Both the position numbers and the translations under genes were made by a program. A DNA stretch of 64,000 nt from Aliarcobacter cibarius. GTDB lineage: Bacteria > Campylobacterota > Campylobacteria > Campylobacterales > Arcobacteraceae. The notes under the pieces are model-generated. The model did no database searches. It worked only from the letters and a program-made list of their open reading frames with translations, and was not told the DNA's origin. The stretch is from the NCBI RefSeq assembly GCF_013372265.1, contig NZ_CP054051.1, positions 1,376,587 to 1,440,586 of the forward strand, in the 5' to 3' direction. Positions 1-64,000 of the stretch are shown here, piece by piece (the first letter of the stretch is position 1; every line of letters begins with the position of its first letter).

Positions 1-1
1 T

Positions 2-1288
2 TTAAAACTCAATTCTCCAACATTTTATACACCTCAAACAAATAATTTTTTATTAAATATAGAGCTGTCAAAAATTGCTGATAAAGTTTTTGATAATATG
101 AGACAAAGTATAACAATTACTCCTTTAGATGTAAAAAGTGGTTTAGTAATTTTATATATTTATGATGTAACAATGTTATGTGAGATAAATCATAAATTAC
201 AAAATGCAAAAGATCAATTATTAGAAAGAAATGAGGAAATGAGCCTTATTTTTGATACTACAATGGAAGCTATAATTCTTTTTAAAGATCAAAAAGTAAT
301 CAATTGTAATAAAATTACTCTTGATTTGTTCAAAAAACAAAATAAAGATGAGTTAATTGGTAAAAATTTCAATGAAATCATAAGTGATAAAAAAATTCTA
401 CAAACTAACAACAATTCACCTATTGAAACAATAATTTATAGAGAAGACCAAAGTAAATTTGAAGCAATAGTAAATGTAAAAGATGCTTTCATAAATAATC
501 AAATTTTTAAAATACTTACAATAGTTGATATAGAAGAGTTAAAAAGGAAAGAGTACTTATTAGCAGAACAATCAAAATTGGCTGCTATGGGAGAAATGAT
601 AGGAAATATTGCACATCAATGGAGACAACCCCTAAATATTATCTCTATTACAGCTTCGAACTTAAAATTAAAAAAAGATTTAAATGAATTAAATTATGAA
701 AATTTAGATGACAGTTTAAAATTGATTTTAAAAACAACAGAGCACCTATCAAATACTATCGATACTTTCAATGATTTTTTTAAACATACAAAAGAGAGAA
801 GTTTATTTAATTTAAAAGAAAATATAGAAAACAACCTATTACTTATTAATACTTTCTTTAAAGAGTTTAATATTGAAATTTTATTAGATTTAGAGGATGA
901 TATTTACATTTTTGGTGTCGCAAATGAATTTTCTCAAGCTTTTATTAATATATTAAACAATGCAAAAGATGCTCTTGTCCAAAATATTGATGATGATGAA
1001 CTAAGACTTATAAAAATAAAAACTAAAAAAAATAATGAAAATATTGAAATAATAATTAAAGATAATGCACTTGGAATAGAGAAAAGTATATTAAATAAAA
1101 TATTTGAACCATATTTTACTACAAAACATCAGTATCAAGGTACAGGATTAGGCCTTTATATGACTAGACAAATAATAACAACTAGTATGAAAGGTGAAAT
1201 ACACGCAGAAAATTCTTACTTTAAACATAATACTATTCAATATTTTGGTGCGAAATTTATAATAAGTCTTCCTACAAACCTTGATTGA
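2..1288 (+). CDS. Sensor histidine kinase with PAS domain, 5' end outside the window
   Basis: The reading frame is open to the left edge, so the first ATG at 98 is internal and the N-terminus lies outside the window. Visible order: a PAS-like sensor segment (about nt 240-540), a dimerisation/phosphoacceptor helix with the H-box GNIAHQWRQPL (about nt 600-630), and a HATPase domain with N-box (NEFSQAFINILNNAKDAL), G1 (DNALGI, where most kinases have DNGGGI) and G2 (GTGLGL). It should autophosphorylate the H-box histidine and pass the phosphate to a response regulator. No regulator gene follows, so the partner lies upstream or elsewhere. The signal sensed cannot be read. The last codons overlap the HspR-type operator of the next operon. 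Confidence 0.9.
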   Translation, partial: LKLNSPTFYTPQTNNFLLNIELSKIADKVFDNMRQSITITPLDVKSGLVILYIYDVTMLCEINHKLQNAKDQLLERNEEMSLIFDTTMEAIILFKDQKVINCNKITLDLFKKQNKDELIGKNFNEIISDKKILQTNNNSPIETIIYREDQSKFEAIVNVKDAFINNQIFKILTIVDIEELKRKEYLLAEQSKLAAMGEMIGNIAHQWRQPLNIISITASNLKLKKDLNELNYENLDDSLKLILKTTEHLSNTIDTFNDFFKHTKERSLFNLKENIENNLLLINTFFKEFNIEILLDLEDDIYIFGVANEFSQAFINILNNAKDALVQNIDDDELRLIKIKTKKNNENIEIIIKDNALGIEKSILNKIFEPYFTTKHQYQGTGLGLYMTRQIITTSMKGEIHAENSYFKHNTIQYFGAKFIISLPTNLD

Positions 1289-1314
1289 CTTTGACTCAAG
1301 GTTTGTGATATAAT
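1274..1314 (+). promoter_or_regulatory. HAIR-like HspR operator with -10 box in front of cbpA-hspR
   Basis: CTTGATT (1280-1286), seven bases, then ACTCAAG (1294-1300) fits the known HspR-binding HAIR consensus CTTGAGT-N7-ACTCAAG with one mismatch. The dyad also extends to perfect 11-bp arms (1274-1284 and 1296-1306), which could form a hairpin at the end of the upstream kinase gene. A TATAAT box follows at 1309-1314. The layout suggests that HspR, encoded by the second gene, represses its own operon. Operator identity is inferred from consensus and context. Confidence 0.75.
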
Positions 1315-1357
1315 TCTACTTTATAATTTAAAATTTTTAATAAAATAGGATTTAATA

Positions 1358-2227
1358 ATGGCAAAAAGTTTATATGAAACACTAGAAGTTAGCGAAAATG
1401 CTACACCTGAAGAAATTAAAAAAGCTTATAGAAAACTAGCAAGAAAATATCATCCAGATGTTAACAAAGACCCAAAAGCTGAGGAAAAATTTAAAGAAAT
1501 AAATGCAGCATATGAGGTTTTAAGTGATGCAACTAAAAAACAACAATATGATCAATATGGTGACTCTATGTTTGGTGGTCAAAATTTTAGTGATTTTGCA
1601 AGAAGCCAGGGTGGTGGAGTTGATTTAGACGAAATCTTAAGACAAATGTTTGGTGGAGGAGCCGCTGGATTTGGTGGAGGCTTTGGTCGAGGAGGTTTTA
1701 GTGGAGGATTTGGTTTTGATGCACCAGATTTAGATACAAATGCTCAAGTAACAATTCCTTTTGATGTTGCTATTTTAGGTGGGAAACAAAATATATCATT
1801 ACAAAATGACTCTTTTGATATTAAAATTCCTGAAGGAATAGAAGATGGCCAAAAAATAAGAGCAAAAGGTAAGGGAAAATCTTATCAAGGTCAAAGAGGT
1901 GATTTAATTTTAAAAATTAATATTGCTCCTAGTAATGAGTATAAAAGAGATGGAGATACCCTTATTAAACAATTTGATTTACCTTTAAAAACTGCTTTAT
2001 TTGGTGGAAAAGTGGAAATAAAAACTATTCACAAAAATATCACTCTTAAAGTTCCACAAAATACAAAACAAAACCAAAAATTTAGAGCAAAAGAGTTAGG
2101 GGTTTTAAATAGAAAAACAAAAGTTAGAGGTGATTTATATTTAGAAGCAAATATAATTCTTCCAAAACTTGAGGATTTAAGTTCTGAACTGGTATCTTTA
2201 CTAGAAAAAGAGCTAAAAGACAATTAG
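1358..2227 (+). CDS. cbpA: DnaJ-family co-chaperone CbpA
   Basis: Co-chaperone that stimulates DnaK ATPase activity. The N-terminal J domain (about residues 1-70) has the catalytic HPD tripeptide at 32-34. A Gly/Phe-rich linker (about 73-122) follows, then two DnaJ C-terminal substrate-binding beta domains. The CxxCxGxG zinc-finger repeats of true DnaJ are absent, which places it in the CbpA (type II) class; 289 residues fits. It is followed after 10 nt by hspR, an arrangement known in Helicobacter and relatives. A HAIR-like operator and TATAAT box sit upstream, so heat-shock control by HspR is expected. Confidence 0.93.
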
Positions 2228-2237
2228 GAGTTAAGAA

Positions 2238-2627
2238 ATGGAGAAAAATAGCTATATTGAACCTGTATTTTTAATATCAGCAGTTGCTGAAATACTAGAT
2301 ATTCATCCACAAACTCTAAGACAATATGAAAGAGAAGGCTTAATAAAGCCTTCTAGAACAAATGGGAAAATAAGACTATATTCACAAAAAGATATAAATC
2401 ATATAAAATACGTATTAACTCTAACTCGTGAGTTAGGAGTAAATTTGGCTGGTGTTGATATTATTTTACAATTAAATCAAAAAATTGAGGAGTTAGAAAA
2501 TGATTTACTTAACTTTAGAAATAAAACACAAAATAGAAAGAATTTGTCTGTAGTTCCTGATAAAAAAGCTTTAGTTATCCAAAAAACCTCTTTTGAAATG
2601 ATAGTTTTAGATAAAAAAACAAAATAA
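2238..2627 (+). CDS. hspR: Heat-shock repressor HspR (MerR family)
   Basis: The N-terminal MerR-type winged helix (about residues 9-75) includes the recognition stretch LDIHPQTLRQYEREGLIKPS. A heptad-like dimerisation helix (about 85-110) and a basic tail follow. The 129-residue length matches HspR, which represses chaperone operons through HAIR sites and uses DnaK as co-repressor in known systems. The start ATG has an AGGAG ribosome-binding site at 2226-2230 that overlaps the cbpA stop. The probable operator is at 1280-1300, so the gene appears autoregulated. Confidence 0.92.
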   Translation: MEKNSYIEPVFLISAVAEILDIHPQTLRQYEREGLIKPSRTNGKIRLYSQKDINHIKYVLTLTRELGVNLAGVDIILQLNQKIEELENDLLNFRNKTQNRKNLSVVPDKKALVIQKTSFEMIVLDKKTK

Positions 2628-2656
2628 GATGAACTGATTATAACAGTACATCTTAT
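2624..2656 (-). terminator. Intrinsic terminator between hspR and the nrd operon
   Basis: Arms at 2624-2636 and 2644-2656 match at 12 of 13 positions around a 7-nt loop. On the minus strand the stem is followed by a T-rich run (TTTGTTTTTTTA), so it terminates the nrdD-nrdG operon. On the plus strand the tail is poor. It overlaps the end of hspR. Confidence 0.6.
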
Positions 2657-2662
2657 AATAAT

Positions 2663-3368
2663 CTAATTTCTAAATTCAATTTTTAATAAATCTTTTCTTA
2701 TTAAATCTTCATTTATAAATTTAGTCTGTGTTATATTTCCAATATTAGATTCTGTTTGTAAGAATTTTTGTATATAAAAAATATTATTATATCCTATACA
2801 AAATACCACTTCTATAATATTATTAATATCTTTTTCATCTAATAAATCTCTATTCACTGTAGTTCTTAATTCAAAAGGAAATTTTATATTAATCAAGTAT
2901 TTTAAAGTATTTAAAAATGTATCATAAGAGTTTTTAGAAGTTACTATTTTGAATTTATCTCTTGTAGCTTTGAAATCTAAAGATATAAAATCTATTAATT
3001 TTTCATCTATTAACTCTTTTATTCTTTTTAAATTTAAACCATTTGTATCTAATTTTACTTTAAATTTCATTTTTTTTAATTCTCTACAAAATGGTCTTAA
3101 ATCATGCATAGTAGCCTCTCCACCAGATAATACAACTGCTGTTAATAAATCTTTCCTATATTTTAAAAAATCTAAGATATCAAGATAGCTATATTCCCCA
3201 TGTTCACTAAAAACTATATTATCATTATAACAATATTTGCATTTTAGATTACATGAAATATGCCAGACTACACATGAAATTTCTCCTGGGATAATCTGTC
3301 ATATTAAATTTTGTATAATCATAAATAATTTTTTGACTCAACAAATTTAACTCTTTCTCTATGTTCAC
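2663..3368 (-). pseudogene. nrdG: Anaerobic RNR activase NrdG (radical SAM), frameshifted
   Basis: The family activates class III ribonucleotide reductase by making its glycyl radical with S-adenosylmethionine and a 4Fe-4S cluster. The cluster motif CNLKCKYCY (C-x3-C-x2-C) and the radical-SAM motif VVLSGGEATMHDL are intact. The 5' part, from a GTG at 3366-3368 behind AGGA, reads YDYTKFNMTDYP, then the frame breaks at CCC (3288-3290). The family-like sequence GEISCVVW resumes in the +1 frame. Unshifted translation stops within about a dozen codons. One extra C, or +1 slippage on CCC before the AGG codon, would each explain it. ATG 3107-3109 is internal, after the radical-SAM motif, so the short ORF from there is not the gene. 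Confidence 0.8.
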
Positions 3369-3483
3369 CTTTTTTTCCTATATTAAAACTCTCAACTGGT
3401 CTATGATAACCCATAACCCTAGTATATACTATACATTTAGTTCTTTTTGTCATATTTTTCTCAAGCAATTTTGTTTTTTCCAT
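3319..3483 (-). CDS. Stand-alone glycyl-radical segment of anaerobic RNR (NrdD C-terminus), 54 aa
   Basis: The 54-residue product contains TRVMGYHRPVESFNIGKKGE, the segment that carries the radical glycine at the extreme C-terminus of class III reductases (E. coli NrdD has a CGYLGSPDARPFNAGKQEE-type end). The radical glycine would be G25. In this operon it is a separate gene. The ATG at 3481-3483 lies inside the last codons of the large NrdD gene, in another frame, 7 nt after a perfect AAAGGAG. Initiation by translational coupling looks genuine rather than an assembly error. Removing one A from the A-run at 3475-3480 would however fuse both ORFs. It probably docks on the large subunit to complete the active site. 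Confidence 0.8.
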   Translation of the reverse strand: MEKTKLLEKNMTKRTKCIVYTRVMGYHRPVESFNIGKKGEHRERVKFVESKNYL

Positions 3484-5587
3484 CTTTCAACTCCTTTTCT
3501 AAAATTTCATCATCACATTTAGGGCAATACTCATGCTCACCAACTAAATACCCATGTATTGGGCAAACACTAAACAATGGAGTAATAGTTATATAAGGTA
3601 ATCTAAAATTCGTTATTACATTTTTAACAAGTTTTTTACAAGCTTCTACACTTGAAATTTTTTCTTTCATATATAAATGTAAAACTGTTCCCCCTGTATA
3701 TTTACATTGTAAATCATCTTGCAAACTTAGTGCTTCAAAAGGATCATCGGTATAATCAACAGGTAATTGAGAAGAATTCGTATAATAAATATTTTTATTC
3801 ATTCCTGCTTGAATAATATCTGAGTATCTTTTTATATCTTCTTTTGCAAATCTGTATGTTGTTCCTTCAGCAGGAGTTGCTTCAAGATTATATAAATTTC
3901 CAGTTTTTTCTTGATATTCCACCATTTTGGCTCTCATAAAATCCAATAACTTCAAACTAAACTCTATACCTTTTTTAGTTGATAAATCTACATCTTTTTC
4001 AAAAAAGTTTTTAAGCATTTCATTCATACCATTTACACCAATAGTTGAAAAATGGTTATTAAAATGAGGTAAATATCTTTTTGTATAAGGATAAAGATCC
4101 CTATCATACATCTCTTGTATAAAAACTCTTTTTCTTTCTAAACTATCTTTGGCCAAATCCATAAGCTCTTCAACTCTATTGAAAAGAGTTTCTACATCAC
4201 CTTTATATAAGTATCCCAATCTTGCCATATTTAATGTAACAACGCCTATACTTCCAGTCATTTCAGCACTTCCAAAAAGTCCTCCACCACGTTTTAATAA
4301 TTCTCTTAAATCTAATTGTAATCTACAACACATACTTCTTACATGTCCTGGTTTATAAGCCTCTTCATTTTTAATTAAATTTCCAAATTCATCTTTTTTA
4401 TATTGACTACCTATAAAGTTTTGAAAATAACTACTACCTATTTTTGAAGTATTTTCAAACAATATATCTGTATTTTCACCATTCCAGTCAAAATCTTCAG
4501 TTATATTTACTGTTGGAATAGGAAATGTAAAAGGTTGTCCTGTTTTATCACCTTCTGTCATAATCTCATAATATGCTTTATTTATCAAATTCATTTCATT
4601 TTGAAAACATTTGTAAGTCATTTCAACAAAACTATTTACATCCCTACTTTTAGCCACAGCTAAAAGTTCTTCATCATTTAAATCATAAAAAAGATGCTTT
4701 TGATTTTTTGTAGGTATTTGATCTTTTAAATCTTCAGGAACTGTCCAATCTATTGTAATATTCGTAAAAGGGCTTTGTCCCCAACGTGCAGGAACATTTA
4801 AATTATATACAAAGCTCCTTATTGCTTTTTTTATCTCTTTATACTCTAGTTTATCTTTAAAAACATAAGGTGCTAAGTAAGTATCAAAAGAGCTAAAAGC
4901 TTGGGCTCCTGCCCACTCACTTTGAAGTATTCCTAAAAAATTTGCCATCTGTCCTAAAGCTTCTCTAAAATGACTTGGAGCCTTACTTTCAACTCTTCCT
5001 CTTACTTCATTAAATCCTTCATCCAAAAGAACTCTTAAACTCCAACCTGCACAATAAGCACTTAAACAATCTAAATCATGAATATGAATATCTGCATTTC
5101 TGTGAGCATAACCTTGTTCTTTTGTATAAATTTTATCTAACCAATAATTTGCTATTAATTTTCCAGCACTATTGTTTATAAGACCTGCATGGGAATACCC
5201 TGTATTTGAATTTGCTTTTATTCTCCAATCTTCACCATTTATATACTCTTCAATAGTCTGAGTTGAATTTACATAAGTTGTATCATCACTAAGACCTAAT
5301 ATCTGTTCTCTTTGAATTTTATGAAGATGTCTGTAAAGCATAAAACTTTTCATAACTTCAAAATATCCACCTTTAAACAACTCTTTTTCAATACAATCTT
5401 GGATATCCTCAACTGCTTTTATTTTTTCTGTTAAAGTGGAAGATTTTAATTCAAACAAAACTGAAAAAAATATAGAATTATCATATTTAACATTTACACT
5501 TTTAAAAGCTTTTCTTATGGCATCTTCTATTTTAAAAGCTTCAAAATTTTCTTTTTTTCCATCTCTTTTTAAAATCTCTATCTGCAT
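3461..5587 (-). CDS. nrdD: Anaerobic ribonucleoside-triphosphate reductase, large part
   Basis: Class III reductase that makes deoxyribonucleotides without oxygen. Residues 1 to about 95 form an ATP-cone allosteric domain (MQIEILKRDGKKENF start). The barrel includes HIHDLDCLSAYCAGW and the SMCCRLQLDLREL segment that holds active-site cysteines in the family. A zinc-binding knuckle with C675, H678, C688 and C691 ends the protein. The glycyl-radical segment normally found right after the zinc site is missing and is supplied by the overlapping 54-codon gene. The order is large part, radical segment, nrdG. It is divergent from argF, with both promoters in the gap 5588-5753. Confidence 0.93.
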   Translation of the reverse strand: MQIEILKRDGKKENFEAFKIEDAIRKAFKSVNVKYDNSIFFSVLFELKSSTLTEKIKAVEDIQDCIEKELFKGGYFEVMKSFMLYRHLHKIQREQILGLSDDTTYVNSTQTIEEYINGEDWRIKANSNTGYSHAGLINNSAGKLIANYWLDKIYTKEQGYAHRNADIHIHDLDCLSAYCAGWSLRVLLDEGFNEVRGRVESKAPSHFREALGQMANFLGILQSEWAGAQAFSSFDTYLAPYVFKDKLEYKEIKKAIRSFVYNLNVPARWGQSPFTNITIDWTVPEDLKDQIPTKNQKHLFYDLNDEELLAVAKSRDVNSFVEMTYKCFQNEMNLINKAYYEIMTEGDKTGQPFTFPIPTVNITEDFDWNGENTDILFENTSKIGSSYFQNFIGSQYKKDEFGNLIKNEEAYKPGHVRSMCCRLQLDLRELLKRGGGLFGSAEMTGSIGVVTLNMARLGYLYKGDVETLFNRVEELMDLAKDSLERKRVFIQEMYDRDLYPYTKRYLPHFNNHFSTIGVNGMNEMLKNFFEKDVDLSTKKGIEFSLKLLDFMRAKMVEYQEKTGNLYNLEATPAEGTTYRFAKEDIKRYSDIIQAGMNKNIYYTNSSQLPVDYTDDPFEALSLQDDLQCKYTGGTVLHLYMKEKISSVEACKKLVKNVITNFRLPYITITPLFSVCPIHGYLVGEHEYCPKCDDEILEKELKDGKNKIA

Positions 5588-5753
5588 TTTTTATCCTTTT
5601 TAATACCTCCGCATTCTAAAGGATATCTTCTTAATGAAAAATAACCCAGATTGTCACTAAAGTGTCATTTTATAGCTATTTAAAAGAATACTCAACTGTT
5701 TATAAAGATAAATTAACTAAAATGTTCCCTTTAATCCATATAAGGAAAATATT

Positions 5754-6680
5754 ATGAGACACTTCTTAAGTTTAGTAGACTTCTCAAAAGAGGAGATTTT
5801 AGATATTTTAGCTCTTGCAAAAAAAATAAAAAATGATGCAAAAGCAGGAAAGCATGAAGATTACATGCATAAAAAAATACTTGGAATGATTTTTGAAAAA
5901 AGTTCAACTAGAACTAGAGTATCTTTTGAAGCTGGTATATATGAACTTGGTGGTGTTGGTCTATTTTTATCATCAAATGATATTCAATTAGGTCGAGGTG
6001 AACCTATGAAAGATACTGCTAGAGTAATTTCAAGAATGGTTGATATGGTGATGATTAGAACGTATGAACAAGAAAAACTTGAAGAGTTTGCAAAGTATTC
6101 AAAAGTTCCAGTAATAAATGGACTTACAGACAAATATCACCCTGTTCAACTAATGGCAGATTATCTTACTATTATGGAAGAAGGTTTAGATAAAGACTTA
6201 ATTGTTGCATATATTGGAGATGGAAATAACATGGCACACTCATGGCTAAATCTTGCAGCAAAATTAGGATTTGAACTAAGAATAGCAACTCCAAAAGCTT
6301 ATCAAGTAAACAAAGAAATTTTAGAAAAAGCTTTAGAAGATGCAAAAGTAAGTGGAGCAAAAATAGTAGTTGGATTTGATCCCAAAGAAGCTGTAAAAGA
6401 TGCTACTGTTGTTACAACTGACACATGGATATCAATGGGTCAAGAAGCTGAAAAAAATATGAGAATTAAAGAGTTCAGAGGATTTATGGTTGATGAAGAT
6501 CTTATGAAGTTAGCAAATAAAAAAGCTATTTTCTTACATTGTTTACCAGCATATAGAGATTATGAAGTTAGCGAAGCTGTTTTAGAAGGACCACAAAGTA
6601 GAATTTTTGACGAGGCTGAAAATAGACTTCACGCTCAAAAAGGTATTATGGTTTGGTTAGATAAAAGAAGAGATAGCTAA
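5754..6680 (+). CDS. argF: Ornithine carbamoyltransferase
   Basis: Catalyses carbamoyl phosphate plus ornithine to citrulline in arginine synthesis. The carbamoyl-phosphate motif STRTR is at 51-55, HPVQLMAD lies mid-protein, and the ornithine-site [12 protein letters not shown] is near the C-terminus. The 308-residue length is normal for the family. The stop overlaps the hemN start by one base (taATG at 6680), so the two genes are translationally coupled. Confidence 0.95.
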
Positions 6681-8047
6681 TGATAGATTTTGCTAAATTT
6701 GTAAAATATTCAAAACCAGGACCTAGATATACTTCATATCCTACGGCTCCTGAGTTTACAGAAAGTTTTACACAAAAAGATTTAAAAAACTATTTTAAGA
6801 ATCAAGATAAAAATAGAAATTTATCATTATATTTTCATCTTCCTTTTTGTAGAAGTGCATGTTATTTTTGTGGTTGTAATACAATCTTTACTTCAAAAGA
6901 AGATAAAAAAATAAGATATATAAGCTACATAAAAAAAGAGCTAGATATTTTAAAAAATCACTTAGATACATCTAGAGTTGTTAGTCAAATGCATTTTGGT
7001 GGAGGAACACCAACATTTTTCTCTCCTAGTCAACTAGAAGAATTAATAAGTAAAATAAAAGAAGTTTTTCCTAATTTTAGTGATGATGCTGAAATTTCTT
7101 GTGAAGTTGATCCTAGATATTTTACAAAAGAGCACATGGATGTCTTAAAAGCTGGAGGAGTTAATAGATTAAGTTTTGGAGTACAAGATTTAAATGAAAC
7201 TGTTCAAAAAACAATTCATAGAATTCAGCCGTTTGAATTAACTCAAAATGTTATTAAAATAGCAAGAGACGCAGGAATAAAATCAATAAATACAGATTTA
7301 ATTTATGGTCTTCCCCATCAAACAAAAGAGAGCTTTAAAAATACTTTAGAAAAAATGCTAACTTTAAGTCCTGATAGATTTGCAGTATTTAATTATGCTC
7401 ATGTTCCATGGCTTATGAAAACTATGAGAAAATTTGATGAATCAACTTTTCCAAAACCTGAAGTTAAACTTGAAATGTTAAAAGGGACAATTGATTTCTT
7501 TACTTCAAATGGATACAAAATGGTGGGAATGGACCACTTTGCAAAACCAGAAGATGAACTATTTAAAGCAATTGAAAAAGGTGAATTACATAGAAATTTC
7601 CAAGGATATACTACTAAAGGTGGTGCAGATTTAATCGGTATTGGTGTTACTTCTATTGGAAATGGTGTAAATTATTATGCACAAAATTATAAAGATTTAG
7701 AACAATGGGAAAATGCTATTGATAATGGTGATTTACCTGTATTTAAAGGTTATAAACTGAGCGATGATGATATTTTAAGACAATATGTAATCATGGAGCT
7801 TATGAGTAATTTTTCTTTAAATATCAAAAAAGTTGAAAATGAGTTCAAAATAAACTTTAAAGAGTATTTTAATGATGCTATAGATGCTTTAAAAGAGTTT
7901 GAAACTGCTAATTTAATATCTATTAGTGATGAAAAAATAGAAGTTTCTCAAACTGGAACTATGCTTATTAGAAATATATGTATGCCATTTGATGCTTATT
8001 TAAATCAAATTCCTGAAGAGAAAAGAAGATTTTCTAAAACTATTTAA
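6680..8047 (+). CDS. hemN: Oxygen-independent coproporphyrinogen III oxidase
   Basis: Radical-SAM decarboxylase that converts coproporphyrinogen III to protoporphyrinogen IX in haem synthesis. The cluster motif C-x3-C-x2-C-x-C is at C57, C61, C64 and C66, as in true HemN rather than HemW. The SAM-binding GGGTPTF follows. The 455-residue length is typical. The gene overlaps argF by one base. It ends head-on against lpxK, with a bidirectional hairpin terminator at the junction. Confidence 0.94.
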   Translation: MIDFAKFVKYSKPGPRYTSYPTAPEFTESFTQKDLKNYFKNQDKNRNLSLYFHLPFCRSACYFCGCNTIFTSKEDKKIRYISYIKKELDILKNHLDTSRVVSQMHFGGGTPTFFSPSQLEELISKIKEVFPNFSDDAEISCEVDPRYFTKEHMDVLKAGGVNRLSFGVQDLNETVQKTIHRIQPFELTQNVIKIARDAGIKSINTDLIYGLPHQTKESFKNTLEKMLTLSPDRFAVFNYAHVPWLMKTMRKFDESTFPKPEVKLEMLKGTIDFFTSNGYKMVGMDHFAKPEDELFKAIEKGELHRNFQGYTTKGGADLIGIGVTSIGNGVNYYAQNYKDLEQWENAIDNGDLPVFKGYKLSDDDILRQYVIMELMSNFSLNIKKVENEFKINFKEYFNDAIDALKEFETANLISISDEKIEVSQTGTMLIRNICMPFDAYLNQIPEEKRRFSKTI

Positions 8048-8071
8048 AAACTAGAATTTCTAGTTTTTAAA
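8043..8071. terminator. Bidirectional terminator between hemN and lpxK
   Basis: Perfect 13-bp inverted repeat (8043-8055 and 8059-8071) with a 3-nt loop. The arms end in A/T runs that give a U-tract in both directions. It overlaps the hemN stop and serves two convergent operons. Confidence 0.75.
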
Positions 8072-9007
8072 TGAATCTATATAAAATTCTAAATCTTTAA
8101 AATCCAAACTGCTGCTAAATTTTATATCTAAATCCATTAAATAAATATTTTTTAATCCAAAATTCTCTAATTTTACAAAATCTTTTTGTGTTGTAACAAT
8201 AGAGAAATCTTTATATTTTCCCAAAATTTCATCTATTTCAGCTTTTGTAAAATTATGATGATCTTCAAAAGCCAATAATTCTATATTTTTTGGTAAAAAT
8301 TCAAGAAGTCTTTTCGGTTTTGAAATAGCTGTTAGAAGTAAACTCTTTTTTGGAAGTTCTACTTCAATACCATCTTTCTTGATTGTTACAACTCTTTTGA
8401 AATCTCTATCCTCTTTTAATTCTAAATTAGCTTTACTATAAAAGCCTTTAGGTTCTCTGTAAGCTCCACTAGGTAGACAAAAAATATTTGTAGGTTCTTT
8501 TTTTGCTCTCAATAAAATATCAAATTTTTCTATATGATATTTTGAAAATGCATCATCCAAAAAAACTATTTTACAACCTAATTCTTTTGCTTTTATAATT
8601 GCATTTTCTCTATTTTCACTTACAATTATTGTTGCATTTTGAAGGCTTTTTGCTAAAACCATTGCTTCATCACCGCTTTGATTTACATCTACTTTTATAT
8701 CACCATTTAAACTTACAATAACTAAGCCTTTTGATGCTCTACCATAACCTCTTAAAATAACGCAAACATCTTTATACTTACTTGCTAATTTAATAGTTAT
8801 AGGAGTTTTTCCACTTCCACCGACAGTTAAATTACCAACAGAAATAACAGGAATTTTATAATCTATTTTTTTTGCTAAACTTCTTTTTAATAAAACTACA
8901 CATACATAAACAAAAGTTAAAGGTAAAAGTAAAAATGAGATAATTTTTTGAAAAAAATTTGGATAGAAAAGATAATCTTCTATCCAAAGAATAAATCTTT
9001 GTTTCAA
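8060..9007 (-). CDS. lpxK: Tetraacyldisaccharide 4'-kinase
   Basis: Inner-membrane kinase that phosphorylates the lipid A disaccharide at the 4' position. An N-terminal hydrophobic anchor (about 22-41) is followed by the P-loop GNLTVGGSGKTP (58-69). The 315-residue length fits LpxK. It lies 1 nt downstream of the DegT-type aminotransferase gene, and nadE precedes that, so the three probably share a transcript. The downstream end is closed by the hairpin at 8043-8071. Confidence 0.92.
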   Translation of the reverse strand: MKQRFILWIEDYLFYPNFFQKIISFLLLPLTFVYVCVVLLKRSLAKKIDYKIPVISVGNLTVGGSGKTPITIKLASKYKDVCVILRGYGRASKGLVIVSLNGDIKVDVNQSGDEAMVLAKSLQNATIIVSENRENAIIKAKELGCKIVFLDDAFSKYHIEKFDILLRAKKEPTNIFCLPSGAYREPKGFYSKANLELKEDRDFKRVVTIKKDGIEVELPKKSLLLTAISKPKRLLEFLPKNIELLAFEDHHNFTKAEIDEILGKYKDFSIVTTQKDFVKLENFGLKNIYLMDLDIKFSSSLDFKDLEFYIDSFKN

Positions 9008-9008
9008 A

Positions 9009-10148
9009 TCATACCCACTCTTTAGCCACTTCTATTACTTGGTCACAAATATAATTTACATCTTCATCTAAAAGACCTGCATAAATAGGTAAAGACAAAA
9101 TTTGCTGATAATTATTTAATGCATTTGGGAAAGCAGTAATTTTTATAGAATACTTACTTTTATAATATGATAAAAGATGTAATGGAATATAATTTAAAGC
9201 TGTTGCAACACCTCTTTCTTTTAAGGCTCTTGCAAAAGCATCTCTATTTCTTGATATTTTTATAATATACTGAGTATAAATGTGCCCTTCTTTAAATGGT
9301 AAAACAGTAATATGTTTAACTCCACTCAATCTTTGCTCATAAATTTTTGCTATCTCTTGTCTTCTTTTTATAAAGCCATCAGTTTTTTTAAGCTGTGCTA
9401 TTGCATAAGCCGCATCAAGCTCTGATAAATCAAACTTATGTCCAATATCATCAACATCATAAACATAATCAAGATTTCCATAATTATCATATGCTGTAGT
9501 AATTGCATGTGTTCTTAAAAGTTTTGCTCTTTTTGCTAACTCTTCATTATTTGTTACTAATACTCCTGAACGACTTATTGCATATTTTGATGGAGAAGGA
9601 TTTGTTGAAAATATTGTCATATCAGCTTTTAAATTACCTACTTTTTGTCCTTTATATTTAGTTCCTAAAGCTGCTCTACAATCTTCAATTATTAAAATAT
9701 TATATTTTTTTGCTATCTCATAAATTTTATCTAGGTTTGGAGCCAATCCACCAATAAAAGTAATAATAGCTGCTCTTAATTTTTTTGATTTATTTGCAAT
9801 AATCGCCTCTTCAAACTTTTCTATATCTAAATTCATATCTTCTAAATTTATATCTACAAAAATAGGTTCAGCATCAAAATGTCTTACAGTTTCAGGTAAA
9901 TTTACGAAAGAATTTACAGACATTAAAATTTTATCACCTCTTTTAAGTTTCATCGAACTTAAGGCTAGATGTAAAGCTGATGTAGAAGTTGATGTAGCAA
10001 TAGCATACTTTGAACCAATATATTTGTTGATAAGTTCTTCGAATTCTAAAACTTTTGATAAATCGTTTTTAGCTTCAAGAACAGATCTTATTTGATTTAA
10101 TTCTTCATTGTCTAAAGTTGCTTTGTATATTGCTATATTTTTACTCAT
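9009..10148 (-). CDS. DegT/DnrJ/EryC1-family PLP-dependent aminotransferase
   Basis: The fold-type I aminotransferase pattern of sugar aminotransferases is clear: GSKYAIATSTSTSALHLAL near residue 47, IIEDCRAALG with the cofactor-binding aspartate, and the PLP-lysine region STNPSPSKYAISRSGVLVT. The lysine there is the likely Schiff-base residue. Family members make amino sugars for surface polysaccharides, and position between nadE and lpxK is compatible with an envelope role. The substrate cannot be read from the sequence. The 379-residue length is normal. Confidence 0.85.
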   Translation of the reverse strand: MSKNIAIYKATLDNEELNQIRSVLEAKNDLSKVLEFEELINKYIGSKYAIATSTSTSALHLALSSMKLKRGDKILMSVNSFVNLPETVRHFDAEPIFVDINLEDMNLDIEKFEEAIIANKSKKLRAAIITFIGGLAPNLDKIYEIAKKYNILIIEDCRAALGTKYKGQKVGNLKADMTIFSTNPSPSKYAISRSGVLVTNNEELAKRAKLLRTHAITTAYDNYGNLDYVYDVDDIGHKFDLSELDAAYAIAQLKKTDGFIKRRQEIAKIYEQRLSGVKHITVLPFKEGHIYTQYIIKISRNRDAFARALKERGVATALNYIPLHLLSYYKSKYSIKITAFPNALNNYQQILSLPIYAGLLDEDVNYICDQVIEVAKEWV

Positions 10149-10163
10149 ATCTTTCCTTATTTT

Positions 10164-10922
10164 CTATATTTGTGCTATTTTTGGTAGCTCTCTTTTGAAA
10201 CTATTTATTTTTACTCTTTTTATAATCTTTTCAATCATCTCTTCTTCAAAACCAAGTTTTAAAAGCTCATCTTTTGAACTATTGTTATCCACAAATGCTT
10301 TTAAAAACTCATCAATTCTACTATATGTGTATCCTAAATCAGATTCATCACTTTGACCTTCATAAAAATCTGCACTAGGTGCTTTATTTACAATCGATTC
10401 AGTAACGCCCAAAAATTTTGCAAAATCAAATAAATCACTTTTGTAAATATTACCTATAGGATTTATTGCACAAGCTAAATCTCCATAAATCGTACCATAT
10501 CCCAATAACAACTCACTTTTATTTGATGTTCCTACGACAATACTTCTTTCTCTAGCACTAATATCATATAAAACACTCATTCTAAGTCTTGCACTGAAAT
10601 TACCAATTCTTAAATTATCATTTTGCATATTGTTTATATAACTTATTAACATTGGTTCTATAGAGACAATTTCATACTTTATATCAAACTTTTCACAAAG
10701 TTCTATTGCATCATCAACGGAAGCTTTAGATGAAAATTGTGACGGTAATAAAATACAAAGCAAACTATCTTTAAATACTTCTTTGCATAAAACAGCCACA
10801 ACAGCAGAATCTAATCCACCAGAAAGTCCCAATACAACTTTCTCATGTCCAGTATTTTTAACCTCTAACTCTAAAAAGTTAATTAATTTTTGCTTAATTT
10901 TTTTCCAATCATTCATTTTCAA
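10164..10922 (-). CDS. nadE: NH3-dependent NAD+ synthetase
   Basis: Last step of NAD synthesis: amidation of nicotinate adenine dinucleotide. The ATP pyrophosphatase P-loop SGGLDS lies in VVLGLSGGLDSAVVA near residue 34. GTSNKSELLLGYGTIYGD and the SADFYEGQSDESDLG loop are hallmarks of the single-domain enzyme. At 252 residues it has no glutaminase domain, so it uses free ammonia. It is the first recognisable gene of a tight minus-strand run with the aminotransferase and lpxK. Confidence 0.93.
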   Translation of the reverse strand: MKMNDWKKIKQKLINFLELEVKNTGHEKVVLGLSGGLDSAVVAVLCKEVFKDSLLCILLPSQFSSKASVDDAIELCEKFDIKYEIVSIEPMLISYINNMQNDNLRIGNFSARLRMSVLYDISARERSIVVGTSNKSELLLGYGTIYGDLACAINPIGNIYKSDLFDFAKFLGVTESIVNKAPSADFYEGQSDESDLGYTYSRIDEFLKAFVDNNSSKDELLKLGFEEEMIEKIIKRVKINSFKRELPKIAQI

Positions 10923-10936
10923 ATCCTATTTTAAGA

Positions 10937-11149
10937 TTATAGCTTATCTTTTTTTGTTTTTTCATAAATCTCATCTAAATAAGTAGAGTTTAACTTTGAA
11001 AACTCTTCTTTCTTCTTTTGTAAGTTATATTTTATTTCTTCTAATTCCTCTAAGGTAAAATATTCAAGATATGATGGATTTATAAAAATCTCTTCATCCT
11101 TTTTTGTTTTAATGAGCTCTTTTATCTCTTCTATTAAATCTTCTTTCAT
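10937..11149 (-). CDS. Small charged helical protein, function unknown
   Basis: The 70-residue product is almost entirely charged helix rich in Lys and Glu, with likely coiled-coil stretches (EELEEIKYNLQKKKEEFSKL). There is no signal peptide or membrane segment, and I do not recognise a family. It sits 3 nt downstream of the Bfd-like gene and 14 nt upstream of nadE in one minus-strand run, which supports it as a real gene. Confidence 0.65.
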   Translation of the reverse strand: MKEDLIEEIKELIKTKKDEEIFINPSYLEYFTLEELEEIKYNLQKKKEEFSKLNSTYLDEIYEKTKKDKL

Positions 11150-11152
11150 TAA

Positions 11153-11383
11153 TCAACCAACAAATTTATTTAAAATCTGAATTAAATATAGTTCCATTTT
11201 CTTTTCACCTATATCATCTTCACTTCTTCTACAACATCCACAACAACTTCCAGCATCTGTTATTTTTCCTAAATCATCAAGATTTTTTGCACCTTTTTCT
11301 TTAATTGCAAAAATTATCTCTCCTAAGCTTACTTGCTTACATTCGCAAACTATGTATGAATGAGGAAAACTCTTTCCCATCAA
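11153..11383 (-). CDS. Bfd-like [2Fe-2S] ferredoxin
   Basis: The BFD domain cluster pattern is present, C13-x-C15 with C47/C48 and C50/C51 (DAGSCCGCCRRS). In known proteins such domains bind a 2Fe-2S cluster and pass electrons for release of iron from bacterioferritin, or form modules of larger redox enzymes. At 76 residues this is the domain alone. It overlaps the upstream J-protein gene by 4 nt (ATGA-type overlap), so the two are coupled. The redox partner is not evident locally. Confidence 0.8.
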   Translation of the reverse strand: MMGKSFPHSYIVCECKQVSLGEIIFAIKEKGAKNLDDLGKITDAGSCCGCCRRSEDDIGEKKMELYLIQILNKFVG

Positions 11384-12135
11384 GCACCTCTACTCTTTTT
11401 GATAATTTCATAAGCTTCATTTATTTCTTGTAGTTTTTTCGTTGCTTCATCTATTTTATTTTGAGATTCACCACGACCAGAAATAATATCAGGATGATTT
11501 TCTTTTACTAACTCTCTATATTTTTTCTTAATTGTATTGTCATCATCACTTGAACTAGAATTTAAAATAGTATATGCTTTTTCTAAACTTAGTTCATCTT
11601 GTTCTTTCATGTTTATATGAAATGCTTCTAATTTAGAAATTAATTGTGCATAATCTTTGTTTTCTATTTTTAAAGCTTGAGCAATATCTTCTGTAATTTC
11701 TCTTTCAGTTCTACTAAAATCTCCATCAATAAAAGCTAAATTCAATAAATAATCTAAATATGTAAGTCTACGCTCATAGTCATTTTTTGTAAGAATATAT
11801 AATCTTTCACAAAGCATTATAAGATTTGAAAAATTATCTTTTTCACCATTATATAACTCTTTTAATCTTCCTCTAACTTCTTCTTGATTTTCAAAATGAC
11901 TTGATATATCATTTAAAGTGTGTTTTATAAGTTCTGCTTCTAGTTCTCCTACTTTTCCATCTGCTTTTGCAACTTTTGCTAAAAGTGCTACTAAAAGACC
12001 TGCTTCATGATTTAGGACATCTCCTCTAAAAAATTCTTTTCTTTTTAGATTAATATTTTTGAAATCTTCAGTTCTATAATTTTTACCAATAAAATATAAA
12101 ATAATAATCACAATAGTTAAAACAAGAAACTCCAT
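11380..12135 (-). CDS. Membrane-anchored J-domain protein (DjlA-like)
   Basis: An N-terminal transmembrane segment (about 1-15) is followed by a TerB-like helical domain with the acidic pattern KADGKVGELEAELI and a second half FIDGDFSRTEREI. A C-terminal J domain carries HPD at 214-216. This order is that of DjlA, which recruits DnaK at the inner membrane. The 251-residue length fits. It appears to be the first gene of the run leading to bfd-like, the small protein and nadE. Confidence 0.85.
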   Translation of the reverse strand: MEFLVLTIVIIILYFIGKNYRTEDFKNINLKRKEFFRGDVLNHEAGLLVALLAKVAKADGKVGELEAELIKHTLNDISSHFENQEEVRGRLKELYNGEKDNFSNLIMLCERLYILTKNDYERRLTYLDYLLNLAFIDGDFSRTEREITEDIAQALKIENKDYAQLISKLEAFHINMKEQDELSLEKAYTILNSSSSDDDNTIKKKYRELVKENHPDIISGRGESQNKIDEATKKLQEINEAYEIIKKSRGA

Positions 12136-12587
12136 TTTGCTACCTTAAGTTAAATTTTCCCTGATTTTAGCGAAGTTTTGATAAAACATTGGAAATACTA
12201 AAAAACACCAAAGAATGATAATAGCTTCATCATCTTTATTTATATTATTTAACTTTATTTAGTATTTTTATCATATTTTTTGTTACAAAAGTTAGATTTA
12301 AAAAAATATATTAATATAATAGAATATTAAAATTATATATAAATTTAGGAATTAAAACTATTCAATATAATAGAAAGCTAGTTAAAGTTAGTGATATTTT
12401 AAATAGTGACATTCTTAAACAAATATCTTTAAAATATAACAAATCAGTAGAATTGATTTTTTATAGATTTTTAAATCATATAGATATTATTCCATTAAAT
12501 GGTACTACATCTATAAATCATATGATAGAAGATTTAAAAATTTCCGATTTTGAATTATCAAAAGAAGAAATAGAAGCTATTTCTAAC
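12136..12587. other. Intergenic stretch holding a gene remnant
   Basis: About 450 bases between the DjlA-like gene and ade. The first 180 bases are AT-rich with no clear gene and should hold the promoter of the minus-strand run. The rest is the 3' remnant of an aldo/keto reductase gene described separately. Confidence 0.5.
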
Positions 12588-12602
12588 TTAACAAAAAGAT
12601 GA
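12315..12602 (+). pseudogene. Aldo/keto reductase C-terminal remnant
   Basis: An open frame without a start codon from 12315 to the TGA at 12600-12602. Its translation ends like the aldo/keto reductase family: a YNKSVELIFYRFL helix, DIIPLNGTTSINHMIEDL (the IPGTT-type cofactor segment) and FELSKEEIEAISNL. Only about the last 80 residues remain; the catalytic Asp-Tyr-Lys-His part is gone. It overlaps the 3' end of the convergent ade gene by 15 nt. A deletion probably removed the rest. Confidence 0.7.
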
Positions 12603-14204
12603 AATAAAATTAAAATTATTTGAATCAAAGAGACCTTTATCACTTAATTTTATTTCAGGAATAACTAAAAGAGCCATAAATGAAAGCGTCATAAAAGGTG
12701 AATTTAAACTAGAACCTAATTTTATTTTTGCAAAATCATTTAACTCTTTATATTTTTGTGCAACTTCAAAACCTTGTTTATCACTTATAATTCCAGCAAT
12801 ACTTAATGGTAATACATTTAGATTATTTTTGTCTACACATACTATGCCACCTTTATTTTCTATTACACAATTAATAGCTTTTAAAATCTCTTCATCACTA
12901 CATCCTACAACAATAATATTATGTGAGTCATGTGCTACACTTGAAGCAATAGCACCTTTTTTTAGACCAAAACCTTTCACAAATGATATAGCTGGTTTTT
13001 TATCCTCATATCGATTAATAACTGCAATTTTTAAAATATCATTTTCTATATCACTTTCAAAAAATTCTGTTGTAGTTTTATATGTTGATTGTTTAGTTAT
13101 AAGTTCTCCATCAATAGCTTCAATAACACGTATCTTTTTAAAATCACTTTTAAATTTAAAATCATCTAATTTTTTTATATTTGTATGAAAATTATTAAGT
13201 AAAGTGTGTTCTATTTTTGGTAAAACTATTTGCGAATTACAATATAAAATTTCTCCATTAATCACTGTTTGAACTACTTCAAAATTTTCAAGATCTTTTA
13301 CTTCTATGAAATCAGCGCTATCCCCTACTCTTAATATTCCAACATCTAAGTTATAATGTTCAATAGGATTTATACACGCAATTTTTAAAACATCAAAAAG
13401 GTCATATCCTTTTTTAATACAACGTTTTACCAAACTATTTATATGTTCTTTTTCAAGATCATCTGGATGTCTATCATCACTACAAAACATTAAATCATTT
13501 TGATATTCTTTAATTAGAGGAGATAATGCTTCAAAATTTTTAGCAGCTGAACCTTCTCTTATAAGAATCTTCATTCCTTTTTCAATTTTTTCTTTAGCCT
13601 CTTCATAGCTAAAAGCTTCATGGTCTGTAGTTATTCCAGCTTGAATATAAGCTAAAAGTTTATCATCTTTCAAATCTGGGCAATGTCCATCTATTGGTTT
13701 ATTTTGTTCTTTCGCTAGTTTAATTTTTTCTAATACTTCTTTATCTTTAAATAAAACTCCAGGAAAATTCATCATCTCACTAAGATAGTAAATATTATTT
13801 TGCTCTAAAAGTTTTTGTACACTTTTAGAATCTAGTATTACCCCACTTGTTTCAAAAGGTGTTGCTGGAACACATGAAGGAGCACCAAAATAAAATTTAA
13901 AAGGAGTTTTATTTGAACTTTCTATCATAAACTTTATTCCTTCAACTCCTAATACATTTGCTATTTCATGTGGATCACTTACAGTTGCCACAGTTCCATG
14001 AGTTAAAGCTAATCTTGAAAATTCATAAGGAGTAAGCATTGAGCTTTCTATATGTATGTGAGCATCAATAAAACCAGGTAATAAATAATTAGTATATTTT
14101 TCTTCTGTTTTTTCAATAAAACTAATTTTTCCATCTTCAATACTTATGCAAGCAGGATAAATATTTCTATTTTTAATATCAACAATATTACTACATATTT
14201 TCAT
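12588..14204 (-). CDS. ade: Adenine deaminase
   Basis: Amidohydrolase that converts adenine to hypoxanthine in purine salvage. The metal site GFIDAHIHIESSMLTP near the N-terminus and CSDDRHPDDLEKEHI mid-protein are characteristic of bacterial Ade rather than eukaryote-type adenosine deaminase. The C-terminal domain has the SSVAHDSHNI segment. The 538-residue length is normal. It stands alone on the minus strand; its 3' end runs into the aldo/keto reductase remnant. Confidence 0.92.
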   Translation of the reverse strand: MKICSNIVDIKNRNIYPACISIEDGKISFIEKTEEKYTNYLLPGFIDAHIHIESSMLTPYEFSRLALTHGTVATVSDPHEIANVLGVEGIKFMIESSNKTPFKFYFGAPSCVPATPFETSGVILDSKSVQKLLEQNNIYYLSEMMNFPGVLFKDKEVLEKIKLAKEQNKPIDGHCPDLKDDKLLAYIQAGITTDHEAFSYEEAKEKIEKGMKILIREGSAAKNFEALSPLIKEYQNDLMFCSDDRHPDDLEKEHINSLVKRCIKKGYDLFDVLKIACINPIEHYNLDVGILRVGDSADFIEVKDLENFEVVQTVINGEILYCNSQIVLPKIEHTLLNNFHTNIKKLDDFKFKSDFKKIRVIEAIDGELITKQSTYKTTTEFFESDIENDILKIAVINRYEDKKPAISFVKGFGLKKGAIASSVAHDSHNIIVVGCSDEEILKAINCVIENKGGIVCVDKNNLNVLPLSIAGIISDKQGFEVAQKYKELNDFAKIKLGSSLNSPFMTLSFMALLVIPEIKLSDKGLFDSNNFNFISSFC

Positions 14205-14390
14205 TTATATTTTTCCTTACTTTTTTATAAGTGTATCTAATAGTTATTGTTACGATTCTTAGAATTTTAATTTTGTTTCTTTATAACGTGAATAACCTAT
14301 AATAAAGCTCTAAATTGTTAAAAAGACTTAATATGTCTTTTTGTTGAAATTTGATAAAATCTCTACCCTATAAAAATTATGGAGCAAAAA

Positions 14391-14792
14391 ATGTTTGGAA
14401 TGGGAATAACTGAAATTTTACTTATCGCAATAGTCGCTGTTATTGCCTTAGGTCCTGAAAAACTTCCTGATGCAATGGTTAAAATTGCAAGGTTATTTAA
14501 TAGTGTTAAAAAGGGTTTGAATGATGCAAAAACAACTCTTGACAATGAATTAAATATAAAAGAATTAAAAGATGAAGCAAACAAATTTAAAGCTCAAATT
14601 GAAGATACAAAATCTTCTTTATCTATTGAAAATAAGTTTGATTTAGGACTTGATGATATTTTAAAAGATGATTTAAAACAAGAGAGTGAAGTAGAAAAAA
14701 TCAGAGAAAAATTTGCAAAAGTAAATGAAGAAAAAGCTTTAGAAAAAAAAGAAGAAAAATTCTCTTTAAAAAATAGTGAGGATATTAAATAA
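14391..14792 (+). CDS. tatB: Sec-independent translocase protein TatB
   Basis: Membrane component of the twin-arginine export system. A short N-terminal transmembrane helix (MFGMGITEILLIAIVAVIAL) is followed by GPEKLP, an amphipathic helix and a long charged tail, as in TatB. The ATG at 14391 is preferred over 14379 because GGAG at 14381-14384 is then a well-placed ribosome-binding site. It overlaps tatC by one base (taATG). No tatA is seen here. Confidence 0.88.
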   Translation: MFGMGITEILLIAIVAVIALGPEKLPDAMVKIARLFNSVKKGLNDAKTTLDNELNIKELKDEANKFKAQIEDTKSSLSIENKFDLGLDDILKDDLKQESEVEKIREKFAKVNEEKALEKKEEKFSLKNSEDIK

Positions 14793-15523
14793 TGTTTGAA
14801 GATTTAAAACCACATATAGCTGATCTTAGAAAAAGATTAGTTATTTCAAGTATTACTGTTGTTATTATGTTTTTTGCTTGTTTTAGTTTCTATGAACCAA
14901 TCTTAGAATGGATGATGGTTCCTGTAAAACATGCTCTTCCTGCAGGGACTTCAATGATTGCAGTTGAAATTCAAGAAACATTCTTCACAGCTATGAAAGT
15001 AGCATTCTTTGCAGGATTTATTCTTTCTTTACCTGTAATTTTCTGGCAATTATGGTTATTTTTAGCTCCTGGATTATATGACCATGAAAAGAAACTTGTT
15101 ATTCCGTTTGTATTTTTTGCAACTTTAATGTTCCTTATGGGTGCATCTTTTGCATACTATATCGTTGTTCCTATTGGATTTGATTTCTTAATTGCATTTG
15201 GTAATAGTGTTGTTAGCGTATTACCTAGTATTGGAAAATACGTAGGATTTTTTACAAAACTTATGATTGGTTTTGGTATTGCATTTGAATTACCTGTTAT
15301 TACATTTTTCCTTGCAAAAATTGGTCTTGTTGATGATAAAATGCTAAAAGACTTTTTTAGATATGCGGTTGTTTTAATCTTTATCGTCGCTGCAATTTTA
15401 ACTCCTCCAGATGTTATTAGCCAAATTTTAATGGCTGCACCACTTCTTGTTCTTTATGGAGTATCAATTTATATTGCAAAAATATTTAACCCTGCACAAA
15501 AAGAAGAAGAGGAAGAAGAATAA
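14792..15523 (+). CDS. tatC: Sec-independent translocase protein TatC
   Basis: Polytopic core receptor of the Tat system with about six membrane helices, which binds twin-arginine signal peptides together with TatB. Family features are the DLRKRL motif after the short cytoplasmic N-terminus, FxxxPVIFWQLWLFLAPGLY, and PPDVISQ near the end. The 243-residue length is normal. It is coupled to tatB upstream; queA follows after one base. Confidence 0.94.
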   Translation: MFEDLKPHIADLRKRLVISSITVVIMFFACFSFYEPILEWMMVPVKHALPAGTSMIAVEIQETFFTAMKVAFFAGFILSLPVIFWQLWLFLAPGLYDHEKKLVIPFVFFATLMFLMGASFAYYIVVPIGFDFLIAFGNSVVSVLPSIGKYVGFFTKLMIGFGIAFELPVITFFLAKIGLVDDKMLKDFFRYAVVLIFIVAAILTPPDVISQILMAAPLLVLYGVSIYIAKIFNPAQKEEEEEE

Positions 15524-15524
15524 T

Positions 15525-16547
15525 TTGAGTGATTTTTTAAAAACTTCTAGCTATGATTTTTTTCTTCCACAGAACCAAATAGCAACTACTCCAGCAATAC
15601 CTGCTGATAGTGCTAAATTATTGGTTTATGATAGAAAAAATGACAAAATTATCCATACTGTATTTAAAAATATTATGGATTTTTTACCAGAAGAATTAAC
15701 TATTTTTTTAAATGATACAAAAGTAATAAAAGCAAGAATTTTTGGACAAAAAATAAGTGGTGCAAAAATAGAACTTCTTTTAAATAAACCTTTGTTTATG
15801 GATAGATTTTTAGTAATGATTAGAGGAAAAGTAAAAGTTGATACAAAACTTATATTTGATGAAAGTCTTACTGCTGTGGTTCTTGAACTAAATGAAGATG
15901 GTTCTAGAGTAGTTGAATTTTTTAAAGATGATAAAAAACTAGACTTTAATTCATTAGTAGAAATTTTAAATAAAATTGGACATATTCCTCTTCCACCATA
16001 CATGAATAGAGAAGATACAAAAGATGATGAAACAAACTATCAAACTTTATTCGCAAAAAATTATGGAGCTGTTGCTGCTCCTACAGCTTCCCTACACTTT
16101 ACTTCTGAACTTTTAGAAAAATTAGAAAAAAAGTATGGTTTAAACTATCTAACTTTACATGTTGGAGCAGGAACATTTAAACCCGTAGATGTAGAAGATA
16201 TTTTATCTCATCCAATGCACAGCGAATATTTTGAAATTAATAAAAATTGTAAAGATAAAATAGACAATGCAAAAAATATCTTAGCAGTAGGAACAACTGT
16301 AACAAGAACTTTAGAGTTCTATGCTAGAAAAAATATGATTTGTGGAGAGTGTGATTTATTTTTAAATCCTTCAAATAAGCCAATTATTGTAAATCACCTT
16401 TTAACAAATTTTCATCTTCCAAAATCTACTTTAATTATGTTAGTTGCATCTTTTATAGGACTTGAAAAAACACTAGAAATATATGATATTGCGATAAAAA
16501 ATAATTACAGATTTTACTCATATGGCGATGCCATGCTAATAATTTAA
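15525..16547 (+). CDS. queA: tRNA preQ1(34) S-adenosylmethionine ribosyltransferase-isomerase
   Basis: Transfers and rearranges the ribose of SAM to make epoxyqueuosine at tRNA position 34. The N-terminus SSYDFFLPQNQIATTPAIPA and later HVGAGTFKPV and NHLLTNFHLPKSTLIMLV are diagnostic. The open frame extends upstream inside tatC, but family alignment and the AGGAAGAAG site support a TTG start at 15525, giving 340 residues. It directly follows tatC and probably shares its transcript. Confidence 0.92.
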   Translation: MSDFLKTSSYDFFLPQNQIATTPAIPADSAKLLVYDRKNDKIIHTVFKNIMDFLPEELTIFLNDTKVIKARIFGQKISGAKIELLLNKPLFMDRFLVMIRGKVKVDTKLIFDESLTAVVLELNEDGSRVVEFFKDDKKLDFNSLVEILNKIGHIPLPPYMNREDTKDDETNYQTLFAKNYGAVAAPTASLHFTSELLEKLEKKYGLNYLTLHVGAGTFKPVDVEDILSHPMHSEYFEINKNCKDKIDNAKNILAVGTTVTRTLEFYARKNMICGECDLFLNPSNKPIIVNHLLTNFHLPKSTLIMLVASFIGLEKTLEIYDIAIKNNYRFYSYGDAMLII

Positions 16548-16559
16548 TAGGACTAAAGA

Positions 16560-17303
16560 ATGACTCATTATATACTTTTTGATACAGAAACTACTGGAGC
16601 TAGTACAGAAGATAGAGTTATTCAATTTGGTGCTATTATTTTAAATCAGAAAAATGAAATCGAAATTTTTGATGAATTATGTTTTAGCGAAATTCCTATA
16701 AAATTAGAAGCTATGGAAGTACATAATATTACTCCTAGTATGATTGAAAATAAACCAATGGCAATTGAAACGAAATTCTATAAAAGATTAGAAGAGTTAA
16801 ATAGTAATGAAAATTTTTTAATTGCTCACAATATAAATTTTGATTTAGAAATGATAAAAAAAGAGGGATTTATAAATAATTTTCAACTAATAGATACTTT
16901 AAGATGTGCAAAACATCTTTTTGATGATTTGGCATATCATAGACTTCAGTATTTAAGATACGCTCTTGATTTGTATAAAATTGAAGAGACAGAAGCAAAA
17001 AAACTAAATATTACTATAAAAGCACATGATGCAATTGGTGATGTTTTGGTTATGAAACTTTTTTTATCTAAACTTGTAGCAAAGTGTAGAGAAATTTATC
17101 CAAATCTAAATCCTATGCAAAAATTAGTTGAATTAACACAAACTCCTGTTTTAATAAAAACATTTAAATTTGGTAAATATAAAGGTGAGAATATCGAAGA
17201 AGTTGCTAAAAAAGACGCGAATTACCTAAATTGGATGAAAGATAATATGAAAGATTTAGATGAAGATATGTTATACAGTATTAATTTTTATCTAAAAAGA
17301 TAA
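16560..17303 (+). CDS. DnaQ-like 3'-5' exonuclease with ExoX-type C-terminal domain
   Basis: The N-terminal DEDD exonuclease has ExoI FDTETTG, ExoII AHNINFDLEM and ExoIII HDAIGDV motifs, so it is likely catalytic. The C-terminal part (KFGKYKGENIEEVAKKDANYL and on) is the small domain found after the nuclease in exodeoxyribonuclease X-like proteins. It could proofread or repair DNA, but its size and C-domain argue against the replicative epsilon subunit. The 3' end overlaps comEC by 12 nt on the opposite strand. Confidence 0.82.
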   Translation: MTHYILFDTETTGASTEDRVIQFGAIILNQKNEIEIFDELCFSEIPIKLEAMEVHNITPSMIENKPMAIETKFYKRLEELNSNENFLIAHNINFDLEMIKKEGFINNFQLIDTLRCAKHLFDDLAYHRLQYLRYALDLYKIEETEAKKLNITIKAHDAIGDVLVMKLFLSKLVAKCREIYPNLNPMQKLVELTQTPVLIKTFKFGKYKGENIEEVAKKDANYLNWMKDNMKDLDEDMLYSINFYLKR

Positions 17304-18527
17304 ATACATATAAGTATTAAATCCTAACATTAAAATATTTAAAATTGAAAAAGCTTTATTACTAAAAATTGAAGAAAAAGAACAAATTAAATAAAAAATT
17401 ATAAACCATACTGGTGTTTTTACTTCATATACATAAAATTTATAACTCAAAAAAATCTCTATATATTTGTCAAAATAGTTTGAAAAATTAAAAATATGTG
17501 CAAAAATCTCAAAAGGATAAAATATTGTAAAAAACATAGTAATAGGTATTGAATAAAATTGTTCAATTGTAGTTTGATAAAAAAATAGATGAACAATTGG
17601 ATTAAAAATCAAAAACATCCAAAAATTAAAAAAAAGAATTGCTACAAGTTTATTTAAATTTTTAAAATATTGTAAAAATAAGTATATATAAAACACTGCT
17701 ATTGTAGAGAACCAAAAACCTATAGAAAATATATATTTAGGATATATGGCAATAACTATTAAAAATGTATACAAAAGTGTCATATATGAAATAATCTTTA
17801 TGTTTGACCTAAGTAAAACAATTCCTAAACAAAAAAGGACAAATGCTCTTAAAAGTGAAGGAACAACATCTGTTAAAATTAAGTAATAAAACAACACAAC
17901 TATTGTAAAAAGTAAAATATCAAATCTTCTATTTCTATATGGAAAATATTTAGTTTGAAAAAAACTATATGGAAAATATAAAATCCAATAAATCACAAAA
18001 GATATAACAACCAAATGAAATCCTGAAAGAGCTACCACATGGCTTATCCCATAATTTATAAAAATGTCTCTTAAATTTTGTGAAACTGGAATTGCTAGAA
18101 AAAGTGTATTAAATAACTCAATTATTTGTTCATTTGTATGATTATTTTCCACATTTTTTATAATTTTTTCTTTAAAACCAATATTCTTTTCTAAAGTTTC
18201 AAAATATATAATATTTGTAAAAAATCCTTCTAAGTAAGATATAAAATCAATATTTCTAGTATCAATTGCACAAGAAATGAAATCTAATCTTTTCAATCCC
18301 TCATTTTTATTTAGCTTTGAAAAAAATTCAAAATCATTAGTTTTAAACTTTAAAATATCAAAATTCTCTTTTGGATAAATATTTAAAATTTCAGCTTTTA
18401 CTTCAAAAATATCTTCATCTTTAAAATCTAAAAATCTACTATATTCAATTGATACATTAATAAAAAAGATGAATATTAGTAATAGTATAATTTGTATCTT
18501 TTTTAATCTATAGAATTTAATAATCAT
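17292..18527 (-). CDS. comEC: ComEC/Rec2-family DNA uptake channel
   Basis: Polytopic membrane protein. The Competence-domain signature YGISHVVALSGFHLVVIS corresponds to the sHllAiSGlH motif of ComEC, which carries single-stranded DNA across the inner membrane during natural transformation. At 411 residues it lacks the C-terminal metallo-beta-lactamase domain of long ComEC proteins, as in the short epsilonproteobacterial version. The coding sequence is extremely AT-rich. Role inferred from family. Confidence 0.85.
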   Translation of the reverse strand: MIIKFYRLKKIQIILLLIFIFFINVSIEYSRFLDFKDEDIFEVKAEILNIYPKENFDILKFKTNDFEFFSKLNKNEGLKRLDFISCAIDTRNIDFISYLEGFFTNIIYFETLEKNIGFKEKIIKNVENNHTNEQIIELFNTLFLAIPVSQNLRDIFINYGISHVVALSGFHLVVISFVIYWILYFPYSFFQTKYFPYRNRRFDILLFTIVVLFYYLILTDVVPSLLRAFVLFCLGIVLLRSNIKIISYMTLLYTFLIVIAIYPKYIFSIGFWFSTIAVFYIYLFLQYFKNLNKLVAILFFNFWMFLIFNPIVHLFFYQTTIEQFYSIPITMFFTIFYPFEIFAHIFNFSNYFDKYIEIFLSYKFYVYEVKTPVWFIIFYLICSFSSIFSNKAFSILNILMLGFNTYMYLSF

Positions 18528-18629
18528 AAATATTATTATATAGTTTTTTTATAAAAGATTTATATCTTAAAAACTTTTTTAAATTATTTTTACACAAATT
18601 TTAAATATTATTTCCAAAAGGATTCATAT

Positions 18630-19640
18630 ATGCAAACCATTAAAAGAAGTTTATTTTTGATTATTTTTCCAATGTTCACAATTTTTCTATTTAGTGCTTG
18701 TACTTCAAAAATTACTATAAAAGCTTTAGAACCGTCAAAAGTATCTTCACAAAAAGTAAACGTTGTTGCTATATCAAATATAAGAAATGATAATTTAAAT
18801 CAAACACAAAGTATTGCAAATGCGATTTCAAATAAAGTAATTGATAATAAAAGAGTTTTTACTTTACAAAATAATCCAATAGGAGTTGATGCAATTGTAA
18901 ATGGTGAAATTATAAATTCTAGTGCAAATTACGATGTATATTATGAAGAAGAGATAGACTACTCAAGATGTAGATATTTCAGATATGATGAAAGAACTAG
19001 AACAAAACAATGCTTACAATATGATATTAAATATATTCCTTGTGAATCAAAATATTATAATGTAACAACTGCTTTAAGCTTAGTTAATCCGAACACAAAT
19101 ACTGTTATATTTTCTAAAACTTATGATAAATCTTCAAAAGATAATGTTTGTTACGATAGATACTTCTCATATTCAAGAGTTTTTCCTAGTCATTTAAATG
19201 CTCAAAATGATAGTTTTAAAGTTAATTCACAAATAGCATTTGAAATTGCAAGAGATTTTGTAAATGATATTTCACCAAATTATATCTATTTCAATGTAGA
19301 AATTATTGAAGAATTAGCTAGTAATAATCTTTATACATCTTCACACAAAGATAGATTTAAAACAGCTGTTTCTTATTTAGAGAATTCACAATTTGAAGTA
19401 GCATTAGATATTCTTAAAAATTTAGATATAGAACTAAATGGTAAAAGTTATGAAGTTGCTTATAATTTGGGATTAATTTTTGAAGCGAATGATGATTTAG
19501 AAATTTCAAATAAATTATATTTAGCTGCTAAAGAGTTAACAATAACTGATTTAAAACATAGAAATTTGATAGATTATGCAATAAATAGAACTAATTTAAA
19601 TATACAAAACAAGATAAAAGCTAAATCTCAATTAAACTAG
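18630..19640 (+). CDS. Lipoprotein of unknown function with helical repeat C-terminus
   Basis: A signal peptide ends in the lipobox LFSAC, so the mature protein should start at the lipidated Cys and be membrane-anchored. The mid part has cysteine-containing segments (YSRCRYFRYDERTRTKQC and IPCESKYY) that could form disulfides. The last 90 residues look like tetratricopeptide-type helices (FEVALDILKNLD, YEVAYNLGLIFE). No enzyme motif was found. Preceded by an aAAAGGAtt ribosome-binding site. Possibly an envelope-assembly or adhesion factor; I do not recognise a family. Confidence 0.75.
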   Translation: MQTIKRSLFLIIFPMFTIFLFSACTSKITIKALEPSKVSSQKVNVVAISNIRNDNLNQTQSIANAISNKVIDNKRVFTLQNNPIGVDAIVNGEIINSSANYDVYYEEEIDYSRCRYFRYDERTRTKQCLQYDIKYIPCESKYYNVTTALSLVNPNTNTVIFSKTYDKSSKDNVCYDRYFSYSRVFPSHLNAQNDSFKVNSQIAFEIARDFVNDISPNYIYFNVEIIEELASNNLYTSSHKDRFKTAVSYLENSQFEVALDILKNLDIELNGKSYEVAYNLGLIFEANDDLEISNKLYLAAKELTITDLKHRNLIDYAINRTNLNIQNKIKAKSQLN

Positions 19641-19733
19641 TAAACATCCTTGTTTATGCAACTTTAACTAAAATTTCTGTATATTATAAACTTAATATTT
19701 TATAGATTTTAAACCAAAAGGTATATTTTAATA

Positions 19734-21026
19734 ATGAAAAAATTTGATTATACAGCAATCAGTGATGATTGTGTAAAATGTGGAAAATGTAAACCTGTTT
19801 GTACTATTTTCAATATAAATCAAGATGAAGCAACTAGTCCAAGAGGTTTTATTGACCTTTTGGGCGCATATAAAAGAGATGAGCTAGAACTTGATCTTAA
19901 TGCAAAAAATATATTTGAATCATGTTTTTTATGTACAAACTGTGTTGAAGTTTGTCCAAATGATTTACCAACAGATATGATTATAGAACAAGTAAGAAGT
20001 GATATTGCAGAAAAATATGGGATAGCTTGGTATAAAAGATTATTTTTCTTTCTATTAAGACATAGAACAATTATGAATATTATGTCAAAACTAGGATATA
20101 TGTTTCAAACTTGTGGAATCAAAATAGATAAAGAGAAACAAAGTGCAACTCCAAGATTTTCTCTACCTATTATAAAAAAAGATAGAGCTTTACCTTATGC
20201 TGATAGTGTTAGCTTTTTAAATAAGTATCCAGAAAATATAAAAGCAAAAAATAAAATTGAATCTGAAACTAAAAAAAATAAAGTTGCAATTTTTATTGGT
20301 TGTATGAGTAATTATACATATACAAACACTGGTGATAGCCTAGTAAAAATATTAAAAAAACTAGAGCTTGATATCTTTATTCCTAAAAAACAGTTGTGCT
20401 GTGGAGCACCTGCTTATTTTACAGGGGCTTTTGATACTGTTGATTACCTAACTAAAAAAAATATTGCATATTTTGAAGAATGGATAGATGAAGTTGATGC
20501 TGTTATTATTCCTGAAGCTACATGTAGTGCAATGATAAACAAAGATTGGGAACATTTTTTGCACGATCAACCTGAATGGAAAGAAAGAGCTGTAAAACTA
20601 TCTAAAAAAATATTTTTAGCTACAAAATGGCTTGAAAACAATACTGAATTAAAAGAACTTTTAGCAAAAACTGGTAAAAAGTTTGATCAAATGGTAACTT
20701 ATCACGATCCTTGTCATGCTAAAAAAATGCAAGGTGTTTGGAAAGAACCTAGAGAACTTTTAAAACAAAACTATGTTTTAAAAGAGATGAGTGATTCAAA
20801 TAGATGTTGTGGTTTTGGTGGAGTTACTATGCAAACAGAAAAATTCAGTTTTGCAAGAGCAGCAGGAGCACCAAAAGCAGCAATGATTAGAGATACAAAA
20901 GCTCAAATAGTAAGTGCTGAATGTAGTGCTTGTAGAATGCAAATAACAGATAGTTTATGGAATGCAAATGTTGATGTAATATTTAAAAATCCAATTGAAC
21001 TAATAGCAGAAGCACTGGAAGATTAA
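19734..21026 (+). CDS. (Fe-S)-binding oxidoreductase subunit, GlcF/LutA-like
   Basis: Two ferredoxin-type 4Fe-4S motifs are near the N-terminus (CVKCGKCKPVC and CFLCTNCVEVCP). Two CCG domains follow, typical of GlcF, LutA, GlpC and HdrB proteins (CCGAPAYF in the first, CHAKKMQG with RCCGFGG in the second). Such subunits pass electrons from a flavoprotein dehydrogenase of glycolate or lactate type. No FAD partner is adjacent, so the substrate is open. Separated from lgt by one base. Confidence 0.85.
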   Translation: MKKFDYTAISDDCVKCGKCKPVCTIFNINQDEATSPRGFIDLLGAYKRDELELDLNAKNIFESCFLCTNCVEVCPNDLPTDMIIEQVRSDIAEKYGIAWYKRLFFFLLRHRTIMNIMSKLGYMFQTCGIKIDKEKQSATPRFSLPIIKKDRALPYADSVSFLNKYPENIKAKNKIESETKKNKVAIFIGCMSNYTYTNTGDSLVKILKKLELDIFIPKKQLCCGAPAYFTGAFDTVDYLTKKNIAYFEEWIDEVDAVIIPEATCSAMINKDWEHFLHDQPEWKERAVKLSKKIFLATKWLENNTELKELLAKTGKKFDQMVTYHDPCHAKKMQGVWKEPRELLKQNYVLKEMSDSNRCCGFGGVTMQTEKFSFARAAGAPKAAMIRDTKAQIVSAECSACRMQITDSLWNANVDVIFKNPIELIAEALED

Positions 21027-21027
21027 A

Positions 21028-21843
21028 ATGGAACTTTGGCAAAACATATATTCTCATTTTAATCCAGTTGCTTTTAATATAGGTTCAATATCAGTTCACT
21101 GGTATGGAATCATGTATGCACTTGCTCTTTTAAGTGCAATTTTCATAGCAAAATGGTTTATTCAATACGATAAAATAAACATAAGTCAAGATATTTTTGA
21201 TTCTTACATATGGTGGGCTGAAATTGGAGTTATTTTAGGAGCTAGGTTAGGCTATGTCTTATTTTATGACACAAACACAGTTTATTATTTAACAAATCCT
21301 TGGCAAATTTTCAATCCTTATGTAAATGGTACGTATGTTGGAATCTCTGGAATGAGCTATCATGGTGCATTTATTGGATTTGTATTAGCTTCATTTCTAT
21401 TTTGCAAAAGAAAAAATATTAACTTCTGGTTTATAACTGATATTGCAGTTCTAGGGATTAGTGCTGCTTATATTTTTGGAAGAATTGGAAACTTTTTCAA
21501 TCAAGAGTTAGTAGGAAGAGTTACAGATGTTCCTTGGGGAATCTTTGTGGATGGAGTTTTAAGACATCCATCTCAAATATATGAAGCAATTTTAGAAGGG
21601 CTTTTTGTATTCATAATTCTAGCTTATTTTAGAAATAAAAAAAGATTTGATGGTCAACTAGCACTAATGTATGGAACTTTATATGCCATAGCTAGAATTA
21701 TTGCTGAATTCTTTAGAGAACCAGATTCACAACTAGGTTTTTTAGTTGGAAATTGGCTTACAATGGGAATACTACAATCTTTAGGTATTTTAACACTTTG
21801 CGTAGGTATTTTTATATATAAAATAAGAAAAGCAAGTCTTTAA
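21028..21843 (+). CDS. lgt: Phosphatidylglycerol--prolipoprotein diacylglyceryl transferase
   Basis: Inner-membrane enzyme that attaches diacylglycerol to the lipobox cysteine, the first step of lipoprotein maturation. Family signatures are SVHWYGIMYALA near the N-terminus, GISGMSYHGAFIG and the Lgt signature GRIGNFFNQELVGR. HPSQIYEA and a C-terminal helix with EFFREPD also fit. Several membrane helices and 271 residues are normal. It likely shares a transcript with the Fe-S protein upstream. Confidence 0.94.
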   Translation: MELWQNIYSHFNPVAFNIGSISVHWYGIMYALALLSAIFIAKWFIQYDKINISQDIFDSYIWWAEIGVILGARLGYVLFYDTNTVYYLTNPWQIFNPYVNGTYVGISGMSYHGAFIGFVLASFLFCKRKNINFWFITDIAVLGISAAYIFGRIGNFFNQELVGRVTDVPWGIFVDGVLRHPSQIYEAILEGLFVFIILAYFRNKKRFDGQLALMYGTLYAIARIIAEFFREPDSQLGFLVGNWLTMGILQSLGILTLCVGIFIYKIRKASL

Positions 21844-21855
21844 TAAAAGACTTGC
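21832..21855 (-). terminator. Hairpin terminator at the lgt end
   Basis: Perfect 10-bp arms GCAAGTCTTT and AAAGACTTGC (21832-21841, 21846-21855). On the minus strand a T-rich run follows, so it mainly terminates the two-gene unit 22795-21872. It includes the lgt stop codon. Confidence 0.6.
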
Positions 21856-21871
21856 CAAAAATAATAAAATT

Positions 21872-22081
21872 CTAAATTTTAAAGCTTTTAGAAGGCTTTA
21901 GAATTATTTTATAAAATTCAGCTTTTGTAATATCTTGCAAAAACTTCGGTTCAATATCATGAAGAGCTATGATATCAACTTGAACTCCTTGCATCATCCA
22001 AGCTCTACCTGTATCAGTAATTACTTCATCATCAAAAAGCTTGATTAGCTCCTCTCTAGTAACTATCAGCTCTCTCTCCAT
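21872..22081 (-). CDS. Small protein of unknown function
   Basis: 69 residues, apparently soluble and without cysteines. It includes ELIVTREELIKLFDDEVITD and DIIALHDIEPKFLQDITKAE. A good AGGGGAtaaa ribosome-binding site precedes the ATG. It lies 24 nt downstream of the OmpR-type regulator and ends at a hairpin terminator, so the two are probably co-transcribed. I do not recognise a family. Confidence 0.6.
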   Translation of the reverse strand: MERELIVTREELIKLFDDEVITDTGRAWMMQGVQVDIIALHDIEPKFLQDITKAEFYKIILKPSKSFKI

Positions 22082-22105
22082 TTTATCCCCTAATTTTATT
22101 AAATA

Positions 22106-22795
22106 CTAATTATTTTTCACTATGTCTATAGTATATCCTCTATTTGATTGATTTTTAATTATTTCATAATAAGTTTTTTGTCTAATTTTATTTACTATGT
22201 TTCTCATAGTATAAATTGACATATCTTTACCTTTCCAAACAACTTCTTTAATTGTTTCATAATCAATAACTTCATTTTTCTTTGCAATTAAAAGTTTAAG
22301 AAATGATTTTTCTAATCTTGTAAAGTCTATTAAAATTCCACCTGGTCTAAAGAATTGATCTCTATACTCATCAAAATAAATACCATGATCAAACTCGATT
22401 TTATCACCTCTCTTAGTTTGATTTAAACACATAATAGTTGTAAGTTTTAAATCTTCCATTCTTAAAGGTTTTGATAAAATTGTATAAGCTCCAACGTTAA
22501 TTGAAGTTATTATATCTTCTTCTTTACAAGTATTTGCAATAATAATCTTTGGAAGATTAGGTGCAATTGAAGATAGTTCAGAACAAGTTTCATAAAAACT
22601 TGCATCATTTAAATCTGTATCAATAACAACTATATCAAATTGACTAGAAACAGCCAACTCTAAAGCTTCTTTTAAAGTTTTAACTTGTTTAAACTCCTTA
22701 AAGCCACTTATACTTTTTTCATAACCATCATCGTTACTAACCATTAACAACTTTGTATTGTTTAACTTTCTAATGTTCTTAATTGCTTTTAACAT
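22106..22795 (-). CDS. OmpR-type response regulator
   Basis: A receiver domain (about 14-125) with the likely phosphoacceptor in IVVIDTDLND and the conserved lysine in LSKPLR, followed by a winged-helix DNA-binding domain (about 145-225, TRLEKSFLKLLIAKKNEVIDYETI and RGYTID). The 229 residues fit the OmpR/PhoB class. No histidine kinase gene is adjacent. It may control its own operon with the small downstream gene, but no operator was identified. Confidence 0.85.
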   Translation of the reverse strand: MLKAIKNIRKLNNTKLLMVSNDDGYEKSISGFKEFKQVKTLKEALELAVSSQFDIVVIDTDLNDASFYETCSELSSIAPNLPKIIIANTCKEEDIITSINVGAYTILSKPLRMEDLKLTTIMCLNQTKRGDKIEFDHGIYFDEYRDQFFRPGGILIDFTRLEKSFLKLLIAKKNEVIDYETIKEVVWKGKDMSIYTMRNIVNKIRQKTYYEIIKNQSNRGYTIDIVKNN

Positions 22796-22894
22796 ATTTT
22801 ACTCTTTTTTAATAATTTTAAATTCAAATAAAATAATAACAAAACTTTCTTTATTTGTCAAAGAAAAATAAAATATTTTAATAATTTTTATTTA

Positions 22895-25579
22895 TTATTT
22901 TAAGTCTTGCCATGAATCCCCAACCGCTAAAGACACGCTTAATGGCACATTTAAGATAAAAATTGTCTCCATTATATTTTTTATATTTTTCGTTATTTCT
23001 TCAATAAATTCTTCTTTTATTTCAAAAATAAGTTCATCGTGTATTTGTAAAAGCATATTTATATTCTCATCATGCTCATATTTTTGCTCAATTTTTATCA
23101 TAGCTAACTTTATTAAATCGGCAGCACTCCCTTGAAATTGAGTATTTACGGCTTCTCTTAAATAAGATGCTCTTAAAAGTGGACTTGCACCTTGAAAATC
23201 AAAAAATCTCTTTCTATTTAATAAAGTCTTTACATAGCCATTTTCTAAAGCTTTGTCTTCAACAGATTTTAAATAATCCTTTACACTTTTAAATGCATTA
23301 AAATATGAATCTATATAAAATTTCGCCTCTTTTTGGCTAATTCCTAAAGTATCACCTAGTTTTTTTGCTCCCATTCCATATAAAAGCCCAAAATTTATAG
23401 ATTTTGCAATAGATCTTTTATTTTTCGCTTCTTCTTCACCAAAAATTTTAATAGCTGTTTGAAGATGTATATCTAAATCATTTTTAAAAGCTTCTACCAA
23501 TGCTTCATCTTTACTAAAATGAGCAAGAAGTCTAAGCTCAATTTGAGAATAATCCACGCCAACAAGTTTATAACCTTTTTTTGCAATAAACGCTTTTCTT
23601 ATCTCAACTCCATTTGCTCCAAAAGTTGGAATATTTTGAAGATTTGGAGATTTAGAACTAAGTCTTCCTGTTGTTGTTCCAGTTTGCAAAAATGAAGTAA
23701 AAATTCTGTTATCTTTATCTTTTAATCCTAATTCTAAAAGAGGTTCAATATAAGTAGAATGTAATTTAAAAGCTTCTCTATATTTTAAAAGAAATGGAAC
23801 TACTGGATGCTCATTTTTTAAACTTTCTAAAACAGATTCATCTGTACTATATCCAGTTTTTGTCTTTTTAGAACTTTGCAATCCCAATTTCTCAAATAAA
23901 ATAACTCCCAATTGTTTTGGAGAATTTATATTGAAACTTTCTCCACAAAGCTCATATATTTGTGAAGTCAAAGAATTTAAAAAATTCGAACTTATATCTT
24001 TATATTTAGCTAATAAATCAACATCAACTTTTATCCCTTTTTGCTCCATAGAAGCAATTACATAAATAAAATTAAATTCTAATTCAAATGCTATACTTAA
24101 AAGTTCTTCTTCTTTTTTTTCTTTAAAAACTTCTAATTGTTTGTTAAATAGTTTTAAAGTCATTAAAGCGTCTTCAGCAGCATATAAAGTGGCTTTTTCT
24201 AATTCTACACTTGAAAAATTTTCACCTTTTTTAACTACATCATTAAAAGGTATCATATCAGTATTAAAATATTTTTTAATTTGATAATCTATACCTACTT
24301 TACTATCTGTATCTAAAATCCAAGACAAAATCATAGTATCAGCATAAAGTTTTAAATCTATATCAAAATTGTTTTTAATAATCTGCCAATCATATTTAAA
24401 ATTTTGAAGTACTAACTTATATCTATTTAAAATTTCTATTGTTTTTTTTGCAACTTCAAAAGAAATTTGTTTTTCAACACCTAAATAATTATGTGCTATT
24501 GGAACATAATATGCCTTATTTTCTTCAAAACAAAAAGAGAAACCAACAATTTTTGCTTTATGCGTATCAATATCAGTTGTTTCTGTATCAAAAGCAACTA
24601 TAGAATCTCTTGGAATTTTATTTATAACTAAACTTAGTTTTGTTTCATCATTTAATAAAATATATTCTATTTTTACATCTTCTTGTTTTTGAGGAAGTTC
24701 TGTTTTATAACTTAACCCATTTTTATTCACTCTATCAAGAACTCTATGCATATCATATTTTTCCAAACTACTAGCAATTTTTAATATTGGATTTTCACTA
24801 GGAAGCACAAATTCTTCTAAATTATCAATATAATGACAATCATCTTTTAAAGTTACAAGTTTTTTAGATAAAAATGCATTTTCTTTATTTTCTAATAAAA
24901 GATTTTTAACTCTTTGTTTATCGATTTTTTCAATATTATCATATATATTCTCGATATTTTTAAACTCTTTTATCAATGCTTCAGCCGTTTTTGCACCAAC
25001 TCCTTTTACTCCTGGAATATTATCAGCAGTATCACCAACCAAAGATTGATAATCCGTAAATTCACTTGGAAGAACTCCATATTTTTCTATACATTTTGAT
25101 TCATTGATTATCTGTTTTTTTGTTGGATCAAATAAATATACACTATTTTTATCATCTATTAATTGATATAAATCTTTATCATGAGATACTATTCGTACTT
25201 CTAAACCTTTTAAAACTGCATCTTTTGCGATTGAAGCCACCATATCATCAGCTTCATATCCTGTTCTAATTGCTATTTTAAATCCCATTTCTTCAACCCA
25301 TGATATAGCTATTGGTAATTGAGTTAGCAAATCTTCGGGAACATCAGGTCTTTGAGCTTTATAATTTGAATATAGCTCATTTCTAAATGTATCTCCTTTT
25401 GCATCAAGCGCAAAAACTATATAATCTGTTTTAAAATCTTTTCCAATACCAGCAATAAAATTCATAAATCCTGTTAATAATCCAGTTGGAAAACCACTAT
25501 TTGATCTAAGTGGTGGCAAGGCATAATAACTTCTAAATAAAAATCCAAATGTATCAATAATCGTAATAGTTTTTTTCAT
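22895..25579 (-). CDS. polA: DNA polymerase I
   Basis: Repair and Okazaki-fragment polymerase. The N-terminal 5'-3' exonuclease domain (IDTFGFLFRSYYAL start) has the helix-hairpin-helix GVKGVGAKTA. A 3'-5' exonuclease domain retains the DxE motif (VAFDTETTD), so proofreading is probably active. The polymerase has motif A (VGVDYSQIELRLLAH), motif B (RSIAKSINFGLLYGMG) and motif C (LQIHDELIFE). The 894 residues are full length. It is monocistronic, with a divergent diguanylate cyclase gene upstream. Confidence 0.95.
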   Translation of the reverse strand: MKKTITIIDTFGFLFRSYYALPPLRSNSGFPTGLLTGFMNFIAGIGKDFKTDYIVFALDAKGDTFRNELYSNYKAQRPDVPEDLLTQLPIAISWVEEMGFKIAIRTGYEADDMVASIAKDAVLKGLEVRIVSHDKDLYQLIDDKNSVYLFDPTKKQIINESKCIEKYGVLPSEFTDYQSLVGDTADNIPGVKGVGAKTAEALIKEFKNIENIYDNIEKIDKQRVKNLLLENKENAFLSKKLVTLKDDCHYIDNLEEFVLPSENPILKIASSLEKYDMHRVLDRVNKNGLSYKTELPQKQEDVKIEYILLNDETKLSLVINKIPRDSIVAFDTETTDIDTHKAKIVGFSFCFEENKAYYVPIAHNYLGVEKQISFEVAKKTIEILNRYKLVLQNFKYDWQIIKNNFDIDLKLYADTMILSWILDTDSKVGIDYQIKKYFNTDMIPFNDVVKKGENFSSVELEKATLYAAEDALMTLKLFNKQLEVFKEKKEEELLSIAFELEFNFIYVIASMEQKGIKVDVDLLAKYKDISSNFLNSLTSQIYELCGESFNINSPKQLGVILFEKLGLQSSKKTKTGYSTDESVLESLKNEHPVVPFLLKYREAFKLHSTYIEPLLELGLKDKDNRIFTSFLQTGTTTGRLSSKSPNLQNIPTFGANGVEIRKAFIAKKGYKLVGVDYSQIELRLLAHFSKDEALVEAFKNDLDIHLQTAIKIFGEEEAKNKRSIAKSINFGLLYGMGAKKLGDTLGISQKEAKFYIDSYFNAFKSVKDYLKSVEDKALENGYVKTLLNRKRFFDFQGASPLLRASYLREAVNTQFQGSAADLIKLAMIKIEQKYEHDENINMLLQIHDELIFEIKEEFIEEITKNIKNIMETIFILNVPLSVSLAVGDSWQDLK

Positions 25580-25818
25580 AATCTTCTTTCAATAGTATAG
25601 TTTGAGTCTTTATGATATAATAAACTGATTTAAACTATCTTAATTACATCATATTTACAATAACTTTTCTTGAGATAGAAATTTAATAAAGTCACTATAT
25701 AAATATTAAAGTAACTAAAAAAATAATATTTAATTTATTTTCAAATAACCGTACAATAAGTTCTATTTTTACAGTAGAATTTTAGTTGTATGTTTAAATA
25801 ATTTAAAAAGGATTAATT

Positions 25819-27705
25819 ATGAAACATAAAAATTTTCGAAAACTATTTACAATTTATTTTATAACTTTTGGAATTCTTATTTCATTAATGGGGGCAAGTA
25901 TAAATTATTATATACAAACCATGCAAGCAAATAAAATCCTAAGTCAAAAAGCTTCTGAAGTTTTTCAAATTAGAAATGAAAATGAATTAAAATATTATCT
26001 TAATCACTTAGATAATACTTTGAAATCTATAAAAAACAGTAGACTAATGCAAGATTTTATCTCTTCTAAAAACTTATACAATAAAGAAAAAATAAATGAT
26101 TTATTTTTAAGCACTAGTAATGCAAATGAGCTAATTATGAGAATAAGATATATAGATAAAAATGGTAAAGAAGTTATTCTAGTGGATAAAAATAATTCAA
26201 AAAACAACTCTTTTGTAGAAAATGATTCCAATTTAAAAGATCAAAAAGAGTCAGACTATTTTAAAAAAATATCAAAATTAGATAATAGTAATATTTGGTA
26301 CTCAAAATTAAAATTAGTTACTACAAATCAAGAAATAGAAAAGCCTTATAAACCAACATTTATTATAGGTACTCCTCTCTTTAATAAAAATAATTTTGAT
26401 GGAATTCTTGTAATTAATATATTTTTAAATGATCTTTTAAAAATGGTGGCTAATTCAACTATATTTAATCATTACATAATAGATAAAGACAATAACTATA
26501 TATTTCATCCTAATGAAGAGTTTTCTTTTAGCTCTTATAAAAATATAAAAAGAGATATAAAAGAAGATTTTCCAAATGGTTTAAATGATAGTGAAGTTTT
26601 TACATATTCTTTAGAAAATATTTTTAAAAATGAAGAAAATTTACTTATGGTTATCAAAGCAAAAGATAATTATAAAAATGAAATTTTTCTTGATAAATTA
26701 AAAACTCTAGTTCTTCTTCTTTTTATAACACTTTTTTTAAGTTTTATAATGGCTGTTATGATGTCAAATACACCTATTATGTTGGAAAGAGAACTTTTCA
26801 AAGCACATGAAGACTTAAATGAATTTAAAGAAATTATAAATAAATATGTGATTACTTACTCAGCAAAAAATGATGGTACAATTATTGAATCAAGTGAAGC
26901 ATTTGAAAAAGTTAGTGGTTATTCAAAAGAAGAACTAATAGGAAATAAAATATCAATAATCAAACATCCAACAGAAGATAAAGAGACAATTAAAAATCTA
27001 TTAAACACTATTAGAAAAAATCAAATATGGATTGGAATTATTAAAAATAAAACTAAAGATGGAAGAGAATTTTGGCTTGAACAAACAATTATTCCAAAAA
27101 TAGATGAAAAAAATCATTCATTAAAAAAATATTTATCAGTAAGTATTGATATTACTGATAAAAAGTTATTAGAAGAGATGGCTTCAATTGATAAATTAAC
27201 TGGAATTTATAATAGAAGAATGCTAGATGAATTTTTACAAAAAACAATTGATGTTGTATCAAGACATAATGAAGAGTTATCTTTAATTATTATAGATATA
27301 GATTATTTTAAAAATGTAAATGATACTTATGGACACGTAGAAGGAGACAACGTTTTATTTCAAGTGTCAAAAATCATTTCTGAAAATTTAAGAAGTTCAG
27401 ATATATTTGGAAGATATGGAGGAGAAGAATTTTTGATTATTTGTACAAAAACAGATAAAAATTCTGCGTTTATATTAGCTGAAAAACTAAGAAATGCTAT
27501 TAAAAATCACGAATTCCCAAATGTTGGAGAAAAGACGATATCTTTGGGAATTGCTGAGTTTGAAAAAAATGACAAAGTTAAAAGTTTATTAGAAAAAGCT
27601 GATTTAGCACTTTATAAAGCGAAGAATAATGGTAGAAATAAAACTATTATCTATGAAAAGGAGATAAAATCTTTAGATAAAAATTCAAATTTTTATTATA
27701 TTTAA
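25819..27705 (+). CDS. Membrane diguanylate cyclase with periplasmic sensor and PAS domain
   Basis: A first membrane helix (about 10-32), a periplasmic Cache-like sensor, a second helix (about 295-318), a PAS domain (about 345-450) and a C-terminal GGDEF domain. The active site is GGEEF in GRYGGEEFLII, a functional variant. An RSSD sequence five residues before it matches the inhibitory I-site RxxD, so product inhibition by c-di-GMP is expected. It should make c-di-GMP in response to an extracellular ligand that cannot be read. There is no EAL domain. Confidence 0.9.
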   Translation: MKHKNFRKLFTIYFITFGILISLMGASINYYIQTMQANKILSQKASEVFQIRNENELKYYLNHLDNTLKSIKNSRLMQDFISSKNLYNKEKINDLFLSTSNANELIMRIRYIDKNGKEVILVDKNNSKNNSFVENDSNLKDQKESDYFKKISKLDNSNIWYSKLKLVTTNQEIEKPYKPTFIIGTPLFNKNNFDGILVINIFLNDLLKMVANSTIFNHYIIDKDNNYIFHPNEEFSFSSYKNIKRDIKEDFPNGLNDSEVFTYSLENIFKNEENLLMVIKAKDNYKNEIFLDKLKTLVLLLFITLFLSFIMAVMMSNTPIMLERELFKAHEDLNEFKEIINKYVITYSAKNDGTIIESSEAFEKVSGYSKEELIGNKISIIKHPTEDKETIKNLLNTIRKNQIWIGIIKNKTKDGREFWLEQTIIPKIDEKNHSLKKYLSVSIDITDKKLLEEMASIDKLTGIYNRRMLDEFLQKTIDVVSRHNEELSLIIIDIDYFKNVNDTYGHVEGDNVLFQVSKIISENLRSSDIFGRYGGEEFLIICTKTDKNSAFILAEKLRNAIKNHEFPNVGEKTISLGIAEFEKNDKVKSLLEKADLALYKAKNNGRNKTIIYEKEIKSLDKNSNFYYI

Positions 27706-27788
27706 CATTTAAATTTACTATTTATTAGTTTGAAACTTATATATGTTAGAATTCTTTTCAAAAATTGTATATATTTAAAGGTATTTTA

Positions 27789-28187
27789 GTGTCTATTTTT
27801 GCTTTACAATCCTTAGTAGGTGGTTTCTTAGATGAGGATTTACAACATTTTAATAAAAAATTTGATGATTGGTGTGTTCAATTTAAAACTTATGAAGATG
27901 CAATAGAAGTAGTAAAAACTCTTGAAAATCAAGAAAATATTGATATTGTTGAAATAACACCTCTGAGTTATCCAAAATATTTTTTTCCAACTCTTCAAGG
28001 TACAATTTATGCAACACGAGAAGTTGAAGATAAAATTGTTTGTGTAGTAGAACCATTCATGGGGTCTAGTTTTAGAATTGCTATATGTGATTTAAAAACA
28101 AAACACGTAAGATTAACAAACACTCATTATAAAAGTATTCCAAGTGTTGAAGGAGCTTTTACTAGTTTTAGAATATCTAATTTTTAG
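27789..28187 (+). CDS. Conserved-looking protein of unknown function
   Basis: The open frame begins at a TTG at 27765, but AAAGG at 27777-27781 is well placed for the GTG at 27789, which gives 132 residues. The start SIFALQSLVGGFLDED is mildly hydrophobic, without a convincing signal peptide. The rest is soluble-looking with two cysteines (WCVQFKTYEDAIE, VCVVEPF). No motif was recognised. It stands between the diguanylate cyclase and kdsB on the same strand. Confidence 0.6.
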   Translation: MSIFALQSLVGGFLDEDLQHFNKKFDDWCVQFKTYEDAIEVVKTLENQENIDIVEITPLSYPKYFFPTLQGTIYATREVEDKIVCVVEPFMGSSFRIAICDLKTKHVRLTNTHYKSIPSVEGAFTSFRISNF

Positions 28188-28270
28188 TATTTTAATTTAT
28201 AGTAAAAGCCACAAAAAAGCGTTATTTTTATATAATGAAATATTAGAAAAACGAGTATAACGGAGAAAAA

Positions 28271-28996
28271 ATGATAATAATTCCAGCGAGATTAAACTCA
28301 AGTCGATTTGCAAATAAAATTTTAGTTGATATTTTAGGTCTTCCAATGGTTATAAGAACAGCTAAACAAGTAAGTTCTCTAGATAGAGTAATAATAGCAA
28401 CAGATAGTCATGAAGTTATTGAATTAGCAAAGAAGCATGGATTTGAAGCAATAATGACATCAATTGAGCATAATAGTGGAACAGATAGAATAAATGAAGC
28501 TGTAAATAGTTTAAATTTAAGTGAAGATGAAATTATAATAAATGTTCAAGCTGACGAACCATTTATTGAAGTTGATGTTGTAAAATCTGTAATAAATAGA
28601 GTAAAAGAGGTTAAAAATTGCTCAAATACACTTATTACATCTTGTTATAAAGAGGTTTCAAGTGAAAATGCTGATAATCCTAATTTAGTAAAAGTGGTTA
28701 TAAATAATTTAGAAGAAGCAATATACTTTTCAAGATCTAAAATTCCATATCATAGAGATCATAATGAAAATGGTACTTATTTTGGTCACTTAGGAATCTA
28801 TGGATTTACAAAGAAATCTCTAAATAAATTTTGTAGTTTAAACCCTTCAAAATTAGAAAATATTGAAAAATTAGAACAATTAAGAGCTATTGATAATGGA
28901 TTTAAAATTGCCATGGTAAAAGTAGAATCAAAATCTTTTGGAATTGATACTCAAGATGATTTAAATAGAGCTCTAAAAATATTTGGAGACAAGTAA
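28271..28996 (+). CDS. kdsB: 3-deoxy-manno-octulosonate cytidylyltransferase
   Basis: Activates Kdo as CMP-Kdo for lipopolysaccharide core synthesis. The N-terminal nucleotide loop IIPARLNSSRFANKIL, NVQADEPFI with the metal-binding Asp, and YFSRSKIPYHRD with HLGIYGF are diagnostic. The 241-residue length fits. Good GGAGAAAAA site before the ATG. The stop is followed after 4 nt by the NlpC/P60 lipoprotein gene, probably one transcript. Confidence 0.94.
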   Translation: MIIIPARLNSSRFANKILVDILGLPMVIRTAKQVSSLDRVIIATDSHEVIELAKKHGFEAIMTSIEHNSGTDRINEAVNSLNLSEDEIIINVQADEPFIEVDVVKSVINRVKEVKNCSNTLITSCYKEVSSENADNPNLVKVVINNLEEAIYFSRSKIPYHRDHNENGTYFGHLGIYGFTKKSLNKFCSLNPSKLENIEKLEQLRAIDNGFKIAMVKVESKSFGIDTQDDLNRALKIFGDK

Positions 28997-29000
28997 CAAT

Positions 29001-30296
29001 ATGTTAACAAAAATTAAAATTCTCAGTTTTACTCTTTTTATATCATTCTTTTTAGCAGCTTGTAGTACAAAAGATATAAAACCAAAAGTTCCATTTGAAA
29101 CAATAACACCAAAATTGGATTTAACAACTCTTTCAAATAGTGCAAATGATAATTTTTTAGATCAAAATCTAGCTAGTAATGAATTTTTTATTAAATATTT
29201 TAAACCTTGGAGTTCTTCAAAACTTTCATATCCAAAAAATGAAGCAATGTGGGGAATATCTTATAAAAATAAAAAAATATATTTAGAAAATCATCAACTA
29301 GCAAGTAAAGAGTGGTTTGACAAAGTAATAAAAAATACAAATTTTGAGGAATACAATTTAAATGTAAAAAAAGCTATTACTTTAAAAAATACAAATGTAA
29401 GAGTAATGCCTACAAATTCACCATTTTTTTATAATCCGAAACTTCCAGGAGAAGGATTTCCTTTTGATTACAACCAAAATTCATTAATCAAAATAAATAC
29501 ACCTTTAATAGTATCTCACCTATCAGTTGATAGAGCTTGGGCATATGTTGAATCACATTTTGTAGGTGGTTGGGTTGATATAAATAGTATTGCTTTTGTT
29601 GATGAAGAATTTATAAATGAATTTAAAACATCAAACTACTTCGTAAGTATAAAAGAAAAATTTCCTATTTATGATCCTGTATTTAGAGAATATGTAAAAA
29701 TTGGCTCAATTTTTCCAAAAAGGGGTGAAAAATTTATTATTGCTTCAAATGATGAAAACCAAAATGCAAAAATTACATATATTGATTTAAACATTGATGA
29801 AATAGAAAAAATGCCTATAAAGTACAATAGTGAGAATAGAGTAAAAATTTTAAATAGCTTATTAGAAGAACCTTATGGATGGGGAGGATTACTAAATAAT
29901 AGAGATTGTTCAAGCTTTACTCAAGATTATTTTACTGTATTTGGAAAATATCTTCATAGAAATTCAAAAGCTCAAACAACAAATGGAAAATATTTAGATA
30001 TTTCAAATTTAACTTTAAATGAAAAAAAAGATTTTATTAGAAAAAATGCAGTTCCTTTTTCTACATTAGTATATTTAAAAGGTCATATTATGCTTTATGT
30101 TGGAGAGAAAGAAAATGAACCTTTAGTAGCTCACAACATCTGGAGTATAAGACTTAAAGACAAAAATAAACAGGAGTTTAGACATATTATTGGAAAAGCA
30201 ACTCTCACAACTTTAGAACCTGGAATTGAATTAGAAGGGTTTGAAGAAAATAGCAATATTCTAAAAAAAGTTCAAGGGATTACAATTCTGAACTAA
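29001..30296 (+). CDS. SH3-domain lipoprotein with NlpC/P60 peptidase domain
   Basis: The ATG at 29001 starts a lipoprotein signal ending in FLAAC; an in-frame TTG 18 nt upstream would add residues inside kdsB and is unlikely. Bacterial SH3-like segments occupy the middle (NTNVRVMPTNSPFF, WAYVESHFVGGWVD). The C-terminal NlpC/P60 fold shows the catalytic cysteine in YGWGGLLNNRDCSSF, a histidine in GHIMLYVG and VAHN. It is probably a peptidoglycan endopeptidase of the periplasmic face. Confidence 0.88.
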   Translation: MLTKIKILSFTLFISFFLAACSTKDIKPKVPFETITPKLDLTTLSNSANDNFLDQNLASNEFFIKYFKPWSSSKLSYPKNEAMWGISYKNKKIYLENHQLASKEWFDKVIKNTNFEEYNLNVKKAITLKNTNVRVMPTNSPFFYNPKLPGEGFPFDYNQNSLIKINTPLIVSHLSVDRAWAYVESHFVGGWVDINSIAFVDEEFINEFKTSNYFVSIKEKFPIYDPVFREYVKIGSIFPKRGEKFIIASNDENQNAKITYIDLNIDEIEKMPIKYNSENRVKILNSLLEEPYGWGGLLNNRDCSSFTQDYFTVFGKYLHRNSKAQTTNGKYLDISNLTLNEKKDFIRKNAVPFSTLVYLKGHIMLYVGEKENEPLVAHNIWSIRLKDKNKQEFRHIIGKATLTTLEPGIELEGFEENSNILKKVQGITILN

Positions 30297-30308
30297 AAGC
30301 TTAGTTGA

Positions 30309-30593
30309 TTACTCTTCTAAGCTCTCTTTATCTATTTTTTGTTCAATTTGAACAAGAGGATTAAACAACAAAGAATCAATAATTTGATTTTTAAACTTCA
30401 TATCTTCAAGTTGTTGAGACAAAAATTTATTTTCTTCTTGAAGAGAAATATAGTGCGCATACAATCTATTTATATCTTTACTTGTATAGTAAATATTATT
30501 TGCAAAATATATTTTTGGTAAAAATAAAATTCCAGCTAATATAAACAAAAAAATCACTATAAAAAGTGCACTTCCTGAATTTAATCTAGTCAA
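30309..30593 (-). CDS. FtsL-like small membrane protein
   Basis: 94 residues: one transmembrane helix (about 8-27, SALFIVIFLFILAGILFLP) then a periplasmic coiled coil (DINRLYAHYISLQEENKFLSQQLEDM). This architecture and its place directly behind rsmH, overlapping it by 8 nt, match the divisome protein FtsL in many bacteria. Sequence alone does not prove it, because FtsL is poorly conserved, so no symbol is given. Confidence 0.7.
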   Translation of the reverse strand: MTRLNSGSALFIVIFLFILAGILFLPKIYFANNIYYTSKDINRLYAHYISLQEENKFLSQQLEDMKFKNQIIDSLLFNPLVQIEQKIDKESLEE

Positions 30594-31491
30594 ATTTAAA
30601 TATCCTTAATTTTGAGCTTCTGCTTCTTGGATTCTGTTTTATCTCATTTTGAGTTGGAATTATAGGCTTTTTTGTAATAATTTTACCTAAAGCATGATTA
30701 TTCCCACATTCACATCTAAAAACCCCGTCTGGACAAATACAATTTTGACTCCACTTTTTAAAATAGTTTTTTACAATCCTATCTTCTAAAGAATGAAAAG
30801 ATATTATAGCTACTATACAATTTTTAAACTTTGCATTTTCAATTGAATCAAAAAGTTTTTCTAATACTCCTAACTCATCATTTACTTCTATTCTTATTGC
30901 TTGAAAAACTAAAGTTGCTGGATGAATTTTACCTTTTGGCATTTTTTTATATAAAAAGTCTGCAAGTTCTTTAGAACTATAAAATGGTCTATTCGAAACT
31001 ATTAAAGAAGCTATTTTTTTATATTCTCTTACTTCTCCATACTCTTTTAAGATTTTTTCAAGATCTGTTTGAGAATAACTATTTACAACTGTTGCTGCAT
31101 CTAAAATTTGATTTTGGTCCATTCTCATATCTAAAGATAATGAGTTAAAGCTAAACCCTCTTTCAAGTTTATCTAATTGTAAGGAAGATACTCCAATATC
31201 TGCTAAGATACCTTTTATATCATATGATTCAAATTCTGAAATTACATTTTTGAAATTTCCTTTATTAAATTGGACCCTATTTTCAAATTCTTTTAATCTA
31301 TTCTTTGAAAATTCTAATGCTTCATCATCTTGGTCATTACATATTAACTTTATATTTGAATTTTGTTTTAATAATCCACTGCTATGTCCAGCGTAACCCG
31401 TAGTACAATCTATTATAAAACCGTCATTTATATTTTTAAAAGCTTCTAAAACTTCATTATATAAAACAGGTATATGAGGAATCTCTTGCAA
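30586..31491 (-). CDS. rsmH: 16S rRNA (cytosine1402-N4)-methyltransferase
   Basis: Methylates C1402 of 16S rRNA. The SAM site IIDCTTGYAGHSSGLL, then DIGVSSLQLDKLERGFSF and the C-terminal FHSLEDRIVKNYFK with a cysteine pair (CICPDGVFRCECG) are characteristic. The open frame extends upstream to 31527, but the family start (HIPVLYNEVLEAF) and AAGGA at the right distance favour a TTG at 31489-31491, giving 301 residues. It is followed by the FtsL-like gene, as in dcw clusters, without other dcw genes. Confidence 0.92.
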   Translation of the reverse strand: MQEIPHIPVLYNEVLEAFKNINDGFIIDCTTGYAGHSSGLLKQNSNIKLICNDQDDEALEFSKNRLKEFENRVQFNKGNFKNVISEFESYDIKGILADIGVSSLQLDKLERGFSFNSLSLDMRMDQNQILDAATVVNSYSQTDLEKILKEYGEVREYKKIASLIVSNRPFYSSKELADFLYKKMPKGKIHPATLVFQAIRIEVNDELGVLEKLFDSIENAKFKNCIVAIISFHSLEDRIVKNYFKKWSQNCICPDGVFRCECGNNHALGKIITKKPIIPTQNEIKQNPRSRSSKLRIFKFD

Positions 31492-31547
31492 TTTAATCCT
31501 TTTATCAAAATTGATATATAATAGCAAAAATATATTTAAGGCTTAAA

Positions 31548-32126
31548 ATGGTTGACCAAAGTACAATGCAGCTACTATCAGATTTATCTTTTTCTATGTT
31601 TAGTAAAAACTTTTTTGGTATTTATCATGGTTCGCTTTCAGCAAAGTTAGACCAAAATAATTTTATGATAAACACAAAAGATGCAGTATTTGATAACATT
31701 GATGAAAATTCATTTTGTCGTTTAAATATGAATAAACAAGATTTTAGATGGAATATTGCAAGTATGGAAGCCCATGTTCACTCTACAATATATACAAATA
31801 TACATGAAGCAAAATATATTGCATTTGGTATGCCTATTTATACAACAGCTTATAGCTTAGTAAATGACAATATAATATTTGAAGATTACTTTGGAAAAAC
31901 AATGTTTGAAGAAATATCTATTTATAATCCAGGAGATTTCTCAACTTGGTATAAAAGAAATGCTTTAGAAATTACAAAATACCTAAAAAACTCACCTAAT
32001 AATATGATGATTATAAAAGGTGTTGGAACTTATGTATATGATAGAGATATACATGAACTTGTAAAAAAAATAGCAATTTTAGAGAATTCTTGTAGATTAT
32101 TAAGCATAAAAAGTACTTTCAAGTAA
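31548..32126 (+). CDS. Class II aldolase/adducin-like protein
   Basis: 192 residues with the class II aldolase/adducin fold pattern: an N-terminal GIYHGSLSAKLDQNNFMI, a metal-site-like MEAHVHSTIYTN with an H-x-H pair, and IIKGVGTYVYDRDIHELVKKIAILENSC near the end. Active aldolases have a third His ligand near GHG in the last segment; here it reads KGVG. Catalysis is therefore uncertain and a binding role is possible. It is divergent from rsmH and precedes hup. Confidence 0.72.
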   Translation: MVDQSTMQLLSDLSFSMFSKNFFGIYHGSLSAKLDQNNFMINTKDAVFDNIDENSFCRLNMNKQDFRWNIASMEAHVHSTIYTNIHEAKYIAFGMPIYTTAYSLVNDNIIFEDYFGKTMFEEISIYNPGDFSTWYKRNALEITKYLKNSPNNMMIIKGVGTYVYDRDIHELVKKIAILENSCRLLSIKSTFK

Positions 32127-32230
32127 TAATTTTTATATAACTTTTATTCTGTAAGCCCCTAAATTTCAGCTTTATTAAAGTTTTTTTACTATAAAGTTTT
32201 CTCAATATTAATTACTAAGAGGAGTTACAC

Positions 32231-32506
32231 ATGAATAAGGCTGAATTTATTGATGCAGTTGCAGCTAAAGCTGGATTATCTAAAAAAGATGCTAAAGGTG
32301 CTGTTGATGCAGTATTAGATACAATTACTGAGGCTTTAGTTAAAAAAGATTCTGTAAGCTTTATTGGATTTGGTACATTTACAGTTGCTCAAAGAGCTGC
32401 TAGAACTGCAAAAGTTCCAGGAACAACAAAAACAGTTGAAGTACCAGCTACAACAGTTGCTAAATTTAAAGTTGGAAAAGCTTTAAAAGAGGCTGTTGCT
32501 AAATAA
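32231..32506 (+). CDS. hup: HU-family DNA-binding protein
   Basis: A 91-residue nucleoid protein that bends DNA as a dimer. It begins with MNKAEFIDAVAAKAGLSKKDAK, and the mid section has SVSFIGFGTFTVAQRAARTAKVPG, with the usual arm ahead of VAKFKVGKALKEAV. The arm carries TTKTVEVPATT where many HU proteins have NPQTGEEI. AGAGGAG sits before the ATG. It is followed by a strong hairpin terminator. Confidence 0.94.
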   Translation: MNKAEFIDAVAAKAGLSKKDAKGAVDAVLDTITEALVKKDSVSFIGFGTFTVAQRAARTAKVPGTTKTVEVPATTVAKFKVGKALKEAVAK

Positions 32507-32510
32507 TTAT

Positions 32511-32540
32511 TAAAGACTAAGCTTCTAAGCTTAGTCTTTA
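32511..32540 (+). terminator. Hairpin terminator after hup
   Basis: Perfect 14-bp inverted repeat (32511-32524, 32527-32540) with a 2-nt loop directly behind the hup stop. The downstream tail is only moderately T-rich. Confidence 0.7.
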
Positions 32541-32598
32541 CTTTCATATTTTGAATTTCAATATAATTCAAAACTCAAATTTACTATTTATAATTTAT

Positions 32599-32682
32599 GG
32601 CTCTATGGCGGAATTGGTAGACGCGTACGATTCAAAATCGTGTTCCATTGGAGTGCCGGTTCGACTCCGGCTAGGGCTACCA
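32599..32682 (+). tRNA. tRNA-Leu (anticodon CAA)
   Basis: 84 bases with a leucine-type long variable arm. The D-loop is GGCGGAATTGGTAGACGC, the anticodon loop TTCAAAA gives CAA (reads TTG), the T-arm is GCCGGTTCGACTCCGGC and CCA is encoded. The acceptor stem pairs GGCTCTA with TAGGGCT, including G-U pairs. Confidence 0.92.
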
Positions 32683-32710
32683 TACATTATGTAACTTAAC
32701 TTATTTTTTA

Positions 32711-32836
32711 TTAATCAATTACATTACCTTCTTTAAGAACATCTCCTAATTTAGCAATTACAACTGTTCCATATGGATGTTTAATAAAAAATCCATCTTT
32801 AGATATTATTGTCCTATTGTACTTGAGTGCAATTAT
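32711..32836 (-). pseudogene. Remnant resembling an adhesin retention module
   Basis: A minus-strand open frame without a start codon that ends in two stops. Its translation includes SKDGFFIKHPYGTVVIAKLG followed by DVLKEGNVID. This resembles the short beta-rich retention module at the N-terminus of giant LapA/RTX adhesins (pattern G..v....dG....l..GD.i.eGd.I), which plugs the TolC channel. It lies just behind a type I secretion cluster on the same strand. At about 41 codons it is a stub at best; the assignment is tentative. Confidence 0.4.
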
Positions 32837-32844
32837 TTAATAAA

Positions 32845-33426
32845 TTATGAGAATTTTAAAATAAAAGCTAACCTATTTATTACATTAAACTTTTCATAAA
32901 TACTTTTCGTATGTGCTTTTACAGTTCTTATCGAAATATTTAACTGCTTTGAAATATCTAAATATGAGATTTTTTTCAAAACTAAAAAAGCAACCTCTTT
33001 TTCTTTTTGAGTCAAAACTTCAAATTCTTTATCAATATTTATAGTTTTATTATTTGTATTTAAATTCAAAGCTAAATAGTTTATAAATTCTGGATATAAC
33101 CAAATATTTCCAGCCTTTACTGTATTAATAACATCTTTTAAGTGAATGTCATTTATTAAAATATTCGCATATGCTTTTACACCTAATGATAGTAGTTTTA
33201 CACCTTTTTCAAATGATGGATTTGAATCAAGTATAATTATAGATGTATTTAAATCAATTATCTCATTTAACATAGGACTATCTAACTCTATATTTAAAAA
33301 TACAACTATATCTTCATCTGTTACTTCAATAAGATTTTTATTGGTAAAAAACTTATATTTCAATTCCTTTGGTAATCTAATAGATTTGTTTAGTAAAGTT
33401 AAACCATCGTCATGAATATAAATCAT
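32845..33426 (-). CDS. LuxR-type transcriptional regulator with degenerate receiver
   Basis: The C-terminal LuxR/FixJ helix-turn-helix (about 130-190) has LTQKEKEVAFLVLKK and the recognition part SIRTVKAHTKSIYEKFN. The N-terminal half has receiver-like folding but an Asn (VVFLNIELDSP) where the phosphoacceptor Asp is expected, so it is probably phosphorylation-independent. It lies 5 nt after the HlyD-type adaptor gene in the secretion operon and plausibly controls export or adhesin expression. Confidence 0.8.
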   Translation of the reverse strand: MIYIHDDGLTLLNKSIRLPKELKYKFFTNKNLIEVTDEDIVVFLNIELDSPMLNEIIDLNTSIIILDSNPSFEKGVKLLSLGVKAYANILINDIHLKDVINTVKAGNIWLYPEFINYLALNLNTNNKTINIDKEFEVLTQKEKEVAFLVLKKISYLDISKQLNISIRTVKAHTKSIYEKFNVINRLAFILKFS

Positions 33427-33431
33427 TTTAA

Positions 33432-34772
33432 TTACCTCTCTGTGAATGTGTATTGCTTTGCCTTAAATATAGGTTTCATTATATAATCAAAAACAGTTTT
33501 CTTACCAGTTAAAATATCAACATTAACAACCATACCAGGTATTATTGGAAGTTTTTGTTCACCTTTTTTTAGGTAGTTATCTTCTGTTTGTACATTTATA
33601 TTATAAAAACTCTCTTTTTTTGTTTCATCCATCTCCGTATCAGGACTAATTTTTACAACTTTTCCTTCTAATCCACCATATATAGCATAATCATAAGCTG
33701 TAAATTTAACTTGAGCTTTTTGATTGTAATGTATAAATGCTATATCAGATGGTTTTATTTTTGTTTGAATTAACAGATGTTTTCCAGTAGGAACAATTTC
33801 AACAAGATTATCACCAGGTTTTATTACTCCACCAATAGTATTAAAGAATACTTTTTGAACAATTCCATCATCAGGAGAATATACATTTGTTCTAAATACT
33901 TTATCTTTTAAACTACCAATACTTGCATTTATTCTTTCAAATTCAGCACTTGATTCATTAAGTTGCTCTTGGGCAGTTTTTTTGAAATTTTCTTTAGCTT
34001 CATTAATTTTATTTTTTATTTCAGTAATAGATGACTCTATCTTTGGAATAGAAATTCTAGCTGATGAAAGTTGCATTTGAATATTATTAGCCTCTTTTTT
34101 GACTCTTAATAACTCAGATTGTGGTTTTAACTTCTTAACAACCAAAGGTTCTAATATTTTTTGTTCTTCAATTACAAAAGAATATTCACTACTTAAATAA
34201 TTAATACTACTTCTTGTCGAGCTTAAATCATTAATTTTTTGTTTTAATTGTTCATCTAAAACACTTATTTCAGAATTTAATCTATTTTTATTTAATTCAT
34301 ATAAATTTAATTCCAAATTTTCATAATGTTTAAATTCTTCAGTGCTATAAATATCAACAACATAGTTTTTATCTTCAATTTCAGCTTTTAATCTATTTAT
34401 TTTAGCTTTTAATTCTAATAATTTTTTATTTGTTGATTCATAATCAGCAACTGATTTTTGATTATCAATTCTAAGTAAAATATCACCTTTTTTTACGATA
34501 TCTCCATCTTTTACAAAAATCTCCTCAATTATTCCACCTTCTAAATTTTGAATCATTTTATTTTCATCAAAAGATATTACTTTCCCCTCACCTCTAACTA
34601 TTTCATCAATTTCAGCAATAGAAGCCCAAATAATAAAAGTAAAAACTGTAATAATCCAAAACCAAAGAATTAGTTTAAATTTCTTAGGATTTTTTTCAAG
34701 AATAGCTGAATTTAAGCTATTCATAAATTCATAATCATCTTGACTATAATTATAATTATTTTTCAAAACCAT
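33432..34772 (-). CDS. Type I secretion periplasmic adaptor (HlyD/LapC family)
   Basis: 446 residues: a short cytoplasmic N-terminus, one membrane helix (about 37-55, LILWFWIITVFTFIIWASIA), then a lipoyl/barrel half (VISFDENKMIQNLEGGIIEEIFVKDGD), long coiled-coil hairpins, and the matching C-terminal barrel (SPDDGIVQKVFFNTIGGVIKPGD). This is the adaptor that joins the ABC exporter to TolC. Its start overlaps the end of the ABC gene by 17 nt, so the stoichiometric partners are translationally coupled. Confidence 0.9.
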   Translation of the reverse strand: MVLKNNYNYSQDDYEFMNSLNSAILEKNPKKFKLILWFWIITVFTFIIWASIAEIDEIVRGEGKVISFDENKMIQNLEGGIIEEIFVKDGDIVKKGDILLRIDNQKSVADYESTNKKLLELKAKINRLKAEIEDKNYVVDIYSTEEFKHYENLELNLYELNKNRLNSEISVLDEQLKQKINDLSSTRSSINYLSSEYSFVIEEQKILEPLVVKKLKPQSELLRVKKEANNIQMQLSSARISIPKIESSITEIKNKINEAKENFKKTAQEQLNESSAEFERINASIGSLKDKVFRTNVYSPDDGIVQKVFFNTIGGVIKPGDNLVEIVPTGKHLLIQTKIKPSDIAFIHYNQKAQVKFTAYDYAIYGGLEGKVVKISPDTEMDETKKESFYNINVQTEDNYLKKGEQKLPIIPGMVVNVDILTGKKTVFDYIMKPIFKAKQYTFTER

Positions 34773-36924
34773 CTCCTTGAGATAAAGCTTTAATAACAGC
34801 TTCCTTTTCTCCTTGAAGGTATACTGTACTATTATTTAGTACTATTATTTTATCTACAATTCTAAGTAAAGGCATTTTTTGAGTAATAACAATTAGAGTT
34901 TTATTTTTCATAAAATTGTTTAAATTATCTAAAACAATATCCTCAGTTTGCTTATCCATAGAGCTCGTTGGCTCATCAAATAAATTAATTGGATAATCAA
35001 ATAAACAAGCTCTTGCTAATCCAACAGATTGTATTTGTCCTCCTGACAAACCTTCACCTCTTTCACCAATAGGCATATCATAACCTCTTGGATGAGTATT
35101 TGCAAAACTATCAACATTTGCAATTTTTGCAGCTTTTAACATTTTTTCATCATTTACATAAGATGCTCTAAAAATAATATTTTCTTTAAGAGTTCCATTA
35201 AATAAGGATATATGTTGAGATACATACCCCATATTTCTTCTTATATCAGCAGGATCTAATTGTGTAATATCTATATCATCTATTAGAATTGAACCACTAG
35301 TTGGTTCATAAAGCTTTAATATCAACTTTAATATTGTACTTTTACCAGTACCAATTTTTCCTAGTATGGCAACTCTATCTCCTGGATTTATCACAAAAGA
35401 TGCATTTTTTAATATTTCAACTTCTGTATTGGGATATTTAAATGTAACATTTTTAAATTCTATTCTTCCACTTAATTCTCTTCTAGATACGAAATCACTA
35501 TTTTTTGGTCTTTCTTCTGGTTTATTCATTAACTCATTTAAAATTTTGTATGAATTAGCCGCATCTTCATAATTTGTAATTAATCCTGCTGCTTGTCCCA
35601 TAGGAGCAACTGCTCTTGAAGATAAAATCACTATTGCTATTAAAGAACCCATAGTCAATTCAAAATCTCGAATTAAATAAACTCCTGCAATTACTATAAC
35701 AACAGTATTTAATTGTATTAGAAAAGATGTAAAAGAAGGAATAAAAGAAGATAACATTCTTGATAGAAAACCTATTTTAGCAATATTACCATTGCTTTCT
35801 TCCCAGTTCCATCTAATATTGTTATTACCACCTAAACTTTTTAAAGTTTCAAGATTATTTAAAACTTCAATTAAAATAGAATTCTTTTTAGAAATTATTT
35901 CATTTATTTTTTTAATATTATTCTGAATTGGATTTTTTAACAACACAGACATAAGTAAAATCATTAGTATCACAACAATAGGGATAATAACAATTACACC
36001 ACCCAAATAATAAATAACAATTAAAAAAAGAATTGTAAATGGAACATCAATAAACGCAACTAAAGTAGAATTTGTTAAAAAATTTCTTATAACATCAAAA
36101 TTTTTTAAATTGTTTGCGAATGCTCCTATTGGTTTTGGAATAAATTCTAATTTCAAACCTAAAACTTTTTCAAAAATTATAGAAGACATAATAATATCAC
36201 TCTTCTTAGCTGCTATTTCTAAAAAATAACTTCTTAATAATTTTAAGAAAATGTCCAATAAATATACTAAAAGGATTCCTGCTGAAAAAAACCACAACGT
36301 TTCAATTCCATTATTAGGAATAACTCTATCATAAACATTCATCGTAAATAAAGGCGTAGCCAAAATAAAAAGGTTTATTAAAATTGATGCAAAAATTACA
36401 TCAATATAAATACCTTTAGAAATTTCTAATGTGCTCCAAAACCAATGTTTTACAGTAAAATTAGATTTATCTTCTTTATCAGAATTTGTATAAGTAAATA
36501 TCTTTTTAAGTAAAATTCCAAAACCTATATACTCTTTTTCTATTTTTTCAATATCATACCATTGTTCTACAATTTCATTTGAAACTTCTGATATGATTTT
36601 TACTTTACTTCTGTCATCAGAAAAAGAATCAAGGATACAACTGCTTGAATTAGACATCAACAATATCATAGGCAATTGAAGTTCTGAAATATCTTTTAAA
36701 TCTTTCTTAATAAATTTTGTTTTTAAACCAGCATTAGTAGCTGCTCTTGAAAAGAGTCCCTTTGAATTACCTAAAGAAAATAGTTCTGGAGCAAATTTAC
36801 CATTTTCAATTGGCAAATCATGAACTAAAGATTCTCTAGAAAAAGGTTTATGATAAAATTTTGTGAAAGTAACTAAAGACTCTAAAAGTGAATTTAGAGT
36901 CTCTTCATTATATTGATCATACAT
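34756..36924 (-). CDS. Type I secretion ABC transporter (LapB-like)
   Basis: 722 residues: an N-terminal C39-like domain without the catalytic Cys motif (about 1-140), which recognises rather than cleaves substrate in LapB/HlyB types; a six-helix membrane domain (about 165-450); and an ATPase domain with Walker A GKIGTGKST, signature LSGGQ and Walker B INLFDEPTSS. It exports large RTX-type adhesins in characterised relatives. It lies between the TolC-like and adaptor genes. The expected adhesin gene is not in the cluster. Confidence 0.9.
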   Translation of the reverse strand: MYDQYNEETLNSLLESLVTFTKFYHKPFSRESLVHDLPIENGKFAPELFSLGNSKGLFSRAATNAGLKTKFIKKDLKDISELQLPMILLMSNSSSCILDSFSDDRSKVKIISEVSNEIVEQWYDIEKIEKEYIGFGILLKKIFTYTNSDKEDKSNFTVKHWFWSTLEISKGIYIDVIFASILINLFILATPLFTMNVYDRVIPNNGIETLWFFSAGILLVYLLDIFLKLLRSYFLEIAAKKSDIIMSSIIFEKVLGLKLEFIPKPIGAFANNLKNFDVIRNFLTNSTLVAFIDVPFTILFLIVIYYLGGVIVIIPIVVILMILLMSVLLKNPIQNNIKKINEIISKKNSILIEVLNNLETLKSLGGNNNIRWNWEESNGNIAKIGFLSRMLSSFIPSFTSFLIQLNTVVIVIAGVYLIRDFELTMGSLIAIVILSSRAVAPMGQAAGLITNYEDAANSYKILNELMNKPEERPKNSDFVSRRELSGRIEFKNVTFKYPNTEVEILKNASFVINPGDRVAILGKIGTGKSTILKLILKLYEPTSGSILIDDIDITQLDPADIRRNMGYVSQHISLFNGTLKENIIFRASYVNDEKMLKAAKIANVDSFANTHPRGYDMPIGERGEGLSGGQIQSVGLARACLFDYPINLFDEPTSSMDKQTEDIVLDNLNNFMKNKTLIVITQKMPLLRIVDKIIVLNNSTVYLQGEKEAVIKALSQGDGFEK

Positions 36925-36938
36925 ATATTACTAACCTC

Positions 36939-38495
36939 TTAACTTGGTTTATTAGTAATATTTTCTAAATAAGGTGTAATTGTTTTAAAAGAGGTATTGT
37001 TCTCTAATTTTAAATCACTATTTTCATTTTTATCTGAGTTAATTTGTTCTTTTTCACAACCAAACATATCAACTTTAATTCCTAATGAAGTATTATCACA
37101 CAAATCTTGTTGATCTTTTACTCCATCTTTATCTAAATCTGTTCTATCTATTACTTTACCATCTGTTACATTTTCATAATTTGCAAAAACTGGTTTATAG
37201 TAATTTAGGCTACTATCTTTATAAATACTATTTACTAATTCTCCCATTGCATCTAAAACTCTATATTTAGCAAACAACAAATCATAATTTGCAGTAATCA
37301 ATTTATTTCTAGCTGAGATATAATCATCTTCTGCAGTTAAAAGGTCAATAAGACTTCTTGTTCCTGTTTCAAACTCTTCTTTATATAGTTCTAAAGTTAT
37401 TCTACTTTGTTCTTGGTATGAAGTTAGGAATACGATTTGTTTTTGAAGCATAGTATATGCACTCCAAGAGAGTTCTAAACCTTCAATAATTTGTCTTTTA
37501 ATATCACCTTGAATTTCATATTCTTGATTAATAGCAACTTTACTTTTTTTAACTGAATTATAATCTGCTTGACCGTTATATAAGTTTTGTCTATAAACAA
37601 CTAAGGCACTATAATTTCTTTCATGACCTTCATCTCCACCAGTATTTTTATCTAGGTTATAAGCCAATTCAAAATCTATTGTTGGTGCAAATTTACCTTT
37701 ATTTTGAGCCAATTGAGCTTTTGCAGTTTCAATATTATGATTTGCTACAATTATTGAAGGGTTAAATTTAATTGCGTGACTAACAGCTTCATCTTTTGTT
37801 TTTGGAAGATCAAATGTAAATTTAGGGAGAATTAATTCATCTTTATCTATTCTTTTACCTGTTAATCTAGCCAAATTAAATTGAGAATCCATTAGATTAT
37901 TCTCTTGAGTTAACAGATTAAACTCTGCTAATTGTAAACTAGCGCCAACTTTTTCTACATCAGAAATAGAACCAGAACCAGCATCAGACAAACTTTGTGT
38001 TTTTTCTAGTATTGCTCTTGTCAAACCAACATTTTCTTTTTCTAAGTTATACAAATCTTTAAATTTCAAAACATTAATATATTGTCTAATAACATTAAAT
38101 GCAACATCATTTGTTTGTTCAACATAGTTATATGCAGCTGCCATTACTCTAGCTTCTTCATAATTAACTCTATTAACAGTTTTTAAACCATTAAATAGAT
38201 TTTGAGTTAATACTAAAGAGTTTCTATAAGTATTAAAACCTCTATCATCATTTGCTCCACCAACTTGTTCTAAAGTTTTTTCATAACCTAATCTACCAAT
38301 ATAATCTAACTTAGGTAGATATTCAGATTTAGCAATTTTTAAATCATAAACTGTTTGTTCATAATTGCTCATTTTTTGTTTTATTAATGGATTTGTAGTT
38401 AATACATCATCCAAAACTCTATCTAATTCAGCAGATAAAGATGATGTAACCAAAATAAAACATGAAGTTAAAAGTGATAAATATACTTTTTTCAT
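36939..38495 (-). CDS. TolC-family outer-membrane factor with a C-terminal Ca-binding-type repeat
   Basis: A signal peptide (to about residue 23, SLSA cleavage) precedes two TolC-type repeats of long coiled helices. The last 90 residues form an extension with DRTDLDKDGVKDQQDLCDNT, a thrombospondin type 3 repeat-like acidic loop (DxDxDGxxDxxDxC), then a Gly-Cys stretch. OmpA-type proteins have this linker before a peptidoglycan-binding domain, but no complete OmpA domain follows. It is the first gene of the secretion operon; the ABC gene follows 14 nt later. Confidence 0.88.
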   Translation of the reverse strand: MKKVYLSLLTSCFILVTSSLSAELDRVLDDVLTTNPLIKQKMSNYEQTVYDLKIAKSEYLPKLDYIGRLGYEKTLEQVGGANDDRGFNTYRNSLVLTQNLFNGLKTVNRVNYEEARVMAAAYNYVEQTNDVAFNVIRQYINVLKFKDLYNLEKENVGLTRAILEKTQSLSDAGSGSISDVEKVGASLQLAEFNLLTQENNLMDSQFNLARLTGKRIDKDELILPKFTFDLPKTKDEAVSHAIKFNPSIIVANHNIETAKAQLAQNKGKFAPTIDFELAYNLDKNTGGDEGHERNYSALVVYRQNLYNGQADYNSVKKSKVAINQEYEIQGDIKRQIIEGLELSWSAYTMLQKQIVFLTSYQEQSRITLELYKEEFETGTRSLIDLLTAEDDYISARNKLITANYDLLFAKYRVLDAMGELVNSIYKDSSLNYYKPVFANYENVTDGKVIDRTDLDKDGVKDQQDLCDNTSLGIKVDMFGCEKEQINSDKNENSDLKLENNTSFKTITPYLENITNKPS

Positions 38496-38925
38496 AATTG
38501 TGCTCTCCTTACAATTTTATACAACCAATTTATTCATCACTGATGATAAATTCAACATAAGTCTACTTAACCTTATTTGACAATTTTTAAAGATGAAAAC
38601 TTAAACAAAACAATATCAGTATAGAACCCATTAACATAATCTCTCCGTTAATCATCTTATCCTAATTCTATCTAAATTTCAAAGGAATTATCTATAAATT
38701 AAACAATATATTGCAACATTTTAATATAAATGTGTAAGATTTTTGTAATATTTAAAATTAGTAAATTAATTATTTATTTATATTTAAAGATTTAAGAAAT
38801 TATTTTATTAATTATAATCGAAAAATAAAGCTCTATAATAATTATTTTATTTTAAATAATCCAATAATAAAAATTATATTTTAAAGCCAGAAAATTATTG
38901 AAATTGTAGAAGTTTAAATTTAATG
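38496..38925. other. Intergenic region upstream of the secretion operon
   Basis: About 430 AT-rich bases between the TolC-like gene and the left end of the integrated element. No gene, tRNA or clear repeat was found. It must contain the minus-strand promoter of the secretion operon, but I could not identify boxes with confidence. Confidence 0.5.
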
Positions 38926-38971
38926 GCGACCCCAGCATGATTCGAACATGCGTCACTAGGAGGAAATCCGG
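38926..38971 (-). repeat. Left attachment site (displaced tRNA-Glu 3' end)
   Basis: 46 bases identical to the 3' half of the tRNA-Glu gene at 44697-44742, from the CCA end through the T arm into the anticodon arm. Identity stops right after the anticodon loop, as expected for recombinase crossover in a tRNA anticodon region. Confidence 0.9.
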
Positions 38972-39094
38972 ATTTTAATAATTTTTTTATAAACCTTAAA
39001 TTTTAACATATGCTAGAAAATACCAATTTATAGGGATTTATTAACATTTGACAAAACTCAATAAACCATATAAAATTCATTAAATATATTATGT

Positions 39095-39115
39095 GGTGTG
39101 AAATAGGTGTGAAAG
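39095..39115 (+). repeat. Tandem GGTGTGAAA pair at the left end
   Basis: Two copies of GGTGTGAAA (39095-39103, 39106-39114) separated by TA. The same 21-base block occurs at 44630-44650 near the right end. The position, paired direct repeats at both element ends in the same orientation, fits arm-type recombinase-binding sites. The left copy also covers the ribosome-binding region of the recombinase gene, which would permit autoregulation. Inferred function. Confidence 0.6.
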
Positions 39116-40216
39116 ATGGCAAGACATACAACAAATTTAACAGGTGTAATTTATAGAGATTCTATAACAAATGGGAAAGCTGATAAAACTTATTATATCA
39201 GATATAAAGATGAAAATAATATGACTGTGGAATTGAAAATTGGCAAATATAGTGAAGGTGTTAGAGAAGCTTATTGCAATGCAAAAAGAAATGAAATTTT
39301 AACAAAACAAAGAATCGGAGAAGAACCACCAATAATTGCTCAAAGAAAAAAAAGAGAAATTTTATCTATTCAAACTTTGGCTGATGAATATTTTTCACAT
39401 AGAGCTGAAAAAGAAACTAAGATAAATGATGAATTTTCGTATAAAGCTCACATATTACCTTTTTTTAAATTTTATGATTTAAATCGTATATCTAAAAATG
39501 ATATTTTGAAATTTACAAACCATTTAAAAGAAAAACAAAATTTAAATACAAAAAAACCGATAGCCCCCAAAACTATAAACAATATCTTAAATCTTTTAAA
39601 AGCAATAATAAAATACTCTTTAAAAAATGATTTAATTAGAAATGATTTCACAAAATATATAAATTTATTAGATATTGATAATGCTAGAGAAAGATTTTTA
39701 TCAAAAGAAGAGATAGAAATTTTATATGATAAAACAAAAAAAGATGAAGTTGCTTACTTATTTTTTAAATTAGCTTTGAGTACTGGAGGAAGATTATCAA
39801 CTATTTTAAATATTCATAAAAAAGATATTGATTTTACTCATAATCTTATAACTCTAAAAGATTTTAAAAATAATTCAACTTATAAAGCTTTCTTAACAAA
39901 GGATTTAAAAGAACTACTAATTTCAAAAATACAAAATATATCTTTGAATGATAAGATTTTTAAATCTAATCCAGGAAAAAGACTAAGAACTATTTTAGAT
40001 GATTTATTTAACATGGAAATTTACAAAGATGATAGAAAAAATAAAGTTGTAATTCATACTTTACGACATACATTTGCAAGTCATTTAGCTATCAATGGAA
40101 CTCCAATTTTTACTATTCAAAAATTAATGAATCATAAAGATATAAAAATGACTTTGAGATATGCAAAATTAAGTCCAGATAGTGGAAGAGAAGCTGTTGA
40201 AAACTTAGGAGTATAA
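39116..40216 (+). CDS. Tyrosine recombinase/integrase of the element
   Basis: 366 residues. An N-terminal arm-binding-like part (about 1-70) is followed by a SAM-like core-binding domain (about 85-180) and the catalytic domain. The catalytic pattern is visible: Arg in STGGRLSTIL, a lysine on the following beta turn, HTLRHTFASHLA, the H/W site LMNHKDI and the nucleophile Tyr in TLRYAKLSP. It should insert and excise the element at tRNA-Glu. Residual noncanonical N-terminus length is typical for epsilonproteobacterial island integrases. Confidence 0.92.
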   Translation: MARHTTNLTGVIYRDSITNGKADKTYYIRYKDENNMTVELKIGKYSEGVREAYCNAKRNEILTKQRIGEEPPIIAQRKKREILSIQTLADEYFSHRAEKETKINDEFSYKAHILPFFKFYDLNRISKNDILKFTNHLKEKQNLNTKKPIAPKTINNILNLLKAIIKYSLKNDLIRNDFTKYINLLDIDNARERFLSKEEIEILYDKTKKDEVAYLFFKLALSTGGRLSTILNIHKKDIDFTHNLITLKDFKNNSTYKAFLTKDLKELLISKIQNISLNDKIFKSNPGKRLRTILDDLFNMEIYKDDRKNKVVIHTLRHTFASHLAINGTPIFTIQKLMNHKDIKMTLRYAKLSPDSGREAVENLGV

Positions 40217-40331
40217 AAATACTTTAAATTTTATCCTATAAAGTGTTGACAGATCAGGCATTAAAATCTTAATATTAATTTTATATCTAAATAGATATAC
40301 TTTTATATATCTTAAATAAAGGATTAAAATT

Positions 40332-40562
40332 ATGTTAGCTGTTAAAAATACAAAACTTTTAGTATCAATGCCACAAAATTTATCAGATGAAGTTACAGAA
40401 TTTGCAAAAGAATTAAATCAAAATAAAAGTGCTTTAATAAATCAAGCTTTGGAATTTTATTTTGACCATTTGGATTTACAAATTGCAAAGAAAAGAAGTT
40501 TAGAAAAAAATGAAACTATAAGTTTGAGCCAAATGAGAAAATTATCAGATGAACAAATATAG
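40332..40562 (+). CDS. Ribbon-helix-helix antitoxin
   Basis: 76 residues: beta strand KLLVSMPQNLSDEV and helices FAKELNQNKSALINQALEFY form a ribbon-helix-helix DNA-binding fold. A charged C-terminal tail would wrap the toxin. AAAGGA precedes the ATG. It overlaps the toxin gene by 14 nt, the usual antitoxin-first order, and should repress its own promoter together with the toxin. A TTGACA box is present at 40247-40252. Confidence 0.82.
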   Translation: MLAVKNTKLLVSMPQNLSDEVTEFAKELNQNKSALINQALEFYFDHLDLQIAKKRSLEKNETISLSQMRKLSDEQI

Positions 40563-40839
40563 TTTAGATTTTGATAAAAAAGCTTCAAAAGATTTATTGT
40601 CTTTAGATAAATCTGTAAGGAATTTTATTTTAGATGAGTTAGAAATTTTTATAAATAATTTTGATGAAGATTATGAAAAAGAGTTGATAAAAATAAAAAA
40701 AATAAAATCTTTGCAGGGAGAATTTAAAGGTTTATTTAGATTAAGATTAAGAACTTATAGAATAATTTATGAAAAGCAAAATGAAAAACTTATAATTTTA
40801 GTTCTTAGAGTATCTCATAGAAAAGATGCTTATCAATAA
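40549..40839 (+). CDS. RelE/ParE-superfamily toxin
   Basis: 96 residues with the RelE-like pattern: SLDFDKKASKDLLSLDKSVR, KSLQGEFKGLFRLRLRTYRIIYE and VLRVSHRKDAYQ at the C-terminus, where basic and His/Tyr residues form the active site of mRNA-cleaving RelE toxins. Classification as RelE (ribosome-dependent mRNase) rather than ParE (gyrase inhibitor) is likely from the R-IIYE-H-R ending but not certain. Co-translated with the antitoxin. Confidence 0.82.
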   Translation: MNKYSLDFDKKASKDLLSLDKSVRNFILDELEIFINNFDEDYEKELIKIKKIKSLQGEFKGLFRLRLRTYRIIYEKQNEKLIILVLRVSHRKDAYQ

Positions 40840-41131
40840 AAAATTACAAAATCAAATTTTATTTTTTAACTGCCTAGTTTGACACTGATTAAAGTGGAGT
40901 ATTTTCTCCATTGAAAATATTAATTAAAATACATAGAGGTTCATCTAAAAGTTTGAAGTTAAAGATTGTTGATGATTACTTAGTTAACTATAAGAAAAGA
41001 GAATAACTCAGCCTAACTTTTTTAATTAAGCTATATTTTAATATTAAGTTATATATAAAATGATATTAATATACTATTATATAAATAGTATATTATTAGA
41101 TAAAATAATTATCTCTTCAACATATTAACAT
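40840..41131. other. Intergenic stretch with an operator-like palindrome
   Basis: About 290 bases. A short hairpin TGGAG/CTCCA is near 40900. A 31-codon plus-strand frame from a TTG near 40915 is not recognisable. The right half carries the perfect palindrome at 41068-41094, which resembles the ParA-cassette repeats at 60642 and 61383. No convincing gene. Confidence 0.5.
41068..41094. promoter_or_regulatory. Perfect 11-bp palindrome related to the ParA-cassette repeat
   Basis: AATATACTATT (41068-41078), five bases, then AATAGTATATT (41084-41094). The block 41051-41080 matches 61369-61398, upstream of the parA-like gene, at 27 of 30 positions, and ATTAATATACTATTA equals the complement of part of the copy at 60642-60667. 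It may be an operator for a ribbon-helix-helix type protein. The AT-rich background weakens the inference. Confidence 0.4.
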
Positions 41132-41359
41132 TTATTTCTCATAAAACTTATCCACAAATCCAACTATTCTTTCTAATACTCTAGTTACTATCATTTTTCT
41201 CTCTAGATATTTTGGAGCTACATTTAATGTTTTAGCAATATCATTAGGAAGTGGTTCTCTTTGTTCATAAATATAGGTATCTACAACTTTTTTTAGTTCA
41301 TCTTTATTTAGATTCTCTTCATCTGCAATTGCATTAAATGCTTTGACTTTCTCTTCATT
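41132..41359 (-). pseudogene. HsdR C-terminal remnant
   Basis: A minus-strand frame of 75 residues without a start ends FNAIADEENLNKDELKKVV, then PLPNDIAKTLNV and RVLERIVGFVDKFYEK. This resembles the C-terminal helical region of type I restriction endonuclease subunit R. It begins in another frame exactly where the hsdS remnant loses similarity, so the two genes were joined by a deletion that removed most of hsdS and hsdR. Confidence 0.65.
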
Positions 41360-41625
41360 GATAATAACAAAGTACCTTGAGGTAATACTTTAGCTGATGA
41401 CTTTTTTAATCCGAGTTCTGTAATAGTTCTGTTACTCCCCTTAATATATTTACTCTTTATTTCAGTAGAAGTAAACCATTGTATTTCACCATTCCAATAA
41501 TCTTCTTGTGTTGTATCAGGCGTTCCTCCACCAACAATAGAAGCAATATCTTTTAATGATATGTGTTGCCACTCGCCACTAAACTCTTTAAATCTTAACT
41601 TAGGTACATTAATACTTTTGCTCAT
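41308..41625 (-). pseudogene. HsdS N-terminal remnant (type I restriction specificity subunit)
   Basis: MSKSINVPKLRFKEFSGEWQ and SIVGGGTPDTTQEDYWNGEI are the typical start and first target-recognition domain of HsdS. Identity with the family runs to GTLLLS, where a normal protein continues SSRA-like. Here it continues in a frame that reads through part of hsdR out of frame and stops at 41308. Fewer than 90 of about 400 residues remain, so it is non-functional as a specificity subunit. No hsdM is present. Confidence 0.8.
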
Positions 41626-42078
41626 TTTAAACTCTTTTTAAACTATAGTTGTATACAATTACAGCACTTACGGTAAGTCCCTGCATGCACACTTACCTTG
41701 TCTTTATTTTTATTATATTCATAACAAAATCTTCAACTTTTTTATCACATTTATTTAAAATATCATTTACAAATAGCTCTTCTAAAATATTGATTTAATA
41801 AAATGTATAGTTTGTAAATATTTAAAAAATTTTTCACTAATAAAAACCTAAAACTTTTTGAAAAAAAGTTTTAGCAAGTGAGTCTCGTAGAGCAGAGAAT
41901 AAAAATGTGTACATTTTTGGGAAGTCATTCCCTATCTCTGCATTACATAAAAAGTGGATTTAATATTAAAATAATTCTTATGCAAACTACTTCAAATATT
42001 AAAATAAACTTTATACTATATATGCTAACATTGTAAAGAAAATATATAAAAAATTGATTTTCATAAGGAGAATTTAAG
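41626..42078. other. Noncoding stretch with consecutive hairpins
   Basis: About 450 bases between the hsdS remnant and the AbiEii pair. It holds a perfect 12-bp hairpin (41848-41859/41863-41874) and a three-way-junction-like fold at 41892-41941. The right end holds the promoter and an AAGGAG ribosome-binding site for the 113-codon gene at 42079. No gene was found. Confidence 0.6.
41892..41941. ncRNA. Three-way-junction-like structured element
   Basis: An outer stem GCAGAGA/TCTCTGC (41892-41898, 41935-41941) encloses two adjacent perfect hairpins: AAAAATGT/ACATTTTT (41901-41918) and GGGAA/TTCCC (41919-41932). Together with the hairpin at 41848-41874 this suggests a folded RNA or a small palindromic insertion. 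The transcribed strand is not known. Confidence 0.4.
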
Positions 42079-42420
42079 ATGAGAAGATATGTTAGAAGAG
42101 AAGTACTTCTTAACAATAATGTAAATATGTCTAATCAAAATATTACTCTAAATCATGAATCAAGTTATGATAATAAATTTTTAGCATATTGTAACTGGTC
42201 ATTTGTAAAAGATAAGCAATTAAAAATAAATGAAGCTTTGACTATCTTTGATCAATTTGAAAAAGAAAAAAGTCCTATATATGTAAGAATTTTTAATGAA
42301 ATGCCTAGAAATGTATTAGAAAAATTTGTTGAAAAAAATCATATTAACAAAGCTAAAATCAAATCAATTCACGCTGCATTAAAAGAGAAAACATCTTATA
42401 AAGTTGAAGAATATGAATGA
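42079..42420 (+). CDS. Small protein paired with the AbiEii-type gene, possible antitoxin
   Basis: 113 residues, soluble, with a basic N-terminus (MRRYVRREVLLN) and a helical C-terminal half (LKINEALTIFDQFEKEKSPI, NHINKAKIKSIHAALKEK). AAGGAG precedes the ATG. It overlaps the nucleotidyltransferase gene by 8 nt when that gene starts at ATG 42413. AbiE systems place a winged-helix antitoxin (AbiEi) in this position, but I see no winged helix and the protein is much shorter. Function as an antitoxin is inferred from position only. Confidence 0.6.
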   Translation: MRRYVRREVLLNNNVNMSNQNITLNHESSYDNKFLAYCNWSFVKDKQLKINEALTIFDQFEKEKSPIYVRIFNEMPRNVLEKFVEKNHINKAKIKSIHAALKEKTSYKVEEYE

Positions 42421-43294
42421 ATATGATTTTTCAGAACAAGCTGAATTATTAGAGGATGTAACTTATATATTAGATGATTATAATATAACTGATTGGAGTT
42501 TTGGTGGAGGAACAGCACTGTCATGCTATCATTATAATCATAGAATGTCTTATGATATTGATATTTTCACAGAAGATATAAGTAGTATTCAAAAACTAAT
42601 CGATTATAAGCTAGCTATTTGTGAAGGATTTGAAATTTCTGTAGAAGATACTGAAGTTTCAAATTCTGGAATAACATTTATCTTATCAGATCTAAATCAT
42701 CAACTTAAATTAGATTTTTTAGAAAGTAGATATCTAACTTCAGAACCTTTTATTGTGGATGATGTTTTAGGACTCAGAAACATAAAAATACAAACTCCAT
42801 TAGAAATTATTGCAAAAAAAATAAAACATAGAAAACATGTTACCATTAGAGATTATGTTGATTTTGCTTTTGTAGAAAAACAACACAATATAATTTCAAA
42901 AATTAAAAAAGAAAATATTGTTGATTTAGAAAGATTTATAGATATTTATAAACAATTTATATCAATTACAGATGAAGATTTCAATAATCACTTAGAATAT
43001 TTAAAGCCAAGATTTATGCAATGTAAAAATGATATAAAAGAAATTATTTATAAAGCTTTCAATCCTGGTAAAAATTTTTCTATTGCTATTGATAATAATT
43101 ATGAAGTTTTAGCTGTTGATGAATGGGTAAATATTTATGAAGATGGTTTTATTGATGCTGGAGAAGTATATAAAAAATACAATGAATTAAGTAAATTAAA
43201 ATTATCTTCAATTATTAATAAATCTGAAAATGAAATCACATACAGTGATATATTAGAATTATCAAATACTAATGTAAAAAAATTACTTTTATAA
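42413..43294 (+). CDS. AbiEii/AbiGii-type nucleotidyltransferase
   Basis: 293 residues. The nucleotidyltransferase motif is GGGTALSCYHYNHRMSYDID with IFTED: GGTAL, Arg, Ser and the DxD metal site. A second basic region, LRNIKIQTPLEIIAKKIKHR, corresponds to the conserved substrate-binding lysine part of this family. AbiEii toxins transfer nucleotides, and relatives (MenT) act on tRNA 3' ends. It forms a two-gene unit with the upstream small protein; an in-frame TTG at 42404 is an alternative start. Probably a toxin or phage-defence effector. Confidence 0.85.
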   Translation: MNEYDFSEQAELLEDVTYILDDYNITDWSFGGGTALSCYHYNHRMSYDIDIFTEDISSIQKLIDYKLAICEGFEISVEDTEVSNSGITFILSDLNHQLKLDFLESRYLTSEPFIVDDVLGLRNIKIQTPLEIIAKKIKHRKHVTIRDYVDFAFVEKQHNIISKIKKENIVDLERFIDIYKQFISITDEDFNNHLEYLKPRFMQCKNDIKEIIYKAFNPGKNFSIAIDNNYEVLAVDEWVNIYEDGFIDAGEVYKKYNELSKLKLSSIINKSENEITYSDILELSNTNVKKLLL

Positions 43295-43351
43295 TTAATG
43301 ATCAGATATTCTATTTGAAAAATTAAATAGTTTTGATAATATTTATTTTCC

Positions 43352-43862
43352 ACCTTCTTTGTCTCAGTTGTCTCCTTCTTGATTTTTTTATTTTTATAGG
43401 GAAAAAACAAAAGAAGGAAGATGATTTGATAGGGGAGGAAGGGAAGCGGAGACAACTTGCCCTTGTAACAAACTGGATTTAACAATTTGTTACAGGACAA
43501 GTTAAGTTATGACTCGACTTTTTCGGTCGGTCGCTTCGACTTAAGTAGATTATTGTTCAGCTCTTAATCTACAACACAATTACACTAGACGGTTCCCCTT
43601 ATCTAGTAACCTATATCTTTATCAATCCAGTATTAGTACTTATTACTAATTTAAAAACCTCTGTTTTATATCTTAACTGGTAAATCTATAGGGGTGTTCT
43701 TGCTACTACATAAATAGTAGAACGGGCATCTCCAAGGTGAATCGTACCACATACACATCCTCACACCTTGCTGATTTGGTCTCTTATTTGGCTATGATTA
43801 TTTTCGGTGAGTTCATTCTCACCTCATGTAAGTATTCCATTTATTGTAGGATTTCGCCTTAC
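43352..43862. ncRNA. Candidate large structured RNA, hairpin-rich region
   Basis: About 500 bases that look less AT-rich than the flanks, with no convincing coding frame and many perfect or near-perfect short inverted repeats: 43454-43472/43486-43503, 43545-43552/43565-43572, 43584-43589/43602-43607, 43632-43638/43644-43650, 43703-43708/43715-43720, 43733-43739/43764-43770, 43806-43811/43818-43823 and 43846-43850/43857-43862. GTTGTCTCC near 43370 also pairs with GGAGACAAC at 43448-43456. This density of local stems is what large ornate RNAs show. Family and strand unknown. Confidence 0.45.
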
Positions 43863-43980
43863 TGTGCAGTCCTTACACTCTACCGCTTAATAATAGTTTT
43901 ATTTGGACAATATTTTATTCTCAACATTTAAGTTGCTTTTTTGAAATTAGAATAAGGTTGATTTTATTTGTGATTTATGT

Positions 43981-44058
43981 TATAATGCTTTCACTTTTTT
44001 AGCAATTCTTGTAGTCGCCAAACTAACAGGTAAAGAATTGCTAGGAACCTCCTTTTTT
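43981..44058 (+). ncRNA. Candidate small RNA with promoter and hairpin
   Basis: A TATAAT box (43981-43986) is followed about 14 bases later by a perfect 11-bp stem (44000-44010/44033-44043) and a CCTCC plus six T run (44048-44058). This looks like a promoter and a short structured transcript ending in a U-tract, although ten bases separate stem and U-tract. The CCUCC tail is complementary to Shine-Dalgarno sequences, so an antisense role is conceivable. Confidence 0.4.
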
Positions 44059-44146
44059 AAACTTCAAAATATTCTCCAACAATAAAGTGGCTTTATATCT
44101 TTAAATTTAATTATTATAAAATTAGTAATAAAATAGAGTGCTTATT

Positions 44147-44240
44147 TGGCGTTTACTCACCCATTAAAATACTTAGAGCTTAGGCAAATTTATCGGGCGA
44201 TAAATCTGTCTAAGCAGATGTGAGCTTGCCAAAGCTCTAA
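44147..44240. ncRNA. Nested hairpins in the island's right part
   Basis: The inner hairpin 44178-44215 pairs 17 bases with one mismatch and one wobble around a 4-nt loop. Outside it TTAGAGCT (44173-44180) pairs with AGCTCTAA (44233-44240), and TTTGGC and CTCAC near 44147-44160 match GTGAG and GCCAAA around 44220-44233, so alternative folds compete. It could be an RNA or a folded recombination site; nothing identifies it. Confidence 0.35.
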
Positions 44241-44629
44241 ATATTTATATAAGTATATATAGATTTAGAAACAATGTAAATATAATGAATTTAGCGAAAA
44301 TATCGTTACAATATGTATTAAAGAATATTAGAATGACGTAGGGAATCAAATATACATAGAAATTTTAAGCACATAGCTTAAATTAATATATTAATTATAA
44401 ATTTTAATATTAAATTAATAATTTATTTTAATTTAGAGTATTAAGGTATTATAAAATTAAAAGCTCAGCAAAACTAATAAAAGACTAACTTTAAAAAACT
44501 AAACTATTTTTATCATATTAATTATTTAAAAGATAAATAAAACACTGAATAATATATTTTTTGTATTAGGAATAAAAACTTTATAAAATAATCTTAGCAT
44601 TGAAATTTTATTTATTTTTTTACAAGAGA

Positions 44630-44650
44630 GGTGTGAAATAGGTGTGAAAG
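44630..44650 (+). repeat. Tandem GGTGTGAAA pair at the right end
   Basis: Exact repeat of the 21-base block at 39095-39115, in the same orientation, 46 bases before the right attachment site. At this end no gene starts after it, which argues that it is kept as a protein-binding site of the recombinase and not just as a leader sequence. Confidence 0.6.
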
Positions 44651-44696
44651 TAAAAAATAGAAAAACTTTAAAAGTTCTAGAAGTACCATGATTACG

Positions 44697-44772
44697 TGGC
44701 GACCCCAGCATGATTCGAACATGCGTCACTAGGAGGAAATCCTAGGGTCCTTGGCCACTAGACGACAGGGTC
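44697..44772 (-). tRNA. tRNA-Glu (anticodon TTC)
   Basis: 76 bases, ending in an encoded CCA at 44697-44699. The anticodon loop ATTTCCT sits between CTAGG and CCTAG stems and gives TTC. The D-loop TCTAGTGGCCAAGGACC and T-arm are normal for tRNA-Glu. Its 3' 46 bases are repeated at 38926-38971, so this gene is the insertion site of the element; the copy here is complete. Confidence 0.93.
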
Positions 44773-44841
44773 TTTAAAAAGAAAATGGATTATAGTTTAG
44801 TTTCGGTTTTGTTTTGCTTAAAATTAAAAGATATAAACAGT

Positions 44842-45285
44842 CTACCTTATTCTTGTTAAACTATTTTTACCAATTTTATAAATTCTTGAAGATGTTGTTT
44901 CAAAAAAACCCAGATTATTTATCACTTCCACATCTGAATTATTTATAGCATATTCATATTGAAAATTTTCTTTTGTTTTATTAGCAGATGTTGAAGAAAG
45001 AATCTTGAATTTTTTTATAAAATCAAAGAAATGTGATTCTTTAGATATCACTCTAAATGATGATAAATTTGGATAAATGAATGTAGATTTTTTACTATTT
45101 CTAACTAATTTATTATATTTTTTAGGAATTCTTGTAAATTCTTTTAAAGTATTAAAACTATCTACTGTTTTAAGATTTTTTTGATTTTTATCTCTTTGTT
45201 TGGTAGCTGAAAGTTTCTCATCATTAATTGATGAGAAACCAACAGTGGTATCAGTTTGTACCAGGTACACCAAATTAGGATTCAT
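44842..45285 (-). CDS. Short Sua5/YciO/YrdC-family protein
   Basis: 147 residues. The family start LVYLVQTDTTVGFSSIND corresponds to the PTDTvYGLg motif, KQRDKNQK to the K-x-R pair and LSSTSANKTKENF to the SAN-x-SG nucleotide site of threonylcarbamoyl-AMP synthases. It is shorter than TsaC (about 190) and begins very near the motif. Whether it makes the tRNA t6A precursor is uncertain. The gene starts at the stop of carB (one-base contact), so it is co-transcribed with it. Confidence 0.75.
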   Translation of the reverse strand: MNPNLVYLVQTDTTVGFSSINDEKLSATKQRDKNQKNLKTVDSFNTLKEFTRIPKKYNKLVRNSKKSTFIYPNLSSFRVISKESHFFDFIKKFKILSSTSANKTKENFQYEYAINNSDVEVINNLGFFETTSSRIYKIGKNSLTRIR

Positions 45286-48200
45286 TAGTAATTTAAATAT
45301 TCTTGAATCGATTTAGGAGTTGAAACATCAGAAGTTTTTAACTCTTTAATTGCATCTGCAGCAGCAAAAGCAGCAGCAACAGTTGTAAAATAAGGCACAC
45401 TCATTCTTAAAACTGCTCTTCTAATTTCTTTACCATCATCTTTAGAACTTTCTTGCTCACCACTTGTATTTATAGCCATTGCTATATCACCATTTGTTAA
45501 AAGATCAGTAATATTTGGTCTCCCTTCACTTACTTTTAACACTTTCTCACAAGCAATACCAGCTTCAGTAATAATTTTCTCTGTTCCACCAGTCGCAGCA
45601 ATAGTAAATCCACTTTCAACTAAACTTTTTGCAATAGTTGCAGCAAAAGGTTTATCTAAATCACATAAAGATATAAATACTTTTCCTGATTTAGGAAGTG
45701 AGTTTTTAGCTGCACTTTGAGATTTTGCAAATGCCATAGCAAAGTTTGAAGCAATACCCATAACTTCACCTGTACTTTTCATCTCTGGACTTAAAAGTAA
45801 ATCTGCTCCTACAAGTTTATTAAATGGGAAAACAGATTCTTTAACAGCTACGTGATCTTTTAATCTTGGTTTTAAGACACCGTTATCTTCATATACGATA
45901 TTTCTATCATATACTTTAAGAGCATCTCTTAAACTTTCTCCCCACATAACTCTAGTTGCAACTTTTGCTAAAGGCATACCTGTCGCTTTAGATACAAAAG
46001 GAACTGTTCTAGATGCTCTTGGATTTACTTCAATTAAGTAAATTTGCCCTTTATGAATAGCATATTGAACATTCATTAACCCAACTACACCTAATCCTAA
46101 AGCCATCTCTTTTGTTTTTGTTTCTAACTCTTTAATTAAATTATCTTCTATACTAATTGGAGGTAATGAACAAGCTGAGTCACCTGAATGAATACCTGCT
46201 TCTTCGATATGTTGCATGATTCCACCAATATAAGCCTCTTTACCATCACAAATACAATCAACATCAAGCTCAATTGCTCTATCTAAGAATTTGTCAATTA
46301 AAACAGGAGCATCATTTGAAACAGAAACTGCTTCATCCATATATTGTTTTAACTCTTCAGTAGAATAAACTATTTTCATTCCTCTTCCACCAAGAACAAA
46401 TGAAGGTCTAACTAATACTGGATATCCAATTTTTTCAGCTATTTTTATAGCTTCATCTAATTTAACTGCTGTTCCATTTTCTGGTTGTAAAAGACCGATT
46501 TTTTCAACAAAAGCAGAGAATTTTTTTCTATCTTCAGCAAGATCAATTACATCAGCAGTTGTTCCAATAATTTTCGCTCCAGCTTTTGTTAAGACTTGCG
46601 CTAATTTTAAAGGAGTTTGTCCACCAAAATGAACAATAACACCATCTGGTTGCTCTTTTTCAATTACACTTCTAACATGTTCAAAATCAATTGGTTCAAA
46701 ATATAAAACATCTGATGTATCATAATCTGTACTTACAGTTTCTGGATTACAGTTATACATAATTGTTTTTACACCCATTTCAGCTAATGCAAAACTTGCA
46801 TGTACACAACAATAATCAAATTCGATTCCTTGACCAATTCTATTTGGTCCACCACCAATGATCATAACTTTTTTCTCATTTGATTTAGGAGTTTCTACTT
46901 TTGGTAATTTTGAAATATTAGTAGTTGAATATAAATATTGATTTAAAGCTTTAAATTCTCCAGCACAAGTATCAACTTCATTATATTCAAAATCTATATC
47001 TAAAGCTTTTCTCGCATTATATACATCTTCTTCAGTTTTTCCTATAATATTTGCAATAAATTTATCACTAAATCCATTTGCTTTTACTTTTCTAAGAAGT
47101 TCTTCATCTTTTAAAATAGCTGGAGTCATTGCTAACTCTAGTTCGTATAATTCTCTAAATTTTGCTAAGAACCATGGATCAATTTTTGATAATTCAAAAA
47201 TATCATCATTTGTAAGACCTTGTCTCATACCATCCATTAAGTATTGAAGTCTCTTATCATTTGGTCTTCTTATCTCTTTTTTAATTAAGTCTAAATCTGT
47301 TGTAATGCTATCAAATCCACAAATTCCTGTTTCTAGTGAACAATAAGCTTTTTGGATAGTCTCATTAAAGTTTCTTCCTATAGACATAACTTCACCAACA
47401 CTTTTCATAGAAGTTGTTAGAGTTGAATTTGCTTTTGGGAATTTTTCAAATGTAAATCTAGGAACTTTAGCAACTATATAGTCAACCGCAGGCTCAAAAC
47501 TTGCAAGTGTTCCAGTCATATCATTTGTAATCTCATCAAGTGTGAATCCAACTGCAAGAAGTGTTGATACTTTTGCTATTGGGTAACCTGTAGCTTTAGA
47601 TGCAAGTGCAGAACTTCTACTAACTCTTGGATTCATCTCAATAACAATCATTCTTCCAGTTTTTGGACACATTGCAAACTGAACATTTGATCCACCACTA
47701 TTTACTCCAACTTCTCTTAAAATTGCAAAAGAAGCTTCTCTCATTACTGCATATTCTTTATCTGTTAAAGTAAGTGCAGGTGCAATTGTAATACTATCTC
47801 CTGTATGAACTCCCATAGGGTCTAAGTTTTCAATAGAACATACTACTATACAATTATCATTAGTATCTCGTATAATTTCCATCTCATATTCTTTCCAACC
47901 TAAAACTGATTCTAATATCTCAATTTCGTTTATTGGAGAAGCGTCAAGCCCCGCTTGTGCTAAAGCTTTAAATTCTTCCATATTATAAGCAACTCCACTT
48001 CCTGCACCTGCAAGAGTAAATGAAGCTCTACTAATTACTGGAAAACCAATCTCTTTAGCAACTCTTATAGCTTCTTCAAGACTATATGCATTTTCACTTC
48101 TAGGTAAATCTAATCCTATTCTCTTCATACATTCAGTAAAAAGATGTCTATCTTCACCTCTTTTAATAGCTTCTGGATGAACTCCTAAAAATTTAATTCC

Positions 48201-48527
48201 TTCTAAAAGACCTTTTGAATACATAGAAGTTGCAACATTTAACGCTGTTTGTCCACCCATAGTTGGAAGGATTGCATCAATATTCTCTTTTTTAATGATA
48301 TTAAGAACAACCTCTTCTGTAATTGGCTCAATATAAGTCTTATCAGCAAACTCTGGATCTGTCATGATAGTTGCAGGATTTGAGTTTACTAATATAACTC
48401 TATATCCTAGCTCTTTTAAAGTTTTTGTTGCTTGTGTACCTGAATAATCAAACTCACACGCTTGCCCTATAACAATTGGTCCTGAACCAATTAACAAAAT
48501 GTTTTTTATATCTTCTCTTTTTGGCAT
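45285..48527 (-). CDS. carB: Carbamoyl-phosphate synthase large subunit
   Basis: Makes carbamoyl phosphate for arginine and pyrimidine synthesis with the glutaminase CarA. 1080 residues with two ATP-grasp halves (first start [20 protein letters not shown]; second [20 protein letters not shown]), an oligomerisation segment between them, and a C-terminal MGS-like allosteric domain ([20 protein letters not shown]). Glutamine-derived ammonia must come from a carA elsewhere. The product feeds the argF enzyme of this same window. Confidence 0.96.
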
Positions 48528-48654
48528 AACTTTCCTTTCGCTGATTTAAAAATTTGGCAAGCTTATCTAAAAAGTACTTAAGTTTTTGTTAGATTAGTAA
48601 TTAAAATGTGATAATTTGATATAAGTTTGTAAAAAAAGAATTAAAAAGGACAAA

Positions 48655-48686
48655 ATTCAGCTTCTTTTAATAAAAAAAAGCTGAAT
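48655..48686 (-). terminator. Hairpin terminator after thiF
   Basis: Perfect 9-bp arms ATTCAGCTT/AAGCTGAAT (48655-48663, 48678-48686) with a 14-nt A/T loop; on the minus strand TTTTG follows. It closes the thiF transcript before carB. Confidence 0.5.
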
Positions 48687-48710
48687 AATAATTAAAAAAT
48701 TATTATATAT

Positions 48711-49388
48711 CTATTTTGGTAAATTAAATTTTTTAATTCCTAAATTTCCATTTTTATCAAAATATAAATAATGCAATATATCTTTTTGAACTTCCAGTCC
48801 TGCTAAAAATCTAATCGCAATATTTGCTTGAAGAGATCCTATATTCATAACAATTGGACAAGCAATACCATTTGGTTTTCTATTTGTTATTTGAAAAACA
48901 GCTTCATAACTTGATTTTTCAAATAAACAAACTTGTCCATGAAACTCTTCAACACTTCCATAAAGCCAAATTTGATTATTTTTTTGACACCATGAATTTA
49001 TTGCAGCTCTTGTAGGAAGATTATCTGTTGCATCGATTACTAAATCAAATTTTAAATCTCTTTTAGAAAATTCATCAAAACTCTCAACATAAGCAGTTGC
49101 TTTTGTAAAAGGACATCTACTTTCAATCAATTCTTTTAAAACAATTGATTTATGTTTTCCCTCATCAGAGACTTTAAAAGCTATTTGTCTATGAATATTA
49201 CTAACACTTACCGTATCAAAGTCAACTAGCGTAAATTCTCCAATACCACTAGCTCCTAGTGCAAATCCCAAGCTACTTCCTAATCCACCACTTCCAATAA
49301 TTGCAACTTTTTTATTTTGAAGAGATTTTTGAGTATCTTCTCCCCAAAGATTTATTTGTCTATTAAAATATTCATTAAAATTTATCAT
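48711..49388 (-). CDS. thiF: ThiF/MoeB/HesA-family adenylyltransferase
   Basis: 225 residues. The nucleotide loop IIGSGGLGSSLGFALG, then TLVDFDTVSVSNIHRQIAF and LVIDATDNLPTRAAIN are the E1-like core that adenylates the C-terminal glycine of a sulphur carrier (ThiS or MoaD). It lacks the zinc CxxC pairs and the rhodanese domain of longer MoeB proteins, which favours ThiF. The carrier gene is not nearby, so ThiF versus MoeB stays open. Confidence 0.8.
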   Translation of the reverse strand: MINFNEYFNRQINLWGEDTQKSLQNKKVAIIGSGGLGSSLGFALGASGIGEFTLVDFDTVSVSNIHRQIAFKVSDEGKHKSIVLKELIESRCPFTKATAYVESFDEFSKRDLKFDLVIDATDNLPTRAAINSWCQKNNQIWLYGSVEEFHGQVCLFEKSSYEAVFQITNRKPNGIACPIVMNIGSLQANIAIRFLAGLEVQKDILHYLYFDKNGNLGIKKFNLPK

Positions 49389-49455
49389 ATTGATACCTTT
49401 ATTAGTAAAAATTATTATTTTTATTTGTTTAGTTAATAATAGCTTATTTTATAGA

Positions 49456-49482
49456 AAAATAAGAGTATTTAGCTCTTATTTT
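49456..49482 (-). terminator. Terminator at the xseB end
   Basis: Perfect 10-bp arms (49456-49465, 49473-49482) with a 7-nt loop that includes the xseB stop codon. On the minus strand a T-rich tail follows. It ends the metX-xseB unit. Confidence 0.65.
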
Positions 49483-49669
49483 GTGTAGTAAAAACTAATT
49501 TTGCTTCTTCTAGTAATTTTTGAGCAACTTCTAGTTCTTTTAGACCTTCATTATATAATTTTAGAGAATCACTTAAAGTAATATCATTTTTTGTAAGCTT
49601 TTCTAAAATTTCTTTTGCTTTTACTATTTTTTCTTCAAAATTTAAAGTTTCTTCATTATTTTTTTCCAT
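49469..49669 (-). CDS. xseB: Exodeoxyribonuclease VII small subunit
   Basis: 66 residues with the XseB helical hairpin pattern: NFEEKIVKAKEILEKLTKND, then LSDSLKLYNEGLKELEVAQKLL, the usual 'y.eG..l...c...L' motif. It partners with XseA, whose gene is elsewhere, to degrade single-stranded DNA. It follows metX by one base. Confidence 0.85.
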   Translation of the reverse strand: MEKNNEETLNFEEKIVKAKEILEKLTKNDITLSDSLKLYNEGLKELEVAQKLLEEAKLVFTTQNKS

Positions 49670-49670
49670 T

Positions 49671-50774
49671 TTAATCCTTTAATACATTTTTTACATGCTC
49701 TTCAAATTTTTCAACTTCAACTAAAAAAGAGTCATGCCCACTAGAACTATCTACAAGTTTGAATGTAACTTGTTCCTTTTTACCAATTTTTATCATGATA
49801 TCTTTAATCTGTTCCATCTCTTCAGGGAAAAACAACATATCGTCTTTAAAAGCAATTAAATGAAGTTTTCCTTCAATTTTCGTAAAAGATTCTTCTAGGC
49901 TATCTTTATTTCTTCCTGCATCAAAAATATTAATTGTTTTACATATATATAAATATGATAATGGATCAAAAAATTTTGGAAAACTATAAGAATTATGTTC
50001 TAAATATTTTTCTATTTCAAATCTACCAAATAGCTCATAAAGCCCATCTGTTTCAACATAATCTCTTGAAAATTTTCTATTAAATAAATCTGGACTTAAA
50101 TAAGCAATCAATCCAGCCATTCTACCAATAGCTAATCCTACAAGACCATTTGCTCTTAAATCTTCTTTATCATACTCACCATTTTTAAATGCTTTATCAT
50201 GTCTAATTGCTTCTATTCCTATCTTATTTAAAGCTATTACCCAAGGTCTTGTATATGCTGTACATGCCATTGCAATGTAGTGTTTTGCAAAAGTTGGATG
50301 TTCTATTGCATAACACAAAGTTTGCATTCCTCCCATACTTCCACCAATTACTGCAACTGCATTATTTATTCCTAGTTTTTTATAAAGTTTCATTTGTGCA
50401 TTAACTATATCTGAGATTGTTAAAACAGGAAATTTCAATCTATACTCTTTTTTTGTTGATGGATTAATACTTAAAGGAGATGTCGAACCATAAGAACTTC
50501 CTATGTTATTTGAACAAATAACAAAATATTTATTTGTATCAATAGTTTTTCCATCTCCTATAAATTTATCCCACCAACCTGCTTTTGCTTCTTTTTCATA
50601 TCTTCCTGCAGCATGATGACTACCTGATAAAGCATGACAAATAATAATTACATTTGATTTATCTTCATTTAGTGTTCCATAAGTCTCGTAAACTATTTCA
50701 AACTCTTCAAGTAATCTTCCACTCTCAAGATATAACGGTTCATTAAATTTCTCTATTTTTGTCTCTATTTTCAA
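49671..50774 (-). CDS. metX: Homoserine O-acetyltransferase
   Basis: Acylates homoserine in methionine synthesis. Alpha/beta hydrolase: GSHHAAGRYEKEAKAGWWDK, the nucleophile Ser in VIGGSMGGMQTL, and the catalytic His in SSGHDSFLVE near the end. A TTG at 50793-50795 opens the frame, but homologues begin at the residue corresponding to the TTG at 50772-50774 (KIETKIEKFNEPLYLESG), which is used here and gives 367 residues; either start is possible. It precedes xseB by one base. Confidence 0.92.
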   Translation of the reverse strand: MKIETKIEKFNEPLYLESGRLLEEFEIVYETYGTLNEDKSNVIIICHALSGSHHAAGRYEKEAKAGWWDKFIGDGKTIDTNKYFVICSNNIGSSYGSTSPLSINPSTKKEYRLKFPVLTISDIVNAQMKLYKKLGINNAVAVIGGSMGGMQTLCYAIEHPTFAKHYIAMACTAYTRPWVIALNKIGIEAIRHDKAFKNGEYDKEDLRANGLVGLAIGRMAGLIAYLSPDLFNRKFSRDYVETDGLYELFGRFEIEKYLEHNSYSFPKFFDPLSYLYICKTINIFDAGRNKDSLEESFTKIEGKLHLIAFKDDMLFFPEEMEQIKDIMIKIGKKEQVTFKLVDSSSGHDSFLVEVEKFEEHVKNVLKD

Positions 50775-50939
50775 AATATTTTCCGGTTTACACAAATTTT
50801 CAATAATAAAGTCTATCTAAACTAAAATAAAAAAGCCTTTTAGTGACATAAATGTTTAAAAATAATCATTTTAAAGAATTATATTAATAATTAAAAGTAA
50901 TTTTTAATATAATGTTTAAAATTTATAAAAGGATATGTT

Positions 50940-51206
50940 TTGAGTAAAATAAAAGAACTAGAAGTACTTTTAAAAACAGATGTTTTAATAGAAGTAGAAG
51001 AAGAGATAGTTGCAATAGAAAAACTTTTAGAAAAAAATAGTAGTAATAAAAATTTGAAAATAGAACTAGAATATATGCAAGATGTTAAAAAGTTTTATAA
51101 TGAAGCACTAAATCAAATAGATAAAGGTCTATTAACTGAGGAAGAGGCTAATAATATTCTTTTAGATCTTGAAGATATGAGAGAAGATGATGAGGATGAA
51201 ATATAG
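50940..51206 (+). CDS. Small acidic helical protein of unknown function
   Basis: 88 residues, mostly charged helices with likely coiled coil (VLIEVEEEIVAIEKLLEKNS) and an acidic tail EDMREDDEDEI. The start is TTG behind AAAGGA. It lies 2 nt before the YeeE-type transporter gene on the same strand, so co-transcription is likely, but nothing links it mechanistically. I do not recognise the family. Confidence 0.6.
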   Translation: MSKIKELEVLLKTDVLIEVEEEIVAIEKLLEKNSSNKNLKIELEYMQDVKKFYNEALNQIDKGLLTEEEANNILLDLEDMREDDEDEI

Positions 51207-51208
51207 AT

Positions 51209-52306
51209 ATGTTTGAATTAGAAACTTATAGTTTAGTAAATATTTTAGGTTTAGCCTTAGGTATAATTTTTGGATTTATTGCTCAAAAAAACCAGTTTTG
51301 TTTTAGTGGAAGTATAAAAGATTTTTTACAAATAAAATCTACAAAAAGAGCAGCAAGTGTAATTATGGCAATGATTGTTGCAGTAATTTCTACACAAATT
51401 ATTTCAAATTATTTTGAAATTGATTTAACACAAAGTGCTTATTTCAAAAAAGATATTAACTATTTTGCAATTATAGTTGGTGGAGCTTTATTTGGTGCAG
51501 GGATGATGATTGCTGATGGTTGTAGTAGTAGAAGCATAGTAAAATTTGCCCAAGGTGATTCAAATGCTTTAATTACATTAATTTTTATAGCAATTTTTGC
51601 ATATGCTACAACAAAAGGAGTATTATTTGAGATTATAAATCCATTTATAAATAATCCTACATTAATAGAAATATCTAAAACTATAGATAATTTTCAACTA
51701 AACATTTATGTAGTATTGGCTGTATTATTTGTACTTTTATATACATTTACAAAAAAAGTAAAAAGAGTATTTAGCTTATATGATGGAGTAATAGTAGGTC
51801 TATTAATAGGTGCTGCTTGGTTTGTTACTGGTTACATTGGTTCTGAAAGTATGGAAAAAGAGATACAAGTTCAAGCTATAAGCTTTGTATATCCTAGTGC
51901 AAAAACACTTGAACTTTTTACATATTATCAAGTAAATGAGTTTAGTTTTGGTGTTTGTTTGGTTATTGGTGCACTTGTTGGAACTTTTGTTTCGACTTTA
52001 TTTAATAAAAAATATAGTTTTGGTTGTACAGCAAACAAAAATATTAATAAAGTAAAATATAATATGATTGGTGGAGCAATGATGGGTGTTGGTGGAATTA
52101 TGGCTATAGGATGTACTGTTGGACAAGGGCTAAGCGGCTTTTCTACTTTGGTATTTAGTTCATTTTTAGCAATAATATCTATTTTTGTATCTGGTTATTT
52201 TACTGGTAAATACTTACTTAAAAAAGATAAACTAGCTATGTGTTTCATTTTTGAATGGGAAGATGAAAACAAGAAAAAATCTAAACAGATAGATTTCCAA
52301 ATATAA
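51209..52306 (+). CDS. YeeE/YedE-family membrane transporter
   Basis: 365 residues with about ten membrane helices. The family repeats carry conserved cysteines in IADGCSSRSIVKFAQG and IMAIGCTVGQGLSGFSTL, plus NQFCFSG near the N-terminus. Characterised members (TsuA) import thiosulfate through these cysteines. The substrate here is inferred as a sulphur compound. It ends convergently against ftsZ with a bidirectional terminator. Confidence 0.85.
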   Translation: MFELETYSLVNILGLALGIIFGFIAQKNQFCFSGSIKDFLQIKSTKRAASVIMAMIVAVISTQIISNYFEIDLTQSAYFKKDINYFAIIVGGALFGAGMMIADGCSSRSIVKFAQGDSNALITLIFIAIFAYATTKGVLFEIINPFINNPTLIEISKTIDNFQLNIYVVLAVLFVLLYTFTKKVKRVFSLYDGVIVGLLIGAAWFVTGYIGSESMEKEIQVQAISFVYPSAKTLELFTYYQVNEFSFGVCLVIGALVGTFVSTLFNKKYSFGCTANKNINKVKYNMIGGAMMGVGGIMAIGCTVGQGLSGFSTLVFSSFLAIISIFVSGYFTGKYLLKKDKLAMCFIFEWEDENKKKSKQIDFQI

Positions 52307-52330
52307 GAAGAGTTGTAAAACTCTTCTTAT
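52303..52330. terminator. Bidirectional terminator between the YeeE gene and ftsZ
   Basis: Perfect 12-bp arms (52303-52314, 52319-52330) around GTAA, including the transporter's stop codon. It stands between convergent genes. Confidence 0.75.
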
Positions 52331-52335
52331 AAAGA

Positions 52336-53478
52336 TTATTTTAAAGCGTATTGAATTTTATAGTCTCTCATAAGAGGTGGAGTGTCTAAATAGTTTTCAC
52401 TATCAATTGGAACAGATTTTTGTTCAGTCTCATCAGTATTTTCAACTTGATCTCTATCTTCATTTTTTGAATCAAATCCAGTTGCTATAATAGTAACTTT
52501 AATTTCATCATTTTCTAAAGTTTTATCAGTTGTCGTTCCAAAAATAATATCAGCATTTTGATCTAATTTATCATGAATTGTACTCATAACACTTGATATT
52601 GCAAAAAGTGTTATATTTGGACTCATACTAAAATGTATTAAAATCCCTTTTGCTCCTTCTAATGGAACCTTATCTAAAAGTGGAGAGTTTATTGCATTAT
52701 CAAGTGCATCTTGAACTGAATTTTCCCCTTTTCCTTTTCCAATACCCATTAGAGCAATACCTTTATGCTTCATAATTGTTTTAACATCAGCAAAGTCAGT
52801 ATTAATATCAGAATGTCCTGGATTTAAGATAACTTCACTCATTCCAATTACTGCTTGATATAGAACATTATCAACTATTTTAAATGAATTTTTGAAAGTT
52901 AATCCAACATCAACAATTTCATTTAACTTTTCATTTGGAATTACTATTAAAGAGTCACTAACTTTTTTTAATTCTTCTAATCCTAAATTAGCTAAACCCG
53001 CTCTTTTTTTACCTTCCCAAGCAAATGGTTTAGTAACTACAGAAACTGTAAGTGCACCAACATCTTTTGCTGCTTTTGCAATAATTGCAGCAGCACCTGT
53101 TCCAGTTCCTCCACCAAGTCCAGAAGCTACAAAAACTATCTCTGTTCCTTCTAAAACAGATTTAATCTCTTCATAACTCTCTATTGCAGCATCTCTTCCA
53201 ACTTCAGGATTCATACCTGCTCCAAAACCTTTTGTAAGTTTTGGTCCTAGTTCAATTTTTTTAGGTGCTTTTGAAGAATGAAGTGATTGAAGATCTGTAT
53301 TTGCGACAATTAAATCAATTTTATGAGAACCTTCTTCTATCATGTGGTTTACCATATTACAACCACCTCCACCAACTCCAATAACTGCAATTTTTGGTTG
53401 GTTATTTGATAAAACTCTTGTTGGCATCTGTTCTGTTACTTTTATTTCAGCTGTTCCAAATAAGTTGCTATTTTCCAT
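52336..53478 (-). CDS. ftsZ: Cell division protein FtsZ
   Basis: Tubulin-like GTPase that forms the division ring. IAVIGVGGGGCNMVNHMI, the tubulin signature GGGTGTGAA and the T7 loop region NTDFADVKTIM are all present. The ATG at 53478 follows GGAG and overlaps the ftsA stop (taATG); the GTG three codons upstream is unlikely. 380 residues. The C-terminal end TPPLMRDYKIQYALK is the short partner-binding tail. Confidence 0.95.
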   Translation of the reverse strand: MENSNLFGTAEIKVTEQMPTRVLSNNQPKIAVIGVGGGGCNMVNHMIEEGSHKIDLIVANTDLQSLHSSKAPKKIELGPKLTKGFGAGMNPEVGRDAAIESYEEIKSVLEGTEIVFVASGLGGGTGTGAAAIIAKAAKDVGALTVSVVTKPFAWEGKKRAGLANLGLEELKKVSDSLIVIPNEKLNEIVDVGLTFKNSFKIVDNVLYQAVIGMSEVILNPGHSDINTDFADVKTIMKHKGIALMGIGKGKGENSVQDALDNAINSPLLDKVPLEGAKGILIHFSMSPNITLFAISSVMSTIHDKLDQNADIIFGTTTDKTLENDEIKVTIIATGFDSKNEDRDQVENTDETEQKSVPIDSENYLDTPPLMRDYKIQYALK

Positions 53479-54863
53479 TAAAACCACTCCGTTACTTTTT
53501 TAAATAATTTTCCAATTCCCTCTTTTTTCTTCTCTTTTACAAGATGAGTTAAATCCATTCCACCACTCTCTTTTATTTGATAAGAGTCTGTTTTTTGCTC
53601 CATAACTTTGTTAGCCATATTTTGCATATTAATAATATCCATAGCTCTTTCTTTTTGAATAGGTCTAACTAATTTCTTACTTGAATCTAATTGATAACTT
53701 CTATTTTTTCCTAAAGAATATTCTAAAAGTCCAACTATTGTAGACATATATGCTTCGTCAAAATTTACATCAAAACTATTTATTATTGGTTTTGGAGCAG
53801 AAACACTAATAGGAATTCCTTCAAAAACTTTTCTAGCTAAATCTTTTATTCCATCAAGATACGTCATTCCTCCAGTTAGTACTATTCCTGAACCTGTACT
53901 ATCTAAAAGTGCATTCTTTTTTAACTTCTTTTTAACTAACACTAAAACTTCTTCAACTCTAGCGTGAATTATTGTTTGAATAGAATCTAACCCTATTTCT
54001 GATGTACTGTTTTCATCACCAATTCTAGGAGTTTTAACTTTTCTATCTTCTAATTCATTATTTTCAGAATAATTTTTTATTAAAGAGCCATACTCTAATT
54101 TTATATTTTCAGCTGCACTTGGTGGTGTATGAAGCATAATAGATAAATCTGTCGTAATATGATTTGAACCAACAGGAATAAATCCATTATAAACTATAGA
54201 ATTCCCTTTAAAATATACAAACTCAGTTGCTGTTGAACCTAAATTTACTACTACTGCTCCAAATTTCTTTTGTTGTTCATCTAAAACCGCTAATGCTGAA
54301 GCATAAGAATCCAAAACAAATTTTACATTATCAATACCAGAAGTTTTTAAAGCTGATTTTATATTTGTTAAAGCTGTTCTTTTTGACATTACAATATTTA
54401 CTGAAACTTCTAATCTTGTTCCATTCATATTTAATGGATTATCAACCTCTACACTATCATCTACTTTAAAAAACATAGGAATTACATGAACAACTTCATA
54501 ATCTGGAACTATTGTTGCATTATAAAGTGCCATTTGCATAACTTGATTAATTTCTGTTTCAGAGATAAGACCATTTGGAACATTTACAGAACCTGTACTT
54601 CTATGACTTTTTGAATAAGCTCCTGAAACAGAAACTACAGTCGTATCTACTTGTTCATTTGTTGATTTTTTTGCCATATCAACAGCATCTTTTATAGATT
54701 TAGAGGCATCTTCAATATTTATTATTAAACCTTTATTTATACCATTACTAACTTGAATTCCTGTACCTAAGATACTTATATTATTTTCATTATCATGTTT
54801 TGCAATAACAGTAGTAATAGCAGAAGAGCCTAAATCAATCGCTAAAATATTATTCAATGTCAC
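53478..54863 (-). CDS. ftsA: Cell division protein FtsA
   Basis: Actin-like membrane anchor of FtsZ. ILAIDLGSSAITTVIA is the phosphate-1 loop, VVNLGSTATEFVYF phosphate-2 and GIVLTGGMTYLDG the adenosine motif. The last residues (IGKLFKKVTEWF) form the amphipathic membrane helix. 461 residues. It overlaps ftsZ by one base and the isomerase gene by 4 nt (ATGA-type), giving one transcript. Confidence 0.94.
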   Translation of the reverse strand: MTLNNILAIDLGSSAITTVIAKHDNENNISILGTGIQVSNGINKGLIINIEDASKSIKDAVDMAKKSTNEQVDTTVVSVSGAYSKSHRSTGSVNVPNGLISETEINQVMQMALYNATIVPDYEVVHVIPMFFKVDDSVEVDNPLNMNGTRLEVSVNIVMSKRTALTNIKSALKTSGIDNVKFVLDSYASALAVLDEQQKKFGAVVVNLGSTATEFVYFKGNSIVYNGFIPVGSNHITTDLSIMLHTPPSAAENIKLEYGSLIKNYSENNELEDRKVKTPRIGDENSTSEIGLDSIQTIIHARVEEVLVLVKKKLKKNALLDSTGSGIVLTGGMTYLDGIKDLARKVFEGIPISVSAPKPIINSFDVNFDEAYMSTIVGLLEYSLGKNRSYQLDSSKKLVRPIQKERAMDIINMQNMANKVMEQKTDSYQIKESGGMDLTHLVKEKKKEGIGKLFKKVTEWF

Positions 54864-56323
54864 TCCTTTGTTTGTATTGATGTTTTAATTGGATAAATTG
54901 TTTCTAATTTTTTTAATAAATTGTTTATTAAATCACCTTCTTGAACTTGAATCACAGCATTCTTAACTAATTCATCTTTAGACTTGTCATAAGTAGCCAT
55001 TTTAGAATTATTTATTCTATATAAAACTGCTTTATCATCAAGTCTTATAACACCTTCTTTTTTAGTTGATGAAAATAATTGATTTAAGAAAGTTGCAGCT
55101 TCTTGCTGACCAAGATTAGGTATTTTAGAGATAGATTCTCTAGTAACATCATTAATATTGTCCCCCACAAATCCACTTAACATACTATTTGCTGTTTCAT
55201 CTAATTTTTTTGATTTTAATTCTCTTTGGAAATCTAAAGTAACTTTATCTTTTGCTTCTTCAAAACTAAGAGGAGCCGAAGGTTTTTTATTTACTAATTT
55301 AACTATATAGTAATTTTTATTTTCAAAAAATGGTTTAACAACTTCACCATTTTTAACTTCATCTATTTTCTCAATATTTTCAGCTACAAAAGGAAGTTTA
55401 GATTGTGCAAAACTCTCAGATTTGTCAAATTTTTCTTCATCTTTTTTAAGTTTTAAGAATAAGCTCAAAGCTTCTTTTTTTGTGAATTTTTCATCTAAAT
55501 CTGCAATTACTTGTTCTTTTGCTTCTTCAAAAGTTTTTATTCTTCCATCTTCAAATTTATAATCTGATTTAAATTTATCGTATTGTGTTTTAATTTCCTC
55601 TTCACTTGGGTTTGAGGAAATTAAAGGAATAGTTTTGATTTCTAAATCATAAACTATCTCACTCATATACTTACTTTTGTTAGCTTCATGATAAGATTTT
55701 ATCTCTTCGTCTTTCACATCTACTTTCATATCGTTTAAAGATAAAATTTTAATTGTAATATCATCTTGAATAAATAATAATTTACTAATATTTTCAATTT
55801 CATTTTGAGTAGGATTTAAAGTAAATAACTCTTGAGTTTTTTGAAGTAGAATAGAATTTTTTAAACTATCTTCAAAATCTTTTGGTGTTAATTTATTTTG
55901 ATTTAAAACGTTAACATATAAATCTTTATCAAATTTTCCATTTTTTTGGAAAACTTCATATTTTAAAAGTTCTCTTGCTACTTCTTCATCTGTTACAGTA
56001 AATCCAACAGAATCACCATAAGCCATAACAAGATTTTTTTCTAAAACTTTTTTAAATGCAATATCTTCTAATCTTAATTGTTGAGCTAACTCTTTAGAAA
56101 ACATAGGACCAAACATTCTTGAATATTCACCATAAAGATTTGAGTACTCTTGTTGATACTCTTCAACAGTCACTTCTTTATTACCAACTGTTGCTACAAC
56201 TCCACCTTTAGATCCATAATCATAAGACCCCCAACCTACAAATCCAGCTCCAACAAATGCTATTGTACTAATCCAAATAGTAATAACGAGCCATTTTTTA
56301 TGCCTTTGCATCCAAGTTATCAT
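54860..56323 (-). CDS. PpiD/SurA-type peptidyl-prolyl isomerase
   Basis: 487 residues: a short cytoplasmic N-terminus, one membrane helix (about 12-30, LVITIWISTIAFVGAGFVGW), a SurA-like chaperone domain (from about 40, VVATVGNKEVTVEEYQQEY) and a parvulin-like region with EAKDKVTLDFQ repeats. This is PpiD architecture, a periplasmic folding helper at the Sec exit. Prolyl isomerase activity is unsure because the parvulin core is divergent. It is first in the ppiD-like, ftsA, ftsZ transcript. Confidence 0.85.
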   Translation of the reverse strand: MITWMQRHKKWLVITIWISTIAFVGAGFVGWGSYDYGSKGGVVATVGNKEVTVEEYQQEYSNLYGEYSRMFGPMFSKELAQQLRLEDIAFKKVLEKNLVMAYGDSVGFTVTDEEVARELLKYEVFQKNGKFDKDLYVNVLNQNKLTPKDFEDSLKNSILLQKTQELFTLNPTQNEIENISKLLFIQDDITIKILSLNDMKVDVKDEEIKSYHEANKSKYMSEIVYDLEIKTIPLISSNPSEEEIKTQYDKFKSDYKFEDGRIKTFEEAKEQVIADLDEKFTKKEALSLFLKLKKDEEKFDKSESFAQSKLPFVAENIEKIDEVKNGEVVKPFFENKNYYIVKLVNKKPSAPLSFEEAKDKVTLDFQRELKSKKLDETANSMLSGFVGDNINDVTRESISKIPNLGQQEAATFLNQLFSSTKKEGVIRLDDKAVLYRINNSKMATYDKSKDELVKNAVIQVQEGDLINNLLKKLETIYPIKTSIQTKE

Positions 56324-56385
56324 AAAATCAAATCCTCTTTAAATTTTTTAGAGGATATGTTACAAAAATATTGCTTTTATGTTAT

Positions 56386-58725
56386 TTAAATAGAAATATC
56401 TATAATATTGTTTGGATGTGCAATTTTAAAATTTTCATCATTTTTACTCAATAAATCGTTGATTATTGATTCTCTAATTGTAACCTCAATTTTTTTGCAA
56501 GCGCTTTTAAAAGCTTCTTCTTCTCCTACAATAAAACACATTCTTTTTGCTCTTGTAATTGCTGTATACAATAACTTTGTATTATGCATTATGTAGTGAG
56601 AAAATGTCATAGGAATAAGTGCATTTTCGTACTCCATTCCTTGAGTTTTATGAATTGTTAAACAATATGCTAAATTTAAAAGAGTATGAATATTATCAAA
56701 ATCATAAAAAACTACCATATCATCATTTGGATATAGTACTACACATTTTTGTTCATCAAAATCAAATTTTATTATCAATCCTAATTGACCATTATAAACT
56801 CTTCTTTCCATAAAATCACTAGAATTTGATTTATACATACTCATAGTTTGAGCTTTCATATTTTCATTTTTTATATGAATAACTTTATCTGTTAACTTAT
56901 ACTCAAAATCTTTTATTTTAAGACTTTTTGATTTTGTATGATTAAAAAGTCTTTGAAGTTCAACATTTAAATTTTCAACACCTAAAACTCCTCCTTTCAT
57001 AGGAGTAATTACTTGAAACAAAGTTAATGCTTTTCCAATATTTTTATCTTTTATAAAATCATAATAGTTTTGAATATAATCACTTGCTATATTTAAAATA
57101 TTATTTAAAATATATTCACTATTTTCACCTCTAATATTTGAAAACTCATTTTGACTTAGTGAATTTTTCATAGAATAATAGTTTGAAATTGAAACATCTA
57201 CAAATTTAAAATCTTCATAGTCTTCTTTGTAATTTGGAAGTTCACCTTTTCTAATATCATTTGCAATAGTTGCAATAGCTTGATTTTCATTTTGTCTATA
57301 AATTTTTGTAAGTTTACATATTGGAGCAAGCTCAAACTTTATACTATCAGCTAAAATATTCCCTGCCCCAATAGCAGGTAATTGTCCATCATCTCCAACT
57401 ATAATAAAAATTGTATCATCACTGATTTTTGAAATAATTTGATAAAAAGTTACTGAATTTACCATTGAAGCTTCATCTAAAAGTATTGCTTTATATGGAA
57501 AAAATTCTTTTTCTTTATGCTTTACAAGTAAACTTTGAATAGTACTTGATGAATAACCTGTTGTATCACTTATTCTTTGACTAGCAATTCCTGATAAAGC
57601 AATAGTTATAATATCATCATAGCTCATAATCTCTTCAAGAAGCTCTAAAATAGCCCTACTTGATGTTGATTTTCCTGTTCCTGCATAACCTATTAAGAAT
57701 AGTGTTTTTTCTCCAGAATTTATAAGTTCTACAGCTTTCTTTTGTTCGTCACTTAAAGAAAAACCTAAACTTTGTTGTTTTTTATTTAAATATTCTTCAA
57801 AATTTTCAATAATTTTTCTATTTTTATCATCTGCTCTTCTATTAAAAAAATCTAAAATTCTTTTCTCAGCAAAATATAACATAGATAAAGCAACTCTATT
57901 TTGGCTTGTTTGATAAATTTCTTCCTTCGCTAACATATTTGTTAAAATATTTTCATATAACATCTCTTCGTTTGAGAATCTCAAGCTTTCATCTAATAGC
58001 TTGTAAAGATGAAATTTATCTATTGAAGAGTTACCGTTGTTATCACAAAATTCTCTTAAAGTATAATTTATACATGCTCTTATTCTAAATTCTGATTTGG
58101 GATCTATTCCTAAAGCTTTTGCTATTTCATCTGCTCTTTTAAATCCTATCCCTTTTATATTTATCAAAATATATGGATTTTGTTTTATTTTTTCTATTAG
58201 ATTATCAACTTCACCGAAAGTTGAATATATTTTTGTGATTAAGTTTGATGTTACGCCAAATTTTCCCAAAAAAGCTCCAAGTTCTCTTAAATGTTTAAAA
58301 GAGTGCCAAGAAGATAAAATAGTTTTTAATTTCTTTTCTTTAATTCCTTTAAAATTTAAAAGTTCATTTGGATTATTTTCTAAGATTTCTATTAAACCTT
58401 CTTCACCATATTTTTCTAAAATCTCATTTGCAACTTTTTTTGTAAAACCTTTAACAATTTTAGTAAGAAAAAAGAATAGTTCATGCTCTTTTATTTGCAA
58501 AGTATCAAATTCAAATTGAACCCCATATTTGTTATGAGTTGTCCAATTTCCACTTAGAATTATCTCTTCACCAACTATTTTCTCAATATCAGCATCGAAA
58601 TATACTCCACAAATCTTTTGATTATTTTCTAAAACTGCAATAATGTATTTTGTTTCATCGTTTTTATAAAGAACTTTTTTCAAAGCACCTGTTAGATTGA
58701 ATTTTTTCTCACTAGTTTCCATCAT
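56386..58725 (-). CDS. RecD2-like ATP-dependent DNA helicase
   Basis: SF1B 5'-3' helicase of RecD2/TraA type. An N-terminal OB-like region starts FNLTGALKKVLYKNDETKYI; helix-hairpin-helix motifs include NPYILINIKGIGFKRADEIA. Walker A is GYAGTGKSTSS, motif II LLDEASMV, and the C-terminal UvrD-like end has AYCLTIHKTQGMEYENALI. The start at ATG 58723-58725 is used: upstream codons in this frame run over the neighbouring gene as low-complexity lysine. 779 residues. It overlaps the upstream gene by 14 nt. Confidence 0.88.
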   Translation of the reverse strand: MMETSEKKFNLTGALKKVLYKNDETKYIIAVLENNQKICGVYFDADIEKIVGEEIILSGNWTTHNKYGVQFEFDTLQIKEHELFFFLTKIVKGFTKKVANEILEKYGEEGLIEILENNPNELLNFKGIKEKKLKTILSSWHSFKHLRELGAFLGKFGVTSNLITKIYSTFGEVDNLIEKIKQNPYILINIKGIGFKRADEIAKALGIDPKSEFRIRACINYTLREFCDNNGNSSIDKFHLYKLLDESLRFSNEEMLYENILTNMLAKEEIYQTSQNRVALSMLYFAEKRILDFFNRRADDKNRKIIENFEEYLNKKQQSLGFSLSDEQKKAVELINSGEKTLFLIGYAGTGKSTSSRAILELLEEIMSYDDIITIALSGIASQRISDTTGYSSSTIQSLLVKHKEKEFFPYKAILLDEASMVNSVTFYQIISKISDDTIFIIVGDDGQLPAIGAGNILADSIKFELAPICKLTKIYRQNENQAIATIANDIRKGELPNYKEDYEDFKFVDVSISNYYSMKNSLSQNEFSNIRGENSEYILNNILNIASDYIQNYYDFIKDKNIGKALTLFQVITPMKGGVLGVENLNVELQRLFNHTKSKSLKIKDFEYKLTDKVIHIKNENMKAQTMSMYKSNSSDFMERRVYNGQLGLIIKFDFDEQKCVVLYPNDDMVVFYDFDNIHTLLNLAYCLTIHKTQGMEYENALIPMTFSHYIMHNTKLLYTAITRAKRMCFIVGEEEAFKSACKKIEVTIRESIINDLLSKNDENFKIAHPNNIIDISI

Positions 58726-59077
58726 AAAATCTATCTTTTTTGTGCTTGTCTTTTTTGTAAGTATTTTTATTTTTTTCTTTTTGAAGTAAATTTGCATCTT
58801 TTAACAAAGTTGCTCTTTCATCTACAAAATCATCACTTGGATTCTTTATAAAAGTAATTGTTTTATCAATAAAACTATTTAATCCAGTATAATAATCTGA
58901 ATACAAGTCTACTTTTTGAGTTTTACACATATCTTCATAATTTTTAGTTGTTCTTTTTATAAATAACTCTTTATTAAAATCTTCTAACTTTAACAAAGAA
59001 ATTGTTCTAGTCAAAAATTTCTCAACAACTCTTATATATCTAATTCTTAACTGTTTCTCATTTATATTAAAACTCAT
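58712..59077 (-). CDS. Protein of unknown function, basic C-terminus
   Basis: 121 residues, soluble, mostly helical (LRIRYIRVVEKFLTRTISLL, YSDYYTGLNSFIDKTITFIK), ending in a lysine-rich tail (EKNKNTYKKDKHKKDRFYDG). No motif was recognised. It overlaps the ArsC-like gene by 11 nt upstream and recD2 by 14 nt downstream, so it is a real member of a three-gene run, possibly involved with nucleic acids given the basic tail and helicase neighbour; this is weak inference. Confidence 0.65.
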   Translation of the reverse strand: MSFNINEKQLRIRYIRVVEKFLTRTISLLKLEDFNKELFIKRTTKNYEDMCKTQKVDLYSDYYTGLNSFIDKTITFIKNPSDDFVDERATLLKDANLLQKEKNKNTYKKDKHKKDRFYDGN

Positions 59078-59423
59078 TTATTATATCTTCTATCTTTTTT
59101 GGTGGTCTTGCTATATAAGCTTTTTCATTGCTTATTAAAATTGGTCTTTGAATTAATATTGGATTTTCTACCATAAAATTTAAAAGAATATTTTCATCTT
59201 CTACATTTTTAATATTTAAATCTATATATAGTTTTTCACTATCTCTAATAAGTTCTTTTACACTTATATTTAGCTTTTTTAAAACCTCTTTTATTTCATC
59301 TTTAGAAGGAGGATTTTCTAAATAATTTCTCACATCAAACTCTATACCGTTATCTTCCAAAAAACACTTTGCACTATTTGATTTTGAACAAGAGTTATTG
59401 TGCCAGATTATTATCTTCTTCAC
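59067..59423 (-). CDS. ArsC/Spx-family thioredoxin-like protein
   Basis: 118 residues. The N-terminal WHNNSCSKSNSAKCFLEDNG holds the single active-site Cys of glutaredoxin-dependent arsenate reductases (C-x-K-S rather than CxxC). QRPILISNEKAYIARPP near the end carries the conserved Arg pair. Family members reduce arsenate, but many epsilonproteobacterial copies have no ars operon, as here, so the biological substrate is uncertain. First gene of the run with the unknown protein and recD2. Confidence 0.82.
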   Translation of the reverse strand: MKKIIIWHNNSCSKSNSAKCFLEDNGIEFDVRNYLENPPSKDEIKEVLKKLNISVKELIRDSEKLYIDLNIKNVEDENILLNFMVENPILIQRPILISNEKAYIARPPKKIEDIINEF

Positions 59424-59494
59424 TTTCTTCCTTTATATTTTTTATTATAACTAAAAGTTTAAAATTCATCTAAAAATATTACAAATTGCAATAT

Positions 59495-60178
59495 TTATAT
59501 TTTATCATTTTCTAAAATTTTAAATTCACCATCTTTTAAATCATCAACTCTAAATCCAGCAAATTCTAACCTATGAAGTTTTATAACTTTATTTCCTGTA
59601 TATGCAAACATTCTTTTTACTTGATGGTATTTTCCTTCTACAATTTCAAGATGAACTAAATTAGAATTAATCTGTTTTAGAAAAGCTGGTTTTAAAGGTT
59701 TGTCTTCACCATTTAAAATAACTTCTCCACTAAAAAAAAGCTCTTTTTCATCACCTTTTAATGGATTTTGTAAAGTTACTTCATAAATTTTTTTAACATC
59801 TTTTTTCGGGCTTGTTAATTTATGATTTAATTCTCCATCATCTGTAAGTAAAATAGCACCTGTTGTATCAATATCAAGTCTTCCTATAGTTGAAATTTTT
59901 GGATTCCTATTTTGATATCTTAAAGGTAAAAGAGAATATATAAGCTTTCCTGCATCATTATGAGAACAAATATATCCACTTGGCTTATTTAAAATAATAA
60001 CTAATTTTTCAGCATCTAAAGGTTCACTATTTATCAAAACATCACAATGATTTACTTTTGTACTTGGATTAAAAACTCTTTCATTTTTTACTAAAACTGT
60101 ATTTAATCTTAAAAAAAGTCTTGCTTCACTTCTACTACAATATCCCAAACTCGATAAAAATGCATCTAATCTTTTCAT
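59495..60178 (-). CDS. RsuA/RluB-family pseudouridine synthase
   Basis: Starts MKRLDAFLSSLGYCSRSEAR, an S4 RNA-binding domain, then the catalytic IGRLDIDTTGAILLTDDGEL with the essential Asp and the GKYHQVKRMFAYTG motif. It converts a uridine in rRNA to pseudouridine. The ATG at 60176-60178 is favoured by family alignment and AAGGA upstream; the frame opens 39 nt earlier. Assignment to 16S (RsuA) or 23S (RluB/E) cannot be made here. Confidence 0.87.
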   Translation of the reverse strand: MKRLDAFLSSLGYCSRSEARLFLRLNTVLVKNERVFNPSTKVNHCDVLINSEPLDAEKLVIILNKPSGYICSHNDAGKLIYSLLPLRYQNRNPKISTIGRLDIDTTGAILLTDDGELNHKLTSPKKDVKKIYEVTLQNPLKGDEKELFFSGEVILNGEDKPLKPAFLKQINSNLVHLEIVEGKYHQVKRMFAYTGNKVIKLHRLEFAGFRVDDLKDGEFKILENDKI

Positions 60179-60311
60179 AAATATTCTAATCCTTTTTAAA
60201 AGTTTGGATATTAACATATTTAAAATAGCAAAGTGCTAAGAAATGAGTATCAGTTACTCCTAATATATTAAATTTGTATAAAAATTTCAAAAGCATAAAT
60301 ACTATTTTTAT

Positions 60312-60605
60312 TTAGTTTATACCGAACACTTTAAGCATTACATATTTTGAAACACTTAGTGATGATTGTTTTGCTCTTTTAGTAATTTCATCTTTTTGTT
60401 CTTTTGTAAGGTAAACTATAATTTGTTCATGTTTTAATTCATCATCATTTAGTTTTGGTCTACCTTTAGGGTTTAGAACTTTTTTTGTTTGCCCTCTTCC
60501 TGAATTTACAAATTCATCTAATTCATTTACATTATTTTGAGTATTTTGATCTTCTACAAATGCAAATGATTTTTGTTTATTTTTATTAAAAATAGATTCT
60601 TTCAT
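60312..60605 (-). CDS. Small DNA-binding-type protein of a ParA cassette
   Basis: 97 residues: a disordered N-terminal half (NKQKSFAFVEDQNTQNNVNE) with GRPKL, then a ribbon-helix-helix-like C-terminus (EQIIVYLTKEQKDEITKRAK and SLSVSKYVMLKVFG). This is the usual centromere-binding partner design of plasmid type Ib partition systems. It is 67 nt downstream of parA, and a 26-bp inverted-repeat copy lies in that gap. Likely binds that site and represses the cassette. Confidence 0.72.
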   Translation of the reverse strand: MKESIFNKNKQKSFAFVEDQNTQNNVNELDEFVNSGRGQTKKVLNPKGRPKLNDDELKHEQIIVYLTKEQKDEITKRAKQSSLSVSKYVMLKVFGIN

Positions 60606-60641
60606 TATATAACCTTTATTAATTGTTATTTATTATTATTT

Positions 60642-60667
60642 TAATATTAATCTAATAGTATATTAAT
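60642..60667. promoter_or_regulatory. 26-bp site in the parA-small gene gap (copy 1)
   Basis: Lies between parA and the small gene. Its reverse complement matches 61383-61408 at 25 of 26 positions, so the parA gene is flanked by an inverted pair. Candidate partition site or operator. The core is CTAATAGTA. Confidence 0.55.
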
Positions 60668-60672
60668 GGTTA

Positions 60673-61335
60673 TTAGTTATTAACATACTCAACTAATTCA
60701 TCAAAGAAGTTATTAAAGTCTTGGTAAGCTTTAGACTTTTCATCAAGGAATTCTAAGATACCTAAGCCATTTGAAAAAGAGTTTTTATATGCTTCTCTTT
60801 CAAATATTACACTTTCACAAAGTTTTATATCTTCAAGGTCTTTATCTTTAATATATTGTTTTAAATCTTCTATTTTTTTAGTTAAGAAAGGATTTGGGCT
60901 AGCTTTAGAAATAGTTATAAGTGCTTTAGCATTTGGGTTAAATACTTTAGCTTGATTAAAAAGGTTTATCATTTTATTTAAAACAGCAATATCTAAATCA
61001 CTAGGTAATGTAGGAATAATAATTAGATCACTAATAGCTAATGCTTGTCTCATCTCTTCACTATCTCTTCCACCTGTATCAATTACGATTGAAGAGTATT
61101 TATTTTGCAAGCTTTTTACTTCTTTTCCTAAACTACTTCCAAATTTAGAAACAGTATTAAAAATAAGATCAATATTTTCATTAGCTCTAATATTAGTAAA
61201 TACTTCAATACTTCTTTGAGGATCTGCATCAATTAGCAAAGTATCTTCTTTTAAAAGTCCGAGTTTTACTGCAATATTTAAGGCTATTGTAGTTTTACCA
61301 CTACCACCTTTTTCATTACAAACTGAAATTATCAT
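60673..61335 (-). CDS. ParA-family partition ATPase
   Basis: 220 residues. The deviant Walker A is VCNEKGGSGKTTIALNIA, Walker A-prime/B parts are LLIDADPQ and IVIDTGGRD, and there is no N-terminal helix-turn-helix, so this is the short ParA type (Ib) found on plasmids. These ATPases segregate DNA or position cellular cargo with a partner. Partner and site are adjacent. Location among chromosomal core genes suggests a captured plasmid cassette or a cargo-positioning role. Confidence 0.85.
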   Translation of the reverse strand: MIISVCNEKGGSGKTTIALNIAVKLGLLKEDTLLIDADPQRSIEVFTNIRANENIDLIFNTVSKFGSSLGKEVKSLQNKYSSIVIDTGGRDSEEMRQALAISDLIIIPTLPSDLDIAVLNKMINLFNQAKVFNPNAKALITISKASPNPFLTKKIEDLKQYIKDKDLEDIKLCESVIFEREAYKNSFSNGLGILEFLDEKSKAYQDFNNFFDELVEYVNN

Positions 61336-61382
61336 TATTAATTCCTTAAGTTATTTATATAGATAATTATATATAAAATAAT

Positions 61383-61408
61383 ATTAATTTACTATTAGAT
61401 TAATATTA
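61383..61408. promoter_or_regulatory. 26-bp site upstream of parA (copy 2)
   Basis: Complementary to 60642-60667 with one mismatch. It sits about 50 bases before the parA start in very AT-rich DNA. The wider block 61369-61398 resembles 41051-41080 in the tRNA-Glu island at 27 of 30 positions. Candidate operator or partition site. Confidence 0.55.
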
Positions 61409-61505
61409 TATTAAAAATATAATAATTATAAAAAGTTATTATGAATTATTTAAATTAGGAATTTGTTATAACTTTATTTAACATATTTTTAACTAAAATT
61501 CTAAA

Positions 61506-62174
61506 ATGAAATTATTAGATAAAAAAGAAAAAATTTGGCTTTTAGATGAGGAAGATTTTTCATTTCCTTCTTTAAAGCAAATGAATAACGATTTGGTTGC
61601 TATTGGCGGTGATTTTCATCCTCAAAGATTAATTAATGCTTATGAAAATGGACTTTTCCCTTGGTTTATAGATGATTATGGTTACATAAATTGGTATAGT
61701 CCAAATAAACGAATGGTTTTGAAGCCTGAAAATATGAGAGTATCAAAAAGTCTTAGAAAATCTATTACAAACAAAGGCTTTGTTGTAAAATCAAACACAA
61801 ATTTTCTTGAAATTATAAAAAACTGTTCAAGTATAAAAAGAAAACATGAAGATAATACATGGATAAGTGATGAATTTATTTATGCATATACACAACTACA
61901 TGATTTAGAAATTGCAAATAGTATAGAAGTTTATTTAGATAATGAGCTTGTTGGAGGACTTTATGGGCTTGTAATTGGCAATATATTTTGTGGGGAGAGT
62001 ATGTTTGCAAAAGTAACAGATGCTTCAAAAGTTGCTTTTTATCATTTGTGTCAATGGGCAAAAGAAAATGAAATCGAGCTTATTGATTGTCAAGTATACA
62101 ATGACCATTTAGCAAGTTTAGGAGCAACTGAAATAAGTAGAGTTGAGTATTTTAAGATATTGGGTATAAATTAA
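61506..62174 (+). CDS. aat: Leucyl/phenylalanyl-tRNA--protein transferase
   Basis: Transfers Leu or Phe to the N-terminus of proteins for N-end-rule degradation. The family signature GLFPWFIDDYGYINWYSPNK near residues 50-70, and GGLYGLVIGNIFCGESMFAK are present. 222 residues is normal. It ends convergently with rlmF, sharing 4 nt. Confidence 0.94.
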   Translation: MKLLDKKEKIWLLDEEDFSFPSLKQMNNDLVAIGGDFHPQRLINAYENGLFPWFIDDYGYINWYSPNKRMVLKPENMRVSKSLRKSITNKGFVVKSNTNFLEIIKNCSSIKRKHEDNTWISDEFIYAYTQLHDLEIANSIEVYLDNELVGGLYGLVIGNIFCGESMFAKVTDASKVAFYHLCQWAKENEIELIDCQVYNDHLASLGATEISRVEYFKILGIN

Positions 62175-63112
62175 CTTACCCAATTCTTAGCCCAAGTTTT
62201 TTGCTCATCCTTTGATAAAAAGGTCCAAGCTACTATTCTACTTATTTTTTGACCATGTGCCATTTCTATTGTTTTAACTTCAACTGCTTTTATATCTTTT
62301 AATGATTTATAAATAAAAGGTAGATTCTCTTTTTTTGATACAAGAGTTGTAAACCATAAACAGTTTTTTGGAAACTTCAAACTCTCTTTTATCATATTCT
62401 TAATAAATGCTATTTCTCCACCTTCACACCAAAGTTCATTATTTTTTCCACCAAAATTTAAAGCACTTTTTGTATTTTTTTGTTTTGTAAGATTTTGAAC
62501 TTTTCTTTTATTTCCAGCTAATGCTTCGTCTAATGATTTATGAAATGGTGGATTACATAAAGTAAAATCATATTTTTCATCTTTATTTATAATATTTACA
62601 AAAATATTTGAAGAATTTTCTTGCTGTTTTACTATAATATTTTCTTTTAAAATTTCATTTGAATTTATGATATTTTGAACTGATTGAATAGAAACTTTTT
62701 CTATATCACTTCCTAAAAACTTCCAACCATAAACACTAACTCCAATGATAGGATAAATACAATTTGCTCCAATTCCAACATCTAAACCTTTAATAGTTTT
62801 TCCTCTAGGAACTTTTTCGTCATTACAAGAAGCTAATAAATCAGCAATATGATGAATATAATCAGCTCGTCCAGGAATTGGAGGACATAAATATCCCTTT
62901 GGAATTTCCCAATTTTTAATTCCATAAAAATGCGATAACAAAGCTTTATTTAGTGCAATAACAGCATTAGAATTTGCAAAATCTATTGATAAATCACCAT
63001 ATTTATTTGGTTTCACAAACTCTTTCAGGTCATTTTGAGATTTTATTAAAGTAGAAAAATCATACCTATCGTTATGAAAATTTCTTGGATGTAATGTTTT
63101 TGTAGTTGACAT
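62171..63112 (-). CDS. rlmF: 23S rRNA (adenine1618-N6)-methyltransferase
   Basis: 313 residues. Family start LHPRNFHNDRYDFSTLIKS, the SAM site GLDVGIGANCIYPIIG, the catalytic N6-adenine motif CNPPFHKS and NELWCEGGEIAFIKNMI are all characteristic. Methylates A1618 of 23S rRNA. Overlaps aat at the convergent 3' ends. Confidence 0.93.
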   Translation of the reverse strand: MSTTKTLHPRNFHNDRYDFSTLIKSQNDLKEFVKPNKYGDLSIDFANSNAVIALNKALLSHFYGIKNWEIPKGYLCPPIPGRADYIHHIADLLASCNDEKVPRGKTIKGLDVGIGANCIYPIIGVSVYGWKFLGSDIEKVSIQSVQNIINSNEILKENIIVKQQENSSNIFVNIINKDEKYDFTLCNPPFHKSLDEALAGNKRKVQNLTKQKNTKSALNFGGKNNELWCEGGEIAFIKNMIKESLKFPKNCLWFTTLVSKKENLPFIYKSLKDIKAVEVKTIEMAHGQKISRIVAWTFLSKDEQKTWAKNWVS

Positions 63113-63231
63113 ATCTCTTCTTTTTGTAATTTTATCCTATTGATAATGAAAACTGTATTATTCATTTTCTAAGTATTTGGTACTTTTTATTTTAATAGTG
63201 TAATATTTCTAATCAAAAGTAAGGAGAATAT

Positions 63232-63834
63232 GTGGATTATCAAAAATTTAGTGAAATCTCACCTTGTGATTATGCAGGAACTTTAAAAAGAGAAAGTTTT
63301 ATGGATGCTGGAATAAAAGAGCTTTGGTCAAATATTCCTAGAATCTCAGGTCCTGCATTTACTGTAAACATGGTTGCAGGAGAAAATTTAGCACTTCATA
63401 GGGCTATTTATGAAGCACCTGCTGGTTCTATAATCGTAGCACAATCAAATACAATGGATTATGCAGTAATAGGTGGAAATGTAGCCACTATTGCATACAA
63501 TAGAGGAATTGTAGGTTTTGTGATTGATGGTGTTGTTAGAGACATTGCAGAGATTAGAGAAAAAAGAATTCCCATGTTTGGACGAGGTATTTTAGCAATG
63601 CCAGGAACAAAAAAACAAGCTGTTCCTGTAAACACACCAATAATTGCAGGTGGAATAAACGTAAACCCAGGTGATATAATAGTTGCTGATGAAGAAGGAA
63701 TAGCTGTTATTCCAAAAGATAGAGCTGAAGAGATATATCAAGAGTGTAAAGAAAAAATTAAAAAAGAGTCTGCTTTGAGTTTTGAAGAGTGGGCATCTAG
63801 ACACAAAAAGAATATAGATTCTTTTTACGAATAA
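63232..63834 (+). CDS. RraA-family protein / HMG-CHA aldolase-like
   Basis: 200 residues, GTG start behind AAGGAG. The core GGNVATIAYNRGIVGFVIDG followed by VVRDIAEIREKRIPMFGRG matches the RraA/MenG and 4-hydroxy-4-methyl-2-oxoglutarate aldolase family, where G-x-x-R-D carries the metal and substrate contacts. Aldolase, oxaloacetate decarboxylase and RNase E-regulator roles exist in this fold. C-terminal helix residues (FEEWASRHKK) are aldolase-like, but no substrate can be assigned. Confidence 0.8.
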   Translation: MDYQKFSEISPCDYAGTLKRESFMDAGIKELWSNIPRISGPAFTVNMVAGENLALHRAIYEAPAGSIIVAQSNTMDYAVIGGNVATIAYNRGIVGFVIDGVVRDIAEIREKRIPMFGRGILAMPGTKKQAVPVNTPIIAGGINVNPGDIIVADEEGIAVIPKDRAEEIYQECKEKIKKESALSFEEWASRHKKNIDSFYE

Positions 63835-63844
63835 TTTTAAAATC

Positions 63845-63879
63845 TTAAGAAAAGATTAGATTTTGCTATCTTTTCTTAA
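63845..63879 (+). terminator. Terminator after the RraA-family gene
   Basis: Perfect 12-bp arms TTAAGAAAAGAT/ATCTTTTCTTAA (63845-63856, 63868-63879) with an 11-nt loop, 11 bases after the stop codon. The tail is not a pure U-tract on either strand. Beyond it to the window end no gene is visible. Confidence 0.6.
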
Positions 63880-64000
63880 AACGAAAAGTATAAATTTTCT
63901 CAAAATAAAAAGAATTTTATATAAGAATCTTGAAAAAATATTTTCATAAGCAAAGAAAAAATGCAATTTTCCCAAAACCGTAGTTTTATCAACTGCACTA

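Follow-up and report, generated by a model that had tools for sequence, protein, structure and literature searches.

Results

The window, meaning the whole stretch of 64,000 nucleotides analysed here, comes from the complete 2.34-Mb genome of Aliarcobacter cibarius and contains an integrative element whose insertion site is the 3′ part of a tRNA-Glu gene. The element is bounded by a 46-bp perfect direct repeat of this 3′ part (38924-38969 = 44697-44742). At its tRNA end it carries a large structured RNA, called RNA B below.

38924-44742, no strand assigned: integrative element, 5.8 kb, inserted in the tRNA-Glu 3′ part
39116-40216, plus strand: tyrosine integrase at the far end of the element (PF00589, E = 6.5e-25)
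42079-43294, plus strand: cargo pair convergent with RNA B, a 113-aa ORF followed by an AbiEii-like nucleotidyltransferase
43350-43889, minus strand: RNA B, large structured non-coding RNA of ~540 bases, 5′ AAGCGGUAGAG ... AAGGUGG 3′
44697-44772, minus strand: tRNA-Glu

The 113-aa ORF (42079-42420) gave no Pfam match, and the nucleotidyltransferase gene (42404-43294) matched PF08843 (E = 6.6e-12) and AbiEii in PADLOC (E = 2.1e-5). The element also holds a ParE toxin gene and a fragment of a type I specificity subunit. The sequence AGGTGTGAAA occurs at 44629-44649 and again at 39096-39116, close to both att ends, and these copies are likely arm-type sites of the integrase. An empty-site comparison with the flanks of another locus (L038) found no synteny.

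An earlier note on this DNA had described dense local stems at 43352-43862, in a stretch less AT-rich than its flanks, and had proposed a candidate large structured RNA in the element. Folding of 43340-43900 (561 nt) places these stems above chance, with z = -4.7 on the minus strand and z = -6.3 on the plus strand relative to dinucleotide shuffles; 0 of 100 shuffles were as stable, and the segment had the most extreme fold among 26 sampled across the window. The G+C content is 36% at 43340-43890 versus 23% in the neighbouring ORF and 18% at 44300-44690, the whole window having 26%. The feature exceeds the earlier limits: the RNA spans ~43350-43889 and the conserved unit to which it belongs ~43312-44300.

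When 200 related genomes were searched at the DNA level, 13 further homologues came up, full-length or nearly so and 75-93% identical, in four genera of Arcobacteraceae. A second search of 104 Arcobacteraceae genomes returned the identical set, with one intact copy per genome, and exact-pattern matches to RNA B in named records were Aliarcobacter MAGs. The consensus drawn from the 14-sequence alignment has 117 pairs, with 98.0% of cells paired and compensatory changes in 26 of the pairs, and none of 500 shuffles reached any of five covariation measures. When pair partners were slid by 1-3 columns, pairing fell to 32-44%. Moreover, the consensus energy (alifold) was -96 kcal/mol versus -29.6 ± 5.3 for shuffled alignments. 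Stems are exchanged among homologues, as in CUAC-UAGUAG to CUGC-GAAA-GCAG and GGUGAG/CUCACC to GGCAAG/CUUGUC. Closing helix 2, which joins 5′ GGUAG to the 3′ region, is the least certain helix and contains no compensatory pair.

The strand had not been given in the earlier note. The consensus energy of the opposite strand was -65 kcal/mol, against -96 on the minus strand; in the sense structure 152 cells are G-U and 33 are broken, whereas the same structure on the other strand has 175 broken cells. Because energy and broken cells agree, the RNA is assigned to the minus strand. These data confirm RNA B as a real large structured RNA of that strand, and the homologue alignment proposed earlier as a check for covariation has borne out the candidate inside its att-bounded element.

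On one conserved core, RNA B has either of two dissimilar 3′ domains (3′ third), one in L043 and L044 and the other in the rest. The closing arms of the two versions are GUUGUCUCC/GGAGACAAC versus GUGUCACC/GGUGACAC.

The earlier statement that there is no good coding frame also holds. The units with RNA B (type 1) have no conserved coding frame on either strand and no conserved sense-strand ORF with a constant end. The only AUG kept in 14 of 14 homologues opens a frame (MWYDSPWRCPF...) that ends at differing places, and in L007 a compensatory helix pair alters codons of this frame, from P to R. Opposite-strand ORFs of 55-81 aa at nine loci were rejected as genes, since they track DNA conservation and their frame is lost through indels.

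Rfam gave no match at the gathering threshold over the window, none at E ≤ 5 in 43250-44850, and no family at E ≤ 1 in four type 1 loci or in five loci of a second class (type 2, described below). Across gathering and permissive E-values these scans returned only tRNAs and chance matches. The earlier note had seen a likeness to GOLLD and ROOL while recognising none of their motifs, in line with the absence of any model match at E up to 5; membership in GOLLD, ROOL, OLE or ARRPOF was rejected, as no covariance model matched at any threshold used. The covariance check named in that note, group II intron models included, likewise matched no family, so a group II intron was also rejected. No reverse transcriptase or maturase was present among Pfam-scanned genes at the window locus and in scanned cargo elsewhere, a scan which ORF-less introns escape.

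Searches outside the family were negative in each collection covered. The type 1 covariance model had no hit among 60 order-level and 41 phylum-level genomes. In a phage collection and in 72,556 plasmids, type 1 yielded short chance pieces only and type 2 the flanking tRNA only. In IMG/VR viral contigs, exact searches with three patterns of type 1 and one of type 2 gave no match; the 15-mer TTAGTTTGGCGACTA had 19 hits there, no more than chance, and was discarded. A 21-mer match in Zophobihabitans (L032) was likewise discarded, as the model gives it no support. Stav et al. 2019 (PMC6429828) have unnamed Arcobacter sp. L regions, among which RNA B may possibly figure. Relative to Rfam, RNA B is a new family, confined to Arcobacteraceae as far as tested.

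RNA B forms the 3′ part of a conserved unit of ~1 kb that is common to otherwise different integrative elements. In pairwise comparisons of flanks, similarity runs from ~400 nt upstream of RNA B to its 3′ end and then stops abruptly. In the window and in L037 the unit lies within the element close to the att site on the tRNA-Glu side, and the integrase occupies the opposite end. No genome has more than one intact unit. Genes around the unit otherwise differ between elements, and RNA B is followed by changing cargo, in many cases in convergent orientation. Defence-type cargo includes AbiEii (window, L042), Eco57I/type IIG methylases (L043), HsdM (L045, L047, L122), AAA_5 (L041), and TPR-S and an HSDR_N/DndB-like protein (both L044). 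At L119 and L120 the units lie among tRNA genes, with no integrase or replication gene within the ~3 kb read.

Several loci show features of their own. At L048 (9480-9950, genome G009) a truncated type 1 remnant at tRNA-Glu keeps the leader and the first ~70 nt of RNA B, with other genes in place of the remainder; G009 has an intact copy at another site. In one element family (L041, L043, L044) an 83-aa helix-turn-helix-like ORF lies between Part A and the target hairpin of an otherwise kept leader. L035 (10185-11279) and L039 (8393-9553) encode homologous 364/386-aa proteins, convergent with RNA B and of unassigned family, with no Pfam or PADLOC match; ParA and transfer-type genes follow. L044 encodes a 1206-aa protein (12366-15986) that has an HSDR_N_2 domain, matches DndB weakly and adjoins the TPR-S protein; the two are possibly an uncharacterised defence pair.

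Upstream of RNA B lies a leader that the earlier note does not mention. Its order in the direction of the RNA is P1, Part A, a purine-rich Shine-Dalgarno-like stretch, the target hairpin, P2 on the opposite strand, a palindrome and then RNA B.

44252-44280, minus strand: P1, candidate sigma70-type promoter towards RNA B, TTTACA-17-TATACT, 10/12 match
44140-44248, minus strand: Part A, pseudoknot-capable, stem AAAUAUUUAGAGCUU/AAGCUCUAAGUAUUU with crossing stem UUGGC.../...GCCAA, from inverted repeats and homologues
44041-44067, minus strand: putative leader ORF, weak, 8 codons from a TTG start, with its end at the target hairpin
44001-44042, minus strand: antisense-target hairpin AGCAAUUCUU...AAGAAUUGCU, loop UUUGGCGA at 44015-44022, the loop kept with unrelated stems
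43993-44058, plus strand: predicted antisense RNA (~66 nt) to the target hairpin, with ACCUCCUUUUUU at its end, deduced from P2 and a T run
43958-43986, plus strand: P2, candidate promoter directed across the target hairpin and away from RNA B, TTGATT-17-TATAAT, 10/12 match
43920-43936, no strand assigned: palindrome CAACTTAAATGTTG shortly before RNA B, conserved in the majority of type 2 units as well
43787-43792, minus strand: GCCAAA in RNA B, proposed pseudoknot partner, unpaired in the consensus and complementary to loop UUUGGC

P1 and P2 score highest among the promoter matches of the region, which in total are no more numerous than in shuffles. The position of P1 is shared by the window locus, L035, L036, L038, L039, L040 and L048. 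Most units of either type have a P2-like site with a 17-nt spacer, at a distance of ~35 nt to the loop (20 in L037, 45 in L130); such sites recur in both types though the spacer sequences differ, and their single-locus scores are not beyond shuffles. The arms of the crossing stem of Part A change together among homologues, as read from the sequences with no control scoring (UUGGCAAG...ACAUAUCU / AGAUAUGU...CUUGCCAA). Arm variants are CACAUCU/AGAUGUG in L036, UUACACU/AGUGUAA in L035, CGGCAA/UUGCCG in L041 and UUGGUAGG/CCUACCAA in type 2. Short leader ORFs are present in most loci, several homologues having an ATG start, and their start, length and stop vary; the ORF is considered weak because its length is not conserved and some loci lack it.

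A family search with the leader alone found units with the same kind of leader and a different RNA, which we call type 2. The type 2 RNA starts GAUAGGCAUAAUCUC..., spans ~450-495 nt in the alignment and often lies beside tRNA genes. It occurs in nine genomes (G008, G017, G018, G038, G047, G068, G080, G083 and G090; loci L119-L124, L130, L131 and L135). Its consensus energy was -65 versus -33 ± 4.4 for shuffled alignments, with 19 compensatory pairs versus 0-11. Both types carry an AAAUAA..AGAGACC stretch and the 3′ loop UAAAUCCA, and these common sequences suggest that the two may be distantly homologous. No genome holds both types (14 and 9 among 104 genomes), a non-co-occurrence that is not significant because only about one overlap would be expected.

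The loop of the target hairpin is kept across both types. Of 14 type 1 loci, 13 have UUUGGCG (GUUGGCG in L038), as do 8 of the 9 type 2 loci, with UUUGCCG in L135. The stems around it are unrelated: AGCAAUUCUU/AAGAAUUGCU in type 1, UAGUUAG/CUAAUUA in L037, AAUAGC/GCUAUU in type 2 and GUGAAGCUC/GAGCUUCAC in L130, which, like L131, retains the loop on an unrelated stem. From complementarity we propose that the loop can pair as a pseudoknot with GCCAAA of RNA B in type 1 and with CGCC in type 2, where CGCCA is complementary to loop UGGCG. The type 1 GCCAAA is invariant or nearly so in the alignment, complementary to the loop and not covarying with it. Because this partner hardly varies, the pairing is tested only by L135, where loop UUUGCCG is matched by RNA partner CGGCA, a compensatory double change and the one such event.

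Discussion

The anatomy of the unit is strong, and from it we infer function: transcription, antisense action, a switch, and a role in replication or maintenance. Our preferred reading, held tentatively, is that RNA B is dosed by an antisense RNA and acts in replication or maintenance of the element. According to this model, P1 would drive one minus-strand transcription unit of up to ~950 nt comprising the leader, the target hairpin and RNA B, and a short antisense RNA from P2 would dose the folding or the production of RNA B. The target of this antisense RNA would be the UUUGGCG loop in the leader hairpin, whose pairing with GCC(AAA) or CGCC of RNA B would be required for an activating pseudoknot. 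Since the loop, its partner and a candidate antisense promoter are present without a rep ORF, the controlled product may be the RNA itself; RNA B would occupy the place of the rep gene in related plasmid switches. The likeliest job would be control or priming of element replication or maintenance after excision. Replication, priming or maintenance is our first choice because antisense dosing is typical of copy control, and RNA B may act once per element copy because the level of an antisense RNA follows gene copy number.

This reading draws on the covariation and strand of RNA B, the shared ~1-kb unit, P1 and P2, the kept loop, the L135 pair and the limit of one intact unit per genome. Against it, the unit is absent from the 72,556 plasmids, and copy control makes less sense at L119 and L120, unless these are remnants, since the ~3 kb read there holds no integrase or replication gene. 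In a more specific form, which we regard as rather doubtful, the unit would be an RNA-only module for replication or maintenance. Integrative elements of Arcobacteraceae would then rely on a large ornate RNA, of at least two classes, and not on a Rep protein, as the initiator or primer; an IncI-like antisense/pseudoknot switch on the RNA itself would fix the copy number.

Among other explanations, the one that survives best is possible, although we lean against it: RNA B may be a free-standing ornate RNA like GOLLD or ROOL, perhaps self-assembling and with a phage or element role, whose dose alone is limited by the antisense leader. Its size, density of structure, location in mobile elements and frequent adjacency to tRNA genes fit the class described in PMC12286853, and the presence of two structured classes behind the same kind of leader is also consistent with it. 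However, no model of GOLLD, ROOL, OLE or ARRPOF matches, phage and plasmid records and, by the exact patterns tried, IMG/VR lack the RNA, and a copy-control-like leader is not a described feature of such RNAs.

The defence-type genes next to many units (AbiEii, Eco57I/type IIG, HsdM, AAA_5, TPR-S and HSDR_N/DndB-like) would suit an accessory defence or exclusion RNA, part of the cargo of a defence hotspot and silenced by the antisense RNA until infection or entry of a related element. We judge this unlikely, since the logic of the leader is that of copy control. Moreover, the cargo changes while the RNA stays, which argues against RNA B being the partner of one defence gene.

An antisense RNA, a leader and a structured mRNA are also the components of type I toxin-antitoxin systems in the hok/sok style, in which case RNA B would conceal the reading frame of a small toxin and act as an mRNA under control of the leader. 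The loop of the target hairpin is of the YUNR kind. However, type 1 has no conserved small sense-strand ORF, its AUG frame is lost when helices change, and type 2, as judged by reading of the alignment only, also appears to lack such an ORF; we give this explanation very little weight. Least probable is a recombination or replication site acting as DNA, which the sharp ends of the unit would suit but which is opposed by G-U pairs kept on one strand only, with the accompanying difference in broken cells, a pattern not expected of DNA hairpins.

The function of large ornate bacterial RNAs is a long-standing question. An ornate RNA with a recognisable plasmid-type control device offers a concrete and testable idea on dosage and element maintenance, and the two RNA classes behind one kind of leader provide material for comparison.

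Among known systems, GOLLD and ROOL lie in mobile DNA, often near tRNA genes (PMC12286853). Like these RNAs and like OLE and ARRPOF, the last named for a plasmid replication region, RNA B is large, densely structured and non-coding. Unlike them, it has other motifs and an antisense/pseudoknot leader, and it gives no covariance match at permissive E-values.

RNA II of ColE1 is a non-coding structured RNA of ~550 nt whose dose is set by a small antisense RNA, RNA I, through binding to loops close to the 5′ end. RNA B (~540 bases) resembles the RNA II/RNA I pair in size and in the layout of the proposed antisense dosing, but has no sequence or model similarity to it. An A-rich 3′ end (GACAAAAAAGGUGG) is present in type 1 and not in type 2.

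The closest likeness of the leader is to replication control in IncL/M plasmids, where RNA I of ~77 nt binds the rep mRNA leader and sequesters pseudoknot bases needed for repA translation (PMC8125031), and in I-complex plasmids, which use the same kind of control (PMC10724649). The target loop of ColIb-P9 carries 5′-rUUGGCG-3′, according to the title of J Biol Chem 1998 273:11826 (cited in PMC10724649). Our leader shares with IncL/M and the I-complex plasmids (IncI-alpha ColIb-P9, IncB, IncK) a hairpin loop with UUGGCG; it may also share a small antisense RNA from the opposite strand (~66 nt predicted here, as against ~77 nt in IncL/M) and, possibly, a leader ORF ending at the hairpin. In addition, the loop is proposed to pair with a downstream GCC/CGCC, so antisense binding would compete with the pseudoknot. 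No Rfam antisense-RNA family matches the unit. In contrast to IncI and IncL/M, no rep ORF or Rep protein follows, its place being taken by a structured non-coding RNA of 450-540 nt; the hosts are chromosomal integrative elements of Arcobacteraceae, and an extra pseudoknot-capable 5′ leader (Part A) is present. By this analogy, the leader appears to be a new use of a known control logic.
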